From NCBI RefSeq assembly GCF_030944625.1, contig NZ_JAUSXY010000001.1, positions 1,364,001-1,428,000 on the forward strand: a DNA stretch of 64,000 nucleotides. The letters run 5' to 3'. Shown here one piece after another: positions 1-64,000 of the stretch. Source of the DNA: Arthrobacter sp. SLBN-112 (lineage in GTDB: Bacteria > Actinomycetota > Actinomycetes > Actinomycetales > Micrococcaceae). The number at the start of each line of letters is the position of its first letter. The stretch's first letter is position 1. A model generated the notes under the pieces. It was given only the letters and a program-made list of their open reading frames with translations, searched no databases and was not told where the DNA came from. The position numbers and the translations under genes are program-made.

Positions 1-221
1 TGCAGCGGAAGCCGCGCCCCGGTGAGCAGCCAAGGGGCGATCCCCACGAGCGCGGCAGCGATGCCCAGCAGGACGGCCAGGCCGGCTTCCGCTGCCGGCG
101 TCCGGCCGCCAGGCCGGTGGGCGGTCCGGTCCGGGCGGGAGGTTGGGTCCGTGACGGATGTTCCGCTGTCCTGCATAGAGCCGGTTGTTGAGCCGGTCTT
201 GTCCTCCGCGCGGTCTTCCAT
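1..221 (-). CDS. N-terminus of an unidentified membrane protein (partial)
   Basis: A minus-strand reading frame opens at an ATG (219-221) preceded by AAAGGGAAC and runs off the left edge with no stop. The first 45 or so residues are polar and rich in Asp, Thr, Gly and Pro (MEDRAEDKTGSTTG...). A hydrophobic helix follows (AGLAVLLGIAAALVGIAPWL), and the visible part ends LLTGARLPL. This suggests a cytoplasmic N-terminus followed by at least one membrane span. I do not recognise the family from this fragment. It is divergent from the dctA copy to its right. Confidence 0.6.
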   Translation of the reverse strand, partial: MEDRAEDKTGSTTGSMQDSGTSVTDPTSRPDRTAHRPGGRTPAAEAGLAVLLGIAAALVGIAPWLLTGARLPL

Positions 222-325
222 TGGGTTCCCTTTGTTCGCCGATGCAGCGTGTTCGCCGGTGCGCCCCGGCCGGGTGGACTGGAGCCGGAGTAATAATACA
301 GCGTTTGGAATAAATACTTTAATAC

Positions 326-355
326 TTCCGCATTACGGATTTATCTTTCCGGAAA
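326..355. promoter_or_regulatory. Palindromic operator candidates upstream of the first dctA
   Basis: Two palindromes lie 106-135 bases before the dctA start. TTCCGCATTACGGA is at 326-339 and the perfect TTTCCGGAAA is at 346-355. They sit in an AT-rich stretch that probably holds the promoter. A TTCC...GGAA element of the same type stands upstream of the second dctA in this window (13341-13376). Such elements are typical of IclR-type operators in actinobacteria; that assignment is an inference. Confidence 0.45.
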
Positions 356-460
356 CATGGGTTCCCTACTTTGGGGATGACCCTGCGGCGTTCTTGGCGC
401 CGCCATCCGAAGCAGACGCCGCTCCCGTACGGTGTCCTTCCCAACGAACAGGCCCACAGC

Positions 461-1846
461 ATGAAGATCACCGCCCCCGCTACGCCGCAGCCGCCGGCAC
501 GCGATGCACGCAGGAAGCCGTTATATACGTCCCTTTTTGTCCAGATCCTCGTGGCGGTGGTGGCAGGTGTCCTGATCGGCCACTTCTGGCCGGACCTCGG
601 CGCAGGACTCCGCCCACTCGGCGACGGCTTCATCCAACTGATCAAGATGATCATTGCGCCATTGATATTCCTGGTGATCGTCACAGGAATCGCCGCGGTG
701 AGTGACGTCAAGGCCGTGGGCCGGGTGGGCATCAAAGCCCTGGCCTACTTCACCGGCGCCACTCTGTTCGCCCTGGCCTTTGGGCTGGTGGTAGCGAACC
801 TGGTGCAGCCCGGGGCGGGCCTCAACATCGATCCGGCAACCCTGTCCCAGGACGCCGTCAACGCAAAAACCTCCACCGCCCCGCCCAAAGACGCCGGCAC
901 TTTCCTGCTCGGCATCATCCCCACCAGCGTCGTTGGCGCCTTCGCCAGCAACAACCTCCTCCAGGTCCTCTGTTTCGCCGTCTTCTTCGGTGCGGCGATC
1001 GTCGTCGTCGGCCGTGAACGCTGCCTGCCGGTGATCACCCTGATGGAAACCGTGCTGGAACTGTTCTTCAAGATCATGGGCTGGGTGATGCGCGTGGCGC
1101 CGGTGGGGGCGTTTGGCGCCATGGCCTTCATCATCGGCCAGTACGGCCTCGATTCCCTTGGGACCTACGCAGTGCTGATCGCTGCCTGCTACGGCGCCGC
1201 AGCGGTGTTCATCGGTCTGCTGTTCGTGGTGGCATGGGTGTACCCCCGCGTGCCGTTGTGGCAGTTCCTCAAGTACACCCGGGAGGAGTTCCTCCTGGCG
1301 CTGGGCACGGCATCCACCGAGTCTGTCCTGCCGCGAATCATGACCAAGCTGACCAACGCCGGCTGCTCCCGCGCCACCACGGGCCTGGTGGTTCCCACCG
1401 GCTATTCGTTCAACCTGGACGGTGCAGCCATCTACCTCTCCATCTCCCTGCTCTTCCTGGCGCAGGCCTTCGGCTACAACCTTGACCTGGGCCAGCAACT
1501 CGCGGCCCTGGGGATCCTGATGCTGACATCCAAGGGCATGGCAGGAGTTCCCGGATCTGCCTTCCTTGCCCTGTCCGCCACGGCCGGGGCGCTGGGCATC
1601 TTCCCGGTAGCCGGCGTCGCGCTCCTCCTCGGCGCCGACCGCCTGATGGACTCCATGCGTGTTGTGGTGAACCTGTTGGGAAACTGCGTGGCAACGTTCG
1701 TGGTGGCCAAATGGGAGGGCCAGTTCGATCGCGAGGCCATGCTGAGGGCTTTCGCCGGACAGGACGCCACGACGGAATTCGCGAGTGGGGGCACGACGAC
1801 GGCAGCGGCAGGACAGCCGGTCCTTGCCACGGTGCCGCAAGGGTAA
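461..1846 (+). CDS. dctA: C4-dicarboxylate/cation symporter DctA (first copy)
   Basis: A 461-residue member of the DAACS/SLC1 family, which imports succinate, fumarate, malate and related acids with protons or sodium. The start MKITAPATPQ matches the start of the paralogue in this window (MKIPNPEALK), so it is preferred over upstream in-frame codons, although no strong Shine-Dalgarno sequence precedes it. Visible family marks are the first membrane span after KPLYTSLFVQILVAVV, the TASTESVLPR hairpin and the GYSFNLDGAAIYLS substrate/cation segment, then SKGMAGVPGSAFLALSAT. The Ala/Thr/Gly-rich tail is probably cytoplasmic. It appears monocistronic. Confidence 0.93.
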   Translation: MKITAPATPQPPARDARRKPLYTSLFVQILVAVVAGVLIGHFWPDLGAGLRPLGDGFIQLIKMIIAPLIFLVIVTGIAAVSDVKAVGRVGIKALAYFTGATLFALAFGLVVANLVQPGAGLNIDPATLSQDAVNAKTSTAPPKDAGTFLLGIIPTSVVGAFASNNLLQVLCFAVFFGAAIVVVGRERCLPVITLMETVLELFFKIMGWVMRVAPVGAFGAMAFIIGQYGLDSLGTYAVLIAACYGAAAVFIGLLFVVAWVYPRVPLWQFLKYTREEFLLALGTASTESVLPRIMTKLTNAGCSRATTGLVVPTGYSFNLDGAAIYLSISLLFLAQAFGYNLDLGQQLAALGILMLTSKGMAGVPGSAFLALSATAGALGIFPVAGVALLLGADRLMDSMRVVVNLLGNCVATFVVAKWEGQFDREAMLRAFAGQDATTEFASGGTTTAAAGQPVLATVPQG

Positions 1847-2030
1847 GCGGCGGGAACCGGCGTCGAAATCACGCACCAAGGCGCCGCGAATGGAGCCGGT
1901 GGCCGCTGCGCCGGGGTGGTCCGGTGGGTCCAGTCACCCCCGCCTGTGCTGCCGACTCCGCCCGTAGTGCCGTCGGGCCTGGCCGGCCGTCCCCGGGACT
2001 ATTGTCCGGGCCATGCTGCACACTGTCCCT

Positions 2031-2330
2031 ATGACTTTTGCCTATTTAGGAATGCTCGGAACCAAACCCGGCCAGCGGGATGCCCTCGTGGCTATCCTGC
2101 TCCGGCCCAAACCCGGGATGAAGGAAGCCGGCTGCCTGCTGTACGAGGTGGGAATCAACGACGACGTACCGGACACTGTGTTCGTCTCCGAACTCTGGGA
2201 GTCCGCGGAGGCACACCAGGCATCGCTGCAGCTGGACAGCACGCGCGCAGCGATCGCCGAGGCCATGCCGTTGCTTTCCGGGGAAATGGGCGGCCACCGG
2301 TTCACGGTGTTGGGCTCGCCGCTGCAGTAA
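2031..2330 (+). CDS. ABM-domain (quinol monooxygenase-like) protein
   Basis: A 99-residue protein of the antibiotic-biosynthesis-monooxygenase fold, a ferredoxin-like dimeric alpha/beta barrel. It covers one complete domain: MTFAYLGMLGTKPGQRDAL, then GCLLYEVGIN, then VFVSELWESAEAHQASL, the usual 'Y...E.W.s.eah..H' pattern. Family members include quinol monooxygenases and haem-degrading enzymes, but most are uncharacterised, so the substrate is unknown. The ATG at 2031 is chosen because it begins the first beta strand; an in-frame ATG lies six codons upstream. No operon partner is evident. Confidence 0.75.
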   Translation: MTFAYLGMLGTKPGQRDALVAILLRPKPGMKEAGCLLYEVGINDDVPDTVFVSELWESAEAHQASLQLDSTRAAIAEAMPLLSGEMGGHRFTVLGSPLQ

Positions 2331-2446
2331 GGCTGTTGGGCCGGCCCTCCTTGAACTGCCCCGAAAGTCGTGACGAGAAATCAGTCCCGGCTTTAAGGGA
2401 CCAGTTCAGCCTGGGTGGACTACGGTAATCGGGGTAAGGAGGACAC

Positions 2447-3322
2447 ATGAAACCGCTGCCCGCGCTTGAACTTATCACCCGCCTCGAGGATGCCGTCTGG
2501 CTTGATCCCCTGGCCAAAAGTGTCCGGAAAGCCGTGAAGAAGGTCATTCCGGCCCGCTGGGCCCGCGATGCCCTGCACGGCGTCCCCATCGGCCACCCGG
2601 TCCACCCGCTCGCAGTCCAGGTGCCAATTGGCGCCTGGCTTTCCGCCGGCGTGCTTGATGCAGTCCCCGGAGGTGAGAAGGCCGCCAGGCTCCTGATCGG
2701 AGTTGGAACCGCCAGCGTGCTTCCGTCCGCTTTGGCCGGGTTCACCGACTGGTCACAACTGCACCCGCAGCAGCAGCGGGTGGGGTTGGTGCACGCGGCG
2801 GCCAATGTGACGGCAACAGGGCTCTACCTTGCCTCGCTGGTCCAGCGGGCAAGGGGCAGCCAAGGCAGTGGAAAGGTGCTGGCGTACTTGGGGCTGGCCA
2901 CGGTGAGCGCCGGCGGTTTCCTGGGCGGCCATCTCACCTACCGGCAGGCCGCCGGTGTGAACCACAGCGAGGAAATCCCGCACCGGTTCCCCTCCGGCTG
3001 GCATCCCCTGGCGCCGCTGGCTGACCTGCCCGAAGGCGGCCTGCACAAGCGTGACGTGGCCGGGATCCCGCTGCTGGTCCACCGCGACGGCGATACCGTC
3101 AACGTGCTGTCCGACGTCTGCAGCCACCTTTCCGGACCGCTCCATGAAGGCAAGATCAAGGACGACGGCGGGGACCCGTGCGTCGTCTGCCCTTGGCACC
3201 GGAGCACCTTTTCACTGCGGACCGGCGAGGTCAACGCCGGGCCTGCTACGGCCCGCCAACCGGTTTTCGAAACCCGCACCACGGACGGACTCGTGGAGGT
3301 ATGCCTGCCTGGTGCCGACTGA
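2447..3322 (+). CDS. DUF2231 membrane domain fused to a Rieske [2Fe-2S] domain
   Basis: A 291-residue fusion. Residues about 40-175 form a DUF2231-type membrane module with the signature GHPVHPLAVQVPIGAW and several hydrophobic helices. Residues about 190-290 form a Rieske domain with the cluster ligands C-S-H (DVCSHLSGP) and C-x-W-H (CVVCPWHRSTF). The product is probably a membrane-bound electron-transfer protein; its partner is not visible here. The start is well supported by AAGGAGG seven bases upstream. Fusions of these two domains are common in actinobacteria. Confidence 0.85.
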   Translation: MKPLPALELITRLEDAVWLDPLAKSVRKAVKKVIPARWARDALHGVPIGHPVHPLAVQVPIGAWLSAGVLDAVPGGEKAARLLIGVGTASVLPSALAGFTDWSQLHPQQQRVGLVHAAANVTATGLYLASLVQRARGSQGSGKVLAYLGLATVSAGGFLGGHLTYRQAAGVNHSEEIPHRFPSGWHPLAPLADLPEGGLHKRDVAGIPLLVHRDGDTVNVLSDVCSHLSGPLHEGKIKDDGGDPCVVCPWHRSTFSLRTGEVNAGPATARQPVFETRTTDGLVEVCLPGAD

Positions 3323-3471
3323 GCGGGAAGGCCGTTCGGCCCTACTCCGCAGTTTGGAACGACGAAAGACTGGGCTCATGGCGGCAGCCGGCGGAGTGGA
3401 ACCATGGCGACGCTGCAGTGTCCCTCGGAAGCTGCATTCGTTGATTCGCCACGCGGAGGTGTGACTGGACG

Positions 3472-4299
3472 ATGCGCGTTTCTGTGCCCCGGGAGATCGC
3501 CTCTGGCCTGCTGCTCCTCACCTCCGGCAGCGGGCCTCTGGCCTCGAACTTCTACCTTGTCCGGTCCGGTCCGGCCTGGGCGCTGGTCGACTGCGGCTGG
3601 GGCGGCAGCGCGGAACCGGTGCGCGCGGCCGTTGAGCGGATACTTGGGCCCGGGCTGAAACCTGAAGCGATCTTCCTGACCCATATCCATCCGGATCACT
3701 CCGGCGCCGCAGGCGCGTTGGCCCGGCGGTGGGGGATACCCGTGTACGCTCACCAGGCCGAGCTGCCCATGGCGGCCGGAAGATACGTTCCAGCGCGGTC
3801 CATGCCGCTGGACCGGTGGATCACAGCCCCGCTGATGTGGTCGCTGCCGGCACGCGCGCGTCGCAGGATCGAGGCTGCAGGGGATATTTCAGACCTCGTA
3901 CTGCCCCTTCCCCGCACTGGTGAAGTGCCGGGCCTGGCAGGGTGGGTCGTCGTACCCACGCCGGGACATACCGCCGGGCACGTTGCCTACTGGCACGCCG
4001 GCGACGGCATCCTCATCACCGGCGACGCTGTTGTGACCGTAAACCTGAACTCCTTCCGCGGGATCCTGCTGGGACTGCCGGACTTGTCCGGGCCGCCCTG
4101 GTACACCACGTGGAACATGGAACTGGCCAGGGACTCCGTCACACGCCTCGCCGAACTGGGACCCCGCCTGCTGGCGCCCGGCCATGGGCAGCCCTTGGCT
4201 TTTGGGGTCGTTCCCCGGTTGCGGGCTCTGGCCGCGAAGGAGCACAAGCAGCGGATCGCGTTTCGCCGCCGCGCCGCGGGAGCGCCCGGCGCTGTTTAG
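3472..4299 (+). CDS. Metallo-beta-lactamase-fold hydrolase
   Basis: A 275-residue single-domain MBL-fold protein. The metal-binding residues are present: T-H-I-H-P-D-H-S-G near residue 66, GHTAGH near 163, the bridging Asp in ITGDAVV near 182, and a final His in APGHGQP near 240. The fold includes glyoxalase II, lactonases and other thiolester or ester hydrolases. Nothing visible fixes the substrate. GGAGG lies about 12 bases upstream of the ATG. It follows the Rieske gene by 149 bases on the same strand and may be transcribed separately. Confidence 0.83.
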   Translation: MRVSVPREIASGLLLLTSGSGPLASNFYLVRSGPAWALVDCGWGGSAEPVRAAVERILGPGLKPEAIFLTHIHPDHSGAAGALARRWGIPVYAHQAELPMAAGRYVPARSMPLDRWITAPLMWSLPARARRRIEAAGDISDLVLPLPRTGEVPGLAGWVVVPTPGHTAGHVAYWHAGDGILITGDAVVTVNLNSFRGILLGLPDLSGPPWYTTWNMELARDSVTRLAELGPRLLAPGHGQPLAFGVVPRLRALAAKEHKQRIAFRRRAAGAPGAV

Positions 4300-4377
4300 C
4301 GCGCGGCGATCGAAGTGCCGCTGCCATTCTGGATGCGACTCCTACGATGCTGTTCAGGTCTAAAGTTCTCAGTGAGC

Positions 4378-4403
4378 AGTGCATGTACAAAGTGCATGTA
4401 CAA
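4378..4403. repeat. 13-bp perfect tandem repeat
   Basis: The unit AGTGCATGTACAA occurs twice in direct succession (4378-4390, 4391-4403) and is followed by a diverging third start (AGTGCGTG). Each unit contains the palindrome TGTACA. It lies about 110 bases before the next gene, so it could be a regulatory repeat or a slippage product. Confidence 0.8.
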
Positions 4404-4514
4404 AGTGCGTGCTCAAACGGAGGACATCCTGACGATCGACAAGAACCTAAAGCAGACTGGATAGTCTGAAATCTATTGGACCAGGAAGACTACGACAGGG
4501 CGGAGGTCCCACTC

Positions 4515-4862
4515 ATGACCATCAAGCTGAACGACGCAGCACTACGTCACGCCCGGCAGCTGATCAAGGACTCCAGAATCGCACGCGATGCCCGCGACGA
4601 CTGGAGCGAACATGCCCCGGACACAAAGCAGGAAAACGCGTTCATTGACAAGCACGGCTACGCGGAATACGGCACCTGGCACCTGGGCGAAGACAGCGAC
4701 AAGACGCCCGAAACGAAGGGTCGATACAGCTTCCCATTCGGGGATTTCCGCCGATTGCACAGGTGCGCGATACTGGCCATCGAAAGCCGAGCCGCCCAAA
4801 ACAACCACGACGACATCGCCAAGGCGGCAAAGTCGCTGCTTGAGGAACTCGACAAGGACTAA
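4515..4862 (+). CDS. Conserved hypothetical protein, about 115 residues
   Basis: A small, charged, soluble protein beginning MTIKLNDAALRHARQLI. Most of it is predicted helical, with conserved-looking stretches DDWSEHAPDTKQENAFI, GYAEYGTWHLGED and YSFPFGDFRRLHRCA. It resembles a family I know from actinobacteria that has no assigned function. CGGAGGT about eight bases before the ATG at 4515 favours this start over the in-frame TTG at 4476. It is convergent with nagA and alone in its transcript. Confidence 0.7.
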   Translation: MTIKLNDAALRHARQLIKDSRIARDARDDWSEHAPDTKQENAFIDKHGYAEYGTWHLGEDSDKTPETKGRYSFPFGDFRRLHRCAILAIESRAAQNNHDDIAKAAKSLLEELDKD

Positions 4863-4953
4863 GCGGCGCCAATAGATCTGCAACCGACGCAGGTGACGAT
4901 CTGCGGATCTTGCTGCGTCCGGGCACGATCATCCTGGAGCCGACGGCCAATCC

Positions 4954-6156
4954 TTAGCCGGGTGCGCTGACCCATTCGCCCCTTCGCAGCACTGCCGTCA
5001 GGTTCAGGTCCTGGTCAAGGACTACGACGTCGGCCTGCATTCCGGCGCGCAGGTCACCCGCCTGCGCCGAGAGACCCAGCAGGGATGCAGGGACGGCCGA
5101 AGCCGAGGTGACGGCATCCCGCAAAGGAACTCCGGCAGCCACGCAGGAGCGGACAACGTCCAGTAGGGTGCTGGTACCCCCGGCAATGGCGCCCGTGGCG
5201 TCAACCCGGGCTACGCCGCCGGCAACCGTGACGGAGAGGGACCCGAGTTTGTACTGTCCGTCCTCCAGCCCGGTGGCGGCCATTGAATCGGTCACCAATG
5301 TGATGTTCTCCGGCCCCACAAGGTCAAACACCAACTTCACTGTTTCGGGTGCCAGATGCACACCATCGGCAATCAACTCCACCACCGCCTGCCCGGCCTT
5401 GGCCGCGCTGAGGCTCGCCGATACCGGCCCGGGGGAGCGGTGGTGGAGCGGAGGCATGGCATTGAACAAGTGGGTTACCGTTGGGCGGTTCCTCCCGGTG
5501 GAGTTGCCGGCCGAGTCCAAAGCCACCGCCGCGCGCGCCAGGAAAGCCGCCGCCGTCGCATGGTCCGCTGCGGTGTGGCCCAGGGACGGGATGATGCCGC
5601 TGGCCGCAAGCCGGCCGGCAAGTTCGGAGGCCCCGGGCAGCTCGGCCGCCAGGGTCATGGAGGCCAGCGTTGGACCTGCCGCGGCCAGCATGCGGGCCAC
5701 CAGGTCCGGATCGGGTTCCAGGAGCAGACCGGGGTCATGCGCACCGCACTGGTGGCTCGAGAGGAAAGGACCCTCCAGGTGCGAGCCGGCAATCAGCCCC
5801 CGGCCTGCCAGCTCCCGCAACATTCCAAGGTTCCGGACCAGGTCCCCGGGCTTTCCGGTGACCAGGCTTGCCACCACCGTGGTGGTTCCACGGCTGTGCA
5901 GGTAGCGTGCCGCCCGCTCGGCGCCACCGGGATCGCCCTCGGAGAAATCCGAGCCGTAGGCGCCATGGCAGTGCATGTCAACCAGGCCGGGCACCAGGAC
6001 CCGGCCGTCGGGTGCCTCCGGCGGAAGTACCCCGGGGAAGACCTGCGCCGGGCCCGCGAAGGTGACCAGGCCGCCGTCGGCCGCCATCACCCCGTCCGCA
6101 ATATCCAGCGAGGCGGTGACTATACGGCCGCGAATAACAACTTCATCGCCCATCAT
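4954..6156 (-). CDS. nagA: N-acetylglucosamine-6-phosphate deacetylase
   Basis: A 400-residue amidohydrolase-superfamily enzyme that converts GlcNAc-6-P to GlcN-6-P and acetate in the cytoplasm. Visible catalytic and metal motifs are VDMHCHGAYGSDF, the Glu of HLEGPFLSSHQCGAHDPG, SLGHTAADHA, VTHLFNAMPPLHHRSPG and the catalytic Asp of LVTDSMAATG. It is the last gene of ptsC-nagB-cutC-nagA and overlaps the end of cutC by 14 bases. GAAGGA precedes the first of two adjacent ATG codons. It is expected to be controlled by the DasR-like regulator through the operon promoter. Confidence 0.93.
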   Translation of the reverse strand: MMGDEVVIRGRIVTASLDIADGVMAADGGLVTFAGPAQVFPGVLPPEAPDGRVLVPGLVDMHCHGAYGSDFSEGDPGGAERAARYLHSRGTTTVVASLVTGKPGDLVRNLGMLRELAGRGLIAGSHLEGPFLSSHQCGAHDPGLLLEPDPDLVARMLAAAGPTLASMTLAAELPGASELAGRLAASGIIPSLGHTAADHATAAAFLARAAVALDSAGNSTGRNRPTVTHLFNAMPPLHHRSPGPVSASLSAAKAGQAVVELIADGVHLAPETVKLVFDLVGPENITLVTDSMAATGLEDGQYKLGSLSVTVAGGVARVDATGAIAGGTSTLLDVVRSCVAAGVPLRDAVTSASAVPASLLGLSAQAGDLRAGMQADVVVLDQDLNLTAVLRRGEWVSAPG

Positions 6157-6952
6157 TCAAGGTCCTTCGTTCGTCGAAAGCATCGGCGGCCACAGCGGCA
6201 GCCATGCGGGCGGCCAGGCGGTGGTCCGCGGCTCCAGCCCGGTCCCCGCCCGCAGCGCCCCCGTGCCGGGGCCGCGCCGAGGTGTGCACGGCATGGACTC
6301 CCGCTTCAAGGAGCGACGGTACCAGCGCCAGGGTGACACCCCCGCCTGCCATGATCTGGACCGATGGCGCACTCCGGCGTCCCTGCTGCACAATCCTGCC
6401 CAGCATCTCCAACCCCGCGGCGCAGTCCGCGCTGCCCCCACTGGTGAGGACCCGGTCCACCCCGGCGTGCTCCAGCCGGGAGAGCGCCCCGGCCGGGTCG
6501 ACGCCGGCCGCCAGGGCTGCGTCGAACGCACGGTGGAACGTGACTTCGGCGTCCGGCTTCACGGCCCGCGCCGCCGCCACGATGCGACGGATCGCCGGGA
6601 TATCCGGGCTGCCGTCGGGGGACAGGACACCAACCACCACGCCCGCAGCTCCGGCTGCCAAAGCGGCGGTGGCATCGCGTTCAATGACATCCAGCTCGTC
6701 CGGCGCATAGGTGAAGTTGCCGGGCCGCGGCCGCACCAGGACATGGACGGGAAGGCCAAGGTCGCACGCCTGCCCGATGGTGCCGATGCTCGGCGTGATG
6801 CCTTCTGTCTCCGCCAGGGCGGCGCACAGTTCAACGCGGGCCGCGCCCACGGCGGCGGCCAGCCGGACGCCGTCGGCATTCTCCACCGCCAACTCCAGCT
6901 GCGGCACGGTTCCGGCCACGGGCACCCGCCTGAAGCTCAGAGTCCCTGCCAT
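6143..6952 (-). CDS. CutC-family TIM-barrel protein in the GlcNAc operon
   Basis: A 269-residue protein of the CutC family (PF03932-type TIM barrel). Visible marks are [19 protein letters not shown] near the start, [39 protein letters not shown] and IMAGGGV. CutC was named for copper homeostasis in Escherichia coli, but that role is disputed. Here the gene is locked between nagB and nagA, overlapping both by about 15 bases, which points to amino-sugar metabolism. The biochemical activity is unknown. The last 45 residues are Ala/Arg/Gly-rich. Confidence 0.85.
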
Positions 6953-7716
6953 GCCGGCTTCCGGCCGAAGGTGTCCTGATAATACTCGCGGTGGGCGAGC
7001 CGTGAGGCCGCGGCCTCGTCCACCAGTACCGACACGTGCGGGTGCAGCTGGAGGGCCGACGCCGGACAGATGGCCGCGACGGGACCTTCGACGGCGGCCG
7101 CCACAGCCTCTGCCTTGGCCTCGCCCATCGCCAGCAGCAGCAGGTGCCGGGCCTCCCGGATGGTGCCCAGGCCTTGGGTCAGAACATGGTCCGGCACGTC
7201 ATCCGGTGCGTCAAAGAAGCGCGCGTTGTCAAGGCGGGTCTGCCGGGTGAGCGTCTTGATCCGCGTGCGGGAGGCGAGCGAGGACATGGGCTCATTGAAG
7301 CCCACATGGCCATCCGTCCCGATGCCCAGGATCTGGATATCCACCCCTCCGGCAGCTGCAATCCTGGCCTCGTACGCGGATGCCTCCGCCTGCGGATCCC
7401 GGGCCATGCCATCCAGTCCGTGGACCGCTCCGGCGCCGAAGTCCACGCTTGCCGTGAATTCGTCCCGGATTACCGAGTGGTAGGACTGCGGATGCCCGGC
7501 AGGCAGGCCCACGTACTCGTCCAGCAGGAAGGCCTGGGCCGAGGCGAAGCTCAGCCCGCCATTCCGGTGCCGGTCGATGAGTTCCCGGTACGTGCCCAGG
7601 GGAGTGGAGCCCGTGGCCAGTCCAAGGACGGACGGCCCGCGGCGGACCTGCTCCTCGATGGCATCCGCGGCAATGCGGGCGACGTCGTCGGGGGCGGGAA
7701 GAATGATGATTTCCAT
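6937..7716 (-). CDS. nagB: Glucosamine-6-phosphate deaminase
   Basis: A 259-residue cytoplasmic enzyme that isomerises and deaminates GlcN-6-P to fructose-6-P and ammonia, delivering GlcNAc carbon to glycolysis. Motifs seen are the phosphate loop [14 protein letters not shown], the catalytic [35 protein letters not shown] and the late [16 protein letters not shown] segment (here [13 protein letters not shown]). Its length matches the family. It lies 43 bases after ptsC and overlaps cutC by 16 bases. Confidence 0.94.
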
Positions 7717-7759
7717 GCGGTGTAATGCTTTCGGCTGGAGGTTGCTGTTGTTGGAGGGG

Positions 7760-9010
7760 CTACTTTGCGGCTTCGGTTTCCACCGTTACCTCGTCGTCCT
7801 CGCGGCCTGGGGTGCGCAGGTTCCAGCGCTTGATGACGAACGAGAAGAGGAAGTAGTAGATGGCCGCGTAGCCCAGGCCGATCGGGATCAGCATCCACGC
7901 GTTCTGTGCTTTGCCGAAGTTGAGGACGAAGTCGATCAGGCCGGCGGAGAACGTGAAGCCGTCGTGGATGCCCAGCGCGTTCACCAGGGCCATGGAGGTT
8001 CCGGTCAGGGCTGCGTGGACGATGTAGAGCGGGAAGGCGACGAACATGAAGGAGTACTCGAGCGGTTCCGTGATGCCGGTGAAGAACGCCGTGAGCGCGG
8101 TGGAGAGCATGATGCCGCCCACGATTTTCTTCTGTGAGGGCTTGGCGTGGCGCCAGATGGCCAGGGCTGCGGCGGGCAGGCCGAACATCATGATGGGGAA
8201 GAAGCCGGTCATGAACGTGCCCGCGGTGGGGTCGCCGGCGAAGAAGCGGTTGAGGTCGCCGCGGACCAGGTGGCCGGAAGCGTCGGTGTAGTCGCCAATG
8301 AGGAACCAGACACCGGAGTTCAGGATGTGGTGCAGTCCGGCAGGGATCAGCATGCGGTTGGCGAAGCCGTAGACTCCGCCGCCGAGTACCGCGTTGCCCG
8401 CCACGGCCTGGCCCACTGCGGAAAGGCCTGCGTTGAAGAGCGGGTACAGGAGGGCCAGGACGACGCCGGCCAGGAGGCTGGTGACGGACGTCAGGATGGG
8501 CACCAGGCGGCGGCCGCTGAAGAAGCCAAGGAAGTCAGGCAGCTTGGTGCGGTAGAACCGCTGCCACAGTCCGGCGGACAAGAGGCCCACCACGATTCCG
8601 GCGAGGACGCCGTAGTTGATCATGGCCGGCTTTCCCGCGGGGTCCAGTTGTCCGTCCAGGACCAGGGGGGACATGGCCTTGAAGACGCCGTCGATCACCA
8701 TGTAGCCCACCACCGCCGCGAGTGCGGTGGAGCCGTCTGCCTTCTTGGCCCAGCCGACGGCGATTCCGACGGCGAAGATGAGCGGCAGCCAGGTGAAGAC
8801 GGCGTTGCCTGCGGCGGAGATGACGGACGCTCCGCCTTCGAAGCCGGGAATGGCACCGAGCAGGTCGGCCTGCCCGATGCGCAGCAGGATACCTGCGGCG
8901 GGAAGTACTGCGATGGGGAGCATCAGGCAGCGGCCCAGCCGCTGAAGGGTGGCGAAGGCCCTGTTTGGCTTCTTCTCTGGGGCCAGGGCGGTGGTCTCGG
9001 ATGTTGACAT
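7760..9010 (-). CDS. PTS EIIC permease, GlcNAc/glucose family
   Basis: A 416-residue integral membrane EIIC domain of the glucose/GlcNAc PTS family, without fused EIIB or EIIA. It begins with a short polar tail, then [19 protein letters not shown], and includes [23 protein letters not shown] and the [16 protein letters not shown] loop diagnostic of this family. The ATG at 9010 with AGAGGTG upstream is chosen because the longer frame adds a non-conserved tail. Genes nagB and nagA downstream make N-acetylglucosamine the likely substrate. The matching EIIB and EIIA are encoded divergently. Confidence 0.92.
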
Positions 9011-9070
9011 GGTTGCACCTCTGCGGGGTTCGGGTGGGGGCTTGTAAAGAACAGGTTCCAGCCGGTACTG

Positions 9071-9086
9071 TCTGGTTATGACCAGT
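9071..9086. promoter_or_regulatory. dre-like operator between the divergent PTS genes
   Basis: TCTGGTTATGACCAGT is an inverted repeat (CTGGT-N4-ACCAG) close to the DasR-responsive element known from actinobacteria (ACTGGTCTAGACCACT type). It lies 61 bases before the EIIC start and about 155 bases before EIIB, so it could control both directions. The GntR/UTRA regulator encoded at 9939-10691 is the obvious ligand-sensing repressor. Binding is an inference. Confidence 0.65.
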
Positions 9087-9242
9087 TCAGTGTGATTCAT
9101 CCCACGGTCCGGTGTCAAGGAAGGAATTTCCCCTCCGTGACGGGCCGCCCGTGGCAAAAGAAGCCATCATTGGTCGTACCGGGGCCGCCGGCTCCGGTGT
9201 TGGAAGATGTGCTCCGTACGGGCACCGTCAGAAAGGGCAGCC

Positions 9243-9473
9243 ATGTCCAAAGCAGAAAAAATCATCCAAGGCCTGGGCGGAGCCGCCAACATCGTGGAAG
9301 TGGAAGCGTGCATCACGCGGCTGCGGACCGAGGTGAAGGACTCCTCGCTGGTGAACGAGGCATCCCTCAAGGCCGCCGGAGCCCACGGCGTCCTGGCCGC
9401 CGGCACCGCCGTGCAGGTGATTGTCGGCCCCGAGGCGGACACGCTCGCCGAAGACATCGAGGACCTCCTCTAG
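9243..9473 (+). CDS. PTS EIIB component, GlcNAc/glucose family
   Basis: A 76-residue free-standing EIIB domain. The phosphorylated cysteine is in the motif EACITRLRTEV, and the C-terminus QVIVGPEADTLAEDIEDLL is typical. The start MSKAEKIIQGLGGAANI fits the first helix and follows GAAAGGG; upstream in-frame codons are not conserved. It takes phosphate from EIIA and passes it to the sugar held by the EIIC encoded divergently. It overlaps the next gene by one base. Confidence 0.92.
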   Translation: MSKAEKIIQGLGGAANIVEVEACITRLRTEVKDSSLVNEASLKAAGAHGVLAAGTAVQVIVGPEADTLAEDIEDLL

Positions 9474-9931
9474 TGGCGCAGTCCTTGCCGGTCCATGCCC
9501 CAATCGGCGGCTCAGTTGTGCCGCTGGCCGATGTGCCGGACCCCGTATTCGCTGGCCAGATGGTGGGTTCCGGCGCGGCGGTGGCGCCGCCAGTCGGGGT
9601 GGCGTTCGACGTCGTGTCCCCCGTTGCGGGGAAAGTGGTCAAGATGCTGCCGCACGCCTTCGTGGTGGTTGAGTCGTCCGGCCGGGGGGTGCTGACGCAC
9701 GTGGGCATCGACACCGTCAAGCTCAAGGGCGAAGGCTTCAAATTGCTGGTGGCCCAAGGGGACGTGGTCGAGGCCGGCGAGCCGGTCATGCACGTGGATC
9801 CCACCGCAGCCCTGGCCGCGGGCTACTCAATGGTGAGCCCCGTCGTCGTACTGGATACCAAGCCCGACACCGCAACCCTTGTGAAGGCCGGGACCGTAAC
9901 TGCTGGCGAACTGCTGTTTACGCTCGGCTGA
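9473..9931 (+). CDS. PTS EIIA component (Crr-like), GTG start
   Basis: A 152-residue EIIA-Glc-type domain. It contains the conserved PVFAGQMVGSGAAVAPP and SPVAGKVVKMLPHAF segments and the active-site histidine in VLTHVGIDTVKLKGEGF. The proposed GTG start at 9473 shares its first base with the EIIB stop codon (TAGTG), implying translational coupling. The protein relays phosphate from HPr to EIIB and may also have a regulatory role. It is convergent with the GntR gene, with only seven bases between the stops. Confidence 0.9.
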   Translation: MAQSLPVHAPIGGSVVPLADVPDPVFAGQMVGSGAAVAPPVGVAFDVVSPVAGKVVKMLPHAFVVVESSGRGVLTHVGIDTVKLKGEGFKLLVAQGDVVEAGEPVMHVDPTAALAAGYSMVSPVVVLDTKPDTATLVKAGTVTAGELLFTLG

Positions 9932-9938
9932 GCCGCCG

Positions 9939-10691
9939 TTACAGGCGGACTTCCATGGTGAGGGAGTAGCGGTCCGAACGGTACCAGGAACGCGAATGCT
10001 CGATGGCCAAGGTGCCCGAATAGGACACGCGGTCAAACGCAAGCACCGGCGCGCCCGTTCCCGTCCCGAGGAGCGCCCCGACGTCGGCCGGGGCGCCCTC
10101 GGACCGGACGCTTTGGCGTGCCCGGTCGATCTGGTGGCCGAACTGCGCAGCCAGGGCCTTGTAGACGGAGCCGGTGAGGTCGATGCCCAGCAGTCCGGGC
10201 GCATGCTGGGGGTTGTACCAGGCATCGTCCACGCTCACCGGCCGGCCGTCCGCCAGGCGGAGCCGCTTGAGGTGGAATGCCTCCGCGCCCGGAGCGAGGC
10301 CGAGCGCGTTTGCAGTGTCTTCGGGCGCTGCGACCTGTTCGGCCACCAGCACCACCGTGCTGGGGACGTGGCCCATCGCCTCCATCTCCTGCGTGAACGA
10401 GGCGAGGTGCAACGTGGACTGGACGGGGGAGTCCGCCACGAACGTCCCTTTGGCCGGAACCCGCACCAGGTGCCCTTCGTTGACCAGGCGGCCGATCGCG
10501 GCGCGCACGGTGATACGGCTGACACCGTACGAATCCATGAGCGTCCGTTCGCTGGGAAGCCGGGCGCCGGGCTCCAGTTCCTCCTTGGCAAGCTTGAGGA
10601 TGATGAGCCGGAGCTGCTCATGCTTGGGGACCTGTGAGTTGTTGATGGGCGCGTTGGCCGCCTGCGCCGTGCTGCCTGGTGTGGCGGACAT
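9939..10691 (-). CDS. GntR/HutC-family regulator, DasR-like
   Basis: A 250-residue transcription factor with an N-terminal winged helix (residues about 20-90: PSERTLMDSYGVSRITVRAA) and a C-terminal UTRA ligand domain (about 105-245: LKRLRLADGRPVSVDD...EHSRSWYRSDRYSL). DasR and NagR of this family sense GlcN-6-P or GlcNAc-6-P and repress nag and pts genes. The location beside the PTS/nag genes and the dre-like site at 9071-9086 support that role. A second inverted repeat just upstream of its own start (10715-10729) may allow autoregulation. Confidence 0.88.
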   Translation of the reverse strand: MSATPGSTAQAANAPINNSQVPKHEQLRLIILKLAKEELEPGARLPSERTLMDSYGVSRITVRAAIGRLVNEGHLVRVPAKGTFVADSPVQSTLHLASFTQEMEAMGHVPSTVVLVAEQVAAPEDTANALGLAPGAEAFHLKRLRLADGRPVSVDDAWYNPQHAPGLLGIDLTGSVYKALAAQFGHQIDRARQSVRSEGAPADVGALLGTGTGAPVLAFDRVSYSGTLAIEHSRSWYRSDRYSLTMEVRL

Positions 10692-10714
10692 CCAGCCCCT
10701 CCTTAGTCTGGAGC

Positions 10715-10729
10715 GGTCCGGTTAGGACC
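10715..10729. promoter_or_regulatory. Inverted repeat upstream of the GntR regulator
   Basis: GGTCC-GGTTA-GGACC lies 24 bases before the regulator's start codon. The half-sites resemble the GGTC/GACC halves of DasR elements, but the spacing is longer than in the 9071-9086 site. It may be an autoregulatory operator or a weaker site. Confidence 0.35.
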
Positions 10730-10835
10730 ACTTCCTCGGATTATTCCACACCAAATCCGTGGTTACTTTCTGCCGGTGATGGGAATCTCTAAAGTACCGG
10801 TAGTAAGCATGCTGTCTAGTTTGGAGGGTGACCTG

Positions 10836-11711
10836 ATGCGAAGAGTTTCTGCGCTTGGAGTTGCAGCTGCGGTGGTGCTGGCGTTGGCCGGCTGCTCGGG
10901 AGGAGGAAGCGGTACTGCCAGCCCGTCGGGCACGGCAAGCACATCCACTTCTGCTTCTGCAAGTAAGACTGCCGACGCCAAGGTGTATTCCGAGGATGAT
11001 CTGCGCAACCTCATCTCCGGCATGAAGGACGACGACGGCAATGAACTCAAGCTGTACTCCAAGGACCAGGTGGCCCAAGGCAGCAACATTGCCAACCTGT
11101 TGATGAGCACGGCCACCATTGATCCCAAGGACTGCAAGGACATCGCAACCGCCGGCCTGCTGGATAAGGTGGAGAACGGTGATGTCGCCGTCGCGCTTTC
11201 TGAAGGAAACCAGCCGCGTACGCTGTCCGCCCAGTCCGGCAGCGACGGTCCGGACGCCGTCAAGACCCTGAGTGACATCAGCGGCAAGATGAGCCAGTGC
11301 GCTAAGTTCTCCGTGTCGGCCCTTGGGCAGAAGTATGACGTCTCCAGCCAGGAACTCCAGGCGAAGACCGATGCTGACAAGACCTTCGCCACCGTCAGCA
11401 CCCGCAGCGGCGATAACCAGCAGAAGCTGATGCAGGTTTCCGCCGCCCAGGGGCGCCTGCTGGTGGTTGCCACCAAGAGCGGCACCGACCTGGGCGACAA
11501 GGACCAGAAGGAACTGGAGGGCCTCATCAACAACGTCCTGAAGAAGGCTGAGGGCGGCGCAACGTCAAGCCCCAGCTCCACCAGCTCGTCCGGTTCAGCA
11601 GGCATGTCGCCGAGCAGCTCGGCGTCCTTGACTGCCTCATCCACCTCTTCGGCGACCATGTCCTCGGGCAGCGGCGCCTCGTCGTCGGCCTCCCCGACTT
11701 CATCCCGGTAG
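10836..11711 (+). CDS. Secreted lipoprotein with Ser/Thr-rich tail
   Basis: A 291-residue lipoprotein. The signal peptide MRRVSALGVAAAVVLALAGC ends in a canonical lipobox (LAGC, Cys20), so the mature protein is anchored to the outer face of the membrane. A Ser/Thr linker (to about residue 45) leads into a globular domain of about 190 residues with two Cys (KDCKD and SQCAKF) that may form a disulfide. The last 45 residues are a Ser/Ala/Thr/Pro-rich disordered tail. GGAGG supports the ATG at 10836. Function is unknown; sensor-type or cell-wall-associated lipoproteins look like this. Confidence 0.75.
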   Translation: MRRVSALGVAAAVVLALAGCSGGGSGTASPSGTASTSTSASASKTADAKVYSEDDLRNLISGMKDDDGNELKLYSKDQVAQGSNIANLLMSTATIDPKDCKDIATAGLLDKVENGDVAVALSEGNQPRTLSAQSGSDGPDAVKTLSDISGKMSQCAKFSVSALGQKYDVSSQELQAKTDADKTFATVSTRSGDNQQKLMQVSAAQGRLLVVATKSGTDLGDKDQKELEGLINNVLKKAEGGATSSPSSTSSSGSAGMSPSSSASLTASSTSSATMSSGSGASSSASPTSSR

Positions 11712-11729
11712 CCGCAGCACGGCATGGAA

Positions 11730-11770
11730 GAGGGTGCCGGCCGGGACCTAAAGCCCCGGCCGGCACCCTC
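11730..11770. terminator. Bidirectional hairpin terminator
   Basis: A 16-bp perfect stem (11730-11745 with 11755-11770, GAGGGTGCCGGCCGGG) encloses a 9-base loop. It lies between the convergent lipoprotein and dctA genes and can serve both. Confidence 0.8.
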
Positions 11771-11782
11771 ATCCTTGCCCGT

Positions 11783-13270
11783 TTACTTCGCCTTGCCGCC
11801 CAGCCGGACGCTGTCGCCGGTGTCGAGGGGAAGCTCGGTGACCACGTTGCGGGTGGGTGCGCCGCGGAACTTCGGCGAGGGATCCTGGCCTTGGGTCAGG
11901 CGCTGCAGCTCCTGGCCCTCAAAATCCTCCTCCTTGCCGAGCAGGATTGCGGAGTCATGGTTGGTGATTTCACCCTTGAACGCCCTCAGCATGACGCTGC
12001 GGTCGAACTGGCCTTCCCACTTGGACACCACGAAGGTGGCGACGCAGTTACCCAGCAGGTTGACCACCACGCGCATCGAATCCATGAGTCGGTCCGCGCC
12101 CAGGAGGAGCGCGACGCCGGCCACCGGGAAGATGCCCAGCGCCGCAGCCGTGGCGGACAGGGCCAGGAACGACGAGCCCGGAACCCCTGCCATGCCCTTG
12201 GATGTCAGCAGCAGCACGCCGAGGGCTGCCAGTTGTTGGCCCAGGTCAAGGTGGTGGCCGAAGGCCTGGGCAAGGAACAGCAGCGAGATGGAGAGGTAGA
12301 TCGCCGCGCCGTCGAGGTTGAAGGAGTAACCGGTGGGAACCACCAGGCCGGTGGTGGCGCGGGAGCAGCCGGCGTTGGTCAGTTTGGTCATGATCCTGGG
12401 CATCACCGCTTCGGTGGATGCGGTGCCCAGGGCCAGGAGGAATTCCTCCCGGGTGTACTTGAGGAAGTGCCAGAGTGGCACGCGGGCAAAGCCCCAGGCC
12501 ACGATGAACAGCAGGCCGATAAAGATCAGCGCCGCGCCGTAACAGGCCGCGATCAGGACCGCGTACGTGCTCAGCGTGTCCAGCCCGTACTGGCCGATGA
12601 TGAACGCCATGGCACCGAACGCACCAAGCGGAGCCACCTTCATGATCCAGGCCATGATCTTGAAGATCAGTTCCAGGACCGTTTCCATCAGGTTGATCAC
12701 CGGCATGCACCGCTCGCGGCCGATCACGACGATCGCCGCTCCGAAGAAGACGGAGAAGAAGAGCACCTGCAGCAGGCTGTTGCTGGCGAATGCGCCGACG
12801 ACGCTGGCCGGGATGATGTCGAGAATGAAGGATGCGGCGTCCTTGGGTGCCGCGGAACCGGTCTTGGCGTCCAGGTCTGCCTGGGAAAGGGTAGCCGGAT
12901 CGATATTCAGGCCGGAGCCCGGCTGGACGATGTTGCCGACGATCAACCCGAAGACGAGGGCGAACAGTGTTGCCCCGGTGAAGTACAGCAGGGCCTTGAC
13001 GCCAACCCTTCCGACTGCCTTGACGTCGCCTACGGCCGAAATTCCGGTGACGATCACCAGGAAGATCAGCGGCGCGATGATCATCTTGATGAGTTTGATG
13101 AAGCCATCTCCGAGCGGCCTCAGTTGGGATCCGAGGTCCGGCCAGAAATGCCCGATGAGGACACCTGCCACGACGGCGATCAGAATCTGGAAGAAGAGCG
13201 ACTTGTACAGCGGCTTCCTCTTCGCGGGCACCGAACTCGCCTTCAGTGCCTCAGGGTTAGGGATCTTCAT
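11783..13270 (-). CDS. dctA: C4-dicarboxylate/cation symporter DctA (second copy)
   Basis: A 495-residue DAACS transporter very similar along its length to the copy at 461-1846. Shared stretches include VAGVLIGHFWPDLG, TASTEAVMPRIMTKLT, GYSFNLDGAAIYLSIS and LLLTSKGMAGVPGSS. It differs mainly in a longer polar C-terminal tail (HDSAILLGKEEDFEGQELQ...). The ATG at 13270 has AAAGG upstream and the product aligns with the start of its paralogue. Having two near-duplicates 10 kb apart suggests a paralogous pair with divided substrate range or regulation. Confidence 0.93.
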   Translation of the reverse strand: MKIPNPEALKASSVPAKRKPLYKSLFFQILIAVVAGVLIGHFWPDLGSQLRPLGDGFIKLIKMIIAPLIFLVIVTGISAVGDVKAVGRVGVKALLYFTGATLFALVFGLIVGNIVQPGSGLNIDPATLSQADLDAKTGSAAPKDAASFILDIIPASVVGAFASNSLLQVLFFSVFFGAAIVVIGRERCMPVINLMETVLELIFKIMAWIMKVAPLGAFGAMAFIIGQYGLDTLSTYAVLIAACYGAALIFIGLLFIVAWGFARVPLWHFLKYTREEFLLALGTASTEAVMPRIMTKLTNAGCSRATTGLVVPTGYSFNLDGAAIYLSISLLFLAQAFGHHLDLGQQLAALGVLLLTSKGMAGVPGSSFLALSATAAALGIFPVAGVALLLGADRLMDSMRVVVNLLGNCVATFVVSKWEGQFDRSVMLRAFKGEITNHDSAILLGKEEDFEGQELQRLTQGQDPSPKFRGAPTRNVVTELPLDTGDSVRLGGKAK

Positions 13271-13340
13271 TGACCTTTGCCTATCGATTGGGGACAGCCC
13301 GTTTCCGGGGCTCATTTCTAAAGTAATCCCGGTCACACTA

Positions 13341-13376
13341 TTCCGCAAGAGGAAAACCAAATTCCACAATGCGGAA
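13341..13376. promoter_or_regulatory. Two TTCC...GGAA palindromes upstream of the second dctA
   Basis: TTCCGCAAGAGGAA (13341-13354) and TTCCACAATGCGGAA (13362-13376) lie 71-106 bases before the dctA start. Read on the dctA strand the second is TTCCGCATTGTGGAA, which shares TTCCGCATT with the site before the first dctA. Paired elements at both genes suggest one shared regulator, probably IclR-like and encoded outside this window. Confidence 0.5.
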
Positions 13377-13489
13377 CGCCAATGCAGCTTTGTGACTGAG
13401 CGGAGCGCTACGCGCGCGGCCAATTCGGCTGCCAGTTCATGGGCCGGGGAACGGCTGGGGCTCGATGCAGGCAGCCGGTGGCATACGCC

Positions 13490-14743
13490 CTACATGATGC
13501 CGGTAGGTACCAGCAGAGCCCATGCCAGCGCCGGCGCCACCAGCACCACACCGCCCGCATAGAACATCAGCTGCTTGTAGACCCGTTGGCGGTCGTCGTC
13601 GCGGGCATTGGCCACCACCAGTGCGCCGTCAGTGGAGAACGGGGAGACGTCGACGACGGTGGCCGCGATGGCCAGCGCAGCAACGGTTCCGGAGGCGCTG
13701 AGCGAGCTCGTGGCAAGCAGCGGGCCGGCCATCGGGATGAAGGCGGTCAGCAAAGCCGTGGAGGACGCGAAGGCGGAGCCTACGCCGATCACGTAGCACA
13801 GGACGAGAGCGATCAGCAGCGGCGCACCTAGTGCCAGTGCCTGCCCGGCAAGGGTGTCGATGACACCCACGCGCTGCAGCAGGGACACATACGTGATCAT
13901 GCCGGCCACCAGCAGGACGGTGGACCAGGAGATGCCACCGATGAAGGTCTTGTGTTCCTTGATGTTGACGAAGGCCAGCAGCAGGCCGGCGGCGAGTGCA
14001 ACGAAGCCGATGGGCATGTGGAACCCGAGGGTGCACAACAGCATGAGGGCGATCAGGGCCAGGGTCAGGACCTGCTGGCCGTGGGGGCGCCCGGAGGCGG
14101 TGTCGATGTCCAGGTGCCGGCCGCCCGCGCCGTCACGCAGCTTGCCGATCAAGGCGAACAGGATGATGGTCAGCACCGAGAGGAGCAGGTTCAGCGCGAA
14201 GCTGGCCAGGAACAGGGCCGCCTGGGAGACCGGGAAGCCGTATTTCAGGGCGATGTCATGGACCAGGACGCCGGCCACGGACAGCGGGGAGAACCCGCCG
14301 GCGTGGGCGCCGTTGACGATGAACGCACCCATGACCACCGGGTGGGTGCGGGATTCGTAGGCAAATCCGATGGCGGCCGGTGCCAGCAGCGCGATGGCGG
14401 CGGGGGAGAATGTGCCCAGTGAGGTGAGGACGGCGGCGATCAGGAAGAACACCCAGGGCAGCAGCAGAGTCTTGCCGCGGACCAGGCGCACGCAGGTCTT
14501 GACGATGATGTCGATCGTGCCGTTCCGCTGGGCCATGCTGAAGAAATACGTGACGCCGATGATGGTCAGGACAATCGTGGCCGGGAACGCATCAAGGATC
14601 TGCTTGTCCGACATGCCGAGCATGAAGTAACCGACGCCGAAGGACGCGACGAGTCCCATCACGCCGATGTTCAGCGGCCATCTGGTGGCGACAACGAACA
14701 TCACCACGAGGATCACCAGCGGGATGATCTGGACTGCAGTCAT
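13490..14743 (-). CDS. MatC-like dicarboxylate/malonate carrier
   Basis: A 417-residue membrane protein (start MTAVQIIPLVILVVMF) with about eleven hydrophobic spans. It has the MatC N-terminal pattern TRWPLNIGVMGLVASFGVGY and matches the ion-transporter superfamily layout, including GTFSPAAIALLAPAAIGFA and GAHAGGFSPLSVAG in the first half and VDVSPFSTDGALVVANA in the second. MatC proteins move malonate or other dicarboxylates. A start at 14782 (MSNQPATPTPEP) is possible. I prefer 14743 because its ATG overlaps the stop of a small upstream ORF (ATGA) and has GGAG upstream. Confidence 0.8.
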   Translation of the reverse strand: MTAVQIIPLVILVVMFVVATRWPLNIGVMGLVASFGVGYFMLGMSDKQILDAFPATIVLTIIGVTYFFSMAQRNGTIDIIVKTCVRLVRGKTLLLPWVFFLIAAVLTSLGTFSPAAIALLAPAAIGFAYESRTHPVVMGAFIVNGAHAGGFSPLSVAGVLVHDIALKYGFPVSQAALFLASFALNLLLSVLTIILFALIGKLRDGAGGRHLDIDTASGRPHGQQVLTLALIALMLLCTLGFHMPIGFVALAAGLLLAFVNIKEHKTFIGGISWSTVLLVAGMITYVSLLQRVGVIDTLAGQALALGAPLLIALVLCYVIGVGSAFASSTALLTAFIPMAGPLLATSSLSASGTVAALAIAATVVDVSPFSTDGALVVANARDDDRQRVYKQLMFYAGGVVLVAPALAWALLVPTGIM

Positions 14744-14889
14744 GGTCGGCTCCGGGGTCGGGGTGGCCGGCTGGTTGGACATGCCCCCGAAAACGAGGGC
14801 AGCACACCCAGGATGGCCATGCCGGCCATCGTCCACAGCAGGATACGACGCCGGGCGGAGCGGGGCCTGAAGGACTTCAAGGAATTCAT
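14740..14889 (-). CDS. Possible 49-residue membrane leader ORF coupled to matC
   Basis: A short frame begins ATG at 14887-14889 and reads MNSLKSFRPRSARRRILLWT, continuing with a hydrophobic span (MAGMAILGVLPSFSG) and a Pro/Arg-rich end. Its TGA overlaps the proposed matC ATG (ATGA), as in coupled gene pairs. The Arg-rich N-terminus plus one helix would suit a small inner-membrane protein. The ribosome site is weak (GGGAT) and I know no homologue, so it may only be chance. Confidence 0.3.
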   Translation of the reverse strand: MNSLKSFRPRSARRRILLWTMAGMAILGVLPSFSGACPTSRPPRPRSRP

Positions 14890-14979
14890 CGGCTACGCAA
14901 TCCCAGGCCGTAGGCTGGAAGCCGGTCCGGGGTGTTGCCCCCGGCCGGGCTCAGCAGTTCCCAGGTGAAAGGCAGGACC

Positions 14980-15243
14980 ATGACCGTTTCCAGCGACGAT
15001 CCCCAGAACACCGCAGACCTCCGCGGGCCGGGAGACCCGGACGAGGCTAACGAAGAAGCTGCAAAGGCGCCCCAGTCCGGGCAGCACCCGGAACAACCCG
15101 GCGCCGCGAACATCCGTGAGGAGCAGCAGGCCCAGGCCGCCGGGACCGTGCCGGCTTCCTACCTGGGCGGCGAAGCAGCGTCCCGGGAGCACAAGCCGGA
15201 GGAAGCCCTGGAAGAACCGGGCACCTGGGACGACGAAGTTTAG
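14980..15243 (+). CDS. Acidic disordered hypothetical protein
   Basis: An 87-residue hydrophilic protein (MTVSSDDPQNTADLRGPGD...) dominated by Glu, Ala, Gln, Pro and Gly. It ends in the acidic motif PGTWDDEV, so it is probably disordered. The ATG at 14980 is preferred over the longer in-frame start at 14932 because a moderate AGG lies upstream. It ends two bases before the dehydratase gene, so the two are almost certainly co-transcribed. Function is unknown. Confidence 0.6.
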   Translation: MTVSSDDPQNTADLRGPGDPDEANEEAAKAPQSGQHPEQPGAANIREEQQAQAAGTVPASYLGGEAASREHKPEEALEEPGTWDDEV

Positions 15244-15245
15244 GC

Positions 15246-16178
15246 ATGATCACCCGGAAAGATATTGACCAGGCAGCGCGCCGGACCGCAGGGCTCATCC
15301 GAAAGACCCCCGTGATGGCGGCCGACACGGACGCAGCCGCGGGCCCGGTCTGGTTCAAATGCGAATTCATGCAGCACACGGGCACCTTCAAGGCCCGGGG
15401 AGCCCTCAACCGGATCCTGGCCAGCAAGGAGCGCGGGGAACTCCGCGCGGACGTCGGGGTGGTGGTTGCCTCCGGCGGCAACGCCGGACTGGCCAACGCC
15501 TACGCCGCCGCCCAGCTCGGGGTGCCTGCCACGGTGTTTGTTCCTGAAGCAGCGCCCGCCGTCAAAGTCCGCAAACTCAAGGCCATCGGGGCCACCGTGG
15601 TCCAAGGCGGTTCGGAGTACGCCGCGGCCTACCAGGCCGCTGTGGCGCACGCGGAGCAAACCGGCGCGGTCTACTGCCACGCCTATGACCAGGCCGAAAT
15701 CGCCGCCGGTGCCGGCACCGTGGGCTCCGAGTTGCTGGAACAGTTGCCGGACGTGGACACCATCCTGGTGGCCGTGGGAGGCGGCGGACTGATGGCAGGA
15801 GTGGCCGCCGCCGTCGAAGGCTATGCCAAAGTGGTGGCCGTGGAACCGGCAACCGCGCCCACCCTGCACGCTGCCCTGGCGGCGGGCGAGCCGGTGGACG
15901 TGGCGGTATCCGGCGTCGCGGCAGACTCCCTGGGCGCCCGGCGGATAGGTGACATCGGCCTCTCCGTGGCGCTCCGCTGCGGCGTCGAAAGTGTCCTGGT
16001 CTCCGATGAACAGATTGTTGCCGCGCGCTCGGCGCTGTGGAATGACTACCGGATGGTGGTGGAGCACGGTGCGGCAACTGCCTTTGCCGCGCTGGCTGCC
16101 GGCGCCTATGTGCCCCGGGAGGACGAACGCGTTGCCGTGATCCTGTGCGGCGCCAATACGGACCCGGCAACGCTCTGA
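15246..16178 (+). CDS. PLP-dependent threonine/serine dehydratase-like enzyme
   Basis: A 310-residue fold-type II PLP enzyme. It has the Schiff-base lysine in HTGTFKARGALN, the substrate-binding loop VVASGGNAGLANAY, and the phosphate-binding Gly loop VAVGGGGLMAGV. It is short compared with biosynthetic IlvA and lacks the ACT regulatory domain, so a catabolic threonine/serine dehydratase or hydroxy-aspartate-type dehydratase is more likely. The substrate cannot be fixed from sequence. It follows the acidic small protein by two bases and ends at a strong hairpin. Confidence 0.85.
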   Translation: MITRKDIDQAARRTAGLIRKTPVMAADTDAAAGPVWFKCEFMQHTGTFKARGALNRILASKERGELRADVGVVVASGGNAGLANAYAAAQLGVPATVFVPEAAPAVKVRKLKAIGATVVQGGSEYAAAYQAAVAHAEQTGAVYCHAYDQAEIAAGAGTVGSELLEQLPDVDTILVAVGGGGLMAGVAAAVEGYAKVVAVEPATAPTLHAALAAGEPVDVAVSGVAADSLGARRIGDIGLSVALRCGVESVLVSDEQIVAARSALWNDYRMVVEHGAATAFAALAAGAYVPREDERVAVILCGANTDPATL

Positions 16179-16184
16179 AGAATC

Positions 16185-16210
16185 ACCGGCCGCCCGGATG
16201 GGCGGCCGGT
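16185..16210. terminator. Hairpin terminator between convergent genes
   Basis: An 11-bp perfect stem, ACCGGCCGCCC (16185-16195) with its complement (16200-16210), and a GGAT loop. It sits between the dehydratase stop and the stop of the convergent lipoprotein gene. Confidence 0.75.
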
Positions 16211-16226
16211 CCCTTCGCCGGGTGGC

Positions 16227-16577
16227 CTAGCCGCCGGCCTGGCCGCAGAACTTGCTGTAGGTGCTGCCGGCTTCCTGGTAGCCGGACTGGAGATCGGCGA
16301 GCTTGTCCTTGTCCGGGTTCTCCTTGGCCTGCTCGTCCGTGTACGCAAGGATCGAGGCGAGGGCGGGCTTGAGATCGTCCGACGCAACGGCGTGGATGGG
16401 GCGGATCTGGTTGGCGAGGTTGTTCATGCCCGTCTTGCCGGCGTTGTTGGCGGGGTTCGACACAACGGCCTGGATCCGCTCACAGGTTTCAGCGGTGGTC
16501 AGTTGGTGTGAGGCGGAGCAGGCCGTAGCGGAGGCAACGAGGCCGGCGGCAAACAGGGCTGTGGCGAATTTCTTCAT
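16227..16577 (-). CDS. Small secreted lipoprotein
   Basis: A 116-residue exported protein. The signal peptide MKKFATALFAAGLVASATAC ends in a lipobox-like ATAC with Cys20, atypical in having Ala rather than Leu at -3. The mature part is a short helical domain with two further Cys (ETCERIQ and SKFCGQAGG), possibly a disulfide. The ATG at 16577 is set by GAGGGA upstream and the signal peptide; longer in-frame starts give no signal. No function is recognised. Its gene is convergent with the dehydratase. Confidence 0.72.
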   Translation of the reverse strand: MKKFATALFAAGLVASATACSASHQLTTAETCERIQAVVSNPANNAGKTGMNNLANQIRPIHAVASDDLKPALASILAYTDEQAKENPDKDKLADLQSGYQEAGSTYSKFCGQAGG

Positions 16578-16728
16578 GGGTCCCTCGGTAGTGGTCAGAG
16601 GTTTCGATTGTAAGCAGATTAGGTACCCCAGTGCCTTCGCGGCGGCTTTCATTGCTGCTCCCCTCATCCCTTTTGGCCCGGCGGCGGGCCTCATCGAGGA
16701 CCCGGCACCCGCCGCTGAACACACAACC

Positions 16729-16752
16729 GGCCGGCAGGAGGACCTGCCGGCC
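16729..16752 (-). terminator. Hairpin terminator of the oxidoreductase gene
   Basis: GGCCGGCAGG (16729-16738) pairs perfectly with CCTGCCGGCC (16743-16752) around an AGGA loop. It lies 28 bases beyond the stop of the minus-strand oxidoreductase gene. Confidence 0.7.
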
Positions 16753-16780
16753 AGTGTGCGTTGAACCCTTTGCCGCCTGG

Positions 16781-17422
16781 TCAGACGGTCCGCGTGGCCT
16801 TGGCCAGGTTGTCTTTCAACTCAGCTGCCGTCTGCCGCTTCACGTAGGCGGGGCGGTCCCGCTCCACGCGCCAGCTTTCCGAGAGCCGGCCGGCGTTGAC
16901 GGTGTCGAAACCGAATTCGTCGTACAGGCGCGTGACCAGTTCGGCGGCCTCCGGGTAGTCGCTGGCGGTGGCGAGGGCACGCCGGTTCTCCGTGCCTGCC
17001 GGAGTCGCGTCGGAGGCGATGTCCTTGGCCATGATGTGGTTGAAGCCCTTGGCCACCTTGGACCCGGGCAGGTGCTCCTGGAGCAGCCCGGAGGTGGTGG
17101 CTTCGCCGTTGTCCAGGGCGGGAATCCTGCCGTCCCGCTCCCAGTAGTAGTTGTTCGTGTCGATGACAATCTTGCCGGCCAGAGGCTGCGCCGGGATGTC
17201 CTTGTAGTTCTTCAGCGGCACCGTGACCACGGCGAAGTCGCCGGCGGCTGCGGCTTCGGCTGCCGTGGCCGCCCGCGCCTTGGGGCCCAACTCAGCCACC
17301 AGGCCCTGAAGGGTTTCCGGGCCCCTGGAGTTGCTGATGACGACGTCATAGCCCAGTTCCACGGCCTTCCGTGCAACCTGGCTGCCAATATGTCCTGCAC
17401 CGATGATTCCGATTGTTGTCAT
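16781..17422 (-). CDS. F420-dependent NADP reductase-like oxidoreductase
   Basis: A 213-residue Rossmann protein of the F420-oxidoreductase family. The nucleotide loop MTTIGIIGAGHIGSQVA is at the start, followed by DVVISNSRGPETL, VTVPLKNY, IVIDTNNYYWERDG and KGFNHIMAKDIA. Members reduce F420 or NADP, or act as NAD(P)-dependent dehydrogenases; the specific reaction is open. Transcription from the minus strand ends at the 16729-16752 hairpin. An unbroken frame from the frameshifted ANTAR gene upstream runs into its first 77 bases. Confidence 0.82.
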   Translation of the reverse strand: MTTIGIIGAGHIGSQVARKAVELGYDVVISNSRGPETLQGLVAELGPKARAATAAEAAAAGDFAVVTVPLKNYKDIPAQPLAGKIVIDTNNYYWERDGRIPALDNGEATTSGLLQEHLPGSKVAKGFNHIMAKDIASDATPAGTENRRALATASDYPEAAELVTRLYDEFGFDTVNAGRLSESWRVERDRPAYVKRQTAAELKDNLAKATRTV

Positions 17423-17476
17423 ACGGGCGGCAACACCAGGCCGCGCCAGGATATTTCGGGGCCGTACCAGCGCGAG

Positions 17477-18095
17477 TCAGTCCTTGTCGCTCCTGGAATG
17501 TTGCGCAGCACGTTCCACGATTTCCCTGCGCAATCGCGTAGACCTTCTTGTTCAGCGCCTGGCTTTGCTGGCTGATCAGCTCATAGGCCTCGTCCGCGGT
17601 GACGCCGGTGCGGCCCATCAGGATGCCTTTCGCCTGTTCAATGACCGCCCGGTTGCGGGCCGAGGCGGCGACAGCCTCCGTCGCCAACTGGTGCCGGTCC
17701 GTGTGGATGGATTGGGTCAGGTCCACCACGACGCCCCAGACGCCCACTGGTGCACCGGCTTCGAGGATGAAGTCAGCCGAAAACAGCAGTTTGTGCTGCC
17801 GGTCCTTTCGATCCCGGATGGACACGTAGATGGAGGACGGCCCGCCCGACGTGGCCACGCGGTCCCAGAACGCCTGTACGGTGGGCCTGTCATCCGGTTC
17901 GATGTGGGCGAGGGCCATGTCCATCGAGGGGATGACGTCGCCACGCTCATAGCCGTAGATGCGGTAGAGGTCGTCCGACCAGCGGAAGATGCCGTCCGAG
18001 AAGAAATATTCCACCAGCCCGGTGGGGCAATCGAGGTAGGCGGGGCTGAGATTCTCCGCTGTTGCCGGTACTGAAGAGATGCTGTTGGAAGTCAC
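17477..18095 (-). CDS. PAS-ANTAR RNA-binding antiterminator with a frameshift
   Basis: The gene begins MTSNSISSVPATAENL and encodes a PAS domain (residues about 25-130, YFFSDGIFRWSDDLYRIYGY) followed by an ANTAR domain (RAVIEQAKGILMGRTGVTA, DEAYELISQQSQ). ANTAR proteins bind paired hairpins in nascent RNA. The open frame runs past the domain into a Cys/Arg-rich tail ending at 17346. Removing one G from the run at 17524-17526 (CCC on the plus strand) instead gives ...YAIAQEIVERAAQHSRSDKD and a stop at 17477, a normal ANTAR end. I annotate that version. The cause is either a one-base insertion or a sequencing error. Confidence 0.8.
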
Positions 18096-18203
18096 AGTGG
18101 AGCCGTTCGACGTGCTGTATCCGGGCTCCCCCGGGCCCGGGAATTCAAGTGAAAAGAATATAGCAGTTCCCGTTTCCGGGATTGGCCAGGAGGAAACTGT
18201 CCC

Positions 18204-18893
18204 CTAGCTTCCTTGGTACCGCCCAGGCCGATGGTTCAGGGCCAGCACCAGGTTCAGCAGCGTGGCGCCAGCCGCGGACAGCACCACCATCAGCGGCGGA
18301 ACGAGGACGAGCGATGCCAGGACGATGGCCACATCGAGCACCATCTGGACGTACCCGGCACGCCATTTCAGCTTCTCCTGCAGGAGCAGCGCCAGGATGT
18401 TGAACCCGCCCAGGCTGGATTTGTGCCGGAACAGGATCAGCAGCCCGACGCCGGCGAGCAGGTTTCCGCCCGCCACGCCGTACACCGGGTCGAGATGCAG
18501 TGATCCGAACGCGGCAGGGTGCACGCCGGCAAGCACCGAGACCAGTGCGATGGCGGCCCCGGTGCGAAGGGCGAACTCCCAGCCTTTCTTCCAGACTGCC
18601 AAGGCGAAGAACGGCAGGTTGACGGCGAAGAAGATGACGCCGAACGGCAATGGCACGGTGTAGCTGAGCAGCAGCGCCAGGCCGGCGGTTCCACCCGTCA
18701 CCGCCCCGCTCGACTTCAGCAGGAACAGCCCCAGCGAGGCCGCGAAGGTGCCGGTCAGGATGCCCAGGACATCCTCAACCACGGAGTGGCGGACGGCCGA
18801 CGACGGCGCTGGCGGGGCCGCCGTCGGCCCCTGTAGGTGCGTGGGTGCGTCAGCACTGGTTGCGTCGACACGAGATTCTGCGGGGGCACTCAC
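18204..18893 (-). CDS. YitT-family membrane protein
   Basis: A 229-residue membrane protein of the YitT/DUF161 type. About 35 disordered residues precede five hydrophobic spans with the family motifs GAVTGGTAGLALLLSY, VNLPFFALAVWKKGWEFAL, DPVYGVAGGNLLAGVGL and SSLGGFNILALLL. It may act as a transporter or as an envelope-stress factor; no substrate is known for the family. The GTG start overlaps the aminotransferase stop (GTGA), so the two are translated as a pair. Confidence 0.8.
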   Translation of the reverse strand: MSAPAESRVDATSADAPTHLQGPTAAPPAPSSAVRHSVVEDVLGILTGTFAASLGLFLLKSSGAVTGGTAGLALLLSYTVPLPFGVIFFAVNLPFFALAVWKKGWEFALRTGAAIALVSVLAGVHPAAFGSLHLDPVYGVAGGNLLAGVGLLILFRHKSSLGGFNILALLLQEKLKWRAGYVQMVLDVAIVLASLVLVPPLMVVLSAAGATLLNLVLALNHRPGRYQGS

Positions 18894-19999
18894 TGGGCAG
18901 TACCCGCCTGAGGCAGGAACCGGCCGCGGTTGGCCAGCACGGCAAGCACCCTGTCGTTAGTGTCCGGGTCCGCCAGTGTGATCCGGACGCCGTCCGCGGC
19001 GTAGCCGCGGGCCAGGATGTCGGCCTCCCGGAGGGCGGCGAGGAGCTGTTCGCGTAGCTCGTCGGATGCACGGAGCCAGTAGAAGTTCGCCTGGCTGTCC
19101 GGTACTTCCCAGCCAGAGCCGCGGAGGGTTTCGATGACCCGGCTGCGTTCCGTGGCCACCGCCTCGATCCGCTCGAGGATTTCGTCCCCGGCCGCGAGGG
19201 AGGCAACCGCAGCGGCCTGCGCCATCCTGTTCACGCCGAACGGGACCGCGGTGCGCCGGAGGCCCTCGGCGATCTCCGGCCGGGCAATCGCATAGCCGAT
19301 CCGCAGCCCCGCCAGGCCGTAGGCCTTGGAGAAAGTGCGCAGGATGCAGAGGTTGGGATACCGGCGGTAGAAGTCCAGGGAATCCACGCCGGGTCGGCGC
19401 TGGAACTCGATGTAGGCCTCGTCCAACACCACCAGCACGCGCGGGGGCACGGACTGGAGGAACTCCGCCAGCTCGCCGGCGCTGATGGAAACGCCGGTGG
19501 GGTTGTTGGGCGAACAGAGGATCACCAGCCGGGTGCGGTCCGTGATGGCCGCCGCCATGGCGGGAAGGTCGTGCTGCTCATTGGCCAGGAGCGGCACGGG
19601 AACCGAAACGGCGCCGGCCACCGCCACCAGGATGGGGTAGGCCTCGAAGGACCGCCACGCGAACACCACTTCATCGCCGTGGCCGCACACAGCCGAAATG
19701 ATCTGCTGCAGCACGCCGGAGCTCCCCGGCCCGGCGGCGATTTCCTCGGGCGCGACACCGAAATGCCGGGCGATGGCTTCCCGGGCCTCCGGTGCACCCA
19801 TGCCCGGGTACCGGTGGATCCTGCCGGCTTCCGCCGAGATCGCATCAACTACCGACGGCAGGGGAGCGAAGTGGCTCTCATTGGCGGCCAGGGCGGCCGT
19901 CAGGTCAGTCTGCGCGCCCCTTCCTGCCACGTAGGCGGGGAGCTGGGCGACGGCGGCGCGGAGTTCCGGTACGGCGGTTTCGGTAAGGCTGCTGGTCAT
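18890..19999 (-). CDS. HisC-like histidinol-phosphate/aromatic aminotransferase
   Basis: A 369-residue fold-type I PLP aminotransferase. Marks are ALAANESHFAPLPSVVDAI, HRYPGMGAPEAREAIA, ILCSPNNPTGVSIS, VVLDEAYIEF and the PLP lysine in RTFSKAYGLAGLRIGYA. HisC-like enzymes act on histidinol phosphate or aromatic amino acids. It is not beside other his genes, so an aromatic aminotransferase role (phenylalanine/tyrosine) is plausible. The start at 19999 is chosen over 20008 and the longer frame by conservation only; no clear ribosome site is visible. It is divergent from an Lrp/AsnC regulator. Confidence 0.85.
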   Translation of the reverse strand: MTSSLTETAVPELRAAVAQLPAYVAGRGAQTDLTAALAANESHFAPLPSVVDAISAEAGRIHRYPGMGAPEAREAIARHFGVAPEEIAAGPGSSGVLQQIISAVCGHGDEVVFAWRSFEAYPILVAVAGAVSVPVPLLANEQHDLPAMAAAITDRTRLVILCSPNNPTGVSISAGELAEFLQSVPPRVLVVLDEAYIEFQRRPGVDSLDFYRRYPNLCILRTFSKAYGLAGLRIGYAIARPEIAEGLRRTAVPFGVNRMAQAAAVASLAAGDEILERIEAVATERSRVIETLRGSGWEVPDSQANFYWLRASDELREQLLAALREADILARGYAADGVRITLADPDTNDRVLAVLANRGRFLPQAGTAQ

Positions 20000-20091
20000 G
20001 GACAGCATGGTGGGCCAGGATAGGACGTCTGCGCAACACAGCCGTCTCCTATAGGACAGATCCAGCCCTTGCATGCCAGGAAAGTGGCAAA

Positions 20092-20571
20092 ATGCTCACT
20101 ATGCACCACATTGATGCCTTGGACGCCGAGATTCTGCTCACACTCGACCAGGATCCCCAGGCCACGGTCCTCTCGCTGTCCCGGACGTTGGGCGTGGCCC
20201 GCAATACTGTCCACGCCAGGCTGCGGCGGCTGGTGAACGACGGCAGCCTGGCTCCTTTCAGCCAGCGGGTGCGTACCGCGGCCCTGGGCCTGCCGCTTAT
20301 TGCCTTCATCTCGATTTCCATCAGCCAGTCCTCCAGCGACGAGGCCGTGGCGGCACTGCAGACCATCCCGGAAATCATCGAAATGCACGCCACTACCGGG
20401 GACGCGGACCTGCTCGCCAAAGTGGCCGCGAAGGACCCGGCCGATCTCCACCGGATCACCAACGCGATGCTGGCGATTGACGGCGTCGTCCGCACCAGCA
20501 CTGCGATGTCACTGGTGGAAGTCATGCCCACCCGGACGCTGCCCCTGCTGCAGGCGGCTGCCCGGAAATAG
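20092..20571 (+). CDS. Lrp/AsnC-family transcriptional regulator
   Basis: A 159-residue regulator with an N-terminal winged helix (residues about 4-60: IDALDAEILLTLDQDPQ..., TLGVARNTVHARLRRL) and a C-terminal RAM ligand domain (about 70-150: IAFISISISQSS, MHATTGDADLLAKVAAKDP). The family senses amino acids. It is divergent from the HisC-like aminotransferase with 92 bases between starts, making that operon its likely target. Confidence 0.87.
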   Translation: MLTMHHIDALDAEILLTLDQDPQATVLSLSRTLGVARNTVHARLRRLVNDGSLAPFSQRVRTAALGLPLIAFISISISQSSSDEAVAALQTIPEIIEMHATTGDADLLAKVAAKDPADLHRITNAMLAIDGVVRTSTAMSLVEVMPTRTLPLLQAAARK

Positions 20572-20688
20572 CGGGGCCGCCGTCAGGCGAGCTGGTCCAG
20601 GGCGTCGATGAGTGCGTCCACGAAGGCGGTAAGGATGGCCGGTTGGGTGCGGCCGGCCGCCCCGACCATGGGCGGGGCGGCAATCTCT

Positions 20689-21567
20689 TTATGTGCTCGG
20701 CCGTGGATGCATGATGCGCATCTGGTCCCAGGTCCTTTCCGAGGCCGCAATGCTTCGAGTGGACCGTTCACGGTCCAGGGAGGCGAGTTCAACGGCCACC
20801 GCCTGGACTGCGGCGACGGCGCCCGTGAGGGAGGGGAAAAAGCCTGCGCTTTCGGCCGGTACCACGATCTTGTGGAGGGCGTGCGCCGCCACCGGCGAAC
20901 TTGCGGTGTCAGTGATGGTGACGATCCGGGCTCCCAGCTGGTATGCGATGTCCACGGCGCGGACCGTGCTGTCGTAGACCCGCCAGAGGCTGATGGCAAT
21001 GACCAGGTCGTCCGGCGTCAGGCGCGCAACGGCGTTGGTCAACGCTGCCACATCGGCATCCAGCAGCCGGACGTCATAGCCGGCGATAATGGCGTTGTGC
21101 TCCAGCGCCTTGCCCGGAATGGCGTAGCTGCCGGCCGCAATGATCAGGGTCTGCCGTGCACCCGCGATGGCTTCGGCCACCGCATGGACCTCGCCGGGGT
21201 CCACCGTCCGCTCCAAATGGGCAAGGTTGGACCGGTCCGTGGTCAGGGAGGCCTGGGCCGGGCTGCTTACGTGGCCGTTGTGTTGTGCAGCGATTTCCAC
21301 GGCACTCAGGGACGCGAGGAACCGCGAGCGAAGCTCGAACTGGAACTCCGCCCAGCCCTTGAAGCCCAGCGTCTGGGCGGTCCGGGTCACCGTTGAGGCG
21401 TTCGACGACGCCGCGGCGGCTATGTCGCTGACCGAACCATAGGATGCCAGCCGCGGCTGGGAGCGAAGGACGCCCAATACCTGCAATTGCCGGGCGGCGA
21501 GCTTGCGCCCCTGGGCGTGGCCATCGAGCCATTCGGTCAAGGTGGCGCTGTTAACTTCTTGTTTCAC
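20689..21567 (-). CDS. RpiR/MurR-family regulator with SIS domain
   Basis: A 292-residue regulator. The N-terminal RpiR helix-turn-helix spans about residues 1-85 (SVSDIAAAASSNASTVTRTA), and the SIS sugar-phosphate domain spans about 125-265 (TLIIAAGSYAIPGKALE, LVIAISLWRVYDSTVRAV, IVTITDTASSPVA). SIS domains usually bind phosphosugars, though family members also control other catabolic genes. It is divergent from the MFS-GAF-amidohydrolase operon and probably regulates it. Confidence 0.86.
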   Translation of the reverse strand: MKQEVNSATLTEWLDGHAQGRKLAARQLQVLGVLRSQPRLASYGSVSDIAAAASSNASTVTRTAQTLGFKGWAEFQFELRSRFLASLSAVEIAAQHNGHVSSPAQASLTTDRSNLAHLERTVDPGEVHAVAEAIAGARQTLIIAAGSYAIPGKALEHNAIIAGYDVRLLDADVAALTNAVARLTPDDLVIAISLWRVYDSTVRAVDIAYQLGARIVTITDTASSPVAAHALHKIVVPAESAGFFPSLTGAVAAVQAVAVELASLDRERSTRSIAASERTWDQMRIMHPRPST

Positions 21568-21587
21568 CTATTGACCTCCGCAAGTGA

Positions 21588-21624
21588 TGCACGTAACTTC
21601 AATCTATATGCACGGATCTGTGCA
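21588..21624. promoter_or_regulatory. TGCAC repeats between rpiR-like gene and MFS operon
   Basis: The 102-base divergent spacer holds TGCAC at 21588-21592 and an inverted repeat TGCAC-N6-GTGCA at 21609-21624. These are candidate operators for the RpiR-type regulator. The only support is the symmetry and the location. Confidence 0.4.
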
Positions 21625-21669
21625 AATCCTAAAAACTGTACAACTTGGCCCACTTCGGCAGGAATCCCA

Positions 21670-23064
21670 ATGTCCCTAACAGCACGCCTGGACCGGCTCC
21701 CACTCAGTCGTCCACACTACAAGCTTCTCCTTATCGGAGGGCTCGGCTACTCCTTTGACGGCATGGATGGCGCCGTGGTGGCCTTCCTGCTCCCGCGCAT
21801 CCAGGAGATCTGGGGCCTGAGCACCGCAAGCCTTGGCCTGGTCGGCTCCGCCGCTCCGCTGGGCTTCTTCTTCGGTGCCATCCTGTCCGGCTGGCTGGGT
21901 GACCGGTTCGGCCGGAAGAAGGTCATGCTGTGGGCGCTTGCCTTCTACTGCGCCATGTCCGTGGCGGCCGCCGTGGCCCCGAACTTCGAAGTCTTCCTGG
22001 CAGCCCGGGTCCTGGCGGGTCTCGGCGCGGGCGCGGAGAGCGTCATCATCGCGCCGTTCCTCTCGGAGTTCATTCCGCCCAAGCGGCGCGGCTGGTTCAT
22101 CGGTACGCTGGCCGGGTTCTTCTCGTTCGGTTTCGTGGCCGCCGCGCTCATCGGGCGGTTTGTGGTTCCCCTGGGTAACGACGGATGGCGGTGGGCCCAG
22201 GTCATTACCGCGGTTCCCATCCTCCTGCTTCTCTGGTGGCGCCGCAGCCTTCCTGAATCGCCCCGCTTCCTCATGAGCCAAGGCCGGGCGGCGGAGGCTG
22301 AACGGGTGGTGAAAGGCTTCGAGCAGAAGGTGCTCCGCGCCACTGGCAAGGAGCTTCCGGCGGTGCCGGCAGGCGGGGAAGACATCGCCAAGCACGGGCA
22401 GAAGATCAGCATCTGGAATGCCCTGAAATTCATGTGGTCTCCCGCCCTGCGCAGGAGGACAGCAGTGATCTGGCTGATCTGGTTCGTGATCACCTTCTCG
22501 TACTACGGCTTCTTTTCCTGGATCCCCACCCTGCTGGTTGGGCGCGGAATTACGGTCACCAAGAGCTTCGAATACTCCATCATCATTTACCTGGCACAGA
22601 TTCCCGGCTACTTCTCCGCGGCCTGGCTGTGCGACCGGATCGACCGGAAGAACACGATCGCCCTGTACCTGGCGGGCTCGGCCCTCAGCGCGTTTTGGCT
22701 GAGCCAGTCCAACGATTCCGGGATGATCCTGGTGGCCGCGGCCACCCTGTCCTTCTTCCTCAACGGCACCTACGCCGGGGTCTATGCCTACACCCCGGAA
22801 CTGTTCCCCACGTGGATGCGGGCCACCGGCGTCGGACTGGCAAGTGCGGTGGGACGCGTGGGCAGCATCCTGGCCCCGTCCATCATCGGCGTGTTCGCCG
22901 CAACGCTCGGCTTCGGCGGCGTCTTCACCATGACCACGGTGGTCCTGGCAGTGGGCGTGATCGGCGTCGTCATTTTCGGAACGTCCACGGCGGGCAAATC
23001 ACTGGAAGACATCAATGCCCGCACCGAGCCCGAGCAGGCAGCCATGTCGGGAGGCGGCAAATGA
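21670..23064 (+). CDS. MFS transporter, organic/aromatic acid type
   Basis: A 464-residue 12-span major-facilitator protein. Typical motifs are GYSFDGMDGAVVAFLLP in span 1, GWLGDRFGRKKVMLWAL between spans 2 and 3, and GSGxE-like AGLGAGAESVIIAPFLSEF in span 4. The layout matches metabolite:proton symporters for aromatic or nicotinate-like acids. The ATG at 21670 is the first codon of the conserved part; upstream frame sequence is not protein-like. It overlaps the next gene by ATGA and so heads a three-gene operon. Confidence 0.85.
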   Translation: MSLTARLDRLPLSRPHYKLLLIGGLGYSFDGMDGAVVAFLLPRIQEIWGLSTASLGLVGSAAPLGFFFGAILSGWLGDRFGRKKVMLWALAFYCAMSVAAAVAPNFEVFLAARVLAGLGAGAESVIIAPFLSEFIPPKRRGWFIGTLAGFFSFGFVAAALIGRFVVPLGNDGWRWAQVITAVPILLLLWWRRSLPESPRFLMSQGRAAEAERVVKGFEQKVLRATGKELPAVPAGGEDIAKHGQKISIWNALKFMWSPALRRRTAVIWLIWFVITFSYYGFFSWIPTLLVGRGITVTKSFEYSIIIYLAQIPGYFSAAWLCDRIDRKNTIALYLAGSALSAFWLSQSNDSGMILVAAATLSFFLNGTYAGVYAYTPELFPTWMRATGVGLASAVGRVGSILAPSIIGVFAATLGFGGVFTMTTVVLAVGVIGVVIFGTSTAGKSLEDINARTEPEQAAMSGGGK

Positions 23065-23552
23065 CGGAGCAGGACCCAAACACAGCATTCCAGGACATCT
23101 TCGACCACCTCCGCCGCGACCCGGGTGTCATCCTGTTCACCGCGCTGCGCTGGCTGCCCGGATCCTCCGTGCTCCGGCGCGTGTTCACCAGCCACCCCGT
23201 GCAGTACCCGCTGGGTGCCGAAAAGTCGGTGGAAATCTCCGAAGGCTGGCTGGACACCGTAATCGCGAAGCAGCAGCCGTTCCTCGCCCCTGACGCCGCC
23301 GCACTCGCCGAGGTATTCACCGACGTCGCCCTGATCCAGTCCCTGGGCTGCGGCGCAGTGATCAACATCCCGGTAACAACCCACGGCACCGTGGTGGGCG
23401 TCCTGGCATTGCTCGACGCCGAAGGAAAATACACCCGACGCAGCCTCGACGTGGCGTCCGTGGCAGTATCCGCTGCATCCGAACACCTTGCCTCAGCCTT
23501 TATCGACTCAGACCAAATCATCCCGACAGGAAAGGATCCAGTCATCCCGTGA
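23061..23552 (+). CDS. GAF-domain protein in the amidohydrolase operon
   Basis: A 163-residue single-domain GAF protein (MTEQDPNTAFQDIFDHLRRD..., LGCGAVINIPVTTHGTVVGV, LALLDAEGKYTRRSLDVAS). GAF domains bind small ligands, and no output domain is attached. It is coupled at both ends, by ATGA with the MFS gene and by GTGA with the amidohydrolase, so its job belongs to this pathway. It may be a sensor, or an enzyme of the fRMsr type. No catalytic Cys set is obvious, so I do not assign an activity. Confidence 0.75.
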   Translation: MTEQDPNTAFQDIFDHLRRDPGVILFTALRWLPGSSVLRRVFTSHPVQYPLGAEKSVEISEGWLDTVIAKQQPFLAPDAAALAEVFTDVALIQSLGCGAVINIPVTTHGTVVGVLALLDAEGKYTRRSLDVASVAVSAASEHLASAFIDSDQIIPTGKDPVIP

Positions 23553-24775
23553 CCTCCTCCATTGAACCGCTCGTCATCAGGAACGCCAATGTCCTGGATG
23601 TCCACGCGGGCACCTTCTCGCTGACCGACGTCGTGACCGCTGACGGAAAGATCCGCAGCGTTGGGCCGAGCGCGGAAGCGCCGGAAAATGCACGCGTCAT
23701 TGATGGCACGGGCAAATACGTCATCCCCGGCCTCATTGACGCCCACGTCCACGTGGTGGCCTCCAGCGCGGACTTCCGGTCCTTGACCTGGACACCTGCT
23801 TCCTACGTGTACGCGCAGACCGCGAGGATCATGCAGGGCATGCTGCGCCGCGGCTTCACCACCGTGCGGGATCTCTCAGGTGCCGACTTTGGCCTGGCGA
23901 GGGCCCAGGCCGAGGGCCTCCTGGAAGGGCCGAAGCTGCACTTTTGCGGCCGCGCCCTCAGCCAGACGGGCGGCCACGGCGACATGCGGCTGCCCGGCGA
24001 AGACCACGAGCCCAACGGCCGGGGGTGCTGTGGCATCGGGCGGGTGGCGGACGGGGTGGACGCCGTGCGTGCCGCCGCCCGCGACGAGCTCCGCAAGGGG
24101 GCCCACCACATCAAGATCATGGCATCCGGAGGCGTGTCCTCCCCGACGGACCGGATCGACTCCACCCAGTATTCGCTGGAAGAGATGCGGGCCGCCGTGG
24201 AAGAAGCCGAAGCGGCCAACCGGTACGTGGCAGCCCACGCCTACTCTGCCCGGGCCATCAACCGCGCCCTCGAATCGGGGGTCAGGTCCATTGAACACGG
24301 CAACCTCCTTGACGACGAGAGCCTGCGGCTCTTCCTGGAGAAGGATGCCTTCCTGGTGCCCACCCTGGTGACTTACTGGGCGTTGAAGGAAGAAGGCAAG
24401 GAATTCGGCTTGACCGATGAGATGTGGGCCAAAGTGGATTCTGTCCTGAGCAGCGGACTTGAGGCCATCGCACGGGCCCACGAGGCCGGAGTGAAGATGG
24501 TTTACGGCTCGGACCTCCTCGGCGGCATGCACCGGCACCAGAACGAGCAGTTCCGGTTGCTGGGCAAAGTCCAGCCGGCCATCGACGCCATCCGGTCCGC
24601 CACCACGACGGCCGCCGAACTGCTTGGGCGGGCGGGCGAACTGGGAGTCATCGCCCCCGGAGCGGATGCGGACATGCTGGTGCTCTCGGCGGACCCGGTA
24701 GAGGACGTCGCAGTGCTGGCCGATATTGCCGACCACCTGGAGCACGTGGTCCAGGACGGCGCAATTATCGTGTGA
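23549..24775 (+). CDS. Amidohydrolase (imidazolonepropionase/prolidase-like)
   Basis: A 408-residue metal-dependent amidohydrolase. It has the HxH metal site in VIPGLIDAHVHV, a likely carboxylated lysine in GAHHIKIMASGGVSS, metal histidines in YVAAHAYSARA and RSIEHGNLLDDES, and the catalytic Asp in VYGSDLLGGMHRHQ. This pattern matches the Xaa-Pro dipeptidase/imidazolonepropionase-like group, which cleaves cyclic amides or acyl amino acids. The GTG start overlaps the GAF stop. The upstream MFS gene probably imports its substrate. Confidence 0.83.
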   Translation: MTSSIEPLVIRNANVLDVHAGTFSLTDVVTADGKIRSVGPSAEAPENARVIDGTGKYVIPGLIDAHVHVVASSADFRSLTWTPASYVYAQTARIMQGMLRRGFTTVRDLSGADFGLARAQAEGLLEGPKLHFCGRALSQTGGHGDMRLPGEDHEPNGRGCCGIGRVADGVDAVRAAARDELRKGAHHIKIMASGGVSSPTDRIDSTQYSLEEMRAAVEEAEAANRYVAAHAYSARAINRALESGVRSIEHGNLLDDESLRLFLEKDAFLVPTLVTYWALKEEGKEFGLTDEMWAKVDSVLSSGLEAIARAHEAGVKMVYGSDLLGGMHRHQNEQFRLLGKVQPAIDAIRSATTTAAELLGRAGELGVIAPGADADMLVLSADPVEDVAVLADIADHLEHVVQDGAIIV

Positions 24776-24794
24776 GGCGCTGCCTGGAAGTGAC

Positions 24795-24840
24795 AGCACA
24801 GCGCCGCCCGCCTTTGGGGGAAGACGGGCGGCGCTGTGCT
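24795..24840. terminator. Strong bidirectional hairpin terminator
   Basis: AGCACAGCGCCGCCCG (24795-24810) pairs perfectly with 24825-24840 across a 14-base loop containing GGGGG. It ends the MFS-GAF-amidohydrolase operon and also faces the convergent SRPBCC gene. Confidence 0.85.
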
Positions 24841-24868
24841 GCAGTGCGGCGTTGTGGACCAGGACGGA

Positions 24869-25837
24869 CTAGTGCTGACCGAGGTTGCCGTTGACCGGCG
24901 GCAGGCCGCCGTCGTTGCGCCGCAAATCGTTGCCGTCCTGGTCGCGCTCGGCCGCGCTCAGGTTCTCGCCTTCCAGCGTCTCGTCGGACTCGCCCGTGGT
25001 GTCCACCAGGCCGTTGGTCTGGTCGAAGGCATGCCCGATCCTGTCATCACCCAGGTCGGCGACTGAACCGGTGGAGCCGGCCGTCGCCGTCGTGCCCGCT
25101 GCGTGGACGCCGACGCCTGCATCCGCCGAACCGGTGGTGGAGCCTGCGGTGAGTGGCTCAGCGGGAACAACCGGCTCCGCAGGGGCCACGGGGGTTGTCC
25201 CAGTGACAGTTACGTCGCGGGCCTCGGTTTCGTCCTTGTTGCCGCTTGCGGCCATCGCCGCTGCCGCACCGGCCGCAGCCGCGATGCCCGCGCCGGCGGC
25301 CACCTTGCCGGAGATGCCGGCCTTGCCGGAATCGCCGCGTGAGGCGCCGGCATGCTCAACGCCGGGCGTGCCCACCGCCGAAGCGGCATTGACCGATCCC
25401 CGCCAGGCGCCGCTGGCGTAGCCTTCGTCTTCGATAAATTCCTTGAACTTCTTCAGGTCTGACTCCGCCTGGCGGTCCACGACATGGAGCTTGTCGCCCA
25501 GCTTTTCCACCAGGCCTTCGGGCTCGTATTCCAGGCTCAGCTGAATGGAGGTCTGGCCGCCCCCAACGTCCTCGAATTCCACCACGCCGGCGTTTGTGGC
25601 GCCTTCCGTAGCGGCCCAGGCCACCCGGCGGTCGGGTACCTGTTCCAGGATCTTCGCTTCCCACTGCCTGCGGACGCCGCCGATTTCAGCCACCCACTCC
25701 AGCCGGTCGTCGCTGAGCTGGGTCACGCTCTTGACGCCGCCCATGAAGTGCGGGAAGTCCTCGAACTGGGTCCACTGGTTGTAAGCGGTGCTCACCGGTA
25801 CGTTCACCAGAATGCGTTTTTCCACCTTCGTGCTCAT
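24869..25837 (-). CDS. SRPBCC (polyketide-cyclase-like) protein with low-complexity tail
   Basis: A 322-residue protein. Residues about 1-145 form a SRPBCC/START-like domain of the COQ10/cyclase type (MSTKVEKRILVNVPVSTAYN, WTQFEDFPHFMGGVKSV, WEAKILEQVPDRRVAW). The rest is low complexity: an Ala/Gly-rich stretch (AGAGIAAAAGAAAAMAA) that could insert in a membrane, then a Thr/Ala/Pro/acidic tail. Actinobacterial SRPBCC proteins of this kind are common and uncharacterised. The start has a good ribosome site (GGAGAC). A lipid-binding or stress-related role would be a guess. Confidence 0.8.
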   Translation of the reverse strand: MSTKVEKRILVNVPVSTAYNQWTQFEDFPHFMGGVKSVTQLSDDRLEWVAEIGGVRRQWEAKILEQVPDRRVAWAATEGATNAGVVEFEDVGGGQTSIQLSLEYEPEGLVEKLGDKLHVVDRQAESDLKKFKEFIEDEGYASGAWRGSVNAASAVGTPGVEHAGASRGDSGKAGISGKVAAGAGIAAAAGAAAAMAASGNKDETEARDVTVTGTTPVAPAEPVVPAEPLTAGSTTGSADAGVGVHAAGTTATAGSTGSVADLGDDRIGHAFDQTNGLVDTTGESDETLEGENLSAAERDQDGNDLRRNDGGLPPVNGNLGQH

Positions 25838-25995
25838 AACGTCTCCTTCGCTGTGTCACCGGGAACTGATGAGTATGGTAAATCATCAGCATGCTTACCA
25901 AAATACTCTGTGGAAGGTCCGGTTTCCAGAGCGGTCGGCGACAAAAAGGCTGGCCTGGGGGCCGCGGGAGGCAAACACGCGACAGCCGGGAATTG

Positions 25996-28638
25996 TTAGT
26001 CCAGGTAGGTGCCCACCAGCGCCAGGTTCTGGATGACCGCCAGCCCGAACTGCGCCGTGTCATTGGTGGAGACCGTGGGTGCCTCGTCCACCGGCAGCAG
26101 CACGTGGGGTGGTTCGATCCTGCGCAGCGTGAAAGCGGATCCGTGGTTCAGGTGCTCGCCGCCCTCGGTGAAGCTGTCCCAGGCCCGGGCTGCGAGGTCA
26201 CGATCCTGCAACCTTGCCGCGGCGTACGCCGTCAGCCGGCTGTGCGCCTGCGTGAGGTAGACGCCCTCGAGCGGCTGGCCCACAGCCTCCACCTGCTCCT
26301 CCTTGGTGGCCAGGAACAGGCGGCAGTACTGCAGCCAGGCCCGCTCGAAGTCCGCATCCGGCACCAGGCCCACCAGTTCGCTGCAGATCTCCACCAGTCC
26401 GAAGACGGCGCTGAGGTGTGAGACCTGGATCTGCTCGCGGCCGGTGTCGAACCGGCCCCTGTCCAGGTCGTACAGGGCTTCGCCTGTGAGGAAACCGAAC
26501 TTCAGTGCGCCGATGTCCGCCATGGTGCCCAGCAGCCGGTCCCGGGACCGCGGGTTGCCGGTCCGTTCCCAGTCGGTGAGCCAGGTGGCGGCCAGGGAGC
26601 CCCAGTCCGTGCCAAGCCCCACGCCCAGGGCGCCGCGGTTGGGCCGGTAGGTGGCAGCATCCGTGCGGACCTTGCGGACCGGATCCAGGCCCAGGAAGTT
26701 CCGGTCGCTGTCCACCAGTTCGCTGAGCAGGTCTCCGGTGCGCTCATCCGCGGTGAGGTAGTAGTAGAAGCGGCGGTAGGCGGGGGTGCTGATCCGCAAC
26801 TGCTTGGCGCTGCAGCCCCAGTGCTGGACGTTGTGCCGGGACCCCAAGCCCTTCCACGGCCCCAGATGGTACACGTCCACCTCCCCGGTATGCCGGGTCA
26901 TGGCCTCGGCGAAACGGAAAATGTCTGCCCGGCCCGAGCGCAGGTAGGAGTACCACAGCCACAGGTCGGGGGAGAGCTCGGAGTTGTCCCATGCGTAGCC
27001 GCCCACGTCATAGCGCCACACGTGCCGGTCGAAGTCGTACGTGTGCATCACGTCGCCGAAGTTCCAGAACCCGTACCAGCGGCGCTGCTCCACCTGGCCG
27101 GCGTAGAAGTCGAAGAGGAAGTCCAGCTGATCCTCCAGCCCGGCACGCGCCGGAGTGCTCCGGTCCACGGGGTCCCAGTCGCCAAAGACGCCCACCGAGT
27201 GCAGGTATTCCGGCGTGGCCTGCAGGAGCGCCGGGGCGGACGCCGCGGCGGCGTCGGCCGCGAGGCTTTCCGTGGAAGGGGTGCTCTCATAGGCAAACAG
27301 GGTCAACTCGTGGGTGCGGGCAATTCCGGTGGGGTTGCCGAAGCCGGGTTCGTAGTCCTCATAGGTGATCTCCAGTCCCTCGAGCTGCTCCTCGAACGTG
27401 TCCTGGCCCAGTCCGTCGTGGTAGAATCGCAGGTCCATGGGCTGGGCTTCCGGGGAAAACAGCCACGCCGTCAGGTTTGCTCCGCCGCCGGCCGCGCCGC
27501 GGATATCCAGCTGGCCCGGGTGGGACTGCCAGAAGTCCTTGATCCCGACGCCCAGGCCGCCGCGGGTATCGCTCAGGGAGCAGAAGCCTGCCGAGCGGGT
27601 GCCGCCGGAGATGCCCACCCAGCCGTGGCCGGCAGCGGTCCGTTTCCGCAGTTCGAAGCCGTCTGCACTCAGTTGGGTAAGGGTGTAGTCGCCCCAGCTG
27701 GGGATGAGGTGCAGCCTTCCCGAGACCTCGGGGTTCCAGGCCTCTGCCGGGGGAGTGGCGCGGCCGGCGATCTGCGCGTCCCGTACTTCCGCACCCGGGT
27801 CCCGGCGCAACCCGGTCAGGCCACGCACGGCCTCGGTGAGGAACCCGCCGTCGGCCCCGGCGATCCGGACGTGCCGGTCATGCAGTTCGGCCTCCAGCGG
27901 CACGCTGAACCGGACGCCGAGCCCGGCCAGGAAGTCACGCTCCGGGTCACCGTCCCAGATGAAGGAGTGGACCATGCGCACGCTGCGGGCGTTGGCGTGG
28001 AAGTAGAACCGCACCACGAAGGGCAGCCAACCCCGGTGGGCGTTGTCCGGCAGGTCGGGGTGGTGGCGCCCTTCCAGCCGCACCACCGCGCGCACGGGCC
28101 CGGCTTGTTCCAGGACGACGGCGGTCACCTCGCCGGTGAAGGCCTCCCGGCCGGCGGTTCCGGCACCTTCGGGAACGCCGTCCTGCAGCAGGCTGACCAG
28201 CCGTGCGTCGCGGGCAACGGGCCGGCCGTCCCGGGACAGGCTGCTGAACAGGGTGGATCCGCGGCGGTTGATCACCATCCGCAAAACACCGGTATCAATT
28301 GTCAGGGCGTCGGCATCCTCGGTGACCGTGACGGCCGTACCGTCCGGCGCCGGCCGGCCGGCTGCGGCGGCCGCTCCGGCGTCGGCCCCCACCTGGTAGG
28401 TGCCCGACGGCGTGTCGGTTGCCGGGAGGGCGATGCCCGCCCATTTTAAGGAGCCGTCCGGCCAGGTGGCCAAGGGCCATGCCTGGCTGGGGAGGGGAGT
28501 GCCGGCGGCGTCTGCCACCGTAAGGGTGTCCGCGCCGGGCACTGAGCCGCGGGCGAACGGCATGCCCCACGTTGTTCCGCCACTGATTGCTGCAGGGGCC
28601 TGGCCATCGATCCACCTGATGAGGGTGCTGTCCGTCAT
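25996..28638 (-). CDS. PcRGLX-family exo-rhamnogalacturonan lyase-like protein
   Basis: An 880-residue protein whose opening (LIRWIDGQAPAAISGGTTWG, MPFARGSVPGADTLTV, SQAWPLATWPDGSLKWAGI) is the signature of PcRGLX/YetA-type proteins, related to exo-acting rhamnogalacturonan lyases. A beta-rich N-terminal half is followed by a helical, toroid-like part (WYGFWNFGDVMHTYDFDRHVW, YAWDNSELSPDLWLWYSYLR). There is no signal peptide, so it probably acts inside the cell on imported oligosaccharides. The ATG at 28638 is preferred over a GTG five codons upstream. A LacI-type operator lies just upstream. Confidence 0.85.
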   Translation of the reverse strand: MTDSTLIRWIDGQAPAAISGGTTWGMPFARGSVPGADTLTVADAAGTPLPSQAWPLATWPDGSLKWAGIALPATDTPSGTYQVGADAGAAAAAGRPAPDGTAVTVTEDADALTIDTGVLRMVINRRGSTLFSSLSRDGRPVARDARLVSLLQDGVPEGAGTAGREAFTGEVTAVVLEQAGPVRAVVRLEGRHHPDLPDNAHRGWLPFVVRFYFHANARSVRMVHSFIWDGDPERDFLAGLGVRFSVPLEAELHDRHVRIAGADGGFLTEAVRGLTGLRRDPGAEVRDAQIAGRATPPAEAWNPEVSGRLHLIPSWGDYTLTQLSADGFELRKRTAAGHGWVGISGGTRSAGFCSLSDTRGGLGVGIKDFWQSHPGQLDIRGAAGGGANLTAWLFSPEAQPMDLRFYHDGLGQDTFEEQLEGLEITYEDYEPGFGNPTGIARTHELTLFAYESTPSTESLAADAAAASAPALLQATPEYLHSVGVFGDWDPVDRSTPARAGLEDQLDFLFDFYAGQVEQRRWYGFWNFGDVMHTYDFDRHVWRYDVGGYAWDNSELSPDLWLWYSYLRSGRADIFRFAEAMTRHTGEVDVYHLGPWKGLGSRHNVQHWGCSAKQLRISTPAYRRFYYYLTADERTGDLLSELVDSDRNFLGLDPVRKVRTDAATYRPNRGALGVGLGTDWGSLAATWLTDWERTGNPRSRDRLLGTMADIGALKFGFLTGEALYDLDRGRFDTGREQIQVSHLSAVFGLVEICSELVGLVPDADFERAWLQYCRLFLATKEEQVEAVGQPLEGVYLTQAHSRLTAYAAARLQDRDLAARAWDSFTEGGEHLNHGSAFTLRRIEPPHVLLPVDEAPTVSTNDTAQFGLAVIQNLALVGTYLD

Positions 28639-28691
28639 GTCATCCGATTCCACTGGTGATTGCCGCGCGTTTGGGTCCCGCCGAAATGCGG

Positions 28692-28703
28692 GAAAGCGCT
28701 TTC
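28692..28703. promoter_or_regulatory. LacI-type operator upstream of the lyase gene
   Basis: GAAAGCGCTTTC is a perfect 12-bp palindrome with the central CG expected for LacI/CcpA-family operators, in the context GGGAAAGCGCTTTCTCG. It lies 54-65 bases before the lyase start codon, a suitable place for repression. No LacI-family gene is present in the window. Confidence 0.6.
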
Positions 28704-28913
28704 TCGATCAGGATTACAACGTAGTAGACGATGGGGCGGGGCGCAAGGGGTATCCGTCGGCCGGAACAACCGTGCGGCCGGACGCGGGCATATTTGATGA
28801 GTATGCGGCGTTTGTCGCCAGGGTCCTGGCTGCCAAGGCGCGGGGCCACATCGGCGGCCTTGAACCTGACGATGCCAAGTTCTCATGCCCACGGTTCGCC
28901 CCGGGTGGGAATA

Positions 28914-28948
28914 CGGATGGCCGCCGTCCCAGCGACGGCGGCCATCCG
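28914..28948 (-). terminator. Hairpin terminator of the HATPase gene
   Basis: CGGATGGCCGCCGTC (28914-28928) pairs perfectly with 28934-28948 around a CCAGC loop. It lies nine bases beyond the stop of the minus-strand HATPase gene. Confidence 0.8.
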
Positions 28949-28956
28949 AGTCTTTG

Positions 28957-29433
28957 TTAGTCCAGCGGAAGGGTTACCGTCACGCTGGTGCCGCGGCCCG
29001 GTGCGGAGCTGATATCCACTGCCCCGGCGGCTTCCTGCACGGCCACCGTCATGAGCCGCAGTCCGTACCCGTGATGGCGTCCGCACGTGGCGGCGTCGCT
29101 GTCAAAGCCTGTGCCGTCGTCGGCAACCACCAGGCGGATCCCGTGGTCAACGGCCAGCAGCTGCACGGTTACCGTGGATGCGCCGGAGAATTTGAAGGCG
29201 TTGCTGAGCGCCTCTCGCGCTGACTGGTACAGGAGGGAGGCGCAGTCCGCCGGGATCTCAATGCCCCAATGTGGAGTATCCCAGTGAACCGTGGTTCCGT
29301 GCTGGCGAAGGGGCGCCGTGAGCCGGTCAATGCAACCGGCCAGCCCCAGGGTGTGGAAATCCAACGGCTGGAGGTCGGTCAGCACGCCTCCCACGGTTGT
29401 GACTTCGTTCTCCAAGGCTGTCTTGGTGCCCAT
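28957..29433 (-). CDS. Stand-alone HATPase domain protein (truncated histidine kinase-like)
   Basis: A 158-residue protein with the ATP-binding domain of NarL-type sensor kinases. It has a helix like the end of the dimerisation domain (LQPLDFHTLGLAGCIDRL), then the N box SAREALSNAFKFSGAS, the G1 box VVADDGTGFD, and the G2-type GYGLRLMTVAVQ. No phosphorylated His helix or sensor domain is encoded, and an in-frame TAG closes the frame about 17 codons upstream of the ATG. It may be a degraded kinase or a stand-alone ATPase acting like an anti-sigma kinase. GGAGCAGGA precedes the ATG. Confidence 0.68.
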   Translation of the reverse strand: MGTKTALENEVTTVGGVLTDLQPLDFHTLGLAGCIDRLTAPLRQHGTTVHWDTPHWGIEIPADCASLLYQSAREALSNAFKFSGASTVTVQLLAVDHGIRLVVADDGTGFDSDAATCGRHHGYGLRLMTVAVQEAAGAVDISSAPGRGTSVTVTLPLD

Positions 29434-29772
29434 GACTTCCTGCTCCCCAAGCTGGTTTTGTCTGATACCCCCAGCGTGGACCTGAAACGTCTAGGGGGCG
29501 CAAGATTTGCCTCAAGATCCGATCAATTCTGTGCGCGGCGCAAGGCGGGAAGAGGGCGGGTGCAGTGGGTGCCAAGTTCGCGGCAGCGCCCCGGGCAACC
29601 GCAGCCGGATTCGCCGCCGTTCTCCGCGCCGACACGAAAGCAAAGCAGATAGGCTGCGCCCGCACCATGTAACGTGCAGGAAGATCAACAGCCTGAGGGG
29701 GCAGCGCTTGAACATCACCGACTCCGTCAGAGCAGTGCGTCCGGCACCCGGGGCCCTCGGCCGGGGGCGTCC

Positions 29773-30333
29773 GTGAACGCCAAACGGCCGGCGGAACCGC
29801 TGATGTTGTTCTGGAAATTCATGATCACCCTCGCCGCCGTCGTCGGCGTGGGCACCTGCGCGGGTCTTTGGCTTATTTACACGCACTTCCTGGTGGCAAC
29901 ACCCGGGACCATGGAAGTGCTGGAGCGGCAGTTGACCAAAAGCGATGCCATCCCGGCTATCCAGGACGAGGAAGGGGAGGCGATCATCGGCGAGACCCGG
30001 CTGCTCGCCTCTTATGAGTCGATGACCTACTACGCCGCCCCAGCCCGGACATCCGGCGTCGCCTGCCTGGTGGGGAAGAACGCATGGGACCAGGTGTCCT
30101 ACTGGGAGGCATGCGACTACATCCCCGACGCCCGGGACATCCTGCTGGAGGTGCAGGACCCCGACGGACGGGACATTCTCTTTGTGCCTGACCAGTTCGA
30201 CCACGGCCCACTGGAACGGGACGGGTGGGTCAGCCTGCACCGCAACCTGCTGATCATGCCCCTGGCCGAACCGCCGCAGCCGCAGGGCCCGGAACTGCTC
30301 ACGCGCAACGCAACGCTGCAAAAGGCCGGGTAG
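29773..30333 (+). CDS. Membrane-anchored hypothetical protein
   Basis: A protein of about 186 residues. One N-terminal membrane span (FWKFMITLAAVVGVGTCAGL) follows a short basic start. An extracytoplasmic domain of about 140 residues follows, with two Cys (VACLVGKN, WEACDYIPD) likely to form a disulfide. The start is uncertain: I use the GTG at 29773 behind GGGGG, but the frame is open from 29674. No family is recognised. Confidence 0.58.
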   Translation: MNAKRPAEPLMLFWKFMITLAAVVGVGTCAGLWLIYTHFLVATPGTMEVLERQLTKSDAIPAIQDEEGEAIIGETRLLASYESMTYYAAPARTSGVACLVGKNAWDQVSYWEACDYIPDARDILLEVQDPDGRDILFVPDQFDHGPLERDGWVSLHRNLLIMPLAEPPQPQGPELLTRNATLQKAG

Positions 30334-30453
30334 CCCCTGTCATTCCAACGCGTCCGCGAACCAGTCAGTGATGGTGGCGGGGTGGATTATTGCACTAGAG
30401 TTTCTTGCATTTGCGCCTGGCCGGGCGCCAGCCCCTTTGCGAATGGAGCTTCC

Positions 30454-31347
30454 TTGTCCCTGATTGTCGGCGCATACCCCGCCCAGCCTGGCGAACCGCA
30501 GGAGCAGTTCTACCGGGGCCTTGCTGCCATTTCCGGGATCCGCGGTCTCGAGCTTCCCTATGGCCCTTATGGCGGGACCGGGTGGCCGGCGGGTGCACCG
30601 GAGAGCTGGTCCGCCGTGGTTACCGCCATTCCCGGGACCATGCAGCGGCTGGGCACCAACAAAGCGTTCGGGCTGGCCTCCGCTGATGCGGCGGGGCGGC
30701 GGGAAGCCCTCGAATTCGCGGCGGGAGTCAGGGACTATGCTTTCCGGCTGCGGGATGCCGGGCACGACGTGGAGGCTGTTGAACTGCATTCCGCCCCCAC
30801 CGGTGGCGCCTCCGGCCGCTGGTTCGAAGAATCGCTGAAGGAAGTCCTGGCGTGGGACTGGGGACCCTCCCGAGTGCTGATCGAACACTGTGACGCCCCG
30901 CGTCCCGGTGCCAGCCCGGAGAAGGGTTTCCTCACTTTTGCGGAGGAAGTGGACGTCGCTGTTTCACTCAGGGCCCAGGGCTGGGAGCGGGTGGGGGTGA
31001 CGGTCAATTGGGCACGCTCGGTGATCGAATCGGGCAACCCCGATACGGCGGTTGAGCACCTGTCCCTCGGCCGTGAGGCAGGCGTCCTTGCGGGCCTGGT
31101 CTTTTCCGGATGCTCACCGGAGGAAACCGGCTTTGGCTATGCGTGGATCGATGCGCACCTCCCCGCCGTGGAAGTCGACGGAGCCCCGCCCAGCTCCGTG
31201 CTGAACCGCCGCGAAATTGACCGGTGCCTGGCGGCGGCGGGGCCGCTGCCCATCCTCGGGTTCAAGATCGGGCTTGGGCCGGAGGTGCTTTCGCCGGCGG
31301 AACGCGTGGAGCGGGTCCGGCAAATGTCGGTCCTGGTCCGCGAGTAG
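30454..31347 (+). CDS. DUF4862-family TIM-barrel-like protein
   Basis: A 297-residue protein (SLIVGAYPAQPGEPQEQFYRG..., LELPYGPYGGTGWP, VEAVELHSAPTG, SRVLIEHCDAP, GLVFSGCSPEETGFGYAW) matching the DUF4862 family as I know it, a probable TIM barrel of the sugar-isomerase type with unknown substrate. The TTG at 30454 is chosen because GGAG stands six bases upstream and the conserved sequence begins there. The longer in-frame ATG at 30382 adds an unconserved tail. It is convergent with the ABC gene, four bases apart. Confidence 0.75.
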   Translation: MSLIVGAYPAQPGEPQEQFYRGLAAISGIRGLELPYGPYGGTGWPAGAPESWSAVVTAIPGTMQRLGTNKAFGLASADAAGRREALEFAAGVRDYAFRLRDAGHDVEAVELHSAPTGGASGRWFEESLKEVLAWDWGPSRVLIEHCDAPRPGASPEKGFLTFAEEVDVAVSLRAQGWERVGVTVNWARSVIESGNPDTAVEHLSLGREAGVLAGLVFSGCSPEETGFGYAWIDAHLPAVEVDGAPPSSVLNRREIDRCLAAAGPLPILGFKIGLGPEVLSPAERVERVRQMSVLVRE

Positions 31348-31351
31348 CGGC

Positions 31352-32059
31352 TCAGGCGCCGGTCACCACCGGCGCCGTGAGCCTGCCGTCCCGCATGGTG
31401 GCCACCACGTCCGTGAGCGGCACGAACTCGGTGTCGTGGGTGACCATCACGGTGGCCACCCCGAACTCGGTGGTCACCTGGCGCAGCAGCCCGATGATCG
31501 AGGCGCTGCGTTCGTGGTCCAGCGCGGCGGTTGGCTCGTCCACCAGCAGTACCTTGGGATTGCCCATGAGTGCCCGGGCGATGTTCACCCGCTGGCGCTG
31601 GCCGCCGGAGAGCTGGTGCGGCAGCTTTCCTGCGCTGGTGCCGAGGCCGACGACGTCCAGCAGCCCGGCTGCCTTAGCCCGGGCTGCCTTGGCCGGCCTG
31701 CCCCGCAGGTGGTCGCTGATGATGAGTTGCTCGGCGGCCGTGAGCGAGGGGAGCAGGTTGGGCTGCTGGAAGATGATGCCCACTTTGTCCCGCCGCAGGG
31801 CGGTGAGTTCCTTGTCCTTGAGGCCGGCCGTATCCGTGCCGTCAATGATGACCTGCCCGCGGGTGGGACGGACCAGGGTGGCGGCGGTGGCCAGGAGGCT
31901 GGACTTCCCGGAGCCGGACGGGCCCACCAGCGAGACCAGCTGGCCGGCCGGGGCGGTCAGGCTGACCCGGTCCAGGGCGGTTGTGGTTCCGCCGCCGTCG
32001 GGGTATTCGAGGGTGACGTTGACCAGGCTCAGGGGAGCGGGGGAGGACGAATCGAACAT
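31352..32059 (-). CDS. ABC transporter ATPase, MacB/LolD type
   Basis: A 235-residue ATPase with Walker A GPSGSGKSS, Q-loop GIIFQQPNLLPS, signature LSGGQRQRVNIARAL, Walker B VLLVDEPTAALD and H-loop VMVTHDTEFV. This subgroup pairs with FtsX-like permeases, and the gene immediately upstream on the same strand (29 bases) encodes one. The pair probably acts in efflux or as a mechanotransmission system rather than in uptake. The neighbouring divergent two-component system is a likely regulator. Confidence 0.9.
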   Translation of the reverse strand: MFDSSSPAPLSLVNVTLEYPDGGGTTTALDRVSLTAPAGQLVSLVGPSGSGKSSLLATAATLVRPTRGQVIIDGTDTAGLKDKELTALRRDKVGIIFQQPNLLPSLTAAEQLIISDHLRGRPAKAARAKAAGLLDVVGLGTSAGKLPHQLSGGQRQRVNIARALMGNPKVLLVDEPTAALDHERSASIIGLLRQVTTEFGVATVMVTHDTEFVPLTDVVATMRDGRLTAPVVTGA

Positions 32060-32088
32060 CGGGGTTCCTTTCAGGAAGGGGAAGGGGT

Positions 32089-33192
32089 TTAGTTGCCGCC
32101 GAGAGCCAGGAGCGCGTCAACCTTGGTGACGCGGCGGACGGCCAGTGCGGCGCCGGCCAGGCCCAGGGCAACAATCCCGACGACGGGCAGCACCGTGGTG
32201 CCTGCGGTCAGCAGGAACGGGGCAGCCTGGGCCGCCAGCGCGCCGGCTGCAACGCCCACTGCTCCGCCGGCGGCGGCCCCGGCCACCAGGACAATGGCCG
32301 CCTGGGTCATGGCATCGCGGAGTATGTAGGAGCCGGGGGCGCCCATGGCTTTCAGCACGGCGATGTCGCGGGTCCGCTGGATGGTCCAGACCGTCAGGAA
32401 GGCCACAATCACCAGCGAGGAGATCCCGTACAGGAAAGCCTGCATCAAGGTGAGGGATCCGTTTTCGCTCTTGAAGGAGCCCAGCGCCTGGAACGATCCG
32501 GTCCGGGACTCGCTGACCGTGTGCGCCGCGGCATCGGCGGCGGCCCTGTCCACCTTCGCCCCGCCGGCAAAGGTGACCGCCACGACGGTGGCCAGCTGGT
32601 CGCCGTCGGACACGTGCGCCACCTTGGCCCAGGCAGGCAGCGCCGTCCACACCACGCTGGTGTGTGCATACCACTGGTCCGGCACCACCGCGGCGACGCC
32701 CAGCTCCACGCCTCCCATAGATACCTTGTCCCCTTGGCCCACGGACAGTGCCTCCGCCGTCGAAGACCCCAGCACCGCTGTCCCGGCGGATACCTCAACC
32801 GGTGCCAGCGGGCTGCCCGGAGAGACGCCGAAAACGGCCACGTTTGCGGTGCCGGCGCCGCCGGGCACCTGCGCGCGGGTCTGGGTGATGCCCAGCGGTT
32901 CGGCGGACTGGACACCGGGCGCGTCCTTCCAGCGCGCCACCTGGCCGGCTGTCACGGAGCTTTCCGTGTAGGACGCCTTGGGCGTCACGGAACCGGGGGC
33001 GCCAAAGGCGATGGAGTCCACCGGCCGGGCGGCGGAGGCGCCGAGCTTGTCGATTGCGGACGTCGACTGCTCTGCGAGCCCCGCCGTCAGGCCGGACAGC
33101 ATGACCAGCAGGAGGGTGATCAGGGCTACGACGCCGCCCATCATGGCGAACCGGCCTTTGGCGAAGCGGATATCGCGGATTGCCAGGAACAC
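32089..33192 (-). CDS. FtsX/MacB-type ABC transporter permease
   Basis: A 367-residue permease with an N-terminal span (FLAIRDIRFAKGRFAMMGGV...), a large extracytoplasmic domain of about 190 residues, and three C-terminal spans (SLVIVAFLTVWTIQRTRDIA, AVLKAMGAPGSYILRDAM) typical of the FtsX fold. The GTG at 33192 is preferred to the longer frame, which lacks conservation. It is transcribed with the ATPase 29 bases downstream. Its substrate is unknown. Confidence 0.82.
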   Translation of the reverse strand: MFLAIRDIRFAKGRFAMMGGVVALITLLLVMLSGLTAGLAEQSTSAIDKLGASAARPVDSIAFGAPGSVTPKASYTESSVTAGQVARWKDAPGVQSAEPLGITQTRAQVPGGAGTANVAVFGVSPGSPLAPVEVSAGTAVLGSSTAEALSVGQGDKVSMGGVELGVAAVVPDQWYAHTSVVWTALPAWAKVAHVSDGDQLATVVAVTFAGGAKVDRAAADAAAHTVSESRTGSFQALGSFKSENGSLTLMQAFLYGISSLVIVAFLTVWTIQRTRDIAVLKAMGAPGSYILRDAMTQAAIVLVAGAAAGGAVGVAAGALAAQAAPFLLTAGTTVLPVVGIVALGLAGAALAVRRVTKVDALLALGGN

Positions 33193-33359
33193 GTTGTTTC
33201 TTCTCTCAGCAGGGGTGGATTCTCTTGGTCCTTCCACTCTCCCGTCGGGAGCCTGCGGTGGCATCACGGGGACGGTTGATCCGCAGGAATGGAAAGGTTG
33301 AGCCCGCAGTCAACCTTTTGGTTGATCCTGTACCGGCCGGCCCGGCATAAGCTGATGAA

Positions 33360-34715
33360 ATGCCTGCCACGCCCCTGCCGCCGTCCCCGGAGAAAACCGG
33401 CGGTACCCCGGCCAAGGGGCCACTGGACGCCCTGGAAAACGCGTCATCGGCAGCAATCCTCCGGGTCTTGCGCGTCACCCTCCACACCGGGTTCGCGCTG
33501 TTGCTGGCCGTGGCGGTGGTCCGGATCTTCATGGCCGGCGGTCCGCTGCGCTGGCTGTGGGCGGCCGCCGCCGTCGTCCTCGCGGCCATCTACCTGGCGG
33601 GAACTGTCCTGGAAAAGCGGCACGCCGAAGCCCGGATCGGCTTCAACCCCCGCCGCTACGGCCTGCTGTGGCTGGGCCTGGTCACGGCCCTCTGGGCGGT
33701 CCTCCTTGCCGGAAGCGCAGACTTCGCCTGGCTTGCCTTCCCCATCTTCTTCCTGCACCTGCACTTGCTGCCGCGGCGCGGGGCGCTGCTGGCGATCACC
33801 CTGATGACCGGTGCGGTGGTCGCTTCCCAGTGGGCTGCCAGTGGTGCGCCGGTCCCGCACGCGGCGGCCGTCGTCGGGCCGGTGCTGGGCGCCGTTTTCT
33901 CCGTGATCACCGGCCTGGCCTATGCGGCCCTTTACCGGGAAGCCGAGAACCAGCGGCGTGCGGCGGACGAGTTGAGGCGCACGCGCGAGGAACTGTCCCG
34001 GTCCCAGCACGAGTCCGGAGTGCTGGCGGAACGGGAGCGGCTGGCCCGGGAAATCCACGACACCCTGGCGCAGGGGCTCTCCAGCATCGTGCTCCTGGGG
34101 CGGGCGGCCGAACAGTCGCTGGCCGACGGTGACGCACCGACGGCATCCTCCCGGCTGGCGCTGGTGCAACAGACCGCGGCGGACAACCTGGCCGAGGCAC
34201 GCAGCTTTGTGCGCGGGCTGTCTTCGCCGCACCTTGAGGGGACCACGCTGGTGGAGGCCCTGCGCCGGCTGTGCGGGACCACGGAGACCGGTGCCGCGGC
34301 GGCAGGGCTTGCGCTGCGTTGCCGGCTGGAGGTGGACGGCGAGCCGCAGGATCTGCCCCAGCCCGTGCGCGTGGCCCTGTTGCGGGCGGCGCAGGCGAGC
34401 CTCGCCAACGTCCGCGACCATGCCCGGGCGGCGAACGCCGTCGTCACCCTTGCCTTCCTGGGCACCGAGGTGACCATGGACATTTACGACGACGGGACGG
34501 GCTTTGAGCCGTCCGTTGCGGCCGGTGCCGCGGACACTGCGGACGGCAGCGGGTTCGGGCTGCGTTCGCTGCGGGAGCGTGTCACCGCTTTGAACGGCTC
34601 GCTGGCCGTGGAGTCGGCGCCGGGGGAGGGGACGGTGGTGGCCATCCGGCTGCCGCTTGACGGTGCTGCCGCTCTGGATGGTGCTGCCTCTCTGGATGGG
34701 GGAAGTGATGGGTGA
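33360..34715 (+). CDS. NarL-type sensor histidine kinase
   Basis: A 451-residue kinase. Five or six hydrophobic spans (residues about 35-195) form a membrane sensor. A coiled-coil linker follows (REAENQRRAADELRRTREEL), then the HisKA_3 helix with the phosphorylated His (LAREIHDTLAQGLSSIVLL), then an HATPase (YDDGTGFEPS, GFGLRSLRERV). The C-terminus ends in a short tandem repeat (34659-34694). It overlaps the response-regulator start by eight bases. The divergent FtsX/ABC pair is a likely target, an arrangement typical of envelope-stress sensors. Confidence 0.88.
   Translation: MPATPLPPSPEKTGGTPAKGPLDALENASSAAILRVLRVTLHTGFALLLAVAVVRIFMAGGPLRWLWAAAAVVLAAIYLAGTVLEKRHAEARIGFNPRRYGLLWLGLVTALWAVLLAGSADFAWLAFPIFFLHLHLLPRRGALLAITLMTGAVVASQWAASGAPVPHAAAVVGPVLGAVFSVITGLAYAALYREAENQRRAADELRRTREELSRSQHESGVLAERERLAREIHDTLAQGLSSIVLLGRAAEQSLADGDAPTASSRLALVQQTAADNLAEARSFVRGLSSPHLEGTTLVEALRRLCGTTETGAAAAGLALRCRLEVDGEPQDLPQPVRVALLRAAQASLANVRDHARAANAVVTLAFLGTEVTMDIYDDGTGFEPSVAAGAADTADGSGFGLRSLRERVTALNGSLAVESAPGEGTVVAIRLPLDGAAALDGAASLDGGSDG
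34659..34694 (+). repeat. 18-bp tandem repeat at the kinase C-terminus
   Basis: Two 18-base units (34659-34676, 34677-34694) differ at three positions and encode the repeated peptide DGAAAL / DGAASL just before the stop. Confidence 0.6.
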
Positions 34716-35367
34716 GGTCCGCGTCCTGCTGGTGGACGACCACCCCGTGGTGCGTGCAGGGCTGCGGGCCATGCTTACGGGGTTCGAAGGCATTTCCATT
34801 GCCGCCGAAGCCGCCGACGGCAGGGCTGCGTTGCACGAACTGGCGCGGCTGACGGCACTGGGCGAGGTGCCGGATGTGGTGCTCATGGACCTGCAGATGG
34901 GGGAGGGGATGGACGGCGTCACGGCCACCGCGGAGATCCGTAAGCTGCACCCGGCCCCGCCGGTGCTCATCCTCACCACGTACGACACCGACGCGGACAT
35001 CCTGGCCGCCGTCGAGGCGGGCGCCAGCGGGTACATGCTGAAGGACGCGCCGCCGGAACAGCTGCGGCAGGCGGTCCTGCAGGCCGCGGCGGGCGGCACG
35101 GCCCTGGCGCCGCGGGCGGCGGCGCTGCTGATGGACCGGATCAGCAACCCGGGCACCTCCCTGACCCCGCGGGAAGTCCAGTTGCTGGAACTGCTGGCCA
35201 CCGGCCTGTCCAACCGGGCCATCGCCAGGCAGGTCTTCATTTCGGAGGCCACGGTCAAGACGCATCTGGTGCACATCTACGGCAAGCTCGGCGTGGACAA
35301 CCGCACGGCCGCCATCGCCGCCGCCACCCAGCGGCGGATTATCCGGCCGCCGGGCGCCAGGGGCTGA
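34708..35367 (+). CDS. NarL-family response regulator
   Basis: A 219-residue regulator. The receiver (residues about 3-125) has VRVLLVDDHPVVRAGL, the phosphorylated Asp in DVVLMDLQMGEG and the Lys in YMLKDAPPE. A LuxR-type helix-turn-helix (about 150-210) has LTPREVQLLELLATG, LSNRAIARQVFISEATVKTH. It is the partner of the overlapping sensor kinase. The ATG at 34708 begins the receiver; upstream ATGs lie in the kinase repeat. Confidence 0.9.
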   Translation: MGEVRVLLVDDHPVVRAGLRAMLTGFEGISIAAEAADGRAALHELARLTALGEVPDVVLMDLQMGEGMDGVTATAEIRKLHPAPPVLILTTYDTDADILAAVEAGASGYMLKDAPPEQLRQAVLQAAAGGTALAPRAAALLMDRISNPGTSLTPREVQLLELLATGLSNRAIARQVFISEATVKTHLVHIYGKLGVDNRTAAIAAATQRRIIRPPGARG

Positions 35368-35455
35368 GCTGCAGTAGGTTTATTCCACTGCGTTTACAGA
35401 GGCTGTTGTTTCCAGGTGCCGCTAATCCCAGGTCACACTGTTCAAAGGAGAACGA

Positions 35456-37069
35456 ATGTCCCGTCCGGTCCCAGCCGTTGATGCCCTTCTTGCCACCTAC
35501 GGTGCGGCCGATGCCTGCGCGGCGGAGCTCCTGTGCGACAGCCACGATCCCGGTTCCGTTGCTTTCACGGTGGTTGCAGCCGACCTCTCTGCGGAGGACA
35601 TCACCTACGGCGAGCTCCGGGAGCGCTCGGAACGGGGAGCCGCCGCCCTGGCAGAGCTGGGGATCGGGCCCGGAGACGCCGTGGCCACCCTGATGGGAAA
35701 ATCGGCAGACCTTGTGGTCATGCTCCTGGCCATTTGGCGGCGCGGAGCTGTCCACGTCCCGCTGTTCACGGCCTTTGCGTGGCCGGCCATCGAACTTCGC
35801 CTCACAGCGTCCGGCGCAAAGGCCGTCATCACCGATGCCGACCAGCGGGCGAAGATCGGGGAAACCGGAGCCGCCGTCGTGGTTGCCGGTGCAGAAGCAG
35901 CCCATCCGGACCTGGCGCTCACGCCGCTCCTGGCCAGGCAGCAACCGGGGATCGCGGCCGAAGCCGTGGGCGGTGACGGTGCCCTGGTGCTGATTTTCAC
36001 GTCCGGAACCACGGGCGCCCCCAAGGGTGTACCGGTGCCGGTCCGGGCGCTGGCCGCGTTCCGCCAGTACGTCGAACTGGGCCTGGACGTCAGTGCAGAG
36101 GATGTGTTCTGGAATGCGGCGGACCCCGGCTGGGCCTATGGCCTGTACTACGGGATTCTCGGGCCCATGGCGGCGGGACGGCGGAACCTGCTGCTGCGCC
36201 CTGGTTTCTCCCCGGAACTCAGCTTCAAAGTGTTGAGGGCGTTCTCCGTCACCAACTTCGCGGCTGCTCCCACGGTGTACCGCACCATGCGCGCGAAAAC
36301 CGGCGCCGGAGCGGGCCCTTTCCACCTTCGCCGCGCATCATCAGCCGGCGAACCGCTGACCCCTGAGGTGATCAGCTGGGCCCGGGAGGTGCTGGGCGTT
36401 CCCGTGCGGGACCACTACGGACAGACCGAACACGGGATGATGATCATCAACGCCTGGCATGACGACGTGAGGACGGAGCTTCGGCCGGGTTCCATGGGTC
36501 GGCCCCTGCCGGGCTGGAGCTGCGCCGTCCTCAAGGACAACGCCGACGAGCCGGCTGCACCGGGTGAACTGGGCCGCGTTGCCGTCAACGTTGCCGGGAG
36601 TCCCATGATGTGGTTCAAGGGGTACCAGGACGCGCCGGAGAAGACCGCCGAAAGGTTCAGCCAGGACGGGCGCTGGTACCTCGCGGGTGACGCGGGCATG
36701 GTGGACGCGGACGGCTACTACTTCTTCTCCTCCCGGGACGATGACGTGATTATCATGGCCGGATACCGGATTGGCCCCTTCGAAGTGGAGAGTGTCCTGT
36801 CCACCCATCCGGCGGTAGCGGAAAGTGCCGTTGTGGGTGCTTCCGATGAACTGCGCGGAGAAGTCCTGGAAGCCTACGTTGTCCTGGCAGACGGGATCAC
36901 CGGCAGTGATGCCCTGGTTGCCGAACTCCAGGCCATGGTCAAGACGCAGTTCGCCGCACATGCCTATCCGCGCCGCATCCACTTCGTGGAAGACCTGCCA
37001 AAGACTCCGTCAGGAAAGCTGCAGCGCTACATCCTGAGGCAGCAGCGGGCCGCGGAACCAAGGGGCTAG
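35456..37069 (+). CDS. AMP-forming acyl-CoA/acetyl-CoA synthetase family ligase
   Basis: A 537-residue ligase with motif A3 LIFTSGTTGAPKGVPV, A5 DHYGQTEHGMM, A7 WYLAGDAGMVDADG, A8 GYRIGPFEVE and the catalytic lysine of A10 (PKTPSGKLQRYI). It belongs to the acetyl-/medium-chain acyl-CoA synthetase branch and activates a carboxylic acid to its CoA thioester through an acyl-AMP. The substrate is undetermined. AAAGGAGA precedes the ATG. It appears monocistronic. Confidence 0.88.
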   Translation: MSRPVPAVDALLATYGAADACAAELLCDSHDPGSVAFTVVAADLSAEDITYGELRERSERGAAALAELGIGPGDAVATLMGKSADLVVMLLAIWRRGAVHVPLFTAFAWPAIELRLTASGAKAVITDADQRAKIGETGAAVVVAGAEAAHPDLALTPLLARQQPGIAAEAVGGDGALVLIFTSGTTGAPKGVPVPVRALAAFRQYVELGLDVSAEDVFWNAADPGWAYGLYYGILGPMAAGRRNLLLRPGFSPELSFKVLRAFSVTNFAAAPTVYRTMRAKTGAGAGPFHLRRASSAGEPLTPEVISWAREVLGVPVRDHYGQTEHGMMIINAWHDDVRTELRPGSMGRPLPGWSCAVLKDNADEPAAPGELGRVAVNVAGSPMMWFKGYQDAPEKTAERFSQDGRWYLAGDAGMVDADGYYFFSSRDDDVIIMAGYRIGPFEVESVLSTHPAVAESAVVGASDELRGEVLEAYVVLADGITGSDALVAELQAMVKTQFAAHAYPRRIHFVEDLPKTPSGKLQRYILRQQRAAEPRG

Positions 37070-37199
37070 CAATCAGAGATGTGGGACGTGGCTGGGGCCT
37101 TTTTGATCTTTCCTGTTTGGCTGCAAAAGGTGACCGTTCGCCGGCGCCTTTTTGCGTAGTGGCTGTTAGCGTGGAGGCCCAGCCACAGAAGGAGGAGCG

Positions 37200-37385
37200 A
37201 TGTCCATCAATTCACCTGATTCACTGCCCGAGGATGAGCCGCAGGAGGGCGCGACGGCCAGCAAGGGCAATGCCGACGGCGGGATCCCCGGGGGGAAGGA
37301 CGGCGTCGGGATTTCCGATGGTGCCGAACCCAACACCTTTGAACCCGAAGAGGATCCGGACGCCACGGCGGGGCCGGCCGACTGA
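37200..37385 (+). CDS. Small acidic disordered protein
   Basis: A 61-residue hydrophilic protein (MSINSPDSLPEDEPQEGATA..., NTFEPEEDPDATAGPAD) rich in Pro, Asp, Glu and Gly. It is probably disordered and of unknown function. A strong ribosome site (GAAGGAGGAG) immediately before the ATG supports a real gene. Confidence 0.6.
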   Translation: MSINSPDSLPEDEPQEGATASKGNADGGIPGGKDGVGISDGAEPNTFEPEEDPDATAGPAD

Positions 37386-37579
37386 GGTTCGTTGAGGGGC
37401 CGCTGGATACTGCTCAAGGTTGGCTCAAGATTGGCTGAAGGTGCTGGTTTTGGGCATTCTGGAGGGCTGCCGACCGGTAATTTCTTTATTGCTTCAGTCA
37501 GTTCCCCGGCAGGAAGCACTGGAAGCCCCTGCGCTGGAGCGAGACTCGCGCGGGGGCTTCCCCCCAAGTTCAGGCTGCT

Positions 37580-37882
37580 TCAGCTATTTGCAGGGGCCAC
37601 GGGCGCGAAGTGCTCAACGACGGGAAACGGCTCATAGAACTGGTGCAGCAGCGACCGCCACTGCTGGTACTCCGCGGAGCAGCGAAAACCGACCGTATGG
37701 TCCTCCAGCTTCTCCCATTCGACCAGCAGCAGGTAGGTGCTGGGAGATTCAATCGAGCGGGACAGCGACAGCGAAACGAAGCCCGGCTTCGAAGCAATGA
37801 TCGCCCGGGCCTGGCCGAAGGCGGCCTCAAATTCCTCTTCCCGGCCCGGCAGGACCGGCAGCAGGGCATGTTCTGTAATCAC
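37580..37882 (-). CDS. ABM-domain (antibiotic biosynthesis monooxygenase-like) protein
   Basis: A 100-residue ferredoxin-like protein (MITEHALLPVLPGREEEFEA, GFVSLSLSRSIESPSTYLLL, VEWEKLEDHTVGFR). This is the same family as the protein at 2031-2330 but only distantly similar. Its start overlaps the stop of the upstream GNAT gene by four bases (ATGA). The activity is unknown; related proteins oxidise quinols or haem-type substrates. Confidence 0.8.
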   Translation of the reverse strand: MITEHALLPVLPGREEEFEAAFGQARAIIASKPGFVSLSLSRSIESPSTYLLLVEWEKLEDHTVGFRCSAEYQQWRSLLHQFYEPFPVVEHFAPVAPANS

Positions 37883-38424
37883 CGGGCAAGTCTGGCAGAA
37901 CTTGGCTGTCCGGGGGTGATCCAGTAGCGGCGCTTGCCGTTACGGGAGTCCTCGTAGCGGCCGCCGTTCTTTTCGATCGTTGCCCGTGAGCCGGCGTTGT
38001 CCTCGTCGCAGGTCAAAAGAACCCGCTGGATCCCCAGCGCCCGGGCCGCCGGAAGCGCATCCGCCAGTGCCTTCGCAGCGTGCCCCCGCCGTCTTGCCGA
38101 CGGCCGGATGCTGTAACCGATGTGGCCGCCCTCGTTGAGGAGGTACTCGTTGAGTTCATGCCGGATGGCCAGTGAACCGAGGAACGTGGCACCGTCCACA
38201 ATCCACAGGTAGGTGCAGGGGACGTACCCGGGTTTGCGCACTGTTTCAGGCTTGGCGTCGTTGATGAGGACGCTGACCAGGCGCGCGAAAACCTCTGGGT
38301 CCTTGAGGTCTTCCAGCGCCCAGCCTTCAAGGCCTGCGCCGTCAACATGGGCTCCGTCGAATTCCGTTGTCGCCTCCAGCCAGGAAGCGTGGAGGGTTGC
38401 GTCAGGGCTGGTGAGGTGGGCCAT
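37879..38424 (-). CDS. GNAT-family N-acetyltransferase
   Basis: A 181-residue acetyltransferase. The acetyl-CoA motif A is in GHIGYSIRPSARRRGHAAKAL (R-R-G-H-A), with VLLTCDEDNAGSRATIEKNGG typical of motif B. This resembles small-molecule acetyltransferases of the type IV GNAT group. The ATG at 38424 begins the conserved region; the longer frame is not conserved. It is followed without a gap by the ABM gene. Confidence 0.85.
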   Translation of the reverse strand: MAHLTSPDATLHASWLEATTEFDGAHVDGAGLEGWALEDLKDPEVFARLVSVLINDAKPETVRKPGYVPCTYLWIVDGATFLGSLAIRHELNEYLLNEGGHIGYSIRPSARRRGHAAKALADALPAARALGIQRVLLTCDEDNAGSRATIEKNGGRYEDSRNGKRRYWITPGQPSSARLAR

Positions 38425-38470
38425 CACAAGATCGTAGCCGAGCCGTCGGCGCGAGCGCGGCCTTCCCCAC

Positions 38471-38508
38471 TGTTCCGGGCCGGCCGCGCAGGCAGCCGGC
38501 CCGGAACA
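38471..38508. terminator. Hairpin terminator of katG
   Basis: TGTTCCGGGCCGGC (38471-38484) pairs perfectly with GCCGGCCCGGAACA (38495-38508). It lies ten bases past the katG stop on the minus strand. Confidence 0.8.
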
Positions 38509-38517
38509 ATGGGTCAA

Positions 38518-41160
<2,643 letters not shown>

Positions 41161-41358
41161 ATGGACAGTTCAAGCCTTATAGCCCTCTTCCTTGCGAGGA
41201 GCGACGATACTGCCACCAGCGCGTTGCCACGGGCGCCCAGAAGGGTCCGGGTAAAGAAGCCCGGCCTGTCGGGGTGGTCCGTCCTGCGGGGCCGGCTGGC
41301 GAGTGCCCTGCACCGGCTTGCCTGGGCGATCGAGCCCGACGCAACGGGCACCTTCTAG
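41161..41358 (+). CDS. Possible small basic hypothetical protein
   Basis: A 65-residue frame (MDSSSLIALFLARSDDTATS...) with a basic middle (RAPRRVRVKKPGLSGWSVLR) and an amphipathic C-terminus (LASALHRLAWAIEPDATGTF). GGAAACAAC before the ATG is a weak ribosome site. The composition is protein-like, but I recognise no family. It ends about 25 bases before the SDR pseudogene. Confidence 0.42.
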   Translation: MDSSSLIALFLARSDDTATSALPRAPRRVRVKKPGLSGWSVLRGRLASALHRLAWAIEPDATGTF

Positions 41359-41381
41359 TCCCTCGTATTCCGGAGCACCAC

Positions 41382-41861
41382 GACCATCGGATCAGGAACA
41401 GCAGCGGGCAACGGCCGGACGGCTCTGGTCTTGGGTGCCACCGGCATCGCGGGCTCCACCCTGGTAGATACCTTTGCTCTGGGCTTCCACTACTCCGGCA
41501 GCGGCCAACGAGGCGTTCAACATCGTCAACGGCGATGTGTTCCGCTGGCGCTGGATGTGGCCGAAACTCGCCGCGTACTTCGGCGTGGAGCGGGAGGGTA
41601 CCAGGGGGGCCCGTCCCCTCGAGCAGTCCATGGCGGGGCGGGAGGACCAGTGGCGGCAGATTGCCGCGGCCCGGAACCTCAACGAACCGGAACTGGACCG
41701 GGTGGCGTCCTGGTGGCACACGGACGGCGACCTGGGGCGCGGCATCGAAGTGGTCACGGACATGGGCAAGAGCAGGGACGCCGGCTTCACGGGATACCGG
41801 CGGACGCTGGACTCCTTCACGACTGTCTGCCCGGTACCGCGCCGACAACCTGATTCCCTGA
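41382..41861 (+). pseudogene. Remnant of an SDR/NDP-sugar-epimerase-like oxidoreductase
   Basis: Pieces of one protein lie in successive frames. First comes the Rossmann start TALVLGATGIAGSTLVDTFA with no start codon. After a large deletion, another frame has the C-terminal part ANEAFNIVNGDVFRWRWMWP...KLAAYFGVE, ...GFTGYRRTLDSFTTV. A last shift gives the family end ARYRADNLIP. This matches long-chain SDR reductases of the PRISE/VEP1-like type. The core, including the catalytic Tyr, is gone, so the gene is dead. It is convergent with the PucR-type regulator. Confidence 0.78.
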
Positions 41862-43784
41862 TCAGGCGCCCCAGGTGTGACTCTGGCCCGCCCGACCCAA
41901 CGAGTGGGTCGTTGGCTGTTCCTGGCGCCAGCCGGCCAGTGGTGCAGGACCGGCCCGGTCATCTGCGGGCAGGGATTTCGAGTCGGCAACGTCGCCGATG
42001 GCCAGGGCAGCGGCAAGGTCCATTGCCTGGTCCGGGCGGCTGAGGTCCCTGTTCGTCAGGACCTGTATGCGGCGAAGCCGCTGCGCCACAGTGTTGGGGT
42101 GGACCTGGAGAAGGCGTGCGGTTTCCGCGTTCATTTGTCCGGCTGCGAAGTACGTTCGCAACGTTTTGAGCAGCTCAGTTCCTCGGGTCGCGTCGTGGTT
42201 GCGGACCGGGCCCAGTGCCTGGCCGGCGTACCGGAGCAGCTGGCTGGAGTCATCCAGCTGGAGCAGCAGGCCTACCAGTCCGAGATCGTCGAGGGTAACT
42301 GATGCATTGGTCCGCCCACCCAGCGCGAGCATGTTCAGGGCTCCGGCAACGGAGCGGTATACCCGGGCGTACATGTTCAACTCGCTGACGGGACCTCTCG
42401 ACACGGCCGTAGCAGTGGCCTTGGGGCGGCGCGAGACAGCCATTCTTCGGATCTTTTCGGTTGTGGATTCCTCTTCAGAGCGGCCGGACGGCGAAGGGAT
42501 GAGCACAACGATACGGTCGTGATGGATGGTGCACAGGGGCCGCGGCTTCTGCGTCGATGCCCACGCGTTGATCCGCCGGAGGGCCTGTTGAAGGCATATG
42601 TTGACATCCTCCTGCGCCATTTCCGCCAAGGAAACCCCTACGAGGGTGTGCTCTACTTTCAGGTTGTGGCCCAGGCGTTCGGCCCGGGCATGAATTGAAT
42701 CCATCGCAGAGGGTTCACCCACCAAGAGGTCATGCAATACCTCACCCTGCAGCCGCCACTGGGCCTCCTCGGCTGTCCGCGCCCGGAGGAGTTCAAGTGA
42801 TGTCACCACGGTGGCATGTTCGACGGCGCGGGTCTCAAGCGGAGCCAGCGTTCGCGATGCGGTCACGGTCCAGATCCTTGCGACTTCACTGTCATTGAGG
42901 AGCACGGGAAAGACCTCGAACGCCGGGGACGGATCATCCCGGTCACCGGCTCTGGTCTTCTCGTCGGGAAGTCCGGCATCAAGGCCCGACCGGCCAATCA
43001 CTGCCCCCTGGGCGTCTTCGATCAGGACGGCGCGTGAAATCAAATTCGCCAGCGCAACTGCAATCCCGGGTACGCCGCCACCCCTCAACGCAATGTCGGT
43101 CAGTTTCTGGTGGATCTCTTCGGACTTCTCCAGTAGGTCCCGTTGTGTATGCAGCTCTGCATTAAGACGTACCAATTCGTCCATCCGGCGGGCTTCATCC
43201 GAACGCAGGCGGGAAGTAGTGAGGGCAATGGCGGCGTGGTCTGCGAGTACCGAGAGAAGGGCGATCTCCTGCTGGCCAAAATTGTGGGTGCCTCTCCGAT
43301 AGCAGTTCAGTGTGCCGATAGCTCGCTGACCCGATTCCAGCAGGGGTACGGAGATCATGGACCGGTAACCCTGCTCGCGGGCGACGCCGCCCCAGGGGGC
43401 AAATTGGGGCTCCGCCTGGATATCCGCAATGGCGACAGGCCTTCCGGTCCTGAATGCACGGCTGGAGGGGGCCTCGGGAGCCGTGCCCTGCTGCAACAAA
43501 ACCGGGTGATCCGCGTTCACTTGGTCGATGTACTCCCGGGAGAGTCCACTCGATCCTTCGATAGTGAGCCTGCTGCCGGACGGGTCCGGCAAGAGGACGC
43601 CACAGAATTCGTACCCCATGAGGGCAGCGGCAGTATTGGCGATCAATTCGAGCACCTGCGGGAGCGGTTGGGCTGTTGCCACCGTCTGGGAAATTCCCCG
43701 GACGCTGTCCAACCAGCGGTGGACCTCAACAGATCCGTTGGTTTGCCTGTTGCCGTAGGTCGTCATTCCAGTGAGTGTAGTCAT
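41862..43784 (-). CDS. PucR/CdaR-type regulator with GAF domain
   Basis: A 640-residue regulator. A GAF domain spans residues about 30-190 (LELIANTAAALMGYEFCGVL, YRSMISVPLLESGQRAIGTL), with a coiled-coil linker (LNAELHTQRDLLEKSEEIHQ). A central sensor-like domain follows, and the C-terminal PucR helix-turn-helix is at about 540-600 (AAGQMNAETARLLQVHPNTV, AQRLRRIQVLTNRDLSRPDQ). Such regulators activate catabolic operons in response to aromatic or purine-like inducers. It is divergent from the eight-gene catabolic cluster and is its most likely regulator. Another possible start is ATG at 43766. Confidence 0.86.
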   Translation of the reverse strand: MTTLTGMTTYGNRQTNGSVEVHRWLDSVRGISQTVATAQPLPQVLELIANTAAALMGYEFCGVLLPDPSGSRLTIEGSSGLSREYIDQVNADHPVLLQQGTAPEAPSSRAFRTGRPVAIADIQAEPQFAPWGGVAREQGYRSMISVPLLESGQRAIGTLNCYRRGTHNFGQQEIALLSVLADHAAIALTTSRLRSDEARRMDELVRLNAELHTQRDLLEKSEEIHQKLTDIALRGGGVPGIAVALANLISRAVLIEDAQGAVIGRSGLDAGLPDEKTRAGDRDDPSPAFEVFPVLLNDSEVARIWTVTASRTLAPLETRAVEHATVVTSLELLRARTAEEAQWRLQGEVLHDLLVGEPSAMDSIHARAERLGHNLKVEHTLVGVSLAEMAQEDVNICLQQALRRINAWASTQKPRPLCTIHHDRIVVLIPSPSGRSEEESTTEKIRRMAVSRRPKATATAVSRGPVSELNMYARVYRSVAGALNMLALGGRTNASVTLDDLGLVGLLLQLDDSSQLLRYAGQALGPVRNHDATRGTELLKTLRTYFAAGQMNAETARLLQVHPNTVAQRLRRIQVLTNRDLSRPDQAMDLAAALAIGDVADSKSLPADDRAGPAPLAGWRQEQPTTHSLGRAGQSHTWGA

Positions 43785-43798
43785 TCATGGTGTCAAAA

Positions 43799-43845
43799 GA
43801 AACATATTTAGCCGCTATTTGTGTTTCCAGCAACATATCGCGATA
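43799..43845. promoter_or_regulatory. Candidate operators in the regulator-ALDH divergent spacer
   Basis: The 137-base spacer is strikingly AT-rich and holds two symmetric elements. One is an imperfect repeat GAAACATATTT (43799-43809) facing ATTTGTGTTTC (43817-43827). The other is the perfect palindrome TATCGCGATA (43836-43845). They are the obvious places for the PucR-type regulator to bind. Confidence 0.45.
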
Positions 43846-43921
43846 CCCCTTCACATCACATACTGAGAAGGATTCCTTTCAGGGCCGTCAGAGCAGACGG
43901 GCGACAAGAAATGAGGCACCC

Positions 43922-45415
43922 ATGATGGAACAGCTGATGTTTATCGATGGAAAGGATGTTCCTGCCGAGAGCGGAGCATTCCTGACGATCTCCAACCCCG
44001 CAACAGGCAGGCCGCTGGCCACTGTTCCGGACGGCGTCCGCGTCGATATCGACAGGGCCGTCGCTGCCGCCCGGGCAGCCTTCGAATCAGGGCCTTGGCC
44101 CCGGATGAGCCGCACCGAACGCGCAAAAGTGTTGTTGAAAGCTGCTGACGCGCTGGAAGCGGCAAGCGAGTCTCTGTTCACTCTCGAGACACAAAACAAC
44201 GGCCGCCCGATTACTGAGACCCGTGCCCAGCTGTCACGTGTACCGGAGTGGTTCCGCTACAACGCGGCCCTTCTCGCCGCTCAGCGGGACGCTGTCCTGC
44301 CCAGCGATGGGCCTTACCTGACCTACCAGAAGCGCAGCCCTCTTGGGGTCTGTGGAATTATCACGCCGTTTAACCACCCGGCGTTGATCCTTGCACGGAG
44401 CTTGTCTGCTGCTTTGGCCACAGGGAACACCGTGGTGATCAAACCATCTGAACTGACTCCGCTGACCACCCTGGCCATCGCCCGCATTGTCACCGAGGCC
44501 GGCGTCCCCGAAGGAGTAATCAACGTTGTTACTGGCGGACGCGAGGCCGGGATCGGCCTGACGGAACATGCTGACGTCGCGAAAGTGACGCTGACCGGGG
44601 GCACCGAGGCCGGCCGCTCCGCCGCCGTTGCTACAGCATCCAGGTTTGCGAGGATCACTGCCGAACTGGGCGGTAAGACCCCTGTGATTGTCTTCGGAGA
44701 CTACGATCCTGTCGCTGCGGCTGAAGGCGCTGCGTTCGCAGCCTTCGTTGCCTCGGGGCAATCATGCGTAGCCGGGGCGCGTTTCCTCGTGCAAAAGGAT
44801 CGATACGCCGAGTTCGTTGAAGCCCTGGTCTCACGGGCCAATGCAATCAGGATCGGCGACCCGGCAAAACCTGAAACGCAGATGGGCCCGATGATCAGTG
44901 ACGCGCAGCGTCGGAAGGTTCTTGACTACATTGCCGTCGGTCAGGAGGAAGGTGCCCGCCTCGCCGCCGGTGGCAGGGTTCCCGAACTGCCCGATGATCT
45001 CCGCGACGGGTACTTCCTCCAGCCCACCGTCTTTGCTGATGCAACGAATAGTATGCGCGTCGCGCAGGAGGAGATCTTCGGGCCGGTGGCCGTCGTCGTG
45101 CCATTCGACTCTGAAGCTGAGGCCATTGAGATGGCTAATGAAAACCGCTTCGGCCTTGGGGCCGCCGTCTGGACCCATGACCTCGCACGAGGGCACAGGG
45201 TGGCCGCCGCTATCGAGTCCGGAATGGTGTGGGTCAACGACCACCACAGGCTTGAGCCTTCGCTGCCGTGGGGCGGCATCAAGGAATCCGGGGCGGGCAA
45301 GGACGCTGGAACGGAGTCCTTCGACGACTTCACCTGGATCAAGACCATCGTCGTTCGGACAGCGGACTCCGACGTCGATTGGTACGGGGCCGACGCTCCC
45401 GGGCGCTTGAACTGA
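43922..45415 (+). CDS. Aldehyde dehydrogenase family protein
   Basis: A 497-residue NAD(P)-dependent aldehyde dehydrogenase. It has the cofactor segment GIITPFNHPALILARSLS, the catalytic general-base Glu in ITAELGGKTPV and the nucleophile Cys in ASGQSCVAGARFLV, plus EEIFGPVAVVVPF. It oxidises an aldehyde, or semialdehyde, to the acid. It is first in the catabolic cluster, so it probably handles a ring-cleavage or side-chain product. GAGG is seven bases before the first of two adjacent ATG codons. Confidence 0.92.
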   Translation: MMEQLMFIDGKDVPAESGAFLTISNPATGRPLATVPDGVRVDIDRAVAAARAAFESGPWPRMSRTERAKVLLKAADALEAASESLFTLETQNNGRPITETRAQLSRVPEWFRYNAALLAAQRDAVLPSDGPYLTYQKRSPLGVCGIITPFNHPALILARSLSAALATGNTVVIKPSELTPLTTLAIARIVTEAGVPEGVINVVTGGREAGIGLTEHADVAKVTLTGGTEAGRSAAVATASRFARITAELGGKTPVIVFGDYDPVAAAEGAAFAAFVASGQSCVAGARFLVQKDRYAEFVEALVSRANAIRIGDPAKPETQMGPMISDAQRRKVLDYIAVGQEEGARLAAGGRVPELPDDLRDGYFLQPTVFADATNSMRVAQEEIFGPVAVVVPFDSEAEAIEMANENRFGLGAAVWTHDLARGHRVAAAIESGMVWVNDHHRLEPSLPWGGIKESGAGKDAGTESFDDFTWIKTIVVRTADSDVDWYGADAPGRLN

Positions 45416-45445
45416 CTCGACAGGGATCCTGAAAGGACAGCGCAC

Positions 45446-46828
45446 GTGATGCGGAACAAACAAGATTCGGTGGCCCCTGGCTGGCGGCAGCAAATAACAA
45501 GGGTGCAATGGCTCGTACTTTTCGGCACCACCATGGGATGGGCGCTCGATGGCTTCGCGGGCAGCCTTTACGCACTCGTCCTCGGGCCGGCAATGACGGA
45601 CCTGTTGCCCCACTCCGGCGTTGTGGTCAATTCGGCGCAGATCGGATTCTACGGCGGCCTCACGGTGGCCCTCTTCCTGGCCGGGTGGGCCACCGGCGGG
45701 ATCCTCTTCGGAGTGTTGGCAGACTATTTCGGGCGCGTTCGTGTCCTGTCAATCGGCATCCTCACTTATGCGGTCTTCACGGCTGCTGCAGCGTTCGCTG
45801 ATACATGGTGGCAACTGGGCATCCTGCGATTCATCGCCGGTCTTGGATCGGGTGTGGAAGCCCCGGTCGGTGCAGCGCTTGTTGCTGAGGTGTGGCGCAA
45901 CAGGTACCGCGCCCGGGCGTGCGGGGTCATGATGTCCGGCTACGCAGCAGGGTTCTTCATGGCAGCGCTTGCCTATGGCCTGCTCAGTGAAAACGGCTGG
46001 CGTTTCATGTTGGTCCTCGCCGTCGTTCCCGCATTCCTGGTCTGGTTCTTGCGCCGGTACGTGCCGGAGCCGGAGGAGATCACGGACGTCATTGCCAGGC
46101 GCAAGGAGCGCAAAGGACAAACTTCCCGCCGCCAAGAGGACCAGTTCGTTCTCCGCAGGTTGCTTTCGCCACCTCATCTGCGGGCAACCCTGATCTGTAC
46201 TGCACTGGCCACGGGGGCCTTGCTCGCCTTTTGGAGCGTCTCCACGTGGTACCCGCAGATCATCCGGGACATGACACTGGCGGAGTCACTTCCAGCGCAG
46301 GAAGCGAACCACCGGGTTGCCATCTCCTCCATGTTGTTCAATGCCGGCGGGATCCTCGGCTACGCTTCCTGGGGCTTCATGGCCGATGCCATCGGACGCA
46401 AGAAGGCGTTCCTGGTCAGTTTCGTCGTATCCGGGGCCAGCGTGGCATACCTTTTCCCCTTTGAACACTCCTACACCACCTACTTGGCCGTCATTCCCAT
46501 TGTCGGCTTTGGCCTGTTCGGCGCACTCTCCGGGAACTTCGTCTACGGACCGGAAATGTTCGCACCGAGCATGCGGGCAAGCGGAATTGCCTTGGCGAAC
46601 AGCATCGGCCGCTACATCACCGCGGCAGGCCCGCTCGTTGCAGGTGTCATCGCATCTTCCTGGTTTGGCGGCAACCTCGGACTGGCTACAGCAGTCCTGG
46701 CCGCCACAGGAATCATCGCCCTCATCGGCCTGTACTTCGCTCCGGAGACTCGTGACGCGGAGCTACCCACGGACGCCGTCGCAGACGTCCCTCAAGACCA
46801 CGCATCAGTGAAAGGAATATCGTCATGA
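45446..46828 (+). CDS. MFS transporter, AAHS-like aromatic acid type
   Basis: A 460-residue 12-span MFS protein. Motifs include TTMGWALDGFAGSLYALVLG in span 1, GVLADYFGRVRVLSIG, GSGVEAPVGAALVAEVW in span 4 and the second-half GFMADAIGRKKAFLVSF. The Asp in span 1 and the GxxGxG-type spans fit aromatic acid/proton symporters. GAAAGGA supports GTG at 45446; ATG at 45449 is equally possible. It overlaps the FAD-hydroxylase gene by ATGA. Confidence 0.87.
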   Translation: MMRNKQDSVAPGWRQQITRVQWLVLFGTTMGWALDGFAGSLYALVLGPAMTDLLPHSGVVVNSAQIGFYGGLTVALFLAGWATGGILFGVLADYFGRVRVLSIGILTYAVFTAAAAFADTWWQLGILRFIAGLGSGVEAPVGAALVAEVWRNRYRARACGVMMSGYAAGFFMAALAYGLLSENGWRFMLVLAVVPAFLVWFLRRYVPEPEEITDVIARRKERKGQTSRRQEDQFVLRRLLSPPHLRATLICTALATGALLAFWSVSTWYPQIIRDMTLAESLPAQEANHRVAISSMLFNAGGILGYASWGFMADAIGRKKAFLVSFVVSGASVAYLFPFEHSYTTYLAVIPIVGFGLFGALSGNFVYGPEMFAPSMRASGIALANSIGRYITAAGPLVAGVIASSWFGGNLGLATAVLAATGIIALIGLYFAPETRDAELPTDAVADVPQDHASVKGISS

Positions 46829-48015
46829 GCGCATACAAGGGATCGCGCGCACTCGTTATCGGAGGATCGATCGGCGGGCTGACGGCCGCCTTGCTGCTCC
46901 GCGACCTCGGATTCGACGTCGACATCTACGAACGCACACCCACGGACCTCGATGGCCGCGGCGGCGGCATTGTTCTGCAGCCGGACACCTTGAGGTGGTT
47001 CCAGGAACGCAGTTCCCAGCGGCCCGAGGACGTCAGTACCACAACGACCTGGGTCCAATACCTTGATGCCCAAAACCACGTCATTGACCGGGAAGCCCGC
47101 ACGTGGTCCCACACATCCTGGGGCACGTTTTACCGTGCCTTGCTCGCCGACTTCGGACGGGACCATTACCACCTGGGGGAGTTTGCCTGCGGTTTTGACC
47201 AGGACGAGGACTCCGTCACGGTACGGTTTGTGAGCGGACGCCAGGAGAAGGCCGCACTCGTGGTCATCGCCGACGGAATCACCTCCGCAAACCGGGCCAG
47301 AATTGATCCGGACGTCACCCTCGAGTATTCCGGCTACATCGGGTGGCGCGGGACAGTCGACGAGGCAGACCTGTCGGAAGAAACTGCAAGCCTCCTGAAC
47401 GACGCCGTCACGTACAACGTTGTTCCCCACTCTCAGATCACCATGTATCCCATCCCCAGCGAGAGGGGACTTGGCAGGGGGCAACGGCTGATGAACTACG
47501 TCTGGTACCGCAACGTTCCAGAAGGTCCCGAACTCGATGAAATGCTCATCAACAAGCAGGGCTTCCCGGGCAAGGTCTCCATACACCCAAACCAGGTCCA
47601 GGACCGCTACGTGGACGAGATGCGCCAGACGGCCTCCCGGATCCTCGCCCCGGCCGCAGCCGAATTGGTCACCTCCACGAAGGCCCCGTTCATCCAGGTT
47701 GTCTGGGACTCGCGGGCATCGAAGATGGCCAACGGCCGCGTCGCACTCATTGGTGACGCTGCCTGCGCTGCACGACCCCATGCAGCTGCCGGCACCGCGA
47801 AAGCGGCAGCCGACGCCTGGGCCCTCAGCGACGCATTGACGGCAGCGGCAGGCAATGTTGCCGAAGCATTGGAGAAATGGGAGCCGGGCCAGCTCGAACT
47901 GAGCAGCAACCTGCTCGCCCGCGTCAAGGCCATGGGCGAACGGTCCCAATTCACGAACACCTGGACCCCGGGCGACCAGGACCTTCGTTTCGGCCTTTAC
48001 GGACCCGGCCGCTAA
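46825..48015 (+). CDS. FAD-dependent hydroxylase, 2,6-dihydroxypyridine hydroxylase-like
   Basis: A 396-residue class A flavin monooxygenase. The FAD loop is VIGGSIGGLTAALLLRDLG, the DG motif is VVIADGITSANRARI, and the second FAD motif is ALIGDAACAARPHAAAGTAK. The RPHAAAGTAKAAADAW stretch is like that of 2,6-dihydroxypyridine 3-hydroxylase from Arthrobacter. It should insert one oxygen into a hydroxylated aromatic or pyridine ring using NAD(P)H and O2. The exact substrate is open. Confidence 0.88.
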   Translation: MSAYKGSRALVIGGSIGGLTAALLLRDLGFDVDIYERTPTDLDGRGGGIVLQPDTLRWFQERSSQRPEDVSTTTTWVQYLDAQNHVIDREARTWSHTSWGTFYRALLADFGRDHYHLGEFACGFDQDEDSVTVRFVSGRQEKAALVVIADGITSANRARIDPDVTLEYSGYIGWRGTVDEADLSEETASLLNDAVTYNVVPHSQITMYPIPSERGLGRGQRLMNYVWYRNVPEGPELDEMLINKQGFPGKVSIHPNQVQDRYVDEMRQTASRILAPAAAELVTSTKAPFIQVVWDSRASKMANGRVALIGDAACAARPHAAAGTAKAAADAWALSDALTAAAGNVAEALEKWEPGQLELSSNLLARVKAMGERSQFTNTWTPGDQDLRFGLYGPGR

Positions 48016-48043
48016 GCACAACAAACCAACGAAAGGACTCACG

Positions 48044-48484
48044 ATGAGCACCAACAGCTTCCTCAGCGACCTTCCCCTTGCAGGAACCCTCGTAGGAGAG
48101 GACTTCGACGGCTGGTCGGAGGAACTCCGGAAGGAATTCGAGACCCACGCCTTCGACGGCGAGGTAGGGTCCAAACTGCTCAGCCAAAACGACCGCGTCA
48201 GGGTCTGGGAAATCCGGCTCGCCCCGGGCGAACGCTGGCACACCCATCGCCACGTTCTCGATTACTTTTGGACCGCAGTCAACGCCGGCAGCAGCCGGCA
48301 GCATACACATGACGGCACAACGCGCGACGTCTCGTATTCTGCCGGCGAGACCAGGCACTTCCACTTCGGTGCAGGGGAGTACCTGCTCCACGACATCGAG
48401 AACATCGGTCATACCGACCTGGTTTTCACCACCGTCGAACATCTTGACTCCGTCAACGAGCCACTGCCGTTGGGCGCGTCATGA
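48044..48484 (+). CDS. Cupin-domain protein
   Basis: A 146-residue single-domain cupin. A His-rich motif (WHTHRHVLDYFW) and a later H in ETRHFHFGAGEYLLHDIENIG could bind a metal. It may be a dioxygenase or isomerase in the pathway, or a small ligand-binding protein. It overlaps the amidohydrolase by ATGA and follows the hydroxylase by 28 bases. Confidence 0.8.
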   Translation: MSTNSFLSDLPLAGTLVGEDFDGWSEELRKEFETHAFDGEVGSKLLSQNDRVRVWEIRLAPGERWHTHRHVLDYFWTAVNAGSSRQHTHDGTTRDVSYSAGETRHFHFGAGEYLLHDIENIGHTDLVFTTVEHLDSVNEPLPLGAS

Positions 48485-49458
48485 ACGCTGATTTGATCGA
48501 CGTTCACGCACACTGGCTTCCGGCAAGCTTGTTCCACCTTCCGTCAGGCTCACCATTTGGAAGCATGCGGGACAAGGACGGCGAGTTGTTCCTTGGGGAC
48601 CTGCCGCTCTCGATCAGGACCGAGGCCATGAGCGATGTCAACGCAATCATTGCCGACATGGATGCCCATGGCATCGCATTGCGGGCCTTGTCGCCACCGC
48701 CGTTTGCCTTCGCGGTGAACTCGCCGTCCGAGGACTACATCAATGAGTACAACTCAAGCCTTTCAAAGGTGGTGGCTGATTCCTCAGGCCGTCTCGCTGG
48801 CCTCGGTCTGACCCGGCTTGATGACGCTGCGGCTGCGCAGCGACAGATCCGCTCAATTGCTGCGGCGGGCGTCCTCGCGGGTGTGGCCATCCCACCCGTT
48901 CTCAGGGGAGAGTCACTGGACACCGGTGTGCTTCGGGCCGTCCTGCGCTCTGCCGCTGGATATCACCTGGCAGTGCTGGTCCACCCGATGCAGTTGCCAC
49001 GCCCTGAATGGGCCTCCTACTACCTTGCCAACCTCATTGGGAACCCGGTGGAGACAGCAACAGCGGTTGCATCAGGAATTCTTGGGGGCGTCCTGGAAGA
49101 ACTGCCTGATCTTCGGATCTGCTTCGTCCACGGGGGCGGATGCGCGCCCGCGCTTCTGGGCCGCTGGTCGCACGCCTGGCGGGCGCGGGCCGATGTCCGC
49201 GCCGGCAGTTCCACGGATCCACGTGATCTTTTCCGTTCGGCGTACTTCGACACGGTCACGCACGATGGGAAAACACTGGACCTGCTGGCAACACACGCAG
49301 GGGAAGACAGGATCCTCTGCGGGACGGACTACCCGTTCGACATGGCAGAAGCCGACCTGCCCGGCTTCGTGGAAAAGAACGGACTGGACCGGGCCGCTCT
49401 CCAGCGCAACGGCGCGGCCTTCCTGGGCGTTGGGACGAGGACGGCGGAGCCACGATGA
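48481..49458 (+). CDS. Amidohydrolase_2 (ACMSD-like) hydrolase or decarboxylase
   Basis: A 325-residue TIM-barrel enzyme. It has the metal HxH in LIDVHAHWLPASLF, a His in ICFVHGGGCAPALLGRW and the catalytic Asp in RILCGTDYPFDMAEADLPG. This is the ACMSD/gamma-resorcylate decarboxylase branch, whose members remove CO2 from aromatic or muconate-type acids, or hydrolyse C-C bonds. In this pathway it would act before or after hydroxylation. It overlaps both neighbours by ATGA. Confidence 0.87.
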   Translation: MNADLIDVHAHWLPASLFHLPSGSPFGSMRDKDGELFLGDLPLSIRTEAMSDVNAIIADMDAHGIALRALSPPPFAFAVNSPSEDYINEYNSSLSKVVADSSGRLAGLGLTRLDDAAAAQRQIRSIAAAGVLAGVAIPPVLRGESLDTGVLRAVLRSAAGYHLAVLVHPMQLPRPEWASYYLANLIGNPVETATAVASGILGGVLEELPDLRICFVHGGGCAPALLGRWSHAWRARADVRAGSSTDPRDLFRSAYFDTVTHDGKTLDLLATHAGEDRILCGTDYPFDMAEADLPGFVEKNGLDRAALQRNGAAFLGVGTRTAEPR

Positions 49459-50573
49459 ATGAGCTGTTCCAGCCCCTCACTCTTCGGCGACTGACAATAC
49501 CTAACCGCATCTGGATGTCTCCCATGATGCAGTTCTCCTCCTATCCGTCCGGACCCGAGACAGGTGCAGCCACTGATTGGCACTTCCAGCACTTCGCAGC
49601 CCGCGCACTGGGCGGTGCAGGCCTGGCCATGGTCGAAGCAACCGCCATCAGCCCGGAGGGGCGAAGCAGCCGCTTTGATCTGGGCTTGTGGAATGACCGA
49701 CAGGCTACGTCTCACCGCAGAATCATCAAGTTCTTGCACGACCACAAGACCGCGGCCGGCATCCAACTGGTCCACGCCGGCCGCAAGGCAGCCACCGGCC
49801 GGCCCTGGGAAAACGAAAGTACTGAAGATGGCATGTGGCAGCGCGTGGCGCCCAGCGCTGTCCCTTTTGGCGGCCTGGCCGCCCCGAAGGAGCTGACCCG
49901 CGCGGAAATCCATGCTCTCGTCCGGCAGTTTGCTCACAGCGCCCGGCTGGCCAACCTGGCGGGCTTTGATGTGCTTGAGCTCCATGGGGCCCATGGCTAC
50001 CTGATTCACCAGTTTCTGTCGCCGGCTTCCAATCACCGCACCGATGAGTACGGCGGATCCCTGGCAAACCGGATGAGGTTCGCGGTGGAAGTCGTTGATG
50101 CTGTGCGTCAAGAGTGGCCCGTTGATAAGCCGTTGTTCTTCCGGGTATCAGCGACTGACTGGCTGGCGGGAGACGCCGACGACGAACGCCGCGGGTGGAC
50201 CAGCAGCGAGTCGGTCCTGCTTGCAAAAGAGTTAAAGGACCACGGAGTGGACCTGTTCGATGTCTCCACCGGAGGCATCGTGCCGGACGCGAAGATTCCT
50301 GTACGGCCGGGCTATCAGGTTGAATTTGCCGAACAGATACGCGAGGAAGCGTCCATCGCAACGGCGGCGGTAGGGCTCATCACGGACGCCGACCACGCTG
50401 CCCGGATCGTCAGCTCCGGCCAAGCAGATGCCGTGTTCCTTGCCCGGGAACTGTTGCGCAACCCCTACTGGGCACAGCAGGCGGCGGAGCATCTGGGCGA
50501 GCCGGCAAGGTACCCGCACCAGTATTCACGGGCTTTCAGCAGGCCAGTCCAGACCGCACTGTCCCGGTCTTGA
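49455..50573 (+). CDS. Old yellow enzyme-family NADH:flavin oxidoreductase
   Basis: A 372-residue FMN-dependent TIM barrel. Motifs are NRIWMSPMMQFSSYPSGPE, GIQLVHAGRKA, and the family-defining DVLELHGAHGYLIHQFLSP with HRTDEYGGSLANRMRF. FMN-binding segments include GLITDADHAARIV and VFLARELLRNPYWAQQAA. It probably reduces an activated C=C bond of a pathway intermediate. It overlaps the amidohydrolase by ATGA. Confidence 0.92.
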   Translation: MNELFQPLTLRRLTIPNRIWMSPMMQFSSYPSGPETGAATDWHFQHFAARALGGAGLAMVEATAISPEGRSSRFDLGLWNDRQATSHRRIIKFLHDHKTAAGIQLVHAGRKAATGRPWENESTEDGMWQRVAPSAVPFGGLAAPKELTRAEIHALVRQFAHSARLANLAGFDVLELHGAHGYLIHQFLSPASNHRTDEYGGSLANRMRFAVEVVDAVRQEWPVDKPLFFRVSATDWLAGDADDERRGWTSSESVLLAKELKDHGVDLFDVSTGGIVPDAKIPVRPGYQVEFAEQIREEASIATAAVGLITDADHAARIVSSGQADAVFLARELLRNPYWAQQAAEHLGEPARYPHQYSRAFSRPVQTALSRS

Positions 50574-50625
50574 CCCAGGACCCACCGCAAAGTACCTGCA
50601 AAAGCATCAACATAAGGAGCCATAA

Positions 50626-51321
50626 GTGATCACACTCGATCACATCGCGGTCTGGTCTGACAACCTGTACCGCACCACCGTGGGACTCAGCCGACAAACC
50701 GGCATCGGGTCTTCCGACGGTGGTTACTTCCCCGGCCTGGGGCTGGGCCAAAAGATCATCTCGCTGGGCAACTACGTGTACATCGAAGTAGAGAGCATCG
50801 TTGACCATCGCATGATCAGGGACCGCGAACCCATGGCTCTTGAACTGGAGCGCCAAACAGGTTCTGGCGATTGCTTTGCCGGATTGTGCTTGCGCACTGA
50901 CTCCATGGACGAGATCCACGAACTCGCCAGAGCCCATGGACTCACGCCAATGGAAGGAATATCCGGCGGGAAAGTCTCCATGGTCCCCTCGGCGGATAAA
51001 CCACCGATTCCCCACACTCCCGATTTCTGGAATTCCTGGCGGATTGGGAAGCCGAACGTCTACTACGTCCCGGACTTGAGCAGGCATTCCAGCCTGGCAC
51101 CTGTCCAGCAGGGAACCGGCGACGTCAAGGGCGCAGGCGTCATCTCGATCGAAATCGGTGGCACCGAGGCCGATCTGCAGGCGTGGCTGGGCGATGTTGC
51201 CAGCGCGCGGCAGCTCGGCGTCGACATCACCTACAACGGCGGACCTGACGGGCTCTACGCGGTCACCTTTGATTCCTCCGTTGGACCGCAAACCATCCGG
51301 CTAAACCCCATCACCCTCTAA
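50626..51321 (+). CDS. VOC-superfamily (glyoxalase-like) protein
   Basis: A 231-residue vicinal-oxygen-chelate protein (LDHIAVWSDNLYRTTVG..., KIISLGNYVYIEVES, VISIEIGGTEADLQAWL). The length is consistent with a glyoxalase_3-type or ring-cleavage enzyme. Candidate metal ligands are the H of LDHIAVW and the E of VYIEVES. The GTG at 50626 has AAGGAG upstream. It fits as an extradiol-type cleavage or isomerising step, which I cannot specify. A 17-bp tandem duplication overlaps its stop. Confidence 0.8.
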   Translation: MITLDHIAVWSDNLYRTTVGLSRQTGIGSSDGGYFPGLGLGQKIISLGNYVYIEVESIVDHRMIRDREPMALELERQTGSGDCFAGLCLRTDSMDEIHELARAHGLTPMEGISGGKVSMVPSADKPPIPHTPDFWNSWRIGKPNVYYVPDLSRHSSLAPVQQGTGDVKGAGVISIEIGGTEADLQAWLGDVASARQLGVDITYNGGPDGLYAVTFDSSVGPQTIRLNPITL

Positions 51322-51336
51322 ACCCCATCACCCTCT
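51303..51336. repeat. 17-bp perfect tandem duplication across the VOC gene stop codon
   Basis: AAACCCCATCACCCTCT occurs at 51303-51319 and again at 51320-51336. Each copy encodes the end NPITL followed by TAA, so the second copy lies just after the stop. It looks like a recent slippage or unequal-exchange event. Confidence 0.85.
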
Positions 51337-51370
51337 AACCCAACTCCACTCCCCAATTACAGGAGCCAAA

Positions 51371-52678
51371 ATGTCAGTAACCATTGCAGACGTCGAAGGG
51401 CAAACCAAAGCCCAAAGGGTGCGTCGTGCTGCCTTCTCCGGGTTCTTTGGCAGCGCCCTCGAATACTACGATTTCATCATCTACGGCACTGCCGCGGCCC
51501 TTGTCTTCGGCAAAGTGTTCTTCTCCGACATGTCAGGCGGAGCAGGAGCCTTGGTGTCCGTCGCAACCTTCGGGGTCGCCTATGTTGCCCGTCCTTTCGG
51601 CGCCATATTCTGGGGCCACATCGGTGATCGGCTGGGCCGCAGGACTGCCCTGATGCTCTCCATAGGCTTGATGGGTGGCGCCACCTTCCTCATTGGCGTC
51701 CTCCCTTCCTATGGAAGCATCGGTTTGGCGGCTCCGATCCTCCTGGTGGTTCTTCGGCTCCTGCAGGGCATCTCGGCAGGGGGAGAGGTACCGGGATCCA
51801 GCAGCCTGACTGTAGAACACGCCCCCGACGGCAAACGGGCTTTCTACACAGCCTTCTCGATGAGCGGCATGCAACTGGGTATGTCGGTGGGAACGTTGGT
51901 CTTCCTGCCGCTTGCCGCAATGCCCCAGGAACAGCTTGTTTCGTGGGGATGGCGCATCCCATTCCTTCTCAGCGGCATCTTGACACTCATTGCGTACCTC
52001 CTCAGGCGAAACCTTGAAGAACCTGAAGTCTTCAAGGAGGTACGCGAGGAAGGCAAAACAGATTCCCTGCCCATCGTTACCCTTCTGCGTTTCCACTGGA
52101 AAGCCACGCTCCGCGTACTTGTCTGCAGTTGCATCAACGTCGTGGGCACCATCTTCAACGTGTTTACCCTGGCTTACGTGACGCAGAACCAAGGCGTCTC
52201 CAGCGTCACCATGCTGGTAGCGGTGTCTGTGGGAAACATTGGTGCCGCAGTGATGGCACCCGTTGTGGGTATCTGGGCGGACCGTTTCGGACGCCGCCCC
52301 GTCTACATCATCGGCGCACTGGGTGCCAGTTCCACGCTGTTCGTCCTGTTCAACGCTATCGACTCGGGCAACGTCTTCCTTCTGCTCATCGCAGCGGTCT
52401 TGGGCATCAGCGTCTTTTACAGCATGGCCATCGGCGTCGGCGCTGCCTACTACGCGGAACAGTTCCCATCCAAGGTGCGGTACACCGGAATGGCAGTAGG
52501 GCTCATGCTCGGATTGGTGGCTGCAGGTTTCGCTCCGACCATCGCCCAGGCGCTCGGCGCCGGACCAAGCTCGTGGCAGCCGGCAGTGTGGATGTGCGTG
52601 GCGGTGGGCATCCTGGGCGCCATCGCAGCGCTGGCCGGACCGGAAACCGGCCGCAAAACCACCCGCGAACTCGGGTAG
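51371..52678 (+). CDS. MHS-family MFS transporter
   Basis: A 435-residue metabolite:H+ symporter. Its opening GFFGSALEYYDFIIYGTAAA is diagnostic of the MHS (ShiA/ProP-like) subfamily. Other marks are GHIGDRLGRRTALML, GISAGGEVPGSSSLTVEHA and IWADRFGRRPVYIIGAL. The substrate is likely an aromatic or hydroxylated organic acid feeding the cluster. It is the last gene of the catabolic run. ACAGGAG precedes the ATG. Confidence 0.88.
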   Translation: MSVTIADVEGQTKAQRVRRAAFSGFFGSALEYYDFIIYGTAAALVFGKVFFSDMSGGAGALVSVATFGVAYVARPFGAIFWGHIGDRLGRRTALMLSIGLMGGATFLIGVLPSYGSIGLAAPILLVVLRLLQGISAGGEVPGSSSLTVEHAPDGKRAFYTAFSMSGMQLGMSVGTLVFLPLAAMPQEQLVSWGWRIPFLLSGILTLIAYLLRRNLEEPEVFKEVREEGKTDSLPIVTLLRFHWKATLRVLVCSCINVVGTIFNVFTLAYVTQNQGVSSVTMLVAVSVGNIGAAVMAPVVGIWADRFGRRPVYIIGALGASSTLFVLFNAIDSGNVFLLLIAAVLGISVFYSMAIGVGAAYYAEQFPSKVRYTGMAVGLMLGLVAAGFAPTIAQALGAGPSSWQPAVWMCVAVGILGAIAALAGPETGRKTTRELG

Positions 52679-52751
52679 CGGCAGGCCCGGTCAAGAACGA
52701 TTGCGCACAAACGACGGATCAATTCCGGTGGCCATATTCAAAGAGACGGAA

Positions 52752-53015
52752 ATGTCGGTAGCGGTTGACGCGGACGATCCGCACACCCAGAAAAATGAAC
52801 TGATGCGCGCCATCGAAATCGCAGAGCTTGAGGCCGGCCTTTTGGGCGGTGCCGGGGTCGTGATCACCCAGCACGACTACTGGTCCTTCTCCGTCACGCC
52901 AACCTTTGAGGTTCCGTTTGGCCAAAAGGAGGAGCGACGGCAATGGCTTTCCCTTCTCGGGGAGGCTGGACCGTCAAATGTCCCAGCGATGCGCGGTCAA
53001 GGATCACACCGCTGA
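52752..53015 (+). CDS. Small hypothetical protein
   Basis: An 87-residue frame beginning MSVAVDADDPHTQKNELMRA and containing a helix (IEIAELEAGLLGGAG) and the strand-like VVITQHDYWSFSVTPTFEVP. The composition is protein-like and it follows a moderate ribosome site (AGACGGA). TTG at 52701 and GTG at 52728 are alternative starts. I recognise no family. Confidence 0.48.
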   Translation: MSVAVDADDPHTQKNELMRAIEIAELEAGLLGGAGVVITQHDYWSFSVTPTFEVPFGQKEERRQWLSLLGEAGPSNVPAMRGQGSHR

Positions 53016-53046
53016 CGGTCGCCTTGGACCGATCAGCCAAAGCGTT

Positions 53047-53081
53047 CGGAACCTCCCGTGTCTGGGACACGGGAGGTTCCG
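53047..53081. terminator. Hairpin terminator
   Basis: CGGAACCTCCCGTGTC (53047-53062) pairs with its complement (53066-53081) around a TGG loop, giving a 16-bp perfect stem. It would end transcription of the small upstream gene. Confidence 0.8.
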
Positions 53082-53179
53082 GAGCCGAGTCCCAGGCGGC
53101 GCCCGACGCCTGAGCTCGATTCGCAGCACGGGCCCCGATCGAGCCAGGGAATACAGCAATTAGTTGAACGGAAAATCTC

Positions 53180-53500
53180 GTGACGATGCATGCAAACTGC
53201 AAACGTGAAGCTGAACATCCTGCAATGCGGGCTGTCGTCGAGCCGCGCACTCCCTCCATCCACATGCGGGCTTTCATCACCTGGACGGCAATCTTTCCCT
53301 TGGTGTCTACCGGCATGCTTGTGCTGGGGCCTCTGATGGAGGGGTGGCACCCGGTCCTCCGGGCGCTTCTTCTCACTGCACTGGTCGTGCCTCTGGCGGT
53401 CTACCTTGTGGTGCCACGGCTGCTGGCGGCCTACGGTGCGCTTGCACGCAAGGTGAACATCGCTCGCCCGACCCACACCGCACGCCGCAATAAGACCTGA
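53180..53500 (+). CDS. Small two-span membrane protein
   Basis: A 106-residue protein with two predicted spans (FITWTAIFPLVSTGMLVLGP and ALLLTALVVPLAVYLVVPRL). It resembles the membrane tail attached to some ABM-domain proteins, but no such domain is present here. It may act alone or with a partner elsewhere. GTG at 53180 is used; ATG at 53186 or 53225 is possible. Confidence 0.62.
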   Translation: MTMHANCKREAEHPAMRAVVEPRTPSIHMRAFITWTAIFPLVSTGMLVLGPLMEGWHPVLRALLLTALVVPLAVYLVVPRLLAAYGALARKVNIARPTHTARRNKT

Positions 53501-53631
53501 ACCGGAGCCTGCCGTACGCCGTCAGTGAACCCTGAAACTTCCTCCAACAACGCCCGGTCAAGTCCCAGTTTCCGGACGTACACTGACCTTCGCACCACGT
53601 TTGTGGACACACCGTCAGGTTGGAGCCGCCC

Positions 53632-55380
53632 ATGCTCTGGAAGCTACTCGTTGAATACCTCAGGCCGCACCGTCCGTTGCTGGCCGCCGTCGTCGTTTTC
53701 CAGCTGGCGCAGTCCATCGCATCCCTGTACCTGCCCACGCTGAACGCGGACATCATCGACCAGGGCGTGGCCCGGGGTGATACCGGCTACATCATGTCCA
53801 CCGGCAGCGTCATGCTGCTGATCACGCTGGCGCAGATCGCGTGCGCCGTGGTGGCGGTGTATTTCGGTGCGAAGGCGGCGATGGGCCTGGGCCGGGACTT
53901 GCGTGGCGCCATCTTTGAACGGGTGGGCGAGTTCTCCGAGCAGGAGGTCACCAAATTCGGCGCCCCCAGCCTCATCACCCGCTCCACCAACGATGTCCAG
54001 CAGGTCCAGCAGCTGGTGCTGATGTCCGCCACGCTGATGGTGGCCGCGCCCATGCTCAGCATCGGCGGGGTGATCATGGCCATCCGGCAGGACGCCCAGC
54101 TGTCCTGGCTGATTGCCGTGTGTGTCCCGGTGCTGCTGATCGCCGTAGGGCTCATTGTCACCCGCATGGTGCCGCTGTTCCGCAAGATGCAGACCCGGAT
54201 CGACACCGTGAACCGGGTGCTGCGCGAGCAGCTGACCGGCATCCGGGTGGTGCGGGCGTTCGTGCGCGAGGACATGGAGACGGAGCGGTTCGCCGGCGCC
54301 AACAGTGACGTCACGGATGTTGCCCTGCGCGCCGGCCGGCTGATGGCGCTCATGTTCCCCGTGGTCATGCTTGTCCTGAACATTTCCAGCGTGGCTGTGA
54401 TCTGGTTCGGTTCGTTCCGGATCGAGGACGGGTCCATGCAGGTGGGCACCCTGATCGCGTTCCTGAGCTACCTGATGCAGATTCTGATGTCCGTCATGAT
54501 GGCAACGTTCATGGCCGTCATGATCCCTCGCGCCTCGGTGTCCGCGGACCGCATCGGCGAGGTGCTGGGCACCAGTTCCAGCGTCCTGCCGCCGGAGAAC
54601 CCGGTCACCAGCGCGGCGTTCGCCGGCAAGCCGCGGCGCGGCGAGCTGGAAATGCGCGACGTCGGATTCGCCTACCCGGGTGCCGACCAGCCCGTCCTGT
54701 CCGGCATCAGCTTCACCGCCCGCGCGGGTGAGGTGACGGCGATCATCGGCAGCACCGGCTCGGGCAAGACCACCCTGGTGAACCTGATGCCGCGGCTCTT
54801 CGACGTTACCTCCGGGGCGGTGCTGATGGACGGCGTGAACGTCAGGGACCTGGACCCGGACCTGCTGTGGGGGCATATCGGCTTGGTGCCGCAGCGGCCG
54901 TACCTGTTCTCCGGCACCGTGCGCAGCAACCTGCTGTACGGCAACCCGGACGCCACCGAGGATGAGCTGTGGACTGCGCTGGAGATCGCGCAGGCCAGGG
55001 ACTTCGTGGAGCGGATGGAGGAGGGGCTGGACGCGGCCATCTCGCAGGGCGGCACCAACGTCTCCGGCGGCCAGCGGCAGCGGCTGGCTATCGCCCGGGC
55101 CCTGGTGAAGCGGCCCGAGCTCTACATTTTTGATGATTCGTTCTCGTCCCTGGACACCGGCACCGACGCCCGGCTGCGGCAGGCGCTCAAGCGCAGCACG
55201 GCCGGGGCAACCATGGTAATCATCGCCCAGCGGGTGTCCAGCATTGTGGAGGCGGACCGGATTTTGGTGCTCGACGACGGCAGGATCGTTGCGCAGGGCA
55301 CGCACCACGAGTTGCTGGAGACTTCGGAGACGTACCGCGAGATTGTCTCGTCCCAGCTGGCAGCGGAGGAAACGGTATGA
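53632..55380 (+). CDS. ABC exporter half-transporter, degenerate ATP site subunit
   Basis: A 582-residue type IV ABC exporter with six N-terminal membrane spans and an NBD. Walker A is GSTGSGKTT (residues near 371-379), the signature is VSGGQRQR (near 477), and Walker B is YIFDDSFSSLD, where the catalytic Glu is Asp. The H-loop is IIAQRVSSI, with Gln in place of the switch His. These changes mark a non-catalytic site, as in TM287 of TM287/288-type heterodimers. The next gene overlaps by ATGA and encodes the partner. Likely exported substrates are drugs, lipids or peptides. Confidence 0.9.
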   Translation: MLWKLLVEYLRPHRPLLAAVVVFQLAQSIASLYLPTLNADIIDQGVARGDTGYIMSTGSVMLLITLAQIACAVVAVYFGAKAAMGLGRDLRGAIFERVGEFSEQEVTKFGAPSLITRSTNDVQQVQQLVLMSATLMVAAPMLSIGGVIMAIRQDAQLSWLIAVCVPVLLIAVGLIVTRMVPLFRKMQTRIDTVNRVLREQLTGIRVVRAFVREDMETERFAGANSDVTDVALRAGRLMALMFPVVMLVLNISSVAVIWFGSFRIEDGSMQVGTLIAFLSYLMQILMSVMMATFMAVMIPRASVSADRIGEVLGTSSSVLPPENPVTSAAFAGKPRRGELEMRDVGFAYPGADQPVLSGISFTARAGEVTAIIGSTGSGKTTLVNLMPRLFDVTSGAVLMDGVNVRDLDPDLLWGHIGLVPQRPYLFSGTVRSNLLYGNPDATEDELWTALEIAQARDFVERMEEGLDAAISQGGTNVSGGQRQRLAIARALVKRPELYIFDDSFSSLDTGTDARLRQALKRSTAGATMVIIAQRVSSIVEADRILVLDDGRIVAQGTHHELLETSETYREIVSSQLAAEETV

Positions 55381-57434
55381 GCACGCACCGCGCAGGAACC
55401 CGCCCCGCCGGAGCCGGCCCGGGCGCAGGTGCGCGCGCTGGAACCTCTGGTGGCGGCAAAGGCGGCCAGGCCGACGTCGTACGGATCCCGCGCCCGGCCG
55501 GCGGACCCGGCAGGGGCGGACCGTTCGCCGGGATGAATGTGCCGGCGGAGAAGGCGATGAACTTCAGCGGCTCGGCGAAGCGGCTGCTGGCCACCCTGCG
55601 GCCGGAACGGCTGTGGCTGGTGCTGGTGCTGTTCATGGCCGTGGCGGGCGTGGCGCTGCAGGTGATAGGGCCGCGGCTGCTGGGTGAGGGCACCAACCTG
55701 ATTTTCTCCGGCGTGGTGTCCAAGCAGCTGCCGCCGGGCGTGACTCAGGCGCAGCTGATTGCGCAGCTGCGGGCGGCGGGGGAGAACCAGAAGGCGGACA
55801 TGCTCAGCGCCATGACGCTGACGCCCGGTGCGGGGATCGATTTCGCGGCGCTGGGCAGCGTGCTGACGTGGGCGCTGGTGCTGTATGTGCTGGCGTCGGC
55901 GTTCATGTGGGGGCAGGCGTATGTGCTCAACGGCGTGGTGCAGCGGACGGTGTTCGGGCTGCGCGAGCAGATCGAGGCGAAGATCAACCGCCTGCCGCTG
56001 CGGTATTTCGACTCGATCCAGCGCGGTGAGCTGCTGAGCCGGGTCACCAATGATGTGGACAACATTTCGCAGAGCCTGCAGCAGTCCATCAGCCAGGCGG
56101 TGACCTCGGTGCTGTCCGTGGTGGGCGTACTGGTGATGATGTTCATCCTTTCGCCCACGCTGGCGCTGATCGCGCTGGTGACCATTCCGCTGACGCTGGG
56201 CATCACCGCGCTGATCGCCAAGCGCTCACAGAAGCTGTTCGTGCAGCAGTGGAAGAATACGGGCGAGCTGAACGGGCAGATCGAGGAAACCTACACCGGG
56301 CACGCGCTGGTAAAGGTGTTCGGCCGGCAGCGTGAGGTGGGGGAGCGGTTCCGGCAGAAGAACGCGGAGCTGTATGAGGCGAGTTTCGGGGCGCAGTTCA
56401 TTTCCGGGCTGATCATGCCGGCCATGACGTTCATCGGCAACCTGGTGTACGTGGGGATCGCTGTGGTGGGCGGCCTGCAGGTGGCGTCCGGGGCGATGCA
56501 GCTGGGCGATGTGCAGGCGTTCATCCAGTACTCGCGGCAGTTCACCCAGCCGCTGGCGCAGCTGGGGTCCATGGCCAACTTGCTGCAGTCCGGTGTGGCT
56601 TCTGCTGAGCGGGTGTTCGAGCTGTTGGATACGGAGGAGCAGTCCGCTGATCCTGTGGGTGCTTCTTTGCAGAGCCCTGACGGTGCCGGGCGCGGGCGGC
56701 TGGTGTTTGAGGATGTGTCCTTCTCGTACTCGCCGGACAAGCCGCTGATTTCCGGGCTGTCCTTGGTGGCGGAGCCGGGGCAGACGGTGGCGATTGTAGG
56801 GCCGACCGGTGCGGGCAAGACGACGCTGGTGAACCTGATGATGCGGTTCTACGAGCTGGATGCCGGCCGGATCACGCTGGACGGCGTGGACATCACCACC
56901 ATGACGCGGAACGATCTGCGCTCGCGGATGGGGATGGTGCTGCAGGATACGTGGCTGTTCGGCGGGACCATCCGGGACAACATCGCATACGGGCGGCCAA
57001 CTGCTTCCTCGGACGAGATCCTGGAGGCGGCTACTGCGACGTACGTGGACCGGTTCGTGCACTCGCTGCCCGAGGGGTACGACACGGTGCTGGATGACGA
57101 GGGCGCCAACGTGTCCGCGGGTGAGAAGCAGTTGCTGACGATTGCCCGGGCCTTCCTGGCGCAGCCTTCTGTTCTGATCCTGGATGAGGCGACGTCCTCG
57201 GTGGATACCCGGACCGAGGTGCTGGTGCAGAAGGCCATGAGCGCGCTGCGGTCCGACCGGACGTCCTTCGTGATCGCGCACCGCCTGTCCACGATCCGCG
57301 ACGCCGACCTCATCCTGGTGATGGAGGCCGGGCAGATCGTGGAGCAGGGGAACCACGCGTCACTGCTGGGCGCCGGCGGGGCTTACGCCCGGCTGTACGA
57401 GGCGCAGTTCGCGGCGCCGGTGGCGGAGGTTTAA
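55377..57434 (+). CDS. ABC exporter half-transporter, catalytic subunit
   Basis: A 685-residue partner of the preceding gene. It starts with about 60 disordered Gly/Pro/Arg-rich residues, then six spans and an NBD. Walker A is GPTGAGKTT (near 474-482), Walker B is ILDEATSSVD with the catalytic Glu, and the H-loop is VIAHRLSTI. The signature is changed to NVSAGEKQLL, which complements the degenerate site of the first subunit. Together they form a heterodimer with one active and one inactive site, as in TM287/288 and BmrCD. Confidence 0.92.
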   Translation: MSTHRAGTRPAGAGPGAGARAGTSGGGKGGQADVVRIPRPAGGPGRGGPFAGMNVPAEKAMNFSGSAKRLLATLRPERLWLVLVLFMAVAGVALQVIGPRLLGEGTNLIFSGVVSKQLPPGVTQAQLIAQLRAAGENQKADMLSAMTLTPGAGIDFAALGSVLTWALVLYVLASAFMWGQAYVLNGVVQRTVFGLREQIEAKINRLPLRYFDSIQRGELLSRVTNDVDNISQSLQQSISQAVTSVLSVVGVLVMMFILSPTLALIALVTIPLTLGITALIAKRSQKLFVQQWKNTGELNGQIEETYTGHALVKVFGRQREVGERFRQKNAELYEASFGAQFISGLIMPAMTFIGNLVYVGIAVVGGLQVASGAMQLGDVQAFIQYSRQFTQPLAQLGSMANLLQSGVASAERVFELLDTEEQSADPVGASLQSPDGAGRGRLVFEDVSFSYSPDKPLISGLSLVAEPGQTVAIVGPTGAGKTTLVNLMMRFYELDAGRITLDGVDITTMTRNDLRSRMGMVLQDTWLFGGTIRDNIAYGRPTASSDEILEAATATYVDRFVHSLPEGYDTVLDDEGANVSAGEKQLLTIARAFLAQPSVLILDEATSSVDTRTEVLVQKAMSALRSDRTSFVIAHRLSTIRDADLILVMEAGQIVEQGNHASLLGAGGAYARLYEAQFAAPVAEV

Positions 57435-57447
57435 GCTACGGCAAGGG

Positions 57448-57600
57448 CTATGTTGCCGGTGAAGTACGCTCCGCCCGACGACGCAGAACAATGTAGCGGG
57501 CCACCAGCCATAGCCCCAGCGGCACCAACACAATTCCGGTAATCAACCGAAGGGCATCGACGGGTGTCCACGTCAGAAAAATGACTGCCCATATGAGCAT
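57448..57600 (-). CDS. 50-residue two-span membrane protein
   Basis: A short frame not easily seen because of its length: MLIWAVIFLTWTPVDALRLI, then TGIVLVPLGLWLVARYIVL, ending in RRRAERTSPAT. It would form two membrane helices with a basic cytoplasmic tail. GCAGGAA stands seven bases before the ATG. It is convergent with the ABC exporter, whose stop is 14 bases from its own. No family is recognised. Confidence 0.55.
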   Translation of the reverse strand: MLIWAVIFLTWTPVDALRLITGIVLVPLGLWLVARYIVLRRRAERTSPAT

Positions 57601-57883
57601 AAATTTCCTGCAACGAGTCCGGACACCATTGGCCTTCTATTCACCGCCGCAACCCCCTAATTTTGGCCAAGCTCGGAAAGCTCTTATTCTCAATAGCGAA
57701 CTCCAGTGAAGCTGACAGCTGAGGGATGCAATAGATCGCCCGTTCACGACTGTGGGCGGAAGAACTTGATGGCAGAGACATCGCCACCCTGATCCTGAAC
57801 CGGCGGATCGGGATGGCGCGGCACCATACGTGGCTGATCGGGCTCCGTTCGCCCACGTTTCGTCTGACTTCGGGTTACGCTCG
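57601..57883. other. Intergenic segment with an ABC-transporter NBD remnant
   Basis: No intact gene is seen. On the plus strand, 57762-57845 reads as a decayed piece of an ABC NBD: ELDGRDIATLILNRRIGMAR, followed by HHTWLIG. It matches the LDGVDITTMTRN...RMGMVLQDTWLFGG region of the adjacent exporter (56877-56970) at both protein and DNA level. It is probably a duplicated, degenerating fragment marking an old recombination junction. Confidence 0.55.
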
Positions 57884-57925
57884 GTTCTGGGACCGACTTC
57901 GGTTGGCCGAAGCCGGTCCCAGAAC
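57884..57925 (-). terminator. Hairpin terminator of the OLD-like gene
   Basis: GTTCTGGGACCGACTTCGG (57884-57902) pairs with 57907-57925 with a single A/C mismatch and a TTGG loop. It lies 16 bases beyond the stop of the minus-strand ATPase gene. Confidence 0.8.
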
Positions 57926-57940
57926 GGGCGACACTTTCCT

Positions 57941-59440
57941 TTAGCTATTACGACTAAAGGATGGTAAGGCCGACAAAAGTTCGCCCACGAAGTCCTTTCG
58001 GATCTGTTCGTCAAGCATGTCCTCGATCCAGACATCGCAAGCTGATTCCCAGATGCGGGATTTTCGAATGTGTGCTGGCAGTTTTTCAGCTATTCGTTCG
58101 GTCCAAACGTGGTGTTTCTGGGGAATTCGCTTCGCATGCTCCCACCCGTCGGCAAGGTCTCCCTCACGCACACCGAGTCGCTCAGCCACGATTCGCCAGC
58201 CATCGGTGGTGAGGCCTTCGTAAACTACTCTCTCCGGGGCCGCTCCGCCGGGCATCACGGTGCACCCCGGGCTAGCCGACTGATCTCCGTCGAGGACGCC
58301 AGTTACCAGTCCTGGCAAGCGGCCCTGCTCCGCCATCAGGCCTAGCGTTTTCACTGAACTAGCGGGCCCTGCAATTATGACCGCGAGCCGAGAAAGCGAA
58401 TCCGGATCAGTGAACGCGATAAAGCGATGGATCAGGTACTCGGCTTTGTCGTCCTCACAGTACAGAACCAGCTCAGGATGTGCTTCGTCGTCCATCAGGG
58501 ACAGCGCCAGCTCTGTCGTTGCACCGTAGATAACTTCCTTGATGCCCTGTTCATCTGTAGTCAAGACAAGTCGGGCTTCGGGCGGCAGTTGCTCAAGGAC
58601 GTATTGGGAGTGAGTCGAGACGATGATCTGAAGCCGGTTCTTCTGCGCCAACTCGATTAGTTCAGTCATGAGCCGGCGTTGTGCACGGGGATGGAGCGAG
58701 GCCTCTACCTCATCGATGATCACGAGTGAGTGTCTTGGGGCGTTCTGAAGCAGAGCCACGAGGTCAGCCGTTGCGTCTTCGCCTGCGCCCTGGTGAAAAT
58801 TAGAGTACTTGCGGCCATCCCTGCTCAGGACCCCGACCTGCTTGTTACTGCTTTGAACAATCTCGCCGCTGTCATAGGTGCGGTCCAGCACGCGGGAGAG
58901 TACGCCCAGATACTCCTCATCGATCAGGGCGGAGAAGTTCTTGTCGGCCATTTTTGTCATCGCGATTCGACCGTATCCAATCAAGGTATCGATGGGCTGA
59001 GTCCTCGAGATATCTAAGAAGAAGACCGGTCGCTTTGGGCGTTCAGGCATTCCCCGCCACCGACTAGTGACTTTACCGACTGCATAGATAGAAGTATCGG
59101 TGCCTTGTCTGGCTTGGTAGGCGAGTTTGGCATTGCTGACCACTTCCCAAGGGGTGGTCGGAAAAAAATCGTCTGGCGAGTATGTCTGCGCAAGCGTCGC
59201 TGCGGCTGATGGATCTGCGGAGTACGAAGCGGCGGCCGCTTTGAGGATTGTGCTCTTCCCAGCGCCGTTTTCTCCTGCTATGGCCACAACCGGGAAACGG
59301 AACTCAACTTTCTGTCCTGACCATCCTCGGATTCCACTGACACTGACAGAGTCGAGGAACTTTGGCCACCCTTTAGAGCTATTTCGTTCTGTAGCCCAAT
59401 CGGAAGTGAGCTTGGGGAGTGTTTTTGCCAGTCGTGCCAT
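57941..59440 (-). CDS. OLD-family/AAA15 ATPase with TOPRIM-like domain
   Basis: A 499-residue SMC/ABC-type ATPase. Walker A is GENGAGKST (56-64), a signature-like FHQGAGED is at 215-222, Walker B is LVIIDEVEASLHP (D243, E244), and the His switch is VSTHSQYVL (274-282). The C-terminal part has the TOPRIM-like acidic pattern LVLYCEDDKAEYLI (E329) and GVLDGDQS (D384, D386). OLD-family proteins of this design are nucleases, often in phage defence. It is divergent from the HEPN-motif protein, and base composition is more AT-rich than in flanking genes. Its own function is unproven. Confidence 0.82.
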   Translation of the reverse strand: MARLAKTLPKLTSDWATERNSSKGWPKFLDSVSVSGIRGWSGQKVEFRFPVVAIAGENGAGKSTILKAAAASYSADPSAAATLAQTYSPDDFFPTTPWEVVSNAKLAYQARQGTDTSIYAVGKVTSRWRGMPERPKRPVFFLDISRTQPIDTLIGYGRIAMTKMADKNFSALIDEEYLGVLSRVLDRTYDSGEIVQSSNKQVGVLSRDGRKYSNFHQGAGEDATADLVALLQNAPRHSLVIIDEVEASLHPRAQRRLMTELIELAQKNRLQIIVSTHSQYVLEQLPPEARLVLTTDEQGIKEVIYGATTELALSLMDDEAHPELVLYCEDDKAEYLIHRFIAFTDPDSLSRLAVIIAGPASSVKTLGLMAEQGRLPGLVTGVLDGDQSASPGCTVMPGGAAPERVVYEGLTTDGWRIVAERLGVREGDLADGWEHAKRIPQKHHVWTERIAEKLPAHIRKSRIWESACDVWIEDMLDEQIRKDFVGELLSALPSFSRNS

Positions 59441-59989
59441 TAATTTCCTAAGCTTGTCCTAATAGTGAAGTCTTTATTCTTGTCGAGATTTGGGTTGCCG
59501 GGATGCAAGGACACGCTCGAAGGTAACAAGCCATTTACGTACACAGCTTGTGTATTCGGCAACGGCAGTCTGAGTTTGCTATTACTCAGGGCTTGATGGG
59601 CAACGCGACTTGGATGCTGGCTGATGTCGATCTGCGAGCCTGCATGGGAACTTGGCTGGCGGAACTTGTATTCCCAAATTTCCGCTCAATCGCCTGTGTG
59701 CCGAACGAGGTTGAGGCCGCAGCGGTAGACGCATCTTTATTGTCTCTCTCAAGAGATTAGCAAGAGGCGACTAACGGCGGCGCCCCGGGACAGTCGGGTT
59801 TTGCGAATGGAGTCCGATTGAGATGCCGAAAAGACTTACAGAACGTGACACTAATGACCAAGGGACGTAGCAAATTTCGGAGCGAAACATCCAAGATGTC
59901 GGGCTGCAACATCCGTTGCTCGCAGACGGAGGCCTCAAACCGATCTGTCACTATTTAGCCCGAACCAGAAGAATCCGCTACAGCGCGTA
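59441..59989. other. 549-base AT-rich intergenic region between ATPase and HEPN genes
   Basis: The divergent promoters should be here. Short frames exist (for example 59548-59760 on the plus strand, 70 codons, and 59757-59951 on the minus strand, 64 codons). They lack ribosome sites and protein-like composition, so I do not annotate them. No tRNA, att-like repeat or clear hairpin is recognised. Confidence 0.5.
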
Positions 59990-61009
59990 ATGTCCCTTCC
60001 GCAGACAAGCGACCCGAGTCTGATGCTTCAGAATTGGAGTATGGCATACAGCGGCAGAAGGTACGTTCCAAGCCTCAACGTCACGGGGCCCAGCTCCGTT
60101 CCAAAAAGCTTCCGGCACATGTTCCCGCTCGTACCCGCCCCTGTGTTTGGCGTGGCGCATCCGATTTATGGACTGGACGTGGCCGGCGAGGGTGGTCACT
60201 CCGTGATCCTTCGTACGCGCGAACAAGTTGATCGGAGGGAAGCCTTCGAAAGACTCTCTGTCGGATTAGCCCTCCTGAGCATTTACTTCGGAGTGGGGTT
60301 CAGGGAAAGGGCCGCGGGAGGCCTCGGGGGGTACTTTGCAAGTCCTAGTCCTGAAGAGTACGAGGAACCGAATTACTCTGAGGAGGTCATGACGACTATC
60401 AGTGAACTCCAACGGGCGCGGGACCCTTACCAGATACAGGCTCGCTTTACCTTCTCACGTGGCCTGGCACTCATGTCAGACCCCGAGAGTGCCATTGTCG
60501 AGTTCTTCAAGGTCATTGAACTGTTTATCAAGCAACTAGCTTGGAAGGCGGAGTTGCCGCCCGATGCAGTGAAAAACGTTCTTGAAGACAAAATCATTTT
60601 CTCCAAGAGGGTAAAGGAAGCGCTGATTGCTGAAGGAATCTTGGCAGTGGAAACAGTCGGTCTGATCTATTCCCTGAAGGAGATTCGAAACAAGTTCATT
60701 GGGCATGGAGGTATGCGTCCTGCGCTGGGAGCGCTCTTCGGTGATCCGGAAGATTACCAACAGCTACTGGAGAGACCGGAATTCAAGTACGACCCACATC
60801 TGCTTTATGGTGCGGACTTTTTCGAACGGATCCTCAACGATCTCACCCTGATAGCGGGGTTTCTGTTTGCCAAGATGCAAGGATTAGAGCCGCAAGTCTT
60901 TTTGAGAGCAGGATGTTGGAACCAAAGCAGCTCGCATGTGCACAGCGTCCTCACTGCCGAAGGCGTGCACTGGCTTACTTATGAAGAGACCCGCTTTGCC
61001 CCTTGCTAA
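59990..61009 (+). CDS. Unknown protein with C-terminal HEPN-type R-x5-H motif
   Basis: A 339-residue protein I cannot assign to a named family. The N-terminal 150 residues are beta-rich and of unknown fold. Residues about 165-290 are helical and look like a HEPN domain: AIVEFFKVIELFIKQLAWK (helix 1), LEDKIIFSKRVKEALIAEG, and the ribonuclease motif EIRNKFIGHGG with R233-x5-H239. HEPN domains with R-x4-6-H are RNases in toxins and phage-defence proteins such as ApeA. The gene is AT-rich and divergent from the OLD-like ATPase. No clear ribosome site was identified. Confidence 0.68.
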   Translation: MSLPQTSDPSLMLQNWSMAYSGRRYVPSLNVTGPSSVPKSFRHMFPLVPAPVFGVAHPIYGLDVAGEGGHSVILRTREQVDRREAFERLSVGLALLSIYFGVGFRERAAGGLGGYFASPSPEEYEEPNYSEEVMTTISELQRARDPYQIQARFTFSRGLALMSDPESAIVEFFKVIELFIKQLAWKAELPPDAVKNVLEDKIIFSKRVKEALIAEGILAVETVGLIYSLKEIRNKFIGHGGMRPALGALFGDPEDYQQLLERPEFKYDPHLLYGADFFERILNDLTLIAGFLFAKMQGLEPQVFLRAGCWNQSSSHVHSVLTAEGVHWLTYEETRFAPC

Positions 61010-61256
61010 ATTTACCCGATTTACAATCGCCTTAGTTGCGCGTTTCCGCTATATACTTGGGCCTTCGTCAGGAACAGCTGACTAAACCTCTGCGGTATCG
61101 GCGTAGCAGCCGAATATGTCCACGAGCAGAGTATGTCGTCAGGGTTCCCGGGCCAGTATTTGCGAACTGAGTAGGTGCTTCTGCGTCGATCATCACCCCA
61201 CCGTGGCACACCGACGCAGAGCGCAACGCGTCAGCCCCCGCCCGTAACCTGTTTAA

Positions 61257-61812
61257 ATGCCTCGTTTCGCACCGGACATCGAGTCCGTCCCCCGCCCGGT
61301 CCGTTCCCAGGAACTCCTCGACGCCGTGAACCACCGGGTGGTCATTGCGGACGGCGCCATGGGCACGATGCTGCAGGGCCGGGACCTCCAGCTCGAGACG
61401 GACTTCCAAAACCTGGAGGGCTGCACCGAGATCCTCAACGACACGCGGCCGGACGTCATCGCGGACATCCACGACGCCTACTTCGCCACCGGCATCGACA
61501 ACCGCATCGAGGAGCTCGCTCTCAAGGGCGCCAAAATGGCCCGCGAACGCTCCGAAGCCGCGGAAGAAATAGACGGGCGCATGCGCTGGGTCCTCGGCTC
61601 CATAGGCCCGGGCACCAAGCTCCCCAGCCTGGGCCACACCAGCTACGACTGGCTCAAGCAAACCTTCGCACTGCAGGCGGAAGGCCTCATCGACGGCGGC
61701 GCGGACGCGTTCCTTATCGAAACCAGCCAGGACCTCCTGCAGACCAAGGCCGCCGTCAACGGCTGCAAGCAGGCCATCGTCTCCAAGGGCGTCCGCCTGC
61801 GGGACCGCTGCC
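61257..61812 (+). pseudogene. metH: Truncated cobalamin-dependent methionine synthase (metH fragment)
   Basis: The N-terminal homocysteine-binding part of MetH is recognisable: MPRFAPDIESVPRPVRSQEL, VVIADGAMGTMLQGRDLQL, GRMRWVLGSIGPGTKLPSLG and FLIETSQDLLQTKAAVNGCK. Two lesions are seen. About 20 residues normally between YFATGID and NRIEELALKGA (the CVETNTFGAN-type segment) are deleted in frame. Homology then stops after KGVRL, where IFVEVTVE would follow, leaving only about 185 of some 1200 residues. The open frame continues meaninglessly to 61967. It is a non-functional remnant at the edge of the foreign-looking region. Confidence 0.85.
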
Positions 61813-61833
61813 ACTGCCGAACGTCCCCGCAGG

Positions 61834-63069
61834 CTACTGGGCCAGCAGCCCGCCGCTGGCCCAGAGCCGAACCGCCAACTGTTCACCGGTGTCGAACTCC
61901 AGCAGGGCGACCCGGCACAGTTCCTCCACGTAGCGTGTCCAGGCCGCCGCCAGTTCTTGCGCCGTAGCTTCGTCGGTGAGCTGGAAGTTGGCATATCCGA
62001 GCCCCTGCAGTACAAAGCTCACCGCGTTCCTGGACACCGGCTCTCCCGCGGAGACGCAATCATCCCGGACCTGGCGCGACAACTCTGTACGGTTGGCCGG
62101 ATGCTCCCGCAGCCGCGCCGCCATGGCCTGGAAGATCTGCCGGAACTGCGCTGCTGAGAGCGCCGGGATGTCCGTGACCCGGGCAACCTGCTCTTCAACT
62201 CCCGGCTGGGTTTCGACCGGAGCCGGGAGATCCTCGCTGGAAAACCGCTTGGCATCCCATACCCAGCCGCCCTGCACCGCCGAGTACTCCACGTCCTTGC
62301 CGATCTGCGAGACCCACGTTCCGAACTTCCCGTAGCCGCCCCAGTCCGTCTTGAGCGACGGGTCCGCAGCGAGGGCCCGGTGCGCCACCATCGCTCCCAC
62401 CACAGGCCCCGGTGCGGTGCGGATAAACTCCAGCACTTCGCGGACCCCCGGCGGTACCGCCTTGGTTTTCGCCTTGGCAGGGGCGGGAAACTGGCGCTGG
62501 TTCACGGATGCCAGGGCGCGGACTGGCTCGGCCGTGGAGCCGGTCAAGATGGAAACGAAGTCGTGGGACTCCACCACATGGTCCGCCATCTCCCGGTAGG
62601 CGAAGGCCACAGCCCCGGCGGCGATGACGGTGGTCATCCGGTCCGCGGCCCGGAACCGCTGAATCAGCGAAGTGAAGTCCGCGTCCGCTGAGGCGATAAA
62701 GAACTCTTCGATGCCCACGCTTCCGGACAGGGCATCCATGGCATCCAGCACCAGGTTGATGTCCGTGCTGCTCTTTCCACGCTGCGTCAGCGACGGGCAG
62801 TCGATCACCCGGAACCCGGCACGCGTCCAGTACGGGCGGTATTTCGAATACACCATCGGGTTCAGGTAGCAGTTGCGGATCAGGAAGCGCCGGGTCCCGT
62901 CACCGGAACCTCCGGCGGACAGGGCATCCGCCCAGTGCTTGGGATCCTCTGCGAAGCGCTTGGCCGCCAGCGGGTCGATGGCCTGCAGGCCGGTGAAAAC
63001 GTTGTCGAAGTCCACGAACATGGCCGAGCGGATGCCCGGTCGCCGCGTGGGTGGAAGCGCCTCATTCAT
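61834..63069 (-). CDS. NYN-domain putative ribonuclease with LOTUS-like modules
   Basis: A 411-residue protein. A NYN (PIN-like) domain spans about 14-175, with acidic metal residues in MFVDFDNVF (D20, D22), SSTDINLVLDAM (D103, D109) and IASADADFTSLI (D129, D131). Two helical segments follow. Residues about 208-275 (VREVLEFIRTAPGPVVGAMV) resemble OST-HTH/LOTUS, and a second, similar segment is near 325-380 (RQIFQAMAARLREHPANRTE). NYN proteins of this type are probable RNases. The ATG at 63069 starts the conserved part. Confidence 0.82.
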   Translation of the reverse strand: MNEALPPTRRPGIRSAMFVDFDNVFTGLQAIDPLAAKRFAEDPKHWADALSAGGSGDGTRRFLIRNCYLNPMVYSKYRPYWTRAGFRVIDCPSLTQRGKSSTDINLVLDAMDALSGSVGIEEFFIASADADFTSLIQRFRAADRMTTVIAAGAVAFAYREMADHVVESHDFVSILTGSTAEPVRALASVNQRQFPAPAKAKTKAVPPGVREVLEFIRTAPGPVVGAMVAHRALAADPSLKTDWGGYGKFGTWVSQIGKDVEYSAVQGGWVWDAKRFSSEDLPAPVETQPGVEEQVARVTDIPALSAAQFRQIFQAMAARLREHPANRTELSRQVRDDCVSAGEPVSRNAVSFVLQGLGYANFQLTDEATAQELAAAWTRYVEELCRVALLEFDTGEQLAVRLWASGGLLAQ

Positions 63070-63201
63070 AGGCCCAGTGTGCCAGCAACGTCCGGCTGCA
63101 ACTACCGTTTTCCGTACACAACGACACGGACGACGCCGGGTGCGTACCCGCCGTCGTCCGCTCCGTCCAAGCCGCCCAACAAAGCCGCCCCGCAAACTAC
63201 C

Positions 63202-64000
63202 TCAGTGCCACAACCCCAGCGCGAACTCGGCAATCACCGTGGACAGTAGGAACGACGCCGTGATGGCCACCAGCCCCACCGGGATGATTTTCCAGCCGAT
63301 GTTCTTCAGCAGCGGGATGTCCTTGCCCAAGGAGAGGCCCGCCAGGGTCAGCATCACCGTGGCGATGGACAGGAAGTCCACGGTCTTGACGGCCGCGTTC
63401 AGCGCCTCGGCCCCGAAGAACCACGGGCTGGAGATGTATGCGCCGATGGTCGTGATGAACACGATGGCCGAGATCTTCCGGGTGATCTTCGCCAGCGCGA
63501 TGCCGACCAGGACAAGCGCCAGCAGGACCACGTACCCCAGCACGATGGTCAGGCTGAACCCCTTCGCTGCGATCGACGCCGTGCCAATACCCAGCACCGT
63601 CAGCACAGACAGCGAGAGCCACAGCGGCAGCTTGATCGCCGCGGAGGACTCGGCCACCCGCTCACGGAACCGCCGGTTCTCCTCCGCCTGTGCGGCCTCG
63701 CGCTCAACGTCGGCAGCGGAAGCAGCCGGAGCAGCAGGAGCGGCAGCGCCAGAACCAGCAGCAACCACCTCACGGCTCTCCTGCTTCCGCGTCAGCACCC
63801 GGTAGAACTTGTCCGCCAACGGCAGCGCCACATAGATGCCCACATACACACCCAGCACCGTGGTGATCAGGTTGGACACGGCGGCCATCCCCAGGATCGC
63901 GTCCTGGTCGCCCGGGTACGCGGCGGTGATGCTCGCAACGGACGCGGCCATCATGGAACCGGACCCCACGCCGGAACCCATGGCCAGCGCCAGCGGGTCG
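63202..64000 (-). CDS. DUF3100-family membrane protein (partial, 5' end outside window)
   Basis: The last 266 or so residues of a membrane protein, open through the right edge (upstream residues read DPLALAMGSGVG). Visible features are hydrophobic spans (LGMAAVSNLITTVLGVYVGI), a cytoplasmic Ala/Glu-rich loop (EREAAQAEENRRFRERVAES), and a second set of spans ending STVIAEFALGLWH. The pattern fits DUF3100, a putative transporter family of unknown substrate. The first ATG seen inside the window is internal. Confidence 0.75.
   Translation of the reverse strand, partial: DPLALAMGSGVGSGSMMAASVASITAAYPGDQDAILGMAAVSNLITTVLGVYVGIYVALPLADKFYRVLTRKQESREVVAAGSGAAAPAAPAASAADVEREAAQAEENRRFRERVAESSAAIKLPLWLSLSVLTVLGIGTASIAAKGFSLTIVLGYVVLLALVLVGIALAKITRKISAIVFITTIGAYISSPWFFGAEALNAAVKTVDFLSIATVMLTLAGLSLGKDIPLLKNIGWKIIPVGLVAITASFLLSTVIAEFALGLWH

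Follow-up and report, generated by a model that had tools for sequence, protein, structure and literature searches.

The window analysed here is a stretch of 64,000 nucleotides from Arthrobacter sp. SLBN-112 (C1:1364001-1428000 of a 4.39 Mb single-contig genome), and all coordinates below are counted from its first letter. Toward its right end, two genes diverge from a shared spacer of 549 bases (59441..59989). On the minus strand, the ORF list, PADLOC, Pfam and a structural model place a gene for a 499-residue HEC-04-type ABC-ATPase/TOPRIM protein of OLD architecture (57941..59440); on the plus strand, the ORF list, an alignment and a model place a 339-residue ORF (59990..61009) for a probable HEPN-domain protein, whose family is narrow and has no name. 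A previous sequence-only reading had put the two ORFs at these positions, head to head and 549 bases apart, and the ORF list agrees. It had also described the block as visibly more AT-rich than its surroundings. In 500-bp windows, GC content is 49.8-58.4% from 57500 to 61249 versus 62.6-70.4% in the left flank (53000-57499) and 64.0-67.8% in the right flank (61250-63999), which upholds the description for the near flanks; it fails further left (50000-53249), where GC is only 57.4-63.4%, so that the contrast of the lower-GC block is one with its near flanks. According to the ORF list and Pfam, the genes flanking the ATPase gene are the HEPN gene, an ABC exporter, a metH fragment and an NYN gene.

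Little else was recognized around the two genes. Rfam at gathering thresholds found no RNA element in 57000-64000, a scan of the spacer found no sigma-70-like promoter (0 sites versus a shuffled mean of 1.8), and three short intergenic translations gave nothing above the Pfam cut-off. On the plus strand of the spacer, an open stretch of ~60 codons (~59590-59760) looks protein-like by eye and is possibly a gene remnant; Pfam offers nothing for it below E 0.19.

The 499-residue protein consists of an ATPase part (residues ~27-321), a TOPRIM part from ~322 onward that carries E329 and D384/D386, and a helical tail (402-491). In an alignment of 39 sequences (the window protein and 38 of the 120 relatives listed, from the 8000 best-word candidates scored), the Walker A residues (G56, G61, K62, S63 and T64), the Walker B residues (D243 and E244) and the His switch (H277) are invariant, as are E329 and D384 of the TOPRIM part, and residue 386 is Asp in 37 sequences and Glu in two. 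TOPRIM domains characteristically have a Glu after their first strand and a DxD motif after a later one. In the predicted structure (pLDDT 84.4), a strand at 324-328 precedes E329 and a strand at 378-383 precedes D384/D386. The best Foldseek match of the model is the class 1 OLD nuclease TsOLD (6p74; E 5.7e-14), which shares the ATPase, the C-terminal TOPRIM domain and the solitary gene but differs in being only 16% identical, with an overall TM-score of 0.32 and an rmsd of 18.2, values that mean that the domains are matched but not their arrangement. Pfam recognizes AAA_21/AAA_15, and the PADLOC profile of HEC-04 (PDLC04149) matches almost end to end (E 7.9e-54; residues 17-477 against positions 15-476 of the 494 in the profile). 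The ATPase and TOPRIM domains proposed in the sequence-only reading are thus borne out by the invariant residues and by the HEC-04 and OLD matches.

The protein is an additional member of HEC-04, a family that is already catalogued. The passages of PMC12111858 that deal with HEC-04 describe it, citing a 2024 preprint, as an ABC ATPase fused to a TOPRIM domain, report it as a single gene that shields Escherichia coli from T4 and T5, though not from T7 or lambda, and name IbfA as homologous. The protein here is likewise a single chain of ~500 residues with this fusion, and it is likened to HEC-04 by the profile. It differs from HEC-04/IbfA in setting, as E. coli and Salmonella were the test hosts for these (same passages), whereas its closest named relatives among the matches listed are actinobacterial; close relatives (P0022-P0028) are 79-94% identical. 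The section on OLD classes in PMC10568477 distinguishes single genes (class 1), genes that adjoin a UvrD-like helicase, as in Gabija (class 2), and retron partners (class 3). Neither a UvrD helicase nor a reverse transcriptase was found beside the ATPase gene in the ORF list and the Pfam matches of four of its neighbours, and by these surroundings the protein fits class 1. Gabija GajA has the same domain order and gives a weaker, partial profile match (1.6e-14), but no helicase gene is recognized beside the ATPase gene here, whose neighbours are instead the HEPN gene and the ABC exporter.

On the basis of its conserved motifs and its model, the 339-residue ORF probably contains a HEPN-type domain and is a probable RNA-cutting protein. 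The defining passages of PMC3710099 place an Rx4-6H motif, with a polar residue after the Arg, at the end of helix 3 of the HEPN bundle and a second motif, Ex3[KR], with its acidic residue in helix 2. Both are found here. Within a bundle of ~residues 144-300, R233-N234-x4-H239 (60686..60706, plus strand) lies at the end of the modelled helix 220-238, and E177-x3-K181 (60518..60532, plus strand) lies in the modelled helix 165-185; these are helices 3 and 2, respectively, by our own count. The Rx5H and Ex3K motifs, along with N234, are invariant in 21/21 aligned family members (the window protein and 20 relatives). Foldseek alone missed the HEPN fold, and VIA re-alignment of the Foldseek candidates put HEPN structures first. 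The earlier claim of a HEPN protein, for which conservation of R233 and H239 had been set as a check, therefore stands.

Several observations bear on the extent of the protein. Residues 1-44 are modelled below pLDDT 50, 19 of the 20 aligned relatives begin no earlier than residue 18, and the gene's database copy has 296 residues, so that the true start probably lies downstream, at residue 18 (60041) or 44 (60119). The family is narrow, with 26 proteins found (P0002 is the closest relative). None of the 21 members has a HEPN profile match in Pfam or PADLOC at E values up to 5, and no description of the family was found in the profile libraries or in the accessible portions of the literature on OLD nucleases, HEPN/ApeA, embedded defence and Sinomonas HEPN. 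Within these libraries and this literature the family appears rare, unnamed and undescribed, which is an absence of matches rather than proof. In known systems, ApeA-type standalone HEPN defence proteins are encoded by single genes and carry a C-terminal HEPN domain. The 339-residue protein shares both features but differs in that neither Pfam nor PADLOC links any of the 21 members to a family of this kind. It differs from the MNT-HEPN toxins (5yep, 6m6w) in that no nucleotidyltransferase gene is seen adjoining it in the ORF list, and in having an extra N-terminal part and no Pfam HEPN match.

The two genes lie in a variable interval (57436..63127) between an intact ABC exporter gene and a permease-like gene, the contents of which give way to other genes or almost vanish in relatives. 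The ABC gene has DNA matches in 150/150 genomes of the genus, some of them to paralogues. Relatives gave a list of 29 loci, and in each of the first 10 the ABC match ends at 57432-57436; in five of these the similarity resumes in the permease-like gene at 63126-63127, enclosing 2.76 kb (G296), 2.73 kb (G786), 3.38 kb (G039), 2.05 kb (G325) or 0.56 kb (G344) versus 5.69 kb here; the remaining five have no right anchor within the stretch examined. A palindromic repeat of 32 bp (63128..63159) marks the right border and stands at that border also in four of the five relatives with a right anchor (G296, G039, G325 and G344); a search with a related palindrome pattern gave three sites genome-wide, and none with a reversed control.

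Other genes occupy the slot in the ten relatives, with defence types among them and a nearly empty site in one. We scanned nine slot ORFs from six of the ten relatives (all except L044, L049, L050 and L051) with PADLOC. Matches were obtained to a dCTP-deaminase defence protein (1.3e-137), TIR-TM (7.3e-36), PDC-M11B (1.3e-25), an OLD gene in two overlapping ORFs (2.1e-22) and, weakly, a TIR-type effector (7.5e-8); a GNAT/PIN-like protein, an HSDR_N protein and a protein of no recognized type had none. Ten hand-picked control genes, three of them (two in L045 and one in L050) inside the crude, unanchored locus limits, gave one marginal match (9.3e-6). The defence setting that had been suggested for the pair is thus supported by the presence of defence-type genes in the same slot of relatives. 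The repeated uptake of such genes by the slot also means, however, that linkage of two genes there is weak evidence for their joint function. Two further features of these loci were observed. The OLD-type gene spread over two overlapping ORFs (L047, 3483-5290) is probably frameshifted or two-part, and a protein of ~363 residues with the same N-terminus lies beside the ABC gene in five of the ten relatives (L044, L047, L048, L050 and L052), the copy in L048 being HSDR_N by Pfam and without a PADLOC match.

Broken genes had been read at both edges of the block, and this is correct for one of them. On the left, the ABC gene (55377-57434) is intact, with 685 residues and both Pfam domains, in a region 88.5-93.5% identical to all ten relatives; beyond it there is only a stretch of 39-98 bp (~57754..57841, plus strand, by blastn) with similarity to the NBD of that gene (84.6% over 39 bp in L046, L047 and L052, 85% over 40 bp in L049, and 71% over 98 columns in L050). 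On the right, the 5' fragment of metH (61202..61798, plus strand) is truly short, with 597 versus 657 bases in another stretch of the same genome to which it is 83% identical, and it is shorter internally. Pieces from other species, with up to 91% identity (G344 and G360), are closer to it than this stretch of its own genome is. In G325 and G344 the NYN gene (61842-63162) is found at another place close to the slot, at ~80% identity.

The HEPN gene is sparse, occurring in 5/395 genomes of the family, its own and four of one other genus. The ATPase occurs in 1/395 family genomes at E 1e-40 or better and, in a second search, in 1/394 (three candidates scored per genome in each), its TOPRIM part in 1/394 class genomes (up to eight candidates scored), in every case its own; among 206 genus genomes, with all candidates scored, the TOPRIM part occurs in three, its own and two at 29-31% identity. 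The latter two belong to distant ATPase-TOPRIM relatives of 492 residues (L086, 5043-6521; L087, 4532-6010), both near a conserved GTPase-like gene, and L086 presumably also has DUF262-like and other accessory ORFs. Carriage on mobile elements was considered for each gene. The HEPN gene had no match in plasmids, phages or viral contigs, and the ATPase had none in phage records at E 1e-10. At least one distant ATPase relative (28% identity) lies on a viral contig (L080), and 14 lie on plasmids; of the five of these viewed, one adjoins a type I restriction gene and another lies near a Vsr/methyltransferase pair.

We consider it likely that the locus holds two separate defence-type genes, carried as neighbouring cargo by an insertion hotspot of the chromosome; the best reading is that the ATPase and HEPN genes were separately acquired and work separately. 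Against separate cargo, the lower-GC block is common to both genes, and so is the spacer from which they diverge, an arrangement to be expected of a co-regulated module.

The most serious rival, possible but clearly less probable, is that the HEPN gene is a toxin or a housekeeping or stress RNase that has nothing to do with phage defence and is present by chance. Near the HEPN gene in four other loci, Pfam recognizes eight of 10 ORFs, hand-picked from crude ORF calls that include some closer ORFs outside the set, and these eight belong to metabolism, transport or regulation (an ABC/TOBE ATPase, LysR- and GntR-type regulators, LamB/YcsF, a small monooxygenase, ROK, MFS and a glycosyl hydrolase). 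PADLOC gave no match for 10 ORFs there, nine from the same set and one in L008. Further, two Sinomonas genomes, L009 (S. gamaensis) and L011, share DNA downstream of the HEPN gene, as would be expected of a resident gene. The Sinomonas and Arthrobacter relatives are not apparently in defence islands, which weakens the word "defence" for this gene. Oppositely, the other pairs of HEPN loci have almost nothing in common but the HEPN gene itself, and such unrelated surroundings, together with its occurrence in so few genomes, are like those of mobile accessory genes; moreover, the copy here sits in a defence hotspot.

The sequence-only reading had instead proposed one undescribed two-gene system. 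In such a system the ATPase-TOPRIM protein would sense phage DNA and activate or restrain the HEPN RNase. The genes are adjacent, divergent and in the same compositional block, and other OLD-type proteins do have partner genes (Gabija and retrons, in the same section of PMC10568477). But the ATPase belongs to HEC-04, reported as a single gene in PMC12111858, as described above, and no pairing was seen outside this genome. Conserved adjacency had been named as a check on the proposal, and homologues that rarely neighbour each other as its refutation; in small samples the outcome was the refuting one. When all candidates were scored in the five other HEPN genomes (the four of the other genus and Arthrobacter sp. 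M4), the ATPase gave matches at an E cut-off of 0.001 in four and none in one. Each match spans 81-84 residues of the ATPase domain, with E values from 2e-5 to 5e-4, and we count none as a real relative. A tblastn search of the five HEPN loci (four of ~20 kb and one of 15.9 kb) did not find the ATPase in flanks of 5-10 kb (only ~5 kb on one side in L008; best E 0.14); the two tests use the same five genomes and so are not independent, and the sample leaves out P0022-P0028 and P0002, mostly on short contigs. Finally, none of the five plasmid relatives viewed of the 14 (25.9-27.4% identity) has an annotated HEPN neighbour, although a HEPN protein could possibly stand unannotated among the hypothetical proteins there. 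The claim of a single system is thus not supported, and we consider it improbable.

It is equally doubtful that the HEPN-like helices belong to an inactive protein or to one that is no RNase, such as an MtlR-like protein, because the invariant E177-x3-K181 and R233-N234-x4-H239 are placed as the HEPN definition requires. Least probable of all, we think, is a recent, lineage-specific module in which a usually solitary HEC-04 ATPase-TOPRIM protein would have captured a HEPN RNase as a second effector, with a shared divergent control region and one trigger that leads to cutting of both DNA and RNA.

If the two genes are indeed separate cargo, the defence function of this copy, the substrates, the triggers and the independence of action that we infer could be as follows. 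First, the product of the ATPase gene would act as a HEC-04/IbfA-type, class-1-like OLD protein. Its ABC ATPase part would dimerize and respond to a signal of infection, probably phage DNA or its processing, and its TOPRIM part would then cut DNA through E329, D384 and D386 with metal ions, which would block phage production or abort the infection. Second, the HEPN protein would act independently, as a dimer, in which paired R233 and H239, with E177 and N234, would cleave RNA (for example tRNA or mRNA) without metal. Its trigger may be infection or stress, sensed by its N-terminal part (~45-140) or by some partner.

In general, the locus adds an actinobacterial member to HEC-04, for which protection by a lone OLD-type gene is reported; a review of 2023 (PMC10568477, in the part that treats these proteins) counts protection by single OLD genes among the open questions. 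The locus draws attention as well to a HEPN family without a name and to a chromosomal slot of the genus with turnover of defence-type genes, which can be mined for more of them.
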